Positions 1 through 13,949 of a stretch of 13,949 nt of DNA are shown here, one piece after another; position 1 is the first letter of the stretch; each line of letters opens with the position of its first letter. The translations under genes and the position numbers were made by a program. The notes under the pieces were generated by a model that did not search any database, had not been told where the DNA came from, and was given only the letters and a program-made list of their open reading frames with translations. This DNA comes from Gemmatimonadota bacterium (GTDB lineage Bacteria; Gemmatimonadota; Gemmatimonadetes; Gemmatimonadales; GWC2-71-9), in NCBI GenBank assembly GCA_003221985.1, contig QHUQ01000107.1:1-13949 (forward strand). The letters run 5' to 3'.

Positions 1-157
1 CCGCACTTGCGACAATGGCAATGCCATGCCCATGCGCGTAATCGGTGAGCTTCCGGAGATTGGGAATGAGCTGCTCGGCGTCCGGCACGTACAGCTTGCC
101 GTCCGCCTTCATGAAATCGTATTGCGTGTCCACGTCCCAGAAAATCACGCGGGGCAT
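1..157 (-). CDS. Nicotinamidase/isochorismatase-family cysteine hydrolase, N-terminal part (partial)
   Basis: Only the first 52 residues are in the window; the gene runs off its left edge. The visible N-terminus contains FWDVDTQYDFM, which matches the VDxQxDF motif that opens isochorismatase-fold cysteine hydrolases; D10 would be the catalytic aspartate. The family hydrolyses nicotinamide to nicotinate and ammonia (PncA), or related amides. The ATG at 155-157 has a strong Shine-Dalgarno AGAGGAG (165-171) seven bases upstream, which fixes the start. Nicotinamidase makes nicotinate, the substrate of the pncB product encoded on the same strand at 3606-4667, so the two probably form a nicotinamide-to-NAD salvage pair. 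That pairing is inference. The catalytic lysine and cysteine lie outside the window, so other isochorismatase-family activities remain possible. Confidence 0.75.
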   Translation of the reverse strand, partial: MPRVIFWDVDTQYDFMKADGKLYVPDAEQLIPNLRKLTDYAHGHGIAIVASA

Positions 158-195
158 GAATCTACTCCTCTGGAGGATCGGCAACGGGGGAATCT

Positions 196-212
196 CTCCG
201 CGAAGTGCGGAG
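196..212 (-). other. Small intergenic hairpin between argA-type gene and nicotinamidase-like gene
   Basis: The 75-bp gap at 158-232 holds one perfect 6-bp stem (CTCCGC/GCGGAG, 196-201 with 207-212) around a 5-base loop. No T-run follows it in either direction, so it is not a convincing intrinsic terminator. It could attenuate or process the long minus-strand transcript. A TTGACC lies upstream on the minus strand, but the -10 region at a 17-bp spacing (GAGATT) is poor. Confidence 0.35.
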
Positions 213-232
213 GGGTCAACTACTGTGTGGAC

Positions 233-715
233 TTACAGCGCCAGTGCTACCGCCACCTCGTCGCAGGCGTGCTGCCGGGGACAGCGCGCGCAATCGGCCC
301 AGACCTTGAGGGGGAACTGCTCTTTCTCGGCGACGCGGAAGCCGAGGCGCATGAAGAACAACGGTTTGCGGGTCAGGCCGAACACCTCGTTCAGACCCAG
401 TGCGCGTGCGTCGACGACCAGCGCCTCCACGAGCGCTTTGCCGACGCCGCGGCCCTGCTGGTCGTCGCGCACGGCGAGCCCGGCGATTTCGGCGAGCTCG
501 GTGCTGTAGACCTTGAGGCTTCCGGTGCCGACGATGCTGCCGTCCGCAGTCGTGGCGACGACGTACTCCTTGATGTGGCGGCAGAGGTCGTAGTTCGACC
601 GCGGCAAGAGATCACCGGTCGCGACGAACGGCGCCATCAAGACTTCCATCGCGGAGACGTCGGCGAGGGTGGCGGGACGGAGCGTCGTCTCGGTCTTGAT
701 CGATAAGCTGGTCAC
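233..715 (-). CDS. argA: Short-form N-acetylglutamate synthase (ArgA-type GNAT acetyltransferase)
   Basis: This 160-residue single-domain GNAT protein would transfer acetyl from acetyl-CoA to glutamate, the first step of arginine synthesis. The acetyl-CoA loop is seen as the Q-x-x-G-x-G pattern around residues 87-92 (QGRGVGKAL), preceded by the AEIAGLAV strand (75-82). The tail has KVWADCARCP followed by CDE (C142, C145, C151). This cysteine signature is typical, as I recall it, of the short stand-alone synthases also found in mycobacteria and deltaproteobacteria, as opposed to the long E. coli ArgA with its kinase-like domain. The start is GTG at 713-715 and overlaps the argD stop as GTGA, which indicates translational coupling. 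Being last in an argC-B-D-A run supports the assignment. The three cysteines could bind a metal, but this is not shown. Confidence 0.85.
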   Translation of the reverse strand: MTSLSIKTETTLRPATLADVSAMEVLMAPFVATGDLLPRSNYDLCRHIKEYVVATTADGSIVGTGSLKVYSTELAEIAGLAVRDDQQGRGVGKALVEALVVDARALGLNEVFGLTRKPLFFMRLGFRVAEKEQFPLKVWADCARCPRQHACDEVAVALAL

Positions 716-1902
716 GCCAGAACCTCTGCGAGGATGGCGGCGCCGCGCTCGAGCTCGTCGCGGCTGATCGTCAACGGCGGCACGATGCGGATCACGGTCG
801 GCCCCGCGGTGAGCACGAGTAGATGGCGCTCGCGCGCCGCAGCCACGACCGGCGCGGCGACATCATTGAGCTCGAGCCCCCACATCAATCCCCGGCCGCG
901 CGCCTCGCGGACGCGGGCGCTGCCGGCCACGAGGCGGCTCAAGCGCCGGCCGAACCACTCGCCTTTCGACCGCACCTCGGCCAGGAAGTCCGGCTCCGTG
1001 ATCGTGCGCAGCACGTCGAGCGCGACGCTTGCGACGAACGGGCCGCCGCCGAACGTGGTCGCGTGATCGCCAGGGGCGAGCGCGGCGGCAATCGCGTCGT
1101 TCACGAGGACGGCACCCATCGGCAGCCCGCCGGCCAGCGGCTTCGCCAGCGTGTAGATGTCCGGCACCACGCCCGACTGCTCCGCCGCGAACACCGTCCC
1201 GGTGCGGCCGAGACCGCACTGCACTTCGTCGAAGATCAATGCGGTGGCCGCTTCACTGCACCGTTTCCGTAAGAAGACCAGAAACTCATCCGCTACGCAG
1301 CGCACGCCCCCTTCACCTTGCAGCGGCTCGATGATCACGGCGGCCGTCCGCTCGGTGATGGCTCGCGACGCGGCGTCTTCATCGCCGAGCGGGATGATGT
1401 GCACGCCGGCGAGCAGCGGCTCGAACGGCCGGCGATAATCGGGTCGATCGGTCGCGGCCAGCGACGCGAACAAGCGGCCGTGGAACGATCCGCTGAACGC
1501 GACGATCTCGGTCTTCTGGGACCATTTGCGCGCGAACTTGAATGCGCCTTCGTTCGCTTCCGCGCCGGAGTTACAGAAGAACGCCTGCCCCCCCCTGTCG
1601 GGAGGAAATGCCCGGCCGGTCAGCTCCGCGGCAAGCCGTTCGCCGGGTTCGGTGCGGTAGAGGTTGGAGACGTGTACGAGCCCCGACTCGAGACCGCGGA
1701 GCACCGCGTTACGAAAGACAGGATGGTTGTAGCCGAGTGCGTTGACCGCGATCCCCGCAACGAAGTCGAGGTAGCGCGTGCCGTCCTCGGCGATGAGCTC
1801 CGAGCCTTCGCCGGCGACGAAGACGGGACCGACGCGCGCATAGACGCCAAGCAAAGCCGTGGCGTCGGGCGTGGTCACGGGAGGGGAGGCAGGCATCGTC
1901 AC
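712..1902 (-). CDS. argD: Acetylornithine aminotransferase (class III PLP aminotransferase)
   Basis: Converts N-acetylglutamate-5-semialdehyde and glutamate to N-acetylornithine and 2-oxoglutarate using pyridoxal phosphate. Length (396 residues) is normal for ArgD. Class III landmarks are present in order: YLDFVAGIAVNALGYNHP (44-61), the phosphate-binding NSGAEANEGA (111-120), SFHGR (139-143), IIEPLQGEGG (190-199), IFDEVQCGLGRTG (223-235) with D225 for the PLP ring nitrogen, and TLAKPLAGGLP with Schiff-base lysine K254. The GTG at 1900-1902 overlaps the argB stop as GTGA; an ATG two codons later (1894-1896) is an alternative. Sequence alone cannot exclude dual use on succinyl-diaminopimelate, as known for E. 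coli ArgD, but the neighbours point to arginine synthesis. Confidence 0.93.
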   Translation of the reverse strand: MTMPASPPVTTPDATALLGVYARVGPVFVAGEGSELIAEDGTRYLDFVAGIAVNALGYNHPVFRNAVLRGLESGLVHVSNLYRTEPGERLAAELTGRAFPPDRGGQAFFCNSGAEANEGAFKFARKWSQKTEIVAFSGSFHGRLFASLAATDRPDYRRPFEPLLAGVHIIPLGDEDAASRAITERTAAVIIEPLQGEGGVRCVADEFLVFLRKRCSEAATALIFDEVQCGLGRTGTVFAAEQSGVVPDIYTLAKPLAGGLPMGAVLVNDAIAAALAPGDHATTFGGGPFVASVALDVLRTITEPDFLAEVRSKGEWFGRRLSRLVAGSARVREARGRGLMWGLELNDVAAPVVAAARERHLLVLTAGPTVIRIVPPLTISRDELERGAAILAEVLA

Positions 1903-2675
1903 GCGGGTTGAACCGCGGGTGGTGCGGCGAGGAGGCGGGTGCCGGCGGTAGCGTGCTCGAACATGTCGAGGTCGCCAATCCGTACGGCCCGGACACCCGC
2001 CCCGAGCGCATGCGCGGCGGCGCGGAGTTTGGCGGCCATGCCGCCGGTCGCGACGCCACCTTCAATCAGCGGCTCGATTTCCGCGGCCGCAAGAGTCGGT
2101 TGCGTGACGCCTTCGATCGTCACGCCCGGTACGTCGGACACGAAGAGCAACTCATGCGCTCCCAGGGCGGCGGCGATCGCGGCGGCTGCCTGGTCGGCGT
2201 TGACGTTGAGCGGCCGGATCGGTGGGGTAAGCGAGGGAGCGACCGGCGCGACGACTGGAGTCAGGCCGGCGAGCAGCAGGCTTTGGAGCAATGACGCGCG
2301 CACGTTTACGATCGCGCCGACCTCACCGAGGTCGACGCCGTTCTCGAGCGGCTGCGCACTCAGCAGGCCGCCGTCCACGCCCGATAATCCGATCGCATCG
2401 AGACCGGCAGCGCGTAACGCGGAGACGATCAGGCGATTCATCGGGCCGCCCAGCACCATTTCGACCAGCTGGGCGATCTCCGGCGTGGTCACTCGCAGGC
2501 CGTCCCGCTGTTCGACGGGCAGCCCGAGCCGGCGCGACCAGGTGCTCACAGCCCGGCCGCCGCCATGCACGACAACAGCCGGACCGATCTTGCTCAGGGC
2601 ACGAGCGCACTCGGCCACCCATTCGGGACGATCGAGCTCATTGCCGCCGATCTTGACGACGCGCACCGTCAGCAT
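1899..2675 (-). CDS. argB: Acetylglutamate kinase
   Basis: Phosphorylates N-acetylglutamate with ATP in the second step of arginine synthesis. Amino-acid-kinase landmarks are present: K8 in VKIGG, HGGG (37-40), GLRVT with R61, NVNAD (N157, D161), SDVPGV (180-185) and GGMAAKL with K216. These correspond, one residue shifted, to the E. coli NAGK functional residues K8, N158, D162 and K217. At 258 residues it is the short, E. coli-like type and lacks the extra N-terminal helix that joins dimers into arginine-sensitive hexamers, so feedback control is predicted to act elsewhere, for example on the synthase. The ATG at 2673-2675 lies inside the argC tail (7-base overlap), and its own stop overlaps the argD start. 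No LysW/ArgW-type carrier gene is seen, which favours the acetyl route. Confidence 0.93.
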   Translation of the reverse strand: MLTVRVVKIGGNELDRPEWVAECARALSKIGPAVVVHGGGRAVSTWSRRLGLPVEQRDGLRVTTPEIAQLVEMVLGGPMNRLIVSALRAAGLDAIGLSGVDGGLLSAQPLENGVDLGEVGAIVNVRASLLQSLLLAGLTPVVAPVAPSLTPPIRPLNVNADQAAAAIAAALGAHELLFVSDVPGVTIEGVTQPTLAAAEIEPLIEGGVATGGMAAKLRAAAHALGAGVRAVRIGDLDMFEHATAGTRLLAAPPAVQPA

Positions 2676-3565
2676 GCGAGTCCTGCCGTCTCTGGCAATC
2701 CCAGCATCACGTTCATGTTCTGGATTGCCTGGCCCGCCGCGCCCTTCACGAGATTATCGATCGCGGCGATCACAGTCAGGCGCGGCCGCCGGACATCGGC
2801 GACTTCCGCGACGCCGATGGCGACGCGGTTCCGATACACGACATCCTTGAGCGAGGGTAACGCCCCGTGCATCACCTGAATGCACGGCTCGTGATCGTAC
2901 GCCGCGCCGTACAGGCCTTCGGCGGTCGCTTGATCGAGCACCCGCATCAACGGCACGTGAATCGTTTCCAGAATGCCGCGCTTCACCGGGAGCAGATGCG
3001 GCGTGAAGACGAGGTCGCCCGTGAATCCGCCCTCCCGCGCCAGCGATTGCTTCAGCTCGGCGAGATGGCGGTGCGTGTTGCCGATGGCGTAGGCGCGGTA
3101 ATCCTCGGCGACTTCGCCGAACAGCAGCTCACGCTTGGGATTGCGGCCCGCACCGGTCACGCCCGACGCCGCGTCGATGATGACTTCCCGCGCGGGATCG
3201 ATGAGTCCGAGCTGCGCCAGGGGAATCAGCGCCAGCAGCGCGGCGGTGGGATAACACCCCGGATTCGCCACCAGCTCGGCATCGGCCAGACGCGGCCGCG
3301 TGAATTCGGTGAGTCCGTACACCGCATCCGGCGAGAGCCGGAAGTCTGCCGAGAGGTCGACCGCGCGTTTGCCGCCCGCCCGCGCCTCGTTCACGTAGCG
3401 GCCGGAGACGCCGTGCGGCAGTGCGGACAGGATGATCTCGGCTTCCTGCCACGGCGCGTCGTCGGCCTTGATCAGCTCATGGCCGTCGACCCACTCGCCC
3501 GCGGCCGACTCGGCGGTCGCAAACGCCACGGTGGCATTGGGGTGGCCGTGCAGCAAGCGCAGCAA
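2669..3565 (-). CDS. argC: N-acetyl-gamma-glutamyl-phosphate reductase with damaged or truncated N-terminus
   Basis: Reduces N-acetylglutamyl phosphate to the semialdehyde with NADPH (third step of arginine synthesis). Numbered from the only in-frame standard start (TTG, 3563-3565), it has 298 residues against roughly 340 for the family. Seen are ALPHG (48-52), the catalytic-cysteine motif NPGCYPTA (C104), the SGVTGAGR stretch (134-141), HRHLAEL (165-171) and TPHLLPVKRG (188-197). The N-terminal GASGYTG NADP-binding loop, expected directly before ELLRLLHGHP, is absent; the in-frame upstream codons read GAQHAAGQ and end at a TGA (3611-3613) with no start. A good Shine-Dalgarno and ATG at 3580-3598 are in another frame. 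Either a small frameshifting deletion or assembly error occurred, or a truncated enzyme is made. The active-site half is intact and well conserved. Confidence 0.88.
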   Translation of the reverse strand: MLRLLHGHPNATVAFATAESAAGEWVDGHELIKADDAPWQEAEIILSALPHGVSGRYVNEARAGGKRAVDLSADFRLSPDAVYGLTEFTRPRLADAELVANPGCYPTAALLALIPLAQLGLIDPAREVIIDAASGVTGAGRNPKRELLFGEVAEDYRAYAIGNTHRHLAELKQSLAREGGFTGDLVFTPHLLPVKRGILETIHVPLMRVLDQATAEGLYGAAYDHEPCIQVMHGALPSLKDVVYRNRVAIGVAEVADVRRPRLTVIAAIDNLVKGAAGQAIQNMNVMLGLPETAGLAC

Positions 3566-3579
3566 TTCCTGACCCGCAG

Positions 3580-3598
3580 CATGCTGCGCCCCTACCTC
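3580..3598 (-). promoter_or_regulatory. argC: Probable original argC ribosome-binding site and ATG, now out of frame
   Basis: On the minus strand GAGGTAGGGG (3589-3598) stands six bases before an ATG (3580-3582) that continues CTG CGG GTC (Met-Leu-Arg-Val), a plausible ArgC N-terminus. This ATG lies 23 bases after the pncB stop, as expected for the next gene in an operon. Four codons in, it would have to change frame to enter the ArgC sequence (QELLRLLHGHP). It is therefore read as the remnant of the proper start. The interpretation is inference from the family pattern. Confidence 0.55.
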
Positions 3599-3605
3599 GC
3601 ACGTT

Positions 3606-4667
3606 CTACGTCACCCGTTCCAACCTCGGATTCGGCCGGTAGGCGCGCCCGACCTTGGCGCACGGCTTGCCTTCGAGCATCACCACGTCGGCGGTGAAAT
3701 CGAACCTGCCCTGAAAGAGGCTCGAGCCGACGCCGTAGGCATCGACGGGAATGTTCTGCTCCTCGAACTGGCGGATCTTCTCGACCGTGAAGCCGCCGGA
3801 CACGATGATCTTGACGTCGCGATAGCCTGCGGCGTCGAGCGCGCGACGCACGTTGCTGACCAGCTGCGGATTCACCCCCGTCGGCTTGAACGTTCCCATC
3901 TGCGGAATGACCGATTTGTCCACCAGGGTCTCGGACGTATCGAGCCGCACGCCATACAACCGGTCTCCCAGCAACTTGGCCACAGCCAGCGATGTCCCGA
4001 CGCAGTCGTTGTCGAAGTCCACGAGGGTGATCAGGCGAATCGAGGGATCGCTATGCTCGGCGAACTTGCGCGAGGCGAGCACGGTGTCCCCCTGGTAGGC
4101 CGCGATGAGCGCATGGGGCACGGTGCCGATCCCCTCCGATCCCCACCACGACGCCTGCGCGTCGGTGGACACGCCGATGGCGCCGGCGATGTGCGCCGCG
4201 TAGCCATCACCGGTCTGCACCAGCCAGTGATCGTGCCGCGCCGGGAAGAACATCACTTCCTTGGGCTTCGCCGCCTCGACCACGAGCCGCGTGTTCGTTC
4301 CGACGCGCGTGCGCCGCGCGAGGACGCCGAGGTACAACGTTTCGAGCACCGCGAAGGCGTCGTACGGCCCCTCGATCAGCAGCACCGTCTCCCAGGGATC
4401 GATCTCGTCGCCGTCATACAGCGCGTGCACGACCAGCTCGTCCCAGCGCTCGGCGCACAGTTTGAGGATCGCGATCGCCTCGTCGATGCCGCCCAGGTAC
4501 GCGTGCGATTTCCCGAATACCTGCATCGTCACGCGGGGCCGGTGCGCGTCTTTGCGCAGCAGATCGCGCGCGCGGACGAAATATTTGTCGGAGTAGTAGC
4601 CCTCCCGCATCTTGTCGACGGGCAGGTGAAAGATCGACGGATCGAGACGCTTCTTCCGCTGAGCCAT
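3606..4667 (-). CDS. pncB: Nicotinate phosphoribosyltransferase
   Basis: Makes nicotinate mononucleotide from nicotinate and PRPP in the NAD salvage pathway. The 353-residue protein begins KKRLDPSIFHLPVDKMREGYYSDKYF, with the tyrosine-rich YYSDKYF segment typical of the family, and continues with EGPYDAFAVLET (99-110), GTVPHAL with the candidate phosphoryl-accepting H185 (181-187), VDFDND (216-221), the phosphate-binding SGGF (290-293) and GVGSSL (312-317). The ATG at 4665-4667 was chosen because it overlaps the stop of the preceding gene by one base (TGATG) and starts the conserved sequence; the open frame extends 30 codons upstream with unconserved residues. The neighbouring nicotinamidase-like gene at 1-157 would supply its substrate. 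Its placement directly before argC suggests co-transcription with arginine synthesis. Confidence 0.92.
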   Translation of the reverse strand: MAQRKKRLDPSIFHLPVDKMREGYYSDKYFVRARDLLRKDAHRPRVTMQVFGKSHAYLGGIDEAIAILKLCAERWDELVVHALYDGDEIDPWETVLLIEGPYDAFAVLETLYLGVLARRTRVGTNTRLVVEAAKPKEVMFFPARHDHWLVQTGDGYAAHIAGAIGVSTDAQASWWGSEGIGTVPHALIAAYQGDTVLASRKFAEHSDPSIRLITLVDFDNDCVGTSLAVAKLLGDRLYGVRLDTSETLVDKSVIPQMGTFKPTGVNPQLVSNVRRALDAAGYRDVKIIVSGGFTVEKIRQFEEQNIPVDAYGVGSSLFQGRFDFTADVVMLEGKPCAKVGRAYRPNPRLERVT

Positions 4668-5506
4668 CAGCGCGGGCCGGGCCAGGCAAACGTGGCGGCG
4701 AGCGTGTCGCCGGTCGGCAGTGGCAGCTGTCGCGCCACGTTGTTGAGGCGCCCGCACATCGTGCCGAGCGGCTCGGTGGCATCCGGCCGTGACACACGCA
4801 GGCAGACGACGTCGGCGTCGAGCGCGAGCGCGCGGTCGCGCGCCGAGCGCGCCGGATCGGGGCGGGTGAGGCTCACGACCAGCGTCGTCGCGCGTCCCTT
4901 GAGCACGAGCTGGACGATGCGAGGCCGCTCCTCCGGAATCAGATCGATCGGACGGGGCGCGCTGACGGTGTCACCCCGCACGAGATTCAGGATGACCCGC
5001 GCGCGGCGCGGGCGTACCACCGCTTCGAGCCGGAAGTCACGCGTGGAATCGACGAGGTCGAACGCCTCCGCCGCGCGCGCCTCGCCGCCCGCAAATTCCC
5101 GCTCCAGCTGTAACTCGACCCACATCGCGCGAGACGCGTTCCCAAAGGGATAAACGCGCGCGGTATCGCTCCACGCCAGCCGCACCCGCCTCCGATAGGT
5201 GTCTTCCTCCCACAGCAGCAGACCACGCCGCGATCGCCCCACCTTTCGCCGCGCAAAGAACTCGGCGCCGAGGCTCACCGTGTCGCCGACCGGCGTGACG
5301 TGAAACAAGGCCTCGACCTCCGCCGAGTCGCTGCGGAGCGTCAGGCGCATGTCGCTGTCGAGCGGGCCGCTGACGGCACCGCTCGCGAGCACCCGCGGCG
5401 CGAGCGCCGCGGGCTCGATGACCCGAATGCGATACGTGAGCCGGGTGCCCGGTCCTTGCAGAGCCGCCAGAGTCAACAGGATGCTACTGAACGACGATAG
5501 TGCCAC
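4667..5506 (-). CDS. Exported protein of unknown function
   Basis: I do not recognise this 279-residue protein. Starting at GTG (5504-5506), it opens with a short hydrophobic stretch (SSFSSILLTLAALQG, residues 4-18) that looks like a signal peptide without a strongly charged start. The rest is rich in alternating polar and hydrophobic residues (LTYRIRVIEP, MRLTLRSDSAEVEALFHVTP, VYPFGNASRAMWVELQLERE), which suggests a beta-rich extracytoplasmic domain. Two cysteines near the C-terminus (C235, C251) could form a disulfide. The start overlaps the end of the anti-sigma-like gene by 23 bases, and the stop overlaps the pncB start by one base, so it is tightly embedded in the operon. The frame is open 96 codons further upstream, but that part is an arginine/serine-rich shadow of the upstream gene. 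Confidence 0.7.
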   Translation of the reverse strand: MALSSFSSILLTLAALQGPGTRLTYRIRVIEPAALAPRVLASGAVSGPLDSDMRLTLRSDSAEVEALFHVTPVGDTVSLGAEFFARRKVGRSRRGLLLWEEDTYRRRVRLAWSDTARVYPFGNASRAMWVELQLEREFAGGEARAAEAFDLVDSTRDFRLEAVVRPRRARVILNLVRGDTVSAPRPIDLIPEERPRIVQLVLKGRATTLVVSLTRPDPARSARDRALALDADVVCLRVSRPDATEPLGTMCGRLNNVARQLPLPTGDTLAATFAWPGPR

Positions 5507-5834
5507 GCGTCTCCTCGAGCGCTGCGCCGCCGCCGGGCCCACCCCAGCGCTGGTTCGCCGCCCACCCGGCGAGCAGGCCCGTCCCCAGGGCGATCGCGAC
5601 CCAGATGGCCAGCGTGCCGGCGCGAATCGACGGCCGCGGCACGACGAACGCGTGCGGGTTCCCGGCCGAGCGGGCCAGGGCGACACGCACCTCGAGCTGG
5701 CTGGCGCGCGCCCCCGCGCAATGCCCGCAGGTCGCCAGGTGTTTCGCGAGCGCCGCACGCTCGACGAGCGACAGCTCGCCGTCGAGCTCGGCATCGATCT
5801 GCGCGAGCCATTGATCGTGCGTGGCGTCTGCCAT
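5484..5834 (-). CDS. Small zinc-finger anti-sigma-factor-like membrane protein
   Basis: A 116-residue protein. Residues 8-50 form a small helical domain with the HxxxCxxC pattern (H32, C36, C39) of the zinc-binding anti-sigma domain found in the zf-HC2/RsrA group. One transmembrane helix follows (about 73-93, TLAIWVAIALGTGLLAGWAA), then a glycine-rich 23-residue tail. In this family the N-terminal zinc domain faces the cytoplasm and holds an ECF sigma factor, while the tail is outside. No sigma factor gene is visible on either side, which is unusual because these are normally encoded next to each other. The ATG at 5832-5834 overlaps the glycosyltransferase stop (TGATG), and AGGAGG (5839-5844) lies four bases upstream. 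Without a sigma partner the function is uncertain. Confidence 0.72.
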   Translation of the reverse strand: MADATHDQWLAQIDAELDGELSLVERAALAKHLATCGHCAGARASQLEVRVALARSAGNPHAFVVPRPSIRAGTLAIWVAIALGTGLLAGWAANQRWGGPGGGAALEETRGTIVVQ

Positions 5835-6544
5835 CAAACCTCCTCTCGAACGCGATAGCGCAGCGCCCGACGCTGCATCCACCGCACGGCGAACGCGTCC
5901 GTCAAAGAGCGCAGCACCCGGTTCCACATGCCGTACTTGGTGACACCGTGTTTGCGAGGCCGGTGGCCCACGGCGACCTCCGTCACCGTACCGCCCTGCA
6001 TCTTGACGAGTGTCGGCAGGAAGCGGTGCATCCCCGAAAACAACGGCAGCGCGCGAACGGCTTCGGTGCGAAAAGCCTTGAGCGAGCACCCGGTATCGCG
6101 GATCACTTCCCCATTGAGCCGGTTGCGGACGCCATTGGCGATGCGGCTCTGGAGCCGCTTCCACGCCGTGTCGCGACGCGTCGCCCGATAGCCGGCAACG
6201 GCGGTCGCGCCGCTGCGCTGCAACGTGTCGACCAGGCGCGGGATGTCGGCCGGATCGTTCTGCAGGTCGGCGTCCAGCGTAATGACGATCGGCGCGCGCG
6301 CGGCCCGAAAGCCCGCGGCGAACGCCGCCGTCTGACCCGCATTGTGCGCAAAGGAGATGATCCGCAGCTGGGGGTGCTGTGGGCGCAGTGCCTTGAGCGC
6401 CTCGAGCGTGCCGTCGGTCGAGCCGTCATCCACGACGATCACCTCGTAGCGGTGGCGACCGGCGAGGGCGGCCGCGATCTCGGCGAGCAGCGGCGCGAGG
6501 TTGTCCCGCTCGTTATACGCGGGGACCACGAGCGAAAGCTCCAC
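5834..6544 (-). CDS. GT2 glycosyltransferase, dolichol/polyprenyl-phosphate mannose synthase-like
   Basis: A family-2 glycosyltransferase likely to move a sugar from a nucleotide donor to a polyprenyl phosphate at the inner membrane. The 236-residue protein shows VVPAYNERDN (6-15), VVDDGSTDGT (37-46), the metal-binding DADLQNDP (D91, D93), the TGCSLKAFR acceptor loop (151-159) and HRPRKHGVTKYG (194-205), the order typical of DPM1-like enzymes. It lacks the C-terminal membrane helices of longer relatives, so it is the soluble, membrane-associated type. It appears to be the first gene of the minus-strand run. The start is GTG (6542-6544) with no Shine-Dalgarno in the preceding bases, so leaderless translation is possible. 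Sugar and acceptor cannot be read from the sequence. Confidence 0.88.
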   Translation of the reverse strand: MELSLVVPAYNERDNLAPLLAEIAAALAGRHRYEVIVVDDGSTDGTLEALKALRPQHPQLRIISFAHNAGQTAAFAAGFRAARAPIVITLDADLQNDPADIPRLVDTLQRSGATAVAGYRATRRDTAWKRLQSRIANGVRNRLNGEVIRDTGCSLKAFRTEAVRALPLFSGMHRFLPTLVKMQGGTVTEVAVGHRPRKHGVTKYGMWNRVLRSLTDAFAVRWMQRRALRYRVREEV

Positions 6545-6564
6545 GGGGTGGGAACGATAGCAAG

Positions 6565-6593
6565 TTGACAGCCGCTAGACGAGTGGCTAAAAC
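6565..6593 (+). promoter_or_regulatory. Sigma-70-type promoter, probably giving a leaderless transcript
   Basis: A perfect -35 TTGACA (6565-6570) is followed after exactly 17 bp by TAAAAC (6588-6593), a four-of-six match to the -10 consensus. The GTG start of the asparaginase gene begins seven bases after the last -10 base, which is where transcription would start, so the mRNA probably has no 5' leader. No Shine-Dalgarno is seen. It lies in the 55-bp divergent gap with the glycosyltransferase gene. Confidence 0.7.
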
Positions 6594-6599
6594 CCGTCT

Positions 6600-7649
6600 G
6601 TGTCCGACTCCGTGACGCGCCGGGATTTCTTGCGCTCTGCAGCGGGCGGTGCCGCCGCGAGCACGCTGATGGGAATCCCGCATGCGATGCGGCCGGTGCG
6701 GCCGCTCCCTCCCCCGTCCCGCTGGGCGGCGAAGCCCGTCGCGATCGCGAGCGCGAATGGCCTGCGCGCGGTGCAGAAAGCCTTCGATCTGCTCATGCAG
6801 GGGGCAGACACCCTCGACGCCGTCGTCGAGGGCGTGAAGATCCAGGAGCTCGACCCCAGCGACGACTCCGTCGGCTACGGGGGGTTGCCGAATGCCGAAG
6901 GCGTCGTCCAGCTCGATGCGTCCTGCATGCACGGTCCGACCAAGCGCGCCGGCGCGGTCGGCTGCCTGGAGAACATCAAGACACCCTCGGAAGTCGCCAA
7001 GCTGGTCCTCAAATACACGAATCACGTCTTCCTGGTCGGGGAGGGCGCCAAACGGTTCGCGCTGTCGTACGGCTTCAAGGAAGAAGACCTGCTGACCGAG
7101 CATTCGCGCGAAGCGTGGCTGCGGTGGCGCGCCAATCTGAGCCCGAACGACAATTACCTCGACGTCCCGGATTCGGATCACCTGGTCGTCACCAAGACCG
7201 GCACCATCAACTGCGACGCCGTGACGCCGCAGGGCGATCTCTCCTCGGTGACGACGACGGCCGGCCTTTCCTGGAAGATTCCCGGCCGCGTCGGCGACTC
7301 GCCGATCATCGGCGCGGGACAGTATTGCGACAATGACGTCGGGGCCGCCGGGTCCACCGGGCTCGGCGAGGCCAACATCAAAGTGTGCGGCGGGTTCCTC
7401 ACGGTCGAGCATATGCGGCGCGGCATGAAGCCGACCGATGCCTGTCTCGAGACGTTGAAACGCGTCGTCGCCATGACCGAGACGCGGCTCCTCAATCCGC
7501 AGGGGCGTCCCAAGTTCGACCTCGTGTTCTACGCCGTGACCAAAAGAGGGGAATTCGGCGCCGCCTCGCTGTACCCCAACCGCTACACGGCGCACGACGG
7601 CACGGAAGCCAAACTTCGCGACACGGCCTCCCTATTCTCGCACGCCTGA
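6600..7649 (+). CDS. TAT-exported N4-(beta-N-acetylglucosaminyl)-L-asparaginase-like Ntn hydrolase
   Basis: A family-T2 Ntn hydrolase that would cleave the glycan-asparagine bond or a related amide. The N-terminus has a twin-arginine signal, TRRDFLRSAAGG (R7, R8), followed by an alanine/glycine-rich stretch, so folded protein is probably exported. The mature part carries GYGGLPNAEG (92-101), the self-cleavage site with Gly201-Thr202 (GTINC; Thr202 would become the N-terminal nucleophile), TTTAG (218-222), GRVGDSPIIGAG (229-240) and STGLGE (252-257). Human glycosylasparaginase has Asp-Thr at the cleavage point; the Gly-Thr here resembles isoaspartyl-peptidase/asparaginase relatives, so substrate preference is open. 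GTG 6600 is chosen for its promoter spacing; GTG 6612 is an alternative. An outer-membrane barrel gene follows with overlap, which points to a shared envelope role. Confidence 0.88.
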   Translation: MSDSVTRRDFLRSAAGGAAASTLMGIPHAMRPVRPLPPPSRWAAKPVAIASANGLRAVQKAFDLLMQGADTLDAVVEGVKIQELDPSDDSVGYGGLPNAEGVVQLDASCMHGPTKRAGAVGCLENIKTPSEVAKLVLKYTNHVFLVGEGAKRFALSYGFKEEDLLTEHSREAWLRWRANLSPNDNYLDVPDSDHLVVTKTGTINCDAVTPQGDLSSVTTTAGLSWKIPGRVGDSPIIGAGQYCDNDVGAAGSTGLGEANIKVCGGFLTVEHMRRGMKPTDACLETLKRVVAMTETRLLNPQGRPKFDLVFYAVTKRGEFGAASLYPNRYTAHDGTEAKLRDTASLFSHA

Positions 7650-8764
7650 CCCTCGCGCTCGCCATCGTGCTGGCGTCGCCGCTTGCGGCGCAAGGCGAGG
7701 CGAACCAGCGGAAGACCTGGGTCGACCACCTCTACCCTTTCCTTTACTACAGCTCGATCGATGGATTCTGGTTCGCCGGGCACTACGACTGGTCGAGTCC
7801 GATGGGGTTCGCCGAGCGGCCCGAGCCGACCTTCGGCCGCATCGCGTTGGACGTCGGCGCCAGTACGAAGGGGAGCCACGCGGTCATCCTCGACGCGCAG
7901 GCTCCGGCGTACTGGGAGGGCTGGAGGCTCGGCGTGACGCTGAGCCTGACCCGCGCCAACCGGCTGGGCTACTTCGGCCAGGGGAACAGCACGGTCTACG
8001 ATCGCGACAGCACGACCGGACCGGGACGCTCGTACTTTTACCGCGTCAGTCGCGCGAACCGGGCGGCGCGCGTCACCATACAACGGAAAATCGTCGGGCC
8101 GCTCCGCGTGCTCGTCGGGGGATCGCTCGAGCACACCGCGTTCCGCGCGCTGCCGGGCGTGAGCATCTACGAGCGCGACAGCACCGGCCCCTTTTCCGAT
8201 CGCGTCGCCCGCGTCGGGCTCGTGTTCGACACGCGGGATCTGGAGATCGATCCGCATCGGGGTGTGTTCGCCGAAGCACTCCAGAGCAGCGGCCGCGGGT
8301 ACGCGCGCAGCAGCGCGGCGCTGCACGTCTATGCGCATCCGCTCGAGCGTCTCATTCTCGCCGGCCGCGTCGGTCGTGAAACGATCACCGGCACGGCGCC
8401 CCTCGCGGTGCAACAAACCATGGAAACCAGTGAGGGGCCTGTGGTCGCATTGGGCGGAGCGCGCTCGCTGCGAGGTTACTATGACGGGCGGTTCGTGGGG
8501 CCGGGCAAGATCGTGTATGGCGCGGAGGCTCGATACGGGCTGCTGTGGGCACCGCGGCTCCTCGAGGTCAAGCTGTTCGCGTTTTACGATGCGGGGCGGG
8601 TCTTCGGCGACGGCGAAACCGTGCGCCTCACGTTCCGCGACCTGCACGAGGCGATGGGTGGCGGCGTGGCGATGTCGCTGATGCGCAATACGCTGATTCT
8701 GTTGGAAGCGGGCAAGGGGACCGAGCCGGCGCAGGTGACCTTCGCGACCGCCTGGAGCTTCTAG
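7634..8764 (+). CDS. Omp85/BamA-superfamily outer-membrane beta-barrel protein (no visible POTRA domain)
   Basis: Predicted outer-membrane barrel of the bacterial surface antigen type. From ATT 7634 it has 376 residues: a signal peptide (MLARLTLALAIVLASPLAAQ, 1-20), then barrel strands, the VFDTRDLEIDPHRGVF segment (197-212) and GGARSLRGYYDGR (274-286), which contains the conserved loop-6 RGY of Omp85 proteins. It ends in phenylalanine (SF), the usual BAM-recognition end. There is no room for POTRA domains. The start is uncertain: no ATG, GTG or TTG lies in frame near the signal peptide. Candidates are ATT 7634 (complete signal peptide), CTG 7646 (CTGA overlap with the asparaginase stop at 7647-7649) and GTG 7667 (signal mostly lost). 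Translation is probably coupled to the upstream gene. The stop shares a CTAG with the convergent gene. Confidence 0.82.
   Translation: MLARLTLALAIVLASPLAAQGEANQRKTWVDHLYPFLYYSSIDGFWFAGHYDWSSPMGFAERPEPTFGRIALDVGASTKGSHAVILDAQAPAYWEGWRLGVTLSLTRANRLGYFGQGNSTVYDRDSTTGPGRSYFYRVSRANRAARVTIQRKIVGPLRVLVGGSLEHTAFRALPGVSIYERDSTGPFSDRVARVGLVFDTRDLEIDPHRGVFAEALQSSGRGYARSSAALHVYAHPLERLILAGRVGRETITGTAPLAVQQTMETSEGPVVALGGARSLRGYYDGRFVGPGKIVYGAEARYGLLWAPRLLEVKLFAFYDAGRVFGDGETVRLTFRDLHEAMGGGVAMSLMRNTLILLEAGKGTEPAQVTFATAWSF
8761..8764. other. Shared palindromic CTAG forming the stop codons of two convergent genes
   Basis: The plus-strand barrel gene ends with TAG at 8762-8764 and the minus-strand dehydrogenase gene ends with TAG read from 8763-8761. 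The palindrome CTAG supplies both stops, so the genes overlap by four bases and no space is left for a terminator between them. Confidence 0.9.
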
Positions 8765-9897
8765 CTCACTTCTTTTATCTCCACGCCGCGCCGTCGCAGT
8801 TCATCCACATACGCCTGAAACGGCACGGCCTCATCCGGCGTGTGCACACCCTCCGCCGTGATCCTGCCGTCCACCTGCATCAACCCCGTAATCGCCAGCG
8901 AGTATCCGGTCGTACGCATCATCGCGCTGATTCCGGTCTTCTCATCGAAGTAATCCAGCAGCTGCCATGCGACGCGCCGGCCATCCCGACCCTGCACGTC
9001 GACGCGGAGCGCGACCAGGTCCCGCCCGTTCGGCTTCGTGAGCTGAGGCGACACCGCCGCGATGAACGCGTCGCGCGGCACGATCTCCGTGCCTTTCACC
9101 ATCACGGGATCCAACGAGAGCAGCCCCATCTCGCGAATCGGCCGCATGATCGCCACGTGTCCGGGATAGCGCAGCGTCTTGTACTCCATCGTCCGCACCT
9201 TGCCGCGATACGCCCACGGCATGGTCGATATTCCGCCGCCCGTGTGGAATGCCTCGAGCGTACCCACCGGGCTGGGGAAGTGCACGTCTTCCAGCTCGGA
9301 GAGCGCGTCCACGCGTTCCGGGCGGCCCTCGCGCAGCACCCAGGATGGCGTCGTGTAGTAGTCGAGCGCCCCTTCGAGCGAGTAGACGATCTGGTAATTG
9401 AGCGGCGGCTCCGGCTGCTGCGGCAGGCCGCCGACAAAGATCTTGACACTGTCGGCGGCGCCGACGCGGCGAATCCCTTCCGCCGCGATGATGTTGACCA
9501 TGCCGGGCGCGAGCCCGCAATCGGGAATCACCGAGACCCGTCGCTTTGCAGCGGCCGCGTGCAGCGTCTTTTGCCGCTTCACGATTTCCGTGTTGCCGCC
9601 CAGGTCGGCGCAGTGCAGCCCCATCGCGACGGCAGCCTTGGCAACGGGAAAGTTGAAGTAGTACGGCAGCGCATTCATGACGGCGTCATGCCCGCGCATC
9701 AGCTTCCGCAGCTGTGGGCCACGCTTGGCGTCGAGCCTCGCGGTCACCAGCCGCTTGTTCTTCTTTTTCTCGAGAAACGCCGGGATGCGGCGGGGATGCA
9801 AATCGGCGAGTGTAACGCGCTCCACCTCGGGACGCTGCAGCAGATCATACGCGCAGGCAGAACCCTGTAGCCCAGCGCCCAGCACAAGCATGCGCAT
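8761..9897 (-). CDS. Saccharopine dehydrogenase-family oxidoreductase, possibly lysine 6-dehydrogenase
   Basis: A 378-residue NAD(P)-dependent oxidoreductase of the saccharopine dehydrogenase group. The N-terminus is a Rossmann fold opening with MRMLVLGAGLQGSACAYDLL (GxGxxG at 7-12), followed by DAVMNALPYY (71-80), DLGGNT (98-103) and PDCGLAPGM (125-133). This layout and length resemble stand-alone lysine 6-dehydrogenases and relatives that act on amino acids, rather than the longer bifunctional eukaryotic proteins. The substrate cannot be fixed from sequence. The ATG at 9895-9897 has GAGAGG nine bases upstream; an ATG two codons later is possible. It is transcribed away from a TetR gene across a 66-bp gap, so regulation by that protein is likely. 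It converges with the barrel gene. Confidence 0.8.
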   Translation of the reverse strand: MRMLVLGAGLQGSACAYDLLQRPEVERVTLADLHPRRIPAFLEKKKNKRLVTARLDAKRGPQLRKLMRGHDAVMNALPYYFNFPVAKAAVAMGLHCADLGGNTEIVKRQKTLHAAAAKRRVSVIPDCGLAPGMVNIIAAEGIRRVGAADSVKIFVGGLPQQPEPPLNYQIVYSLEGALDYYTTPSWVLREGRPERVDALSELEDVHFPSPVGTLEAFHTGGGISTMPWAYRGKVRTMEYKTLRYPGHVAIMRPIREMGLLSLDPVMVKGTEIVPRDAFIAAVSPQLTKPNGRDLVALRVDVQGRDGRRVAWQLLDYFDEKTGISAMMRTTGYSLAITGLMQVDGRITAEGVHTPDEAVPFQAYVDELRRRGVEIKEVS

Positions 9898-9929
9898 TGA
9901 TTACAACCTCTCCGAGTGATCGATGGGGG

Positions 9930-9956
9930 TTGAAGCGGCGGGAAAGCTAGTAGATT
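9930..9956 (+). promoter_or_regulatory. Probable leaderless promoter of the TetR gene
   Basis: TAGATT (9951-9956) matches the -10 consensus at four positions and ends seven bases before the GTG start at 9964, the spacing expected for a leaderless transcript. Upstream, TTGAAG (9930-9935) could serve as -35, but the 15-bp spacer is short. No Shine-Dalgarno precedes the GTG. The -10 element is the better supported part. Confidence 0.5.
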
Positions 9957-9963
9957 CGCCACC

Positions 9964-10572
9964 GTGTCGCACCCCTCGCTATCCCACGCGGGCGCCGCGG
10001 GCGCCGCAGACCTGACGCGGCAGCGCCTGATCCGTGCGGCGCTGGAGCTGTTCACCACGAAAGGCTACCACGACACCACGACGGCCCAGATCGCGAAGAA
10101 GGCCGGCATCGCCGAGGGGACGATCTATCGCCATTTCGCGAGCAAGCAGCAGCTGGTGAACGAGCTGTACCGCGCTGCGCAGCGCTGGGCGGCCAAAGTG
10201 GTACAGGAGACCTCGCGCGGTCCGGAGACGGGAACCGCACGGGCGCAGCTGACGGCCGTCGCGCACGGCCTGTTGGACGGGGCGGCCCGTGACACGGCCA
10301 TCGTCAAGCTGGGACTCCTCGAGCCGCTCGACGCACTGCTGGACGAGGAAAGTCGCAGGACGGAACGGGAGTTTCGGACGGCGATCGAGCGCATCGTGGC
10401 GGAGGGCAAGGCTCAGGGCACCGTACGCGCAGGTGCGGTAGAGATCTGGGCGGGCGTCTGGCTCGCGGCGATTCGTTATGCGTTGAAGAAGATCGTTGTG
10501 GGAGAATGGAAACCCGGCGATGCCGGTGTGCGACTGGTGATCGATGCAGCATGGCGAGCGATTGGCGCGTAA
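9964..10572 (+). CDS. TetR/AcrR-family transcriptional regulator
   Basis: A 202-residue repressor-type protein. The DNA-binding domain covers about residues 18-64: RLIRAALELFTTKGYHDTTT, then the helix-turn-helix AQIAKKAGIAEGTIYRHFASK and LVNELYR, all typical of TetR. The C-terminal helical ligand domain (about 70-200) is not recognisable to a specific effector. The start is GTG at 9964, preceded by a -10-like TAGATT. It is divergent from the dehydrogenase gene, the usual arrangement for a TetR protein controlling its neighbour; amino acid or intermediate sensing is only a guess. Its TAA stop lies inside the left arm of a 22-bp inverted repeat. Confidence 0.92.
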   Translation: MSHPSLSHAGAAGAADLTRQRLIRAALELFTTKGYHDTTTAQIAKKAGIAEGTIYRHFASKQQLVNELYRAAQRWAAKVVQETSRGPETGTARAQLTAVAHGLLDGAARDTAIVKLGLLEPLDALLDEESRRTEREFRTAIERIVAEGKAQGTVRAGAVEIWAGVWLAAIRYALKKIVVGEWKPGDAGVRLVIDAAWRAIGA

Positions 10573-10635
10573 GCGATGGGCCCCACTTCGCGACAAAAAG
10601 CAACAGTCGCTCCGTGGGGCCCATCGCTTACGCGC
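10565..10635. repeat. Large perfect inverted repeat (22-bp arms) between convergent genes
   Basis: Arms at 10565-10586 and 10614-10635 are perfectly complementary over 22 bp; the arm core is AAGCGATGGGCCCCAC. Inside the 27-base loop, GCGAC (10590-10594) pairs with GTCGC (10606-10610) after a symmetrical 3x3 internal loop, leaving an 11-base A-rich loop. The left arm contains the TetR stop codon; the right arm ends directly before the phosphoesterase stop (10636-10638). It may act as a bidirectional terminator or RNA 3'-end protector, although neither side has a T-run. A mobile REP-like or MITE-like origin is also possible. Confidence 0.9.
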
Positions 10636-11712
10636 TTACCCCCGTCGCAACTCAAACAGCGCAATCTCTGGTGGCACAAAAACCCGCAACGGCACGCCTA
10701 CCACGCCGATCCCGCGACTCACATAGAGCTGACTGCTCCCCTGGGTGAAATGGCCCATCACGTATTTCGTGATCAGGCGGCCGGGGGACCAACCGACCAC
10801 CGGCAGGTAGAACTGACCGCCATGGATGTGGCCGGCGAGGGTCAGGGGAATCGCGCGCGGGGCGGCGCCGTCGAACGCACCGGGGCGGTGCGCGAGCAGA
10901 ATCCGGAACGCGTCCGTCGCCGGCGGTGTGAGGCGGAGTGCGGCATCGAGGTCGGCGTCCTGGGGATCGATGACGGCATCCTGGCCGGTGTAACGATCGT
11001 GGTTGCCGAGCACGGTCACCACGCCGAGTGACGCGTGCAGGTCGCGAAAGGCACGGACGTAGTCGGGGATGAACGATGGAGAGATGTCGATCATGTCTCC
11101 CGTCTGCACGATGAGATCGGCGCCCAGCGCGTTGGTCTGCGCGACGATCGCTCGCATCTTCTCTTCCGACATGTGGATGCCGGCGTGCACGTCCGAGAGA
11201 TGCGCGATGCGGATGCCGTCGAGACCGGGCGGCAGGTCGGGAAACAGGAGCGTGCGCCTGGTTATCGACGGCAGGCGCTCGGCGCTCCAAATACCGTAGG
11301 CGGACACGCCGAGACCGGCGGCGGCGTAGGCGTAGGTGGCGCGAGCAAGGAATTGACGGCGGGACAAGGCGGTTGGGCGGTTAGGCGGTTGGGCGGTTGG
11401 AGAAGCCCGCAGTTTACTAACCGCCCAACCGCCTAACCGCCGAACCGCCTTCCCAAGGATGTACACCGCCACCAGCCCACAAAAAATCCAGCCGAGCAGC
11501 TGCCACGCGATCCAGGGTGCGATGTACGGCGTGCGGCTGATGCCCCACAAGCTGCCGGAGAACATCCGCACCGCGACGATGACCCAGGGGATGTTGAAAA
11601 CCACGAAGAGGAGCGCCAGCGGACGGCGCGCGGTCAGCGGCAGGCGTTCGCGCAGGTACAGGTACAGCAGCAACTGCGGCGCTGCGAACAGCAACAGATA
11701 AATTAGGGTCAT
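10636..11712 (-). CDS. Membrane-anchored metallophosphoesterase (YkuE/YaeI-like)
   Basis: A calcineurin-like phosphoesterase with a two-metal active site. Helices at about 2-20, 31-51 and 64-86 are followed by a linker (88-116), then an SRRQFLAR twin-arginine-like motif (117-124) with a fourth helix (125-142), and the catalytic domain from about 165. Metal-binding motifs are in order: DVH (D174, H176), GDMID (D206), GNHD (N237, H238), H275 and GHIHGG (H295, H297). The distance from GNHD to the next histidine is only 37 residues; relatives usually have about 35 more, so an internal segment seems missing and the spot carries a seven-residue near-duplication (QDAVIDP/QDADLDA). The linker is encoded by a repeat hairpin. 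The ATG (11710-11712) shares bases with the start of the opposite gene. Substrate unknown; this family includes UDP-diacylglucosamine hydrolase-type activities. Confidence 0.85.
   Translation of the reverse strand: MTLIYLLLFAAPQLLLYLYLRERLPLTARRPLALLFVVFNIPWVIVAVRMFSGSLWGISRTPYIAPWIAWQLLGWIFCGLVAVYILGKAVRRLGGWAVSKLRASPTAQPPNRPTALSRRQFLARATYAYAAAGLGVSAYGIWSAERLPSITRRTLLFPDLPPGLDGIRIAHLSDVHAGIHMSEEKMRAIVAQTNALGADLIVQTGDMIDISPSFIPDYVRAFRDLHASLGVVTVLGNHDRYTGQDAVIDPQDADLDAALRLTPPATDAFRILLAHRPGAFDGAAPRAIPLTLAGHIHGGQFYLPVVGWSPGRLITKYVMGHFTQGSSQLYVSRGIGVVGVPLRVFVPPEIALFELRRG
11366..11451. repeat. Inverted repeat built from four 8-bp units per arm, inside the phosphoesterase gene
   Basis: On the plus strand 11368-11399 is GGCGGTT followed by G, A, G, G, four 8-bp units in tandem. 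After an 18-base spacer, 11418-11449 is the same array in reverse complement (TAACCGCC, CAACCGCC, TAACCGCC, GAACCGCC). As a hairpin the arms 11366-11398 and 11419-11451 pair at 32 of 33 positions. The array codes for residues 88-116, a non-conserved linker between membrane helices. The 8-bp unit is not a multiple of three, so the repeat is a property of the DNA, not of the protein. Confidence 0.92.
11699..11704 (+). promoter_or_regulatory. -10-like element of the S41-like gene
   Basis: TAAATT lies six bases before the ATG at 11711 with no Shine-Dalgarno between, again the spacing of a leaderless transcript. No clear -35 is seen. It lies inside the coding sequence of the divergent phosphoesterase gene. 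Confidence 0.4.
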
Positions 11713-11713
11713 G
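11710..11713. other. Shared CATG: overlapping start codons of two divergent genes
   Basis: ATG at 11711-11713 starts the plus-strand S41-like gene and ATG read from 11712-11710 starts the minus-strand phosphoesterase gene. Both starts are supported by their N-termini: a signal peptide on the plus strand and a membrane helix on the minus strand. The minus-strand frame has no earlier start codon. The genes share bases at their 5' ends, so each promoter must lie inside the other's coding region. Confidence 0.75.
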
Positions 11714-12883
11714 CCATCCCGTACGTCGTGGCTTTTGGTGATGTTCCCCGCGCTGCTCGCGGCGCAGCGTTCATCGCCCGTCGAGCGGCAGCTGGTCGCG
11801 GCCGGCGTCTGGGCGGAAGCGCGCTACAACTATGCCTACTGGGACGCCGTGCGCGCGAACTGGGACTCCGCGTTGCTGCGGAGCATCGAACGCCGGCCCT
11901 TCATCATGGACTACGCCACGAACGATGAGATGCGCGTCGCGCGGCCTGAACGGCTGGCGGAGATCCTCGCGGTCCAGGGGATTCCCGCGGCGGTCTGGAT
12001 CCGCGACTCCGTGTTGCCCGAGATCTCCGCCGCCACGGAGGCGAGCCGCTGGGAGCGCGCCGTGGCGGCCATGCTGGAGGGGGAGCGCAGTACCGCCTTG
12101 CATCTGCTGTTGCGGCTCCCCGGCGGCACGGAGCGGGGAGCGAGCGTCACGCGCAGCGTGCCGCTCACGGCTCAATCAGTGCTCGAGCGGCCGGCGGCGG
12201 CACTCGAAGCCGACACGCTCGCGGATGGGGCGATCTGGGTGCGGGTGAACTCCTTCGCCGATCCCGACGTCCTGGCGCTGTTCGATCGCGTGCTGGGAGG
12301 CGCTCCCCGCGAGGGGCCACGGCATCACGGCCTCATCCTCGATTTGCGGGAGACGACATGGACAGCGGGAGGCCGCGAGCACGGGTATGCGATGCTCGCC
12401 CGGCTCATCGAGCGCCCGGTGCTGACGTCACGCTGGCGGACGCCGCAGTATCGTCCCGCGTACCGGGGCAGTGATTTGCCGGACTCCGCGGGCGCCTGGC
12501 TCACCGCGCCGTCCGACACGATCTGGCCGCCGCCGAGCCGCGAGCGCGTCCCCTACACCGGCCCCGTAGCGGTGCTGTGCTCGTCACGCACGGCGGGACC
12601 CGCCGAGGATTTTCTCGTGGCGTTTCGCGGCGGCAACCGCGGCCCCATCATCGGTGAGCCGTCGGCCGGCAGTACGGGGCAGACGGCAGTCCTGTCGCTC
12701 GCGGGCGGGTGGCAGCTGCGCGTCACCGTCACGCGCGACGCGTATCCGGACGGCAGGGAATTCGTGCGCACCGGAATCGTCCCGGAGCGCGCGGTCGAGG
12801 TGCGGGTCGCCGACGTGCTCGCAGGACGTGACGCGGCGCTGGAGCGGGCGCGCGCCTACCTCATGGAGATCGCCCGCCGCTAG
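11711..12883 (+). CDS. Exported S41-peptidase-like protein lacking the expected catalytic serine
   Basis: A 390-residue secreted protein with a signal peptide (SWLLVMFPALLAAQ, 6-19). The C-terminal half has the S41 (C-terminal processing peptidase/tricorn core) fold signature: IWVRVNSFADPD (175-186), GLILDLR (207-213), GPVAVLCSSRTAGPAEDF (284-301), IIGEPSAGSTGQ (313-324) and YPDGREFVRTGIVPER (345-360). Relatives read RTxSAAEDF at the nucleophile; here the serine position is G296 (RTAGPAEDF), and DLRxNxGG is changed to DLRETTWTAGG. The active site is therefore probably lost and the protein may bind peptides or act as a scaffold. S291 or S292 as an alternative nucleophile is less likely by position. 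N-terminal residues YNYAYWDAV and NWDSAL match the helical start of this S41 subgroup. Its stop shares a CTAG with the convergent gene. Confidence 0.8.
   Translation: MPSRTSWLLVMFPALLAAQRSSPVERQLVAAGVWAEARYNYAYWDAVRANWDSALLRSIERRPFIMDYATNDEMRVARPERLAEILAVQGIPAAVWIRDSVLPEISAATEASRWERAVAAMLEGERSTALHLLLRLPGGTERGASVTRSVPLTAQSVLERPAAALEADTLADGAIWVRVNSFADPDVLALFDRVLGGAPREGPRHHGLILDLRETTWTAGGREHGYAMLARLIERPVLTSRWRTPQYRPAYRGSDLPDSAGAWLTAPSDTIWPPPSRERVPYTGPVAVLCSSRTAGPAEDFLVAFRGGNRGPIIGEPSAGSTGQTAVLSLAGGWQLRVTVTRDAYPDGREFVRTGIVPERAVEVRVADVLAGRDAALERARAYLMEIARR
12880..12883. other. Second shared CTAG forming two convergent stop codons
   Basis: The S41-like gene stops with TAG at 12881-12883 and the dienelactone-hydrolase-like gene stops with TAG read from 12882-12880. 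As at 8761-8764, the palindrome CTAG serves both genes, with a four-base overlap. Confidence 0.9.
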
Positions 12884-13698
12884 CTCTTGAGCTGCCCGCG
12901 GAAAAAGCGGATCACGGCATTCCAGGCGCTGTCGGCGACCTCGGGCTTCTCGCGCGTGCGCAGGAAGCCGTGCCCGACGCCCGGATAGATGGCGTACGGA
13001 TACTCCTTGCCGGCGGCGTGCATCGCCGCGGCCGCATCGGGCAGTCCCGCATCGATGCGCGCATCGTTCTCCGCATAGACGCCCAGTCCCTTCGCGCGGA
13101 TCTTGGCCATGTCTGCCGGATTCGGGCTGGGGCCATAGCACACCACGAAAGCCTTGAGCTCCGGCGCATTCGTCGCATAACGGAAGCTCTGGCCGCCGCC
13201 CCAACAGAATCCGATGACGCCGATCTCGTTCGCGCGCACGGGACGCAAGGAGTTGACGTAGCGCCGGGTGGCATCGAGGTCCTGTGTCACCGTATCGGCG
13301 TTCAGTGTGGCGATCAGCTTGCGTGCTGAGTCCTGCGACGCGGGAGTGCCCCCGCGGCGCGACAACAGGTCCGGCGCGATCGCGACGAAGCCGTCCTTGG
13401 CGAGCTGCTCGGTCGTCTGCCGGATGAAGTCCGACATCCCGAAGATCTCGTGGATCACGATCACGGCGGGCGCGGGCTGCGGACGCTCCGGATACGCGAT
13501 GTAGGCGGTCACCGTATCCTTGCCGCTGGTGTACTTCACGTATTCAGCGTGAATATCGGGCGGCGAGAGGCGGCGAAGGGCGGCGAAGGGCGGCAAATTC
13601 ATCGCCGCGGTCGCCACGATCGCCACGCCGGCTATCACCCCTGCCTTTGCCGCCATTCGCCGCCACTCGCCGCCCTTCGCCGCCGTATTACCGTCCAT
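12880..13698 (-). CDS. Dienelactone hydrolase-family alpha/beta hydrolase, probably exported or membrane-anchored
   Basis: A 272-residue alpha/beta hydrolase. The DLH-type active site is complete: E84 in HEIFG, nucleophile C165 in GFCWGGG, D212 in ENDARID and H243 in GVGHGF, matching the Cys-Asp-His triad and glutamate of carboxymethylenebutenolidase. An N-terminal hydrophobic stretch (AGVIAGVAIVATAAM, 19-33) after basic residues looks like a signal or anchor, so it probably acts outside the cytoplasm; the substrate is unknown. The ATG (13696-13698) has GGAGG (13706-13710) seven bases upstream and overlaps the end of the sugar dehydrogenase gene by 11 bases, so the pair is co-transcribed. The signal-peptide region is encoded by a repeat hairpin: residues 5-18 from one arm, the hydrophobic core from the loop, and 34-47 from the other arm. 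Confidence 0.87.
   Translation of the reverse strand: MDGNTAAKGGEWRRMAAKAGVIAGVAIVATAAMNLPPFAALRRLSPPDIHAEYVKYTSGKDTVTAYIAYPERPQPAPAVIVIHEIFGMSDFIRQTTEQLAKDGFVAIAPDLLSRRGGTPASQDSARKLIATLNADTVTQDLDATRRYVNSLRPVRANEIGVIGFCWGGGQSFRYATNAPELKAFVVCYGPSPNPADMAKIRAKGLGVYAENDARIDAGLPDAAAAMHAAGKEYPYAIYPGVGHGFLRTREKPEVADSAWNAVIRFFRGQLKS
13558..13685. repeat. Inverted repeat built from four 10-bp units per arm, inside the hydrolase gene
   Basis: On the plus strand 13558-13597 is four tandem 10-bp units of the form NGGCGGCGAR, the last ending GGCGGCAAA. After a 48-base spacer, 13646-13685 holds four such units in reverse complement, its innermost unit also ending GGCGGCAAA when read on the minus strand. 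By direct comparison the arms match at 34 of 40 positions, differing mainly at the first and last base of the units. It covers the N-terminal signal region of the hydrolase gene. Ten-base units shift the reading frame each time, so the encoded protein is not repetitive. Confidence 0.92.
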
Positions 13699-13949
13699 AA
13701 GTCACCCTCCAGATCTTGCCACCCATGTCGTCGCTCACCAGCAGCGAGCCGTCCGGCAGGACCAGCAGGCCAACCGGCCGACCCCAGCGTGAGCCGTCGG
13801 GGCGCTGCCAGCCCACGATGAAGTCTTCGACGCCGGTGGCGCGCCGGCCACCGCTATTCATCTGCACGCGCACGACCTTGGCGCCCGTGGGGACGGACCG
13901 GTTCCAGGACCCGTGCAGCGTCATGAACGCAGCGCCGCGATACGCGCGG
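13688..13949 (-). CDS. PQQ-dependent sugar dehydrogenase (glucose/sorbosone dehydrogenase type), C-terminal part (partial)
   Basis: Only the last 86 or so residues are present; the gene enters from the right edge. The readable frame continues through the ATG at 13924 up to the window end (RAYRGAAFMTLHGSWNRSVP), so that ATG is internal, not the start. The YRGxAF-HGSWNRSxP segment, GWQRPDG, WGRPVGLLVLPDG and LLVSDDMGGKIWRVTY match the last blades of the beta-propeller of soluble PQQ-type sugar dehydrogenases (sorbosone dehydrogenase group), which oxidise sugars in the periplasm. Whether PQQ-binding residues are conserved cannot be judged from this part. It overlaps the start of the hydrolase gene by 11 bases, suggesting joint action on a periplasmic carbohydrate or lactone, which is only inferred. 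Confidence 0.85.
   Translation of the reverse strand, partial: RAYRGAAFMTLHGSWNRSVPTGAKVVRVQMNSGGRRATGVEDFIVGWQRPDGSRWGRPVGLLVLPDGSLLVSDDMGGKIWRVTYGR

Follow-up and report, generated by a model that had tools for sequence, protein, structure and literature searches.

Mirror tandem arrays in protein-coding genes of Gemmatimonadota: a kept architecture with changing sequence

Described repeats of related architecture

The nearest precedent for the repeats reported here is the heptamer hairpin P6b in the group I intron of the Nostoc tRNA-Leu(UAA) gene, which occurs with Class I (TDNGATT) and Class II (NNTGAGT) repeats. According to the available text of its description, the stem consists of complementary seven-nucleotide repeats, and wholesale replacement of the class has recurred at a single orthologous site, in conflict with the gene tree (PMC4476775). 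The short tandemly repeated repetitive (STRR) hairpins found in filamentous cyanobacteria, for instance between hupS and hupL, are usually composed of 7-bp tandem repeats and lie near gene ends (PMC2670836). Coding inverted repeats with arms evolving in concert have been reported for the mitochondrial genes of Nematomorpha, where template switching was proposed; these animal palindromes are perfect, up to 284 bp long, and the text at hand mentions no short tandem units (PMC6649704). In Bacillus, constant-length, variable-sequence tandem repeats (20-21 or 52 nt) keep the length of the unit while its sequence varies, but they are direct arrays of longer units, for which the available text mentions neither hairpin nor palindrome (PMC8161180). 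Regarding possible mechanisms, template switching homogenises inverted-repeat arms in the coding DNA of yeast (PMC8604942), and it can both create and preserve RNA stems (PMC8794818).

The current study started from a stretch of 13,949 nt from a Gemmatimonadota bacterium (contig QHUQ01000107.1), which is referred to as the window. It carries two mirror tandem arrays, i.e., usually three to four tandem units of 7, 8 or 10 bp, followed by a spacer and then by the units in reverse complement. As in Nostoc P6b, they are complementary short tandem arrays that stay in place while the unit class of both arms is replaced. However, P6b is a single non-coding site with two heptamer classes, whereas mirror arrays occupy several sites, both coding and intergenic, and have many different 7-, 8- and 10-bp units. 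The cyanobacterial STRR hairpins covered by the available text are intergenic, whereas mirror arrays are also present inside genes. They were moreover not traced to filamentous cyanobacteria: among the listed protein relatives, all those with an organism name belong to Gemmatimonadales or Gemmatimonadetes, the best 29 loci (L001 to L029) all come from assemblies with a Gemmatimonad- name, and a Nostoc plasmid stretch of 50 kb, which is a small sample, had no mirror pair and one direct pair. In contrast to the Bacillus repeats, mirror arrays are inverted and built from short units. Among the titles and abstract openings listed in a literature search, mostly outside subscription journals, none described coding mirror arrays in this phylum. 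With these arrays, the P6b- and STRR-like architecture is also represented by units of 8 and 10 bp, within protein-coding sequence and in a further phylum.

Two arrays in the window and their counterparts elsewhere

The features of the two arrays and their host genes are as follows.

10636..11712, minus strand: host gene of the first array, membrane metallophosphoesterase (PF00149), 358 aa; by inspection, the array forms the linker from the membrane part to the SRRQFL segment
11366..11398, minus strand: 3' (coding-strand) arm of the first array, ending directly before the Tat-like motif SRRQFL
11399..11418, minus strand: spacer of the first array, 20 nt
11419..11451, minus strand: 5' (coding-strand) arm of the first array, four 8-bp units GGCGGTTN
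12880..13698, minus strand: host gene of the second array, DLH-family (dienelactone hydrolase, PF01738) protein, 272 aa
13559..13597, minus strand: 3' (coding-strand) C-rich arm of the second array, reverse complement of the 5' arm; encodes the stretch until the conserved mature part (LPPFAALRRLSPP)
13598..13645, minus strand: spacer or hairpin loop of the second array, 48 nt; encodes the hydrophobic core
13646..13684, minus strand: 5' (coding-strand) G-rich arm of the second array, four 10-bp units of the GGCGGCGA type; encodes AAKGGEWRRMAAK, by inspection the n-region of the signal peptide

The first array has arms of 33 nt (11366-11398 and 11419-11451) that are 97% complementary, 20 nt apart and of period 8, and it lies 2 kb from the DLH array. 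For the latter, the predicted mirror structure with a 10-bp unit and four units per arm was confirmed. Its arms (13559-13597 and 13646-13684) measure 39 nt each, are 87% complementary and 48 nt apart, and have a period of 10 with 3.7 and 3.6 copies; the former reads GGCGGCGAGAGGCGGCGAAGGGCGGCGAAGGGCGGCAAA on the plus strand, and the latter is the reverse complement. The TAA stop codon of an upstream reading frame (13688-13690, minus strand) is located 8 nt within the DLH gene. On the coding strand of this gene, the G-rich arm, the spacer and the C-rich arm correspond to the n-region, the hydrophobic core and the c-region of a signal peptide assigned by eye, as were all signal peptides in this study, and the expectation that the spacer encodes the signal-peptide core was borne out by this inspection. 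The second array covers residues of about 5-47 of the DLH protein, and the PF01738 match begins at residue 64; the first covers residues of about 88-116 of the phosphatase, with the PF00149 match beginning at residue 167. Both arrays are thus outside the matched catalytic domains, in the 5' part of genes for exported or membrane proteins, as had been proposed from the sequence. The same holds for the genes studied in general, where arrays are found at the start of genes for exported-looking proteins or in a membrane-protein linker. An Rfam search of the window for known RNA families gave no match at gathering score.

With respect to the same sites in relatives, 128 orthologous sequences were collected for the DLH gene, the phosphatase gene and the two genes g142 and g149, which encode exported-looking proteins and were picked for carrying the GGCGGTTN array in other genomes (matches in 26 and 32 of the 34 genomes screened per gene). 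After removal of duplicates and of sequences shorter than 40 nt, 108 remained, and an inverted repeat scoring above all 60 shuffles was present at the orthologous site in 71 of them (DLH 25/42, phosphatase 12/16, g142 15/21, g149 19/29). The 37 misses comprise, among others, ten DLH relatives of at most 64% identity, the array-free g142 orthologues L162 (88% identical in protein) and L178, arrays beaten by just one shuffle, and eroded or short arrays. They also include the phosphatase of L001, which reached a score of 42 against a null maximum of 23 after re-anchoring but is excluded from the total of 71. Both arms share a period of 7, 8 or 10 in 64 of the 71 significant arrays, and as none of these periods is divisible by 3, they cannot result from repetition of codons.

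The units themselves differ widely. At the DLH site they are 10-bp GGCGGCGAA in L001 to L003, 10-bp GGGCGGTAAG in L005, 10-bp GGTGGAGGGC in L016, 8-bp GGCGGTTN in L006 and L012, 8-bp GGTTGGAA in L008, and GGACGGCC in L009. The phosphatase linker has GGCGGTTN in the window, L003, L006 and L007, GGGCGGTC in L011, GTGCGTC in L004 and L005, GTGCGTG in L012 and L016, and GGGAGCA in L014 and L015; 7-bp units occur there in L004, L005, L012, L013, L015 and L016, next to the 8 and 10 bp of the two window arrays. What is kept is accordingly the architecture and the place, not the sequence. The GGCGG core, originally noted in both units, is indeed common to both window arrays but missing from others (GTGCGTC, GGGAGCA, GGTTGGAA, GGTGTCA, GCGGATT and more). 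Likewise, the proposal that an insertion created or rebuilt the N-terminus holds insofar as N-termini differ among orthologues, some of which are array-free; a clean insertion is not seen, as the array-free ones have shorter, different signal peptides and offer no simple empty site.

The suggestion that the window holds two members of a larger family was substantiated by further copies in other orthologues, in g142 and g149, and in samples of two genomes (G001 and G002). An array-pair detector returned two inverted and no direct pairs in the window, and 23 inverted against no direct pairs in 33 Gemmatimonadota loci (502 kb); these 23 are ascertained, with 19 of them at the DLH or the phosphatase site and another (L071) directly upstream of the DLH relative in its locus. 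Among 47 loci from other phyla, two inverted pairs and one direct pair were detected, and none in shuffles. Scanning without ascertainment covered parts of the two array-bearing genomes, with three inverted and no direct pairs in 272 kb of G001 and nine inverted (seven of them with 7-bp units) and no direct pairs in 400 kb of G002; in 800 kb from three other genomes of the family, which are more distant, there was no array pair. A more sensitive hairpin scan yielded 37 hairpins per Mb in G001 (10 hairpins) and 48 per Mb in G002 (19 hairpins), compared with 2, 0 and 10 per Mb (1, 0 and 2 hairpins) in the distant genomes and 4-5 per Mb in shuffles. Both arms were tandem with one period in 3/10 hairpins of G001, 15/19 of G002 and 0/3 of the distant genomes, as scored on the real genomes. 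According to gene calls from a simple codon-usage finder, 15 of the 29 hairpins of G001 and G002 are intergenic (7-11% of random places), six fall into the initial 150 nt of a gene (11-12%), and six are deeper within genes (74-77%), and the 12 array pairs proper split into four intergenic and eight in genes. The intergenic excess indicates that arrays are strongly over-represented between genes, with the in-gene arrays as a substantial tolerated share.

Joint turnover of the arms and exchange of whole arrays

The mean similarity of an arm to its own partner (0.87-0.89) exceeds that to the corresponding arm of an orthologue (0.63-0.69) in all four gene-identity bands, and the own partner was the more similar one in 595 of 642 orthologous pairs. 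This difference indicates concerted evolution of the arms, and higher likeness within a sequence than between orthologues is the pattern of a quasipalindrome kept up by template switching. At the level of single units, the match is better between partners than between non-partners (0.875 vs 0.800; 52 arrays). When the units were permuted and the register was re-optimised, the partner effect was weaker (39.7 vs 37.5; above the null mean in 22/37 arrays, p 0.017), and a kept order of the units between the arms is hence weakly supported.

Genes that are 91-96% identical may hold different arrays, even with another period. Three of the eight gene pairs above 0.90 identity differ in array period, namely the phosphatases of L007 (8 bp) and L004 (7 bp), whose genes are 0.96 identical, and the DLH genes of L125 (8 bp) versus L123 and L114 (both 10 bp), with identities of 0.92 and 0.91. 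Based on crude unit classes (rotational identity of at least 0.75, which in g142 lumps visibly different units) and counted as minimum changes, the 25 DLH orthologues require at least 13 changes, compared with 16.0 for shuffled labels and a value as low in 5/200 shuffles, so that the DLH labels are somewhat clustered; the corresponding minima are 6 versus 7.5 for g142 and 9 versus 9.3 for g149. Where orthologues have different units, their loops are hardly more similar to each other than loops from different genes (0.579 vs 0.568, p 0.012, for the signal-peptide genes; 0.579 vs 0.554 with the phosphatase included), which indicates that most changes replace the spacer as well. Such a replacement counts against plain arm-to-arm copying, which leaves the spacer unchanged. 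Conserved loops with swapped arms were considered as a general rule and rejected, as they were limited to single cases (L165/L168; L157/L159). Inversions of the spacer, a known footprint of template switching, amounted to two weak candidates among 281 length-matched orthologous pairs; an inversion within the signal-peptide core would probably be selected against.

The exchange of whole arrays is most evident in g142, where G010 and G002 have different arrays between flanks of 95-96% identity, with the border located at the array. By inspection, the array of G002, together with the last codons of the upstream gene, is shared with G011, whose flanks are 83-88% identical, and the array of G010 is shared with G009 at a flank identity of 77-83%. 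Array sharing in g142 (G002/G011 and G010/G009) therefore contradicts flank similarity. In the phosphatase, the differing tract extends about 50 bp into the flank, with a mosaic identity profile between L007 and L004, and in the DLH gene it reaches several hundred bp into the gene. Judged from the sequences, such tracts look like what short-tract homologous recombination would leave. The GGCGGTTN array was found in 8/102 genomes, with as many as six sites per genome that are located on separate contigs and differ in their spacers, and the reversed GGCGGTTN pattern in none of the 102. Ectopic conversion of arms would explain the presence of the GGCGGTTN array at several sites of one genome.

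Origin, upkeep and meaning of the arrays

Taken together, the reading that we prefer, with about even confidence, is that the feature is a single member of a hairpin-forming class of mirror tandem arrays in soil Gemmatimonadota, whose mirror symmetry is kept by slippage and arm-to-arm template switching and which are swapped by short-tract recombination and tolerated at junctions, signal peptides and linkers. The architecture, its recurrence, its fixed place, the joint change of the unit in both arms and the mosaic borders between two genomes are observed directly, and from them we infer slippage, template switching and ectopic spread as the steps. Replication slippage would expand and homogenise the units of one arm and thereby make the period; the arms would then pair, and template switching across the hairpin would copy changes from arm to arm, with the consequence that both arms drift together. 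Short-tract homologous recombination would swap whole arrays between lineages and loci, perhaps in addition to ectopic conversion between arrays of one genome, and arrays would persist wherever they are tolerated by protein or genome, i.e., at gene junctions, in the n- and c-regions of signal peptides beside the hydrophobic core, and in linkers. The copying step is supported in general by published work on template switching (PMC8604942, PMC8794818, PMC6649704). A function of the array itself is not needed, and a regulatory role of the hairpin is possible. No array mutation was caught in the act among the arrays compared, which counts against the reading by slippage and template switching, and so do the weakly kept unit order and the arms of L169 and L171, which have drifted apart.

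The orientation of the arms points to some selection. The G-rich arm is 5' in 71/71 significant arrays at the four coding sites, which indicates selection on peptide or transcript at the sites studied, most simply perhaps on the peptide, as a G-rich first arm encodes Arg, Gly and Trp and a C-rich one Pro, Thr and Ala; the other in-gene arrays in the samples of G001 and G002 are G-rich first in five and C-rich first in three cases. Selection for the hairpin as a structure of the mRNA directly downstream of the start codon, acting in translational coupling, export pausing or transcript stability and with the tandem units as a by-product, would account for this uniform orientation but appears rather doubtful. 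It could draw on the very stable RNA fold of the second array (-92.8 kcal/mol; 200 dinucleotide shuffles with a mean of -68.95 and an sd of 4.16, 0/200 as stable, z -5.73) and on a coupling-type junction, since the end of an upstream frame with 40 codons or more falls within -3 to +24 nt of a possible start codon in 59/59 array-bearing sequences of the three signal-peptide genes (25/25, 15/15 and 19/19). However, this junction is mostly present without a significant array, too (27/33 orthologues). The 7-bp repeat hairpins of cyanobacteria have likewise been proposed to stabilise transcripts or to couple translation, according to the available text (PMC2670836). Against a selected transcript structure stand the array-free orthologues, including L162 with its very similar protein, the mostly non-conserved loops, the intergenic and deep in-gene arrays of the sampled genomes, some of them oppositely oriented, and the tandem periods and period swaps, which it leaves unexplained. 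The mismatches between the arms add to this, with 54 G.U and 42 A.C (p 0.26) and thus no significant excess of G.U, as expected if upkeep takes place at the DNA level; RNA-level upkeep via G.U wobble was tried on the same counts and found unsupported.

A more far-reaching version, which we likewise consider doubtful, is that the arrays constitute a class of sequence-free, self-copying DNA elements, of which only the mirror-tandem architecture would be inherited. Other arrays in the genome would overwrite the arms and thereby keep changing signal peptides and linkers in many exported proteins. If true, such arrays would be a genome-wide engine of N-terminal protein novelty.

Mobile palindromes are another possible source. 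The dispersed bacterial palindromes REP, BIME and REPIN are mostly intergenic, and REP is a conserved short palindrome, in many cases with a GTAG or CGTC tag. Rickettsia palindromic elements have a conserved family sequence at dispersed sites and are not known to contain tandem units; they resemble mirror arrays in their location inside coding sequence and, unlike them, are defined by the family sequence. That Rickettsia palindromic elements are tolerated within coding sequence is documented (PMC6649704). Insertion of such an element as a whole, of the Rickettsia or the REP/REPIN type, followed by rapid divergence, is an unlikely origin. The arrays are dispersed, palindromic and in frame inside genes, one unit may occur at several sites, and arrays are replaced at orthologous sites, all of which would suit an element of this kind. 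On the other hand, no sequence is conserved between sites: the unit differs between loci and between orthologues, and one unit is present at no more than six sites per genome, with different spacers even where the unit is the same, and in 8/102 genomes. Furthermore, the differing tracts that enter the flanks in the phosphatase and DLH genes look like homologous recombination. A REP/RAYT-like origin with a transposase of the TnpA_REP type was not supported. Y1_Tnp transposases were present in 7/8 genomes, and at the 10 of 14 listed Y1 places that were examined there were other palindromes or none, with a mirror array in the stretch around one of the ten, about 4 kb away. REP, BIME and REPIN sequences with TnpA_REP (RAYT) have no sequence in common with mirror arrays, and the palindromes beside the Y1 genes are different from them. 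In four of the ten places (L135, L136, L139 and L140), an unrelated palindrome, ACCCCGGG...CCCGGGGT, lies within 800 nt of the Y1 gene, and the two are perhaps a true REP/RAYT pair of the phylum.

Quite unlikely, in our view, is that the array alleles are old and have only been reshuffled by ordinary homologous recombination, with nothing special making or keeping them now. The g142 arrays shared against flank similarity and the mosaic profile of L007 and L004 are compatible with this explanation, but it does not account for the appearance of the same new unit in both arms or for the number of unit classes. Chance, protein-level constraint or an assembly artefact, for which high G+C and Arg/Gly/Pro-rich termini raise the background, can practically be dismissed in view of shuffles, direct-repeat controls and sampled distant relatives without the pattern, the periods of 7, 8 and 10, and the protein clusters P0001 and P0008 of up to 52 and 70 member sequences with an array-coded N-terminus in common.

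Inverted tandem arrays that persist at fixed sites in coding genes, while their sequence turns over jointly in both arms, allow template switching between arms to be studied in bacteria in a natural setting, and they point to a way in which new signal peptides and linkers can arise by mutation. Part of these exported proteins appears to be rewritten continually by a process acting on the DNA. The N-termini of array-bearing proteins should be interpreted with caution, as they carry a DNA-level signal beside the protein-level one.

Several individual loci deserve mention. The DLH orthologues L013, L017, L121, L124, L126 and L127, the last four of which are among the 37 misses, have another upstream gene, a short signal peptide and no array; L120 apparently shares this other upstream context and yet carries a GGCGGTTN array. 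The phosphatase of L017 (L017:12005-13132) is devoid of the first arm and of part of the preceding membrane segment, and a stretch resembling the second arm (GTGCGTGG type) is left, perhaps due to a deletion ending inside an array. In g142 of L169 and L171, the arms have drifted to different units (GGAACGCT vs GGAAAGAC), possibly because copying between the arms has been lost. G002 (L231:4753-4890) and G001 (L099:5247-5313) contain intergenic hairpins with arms of TGTCATCCTGAGCG, which apparently belong to a different, sequence-conserved repeat family. Finally, an Acidobacteria locus (L078:19867-20003) contains a 7-bp mirror pair of the GTGCGGG type with a 75-nt spacer, and the mirror-array architecture may hence extend beyond the Gemmatimonadota.
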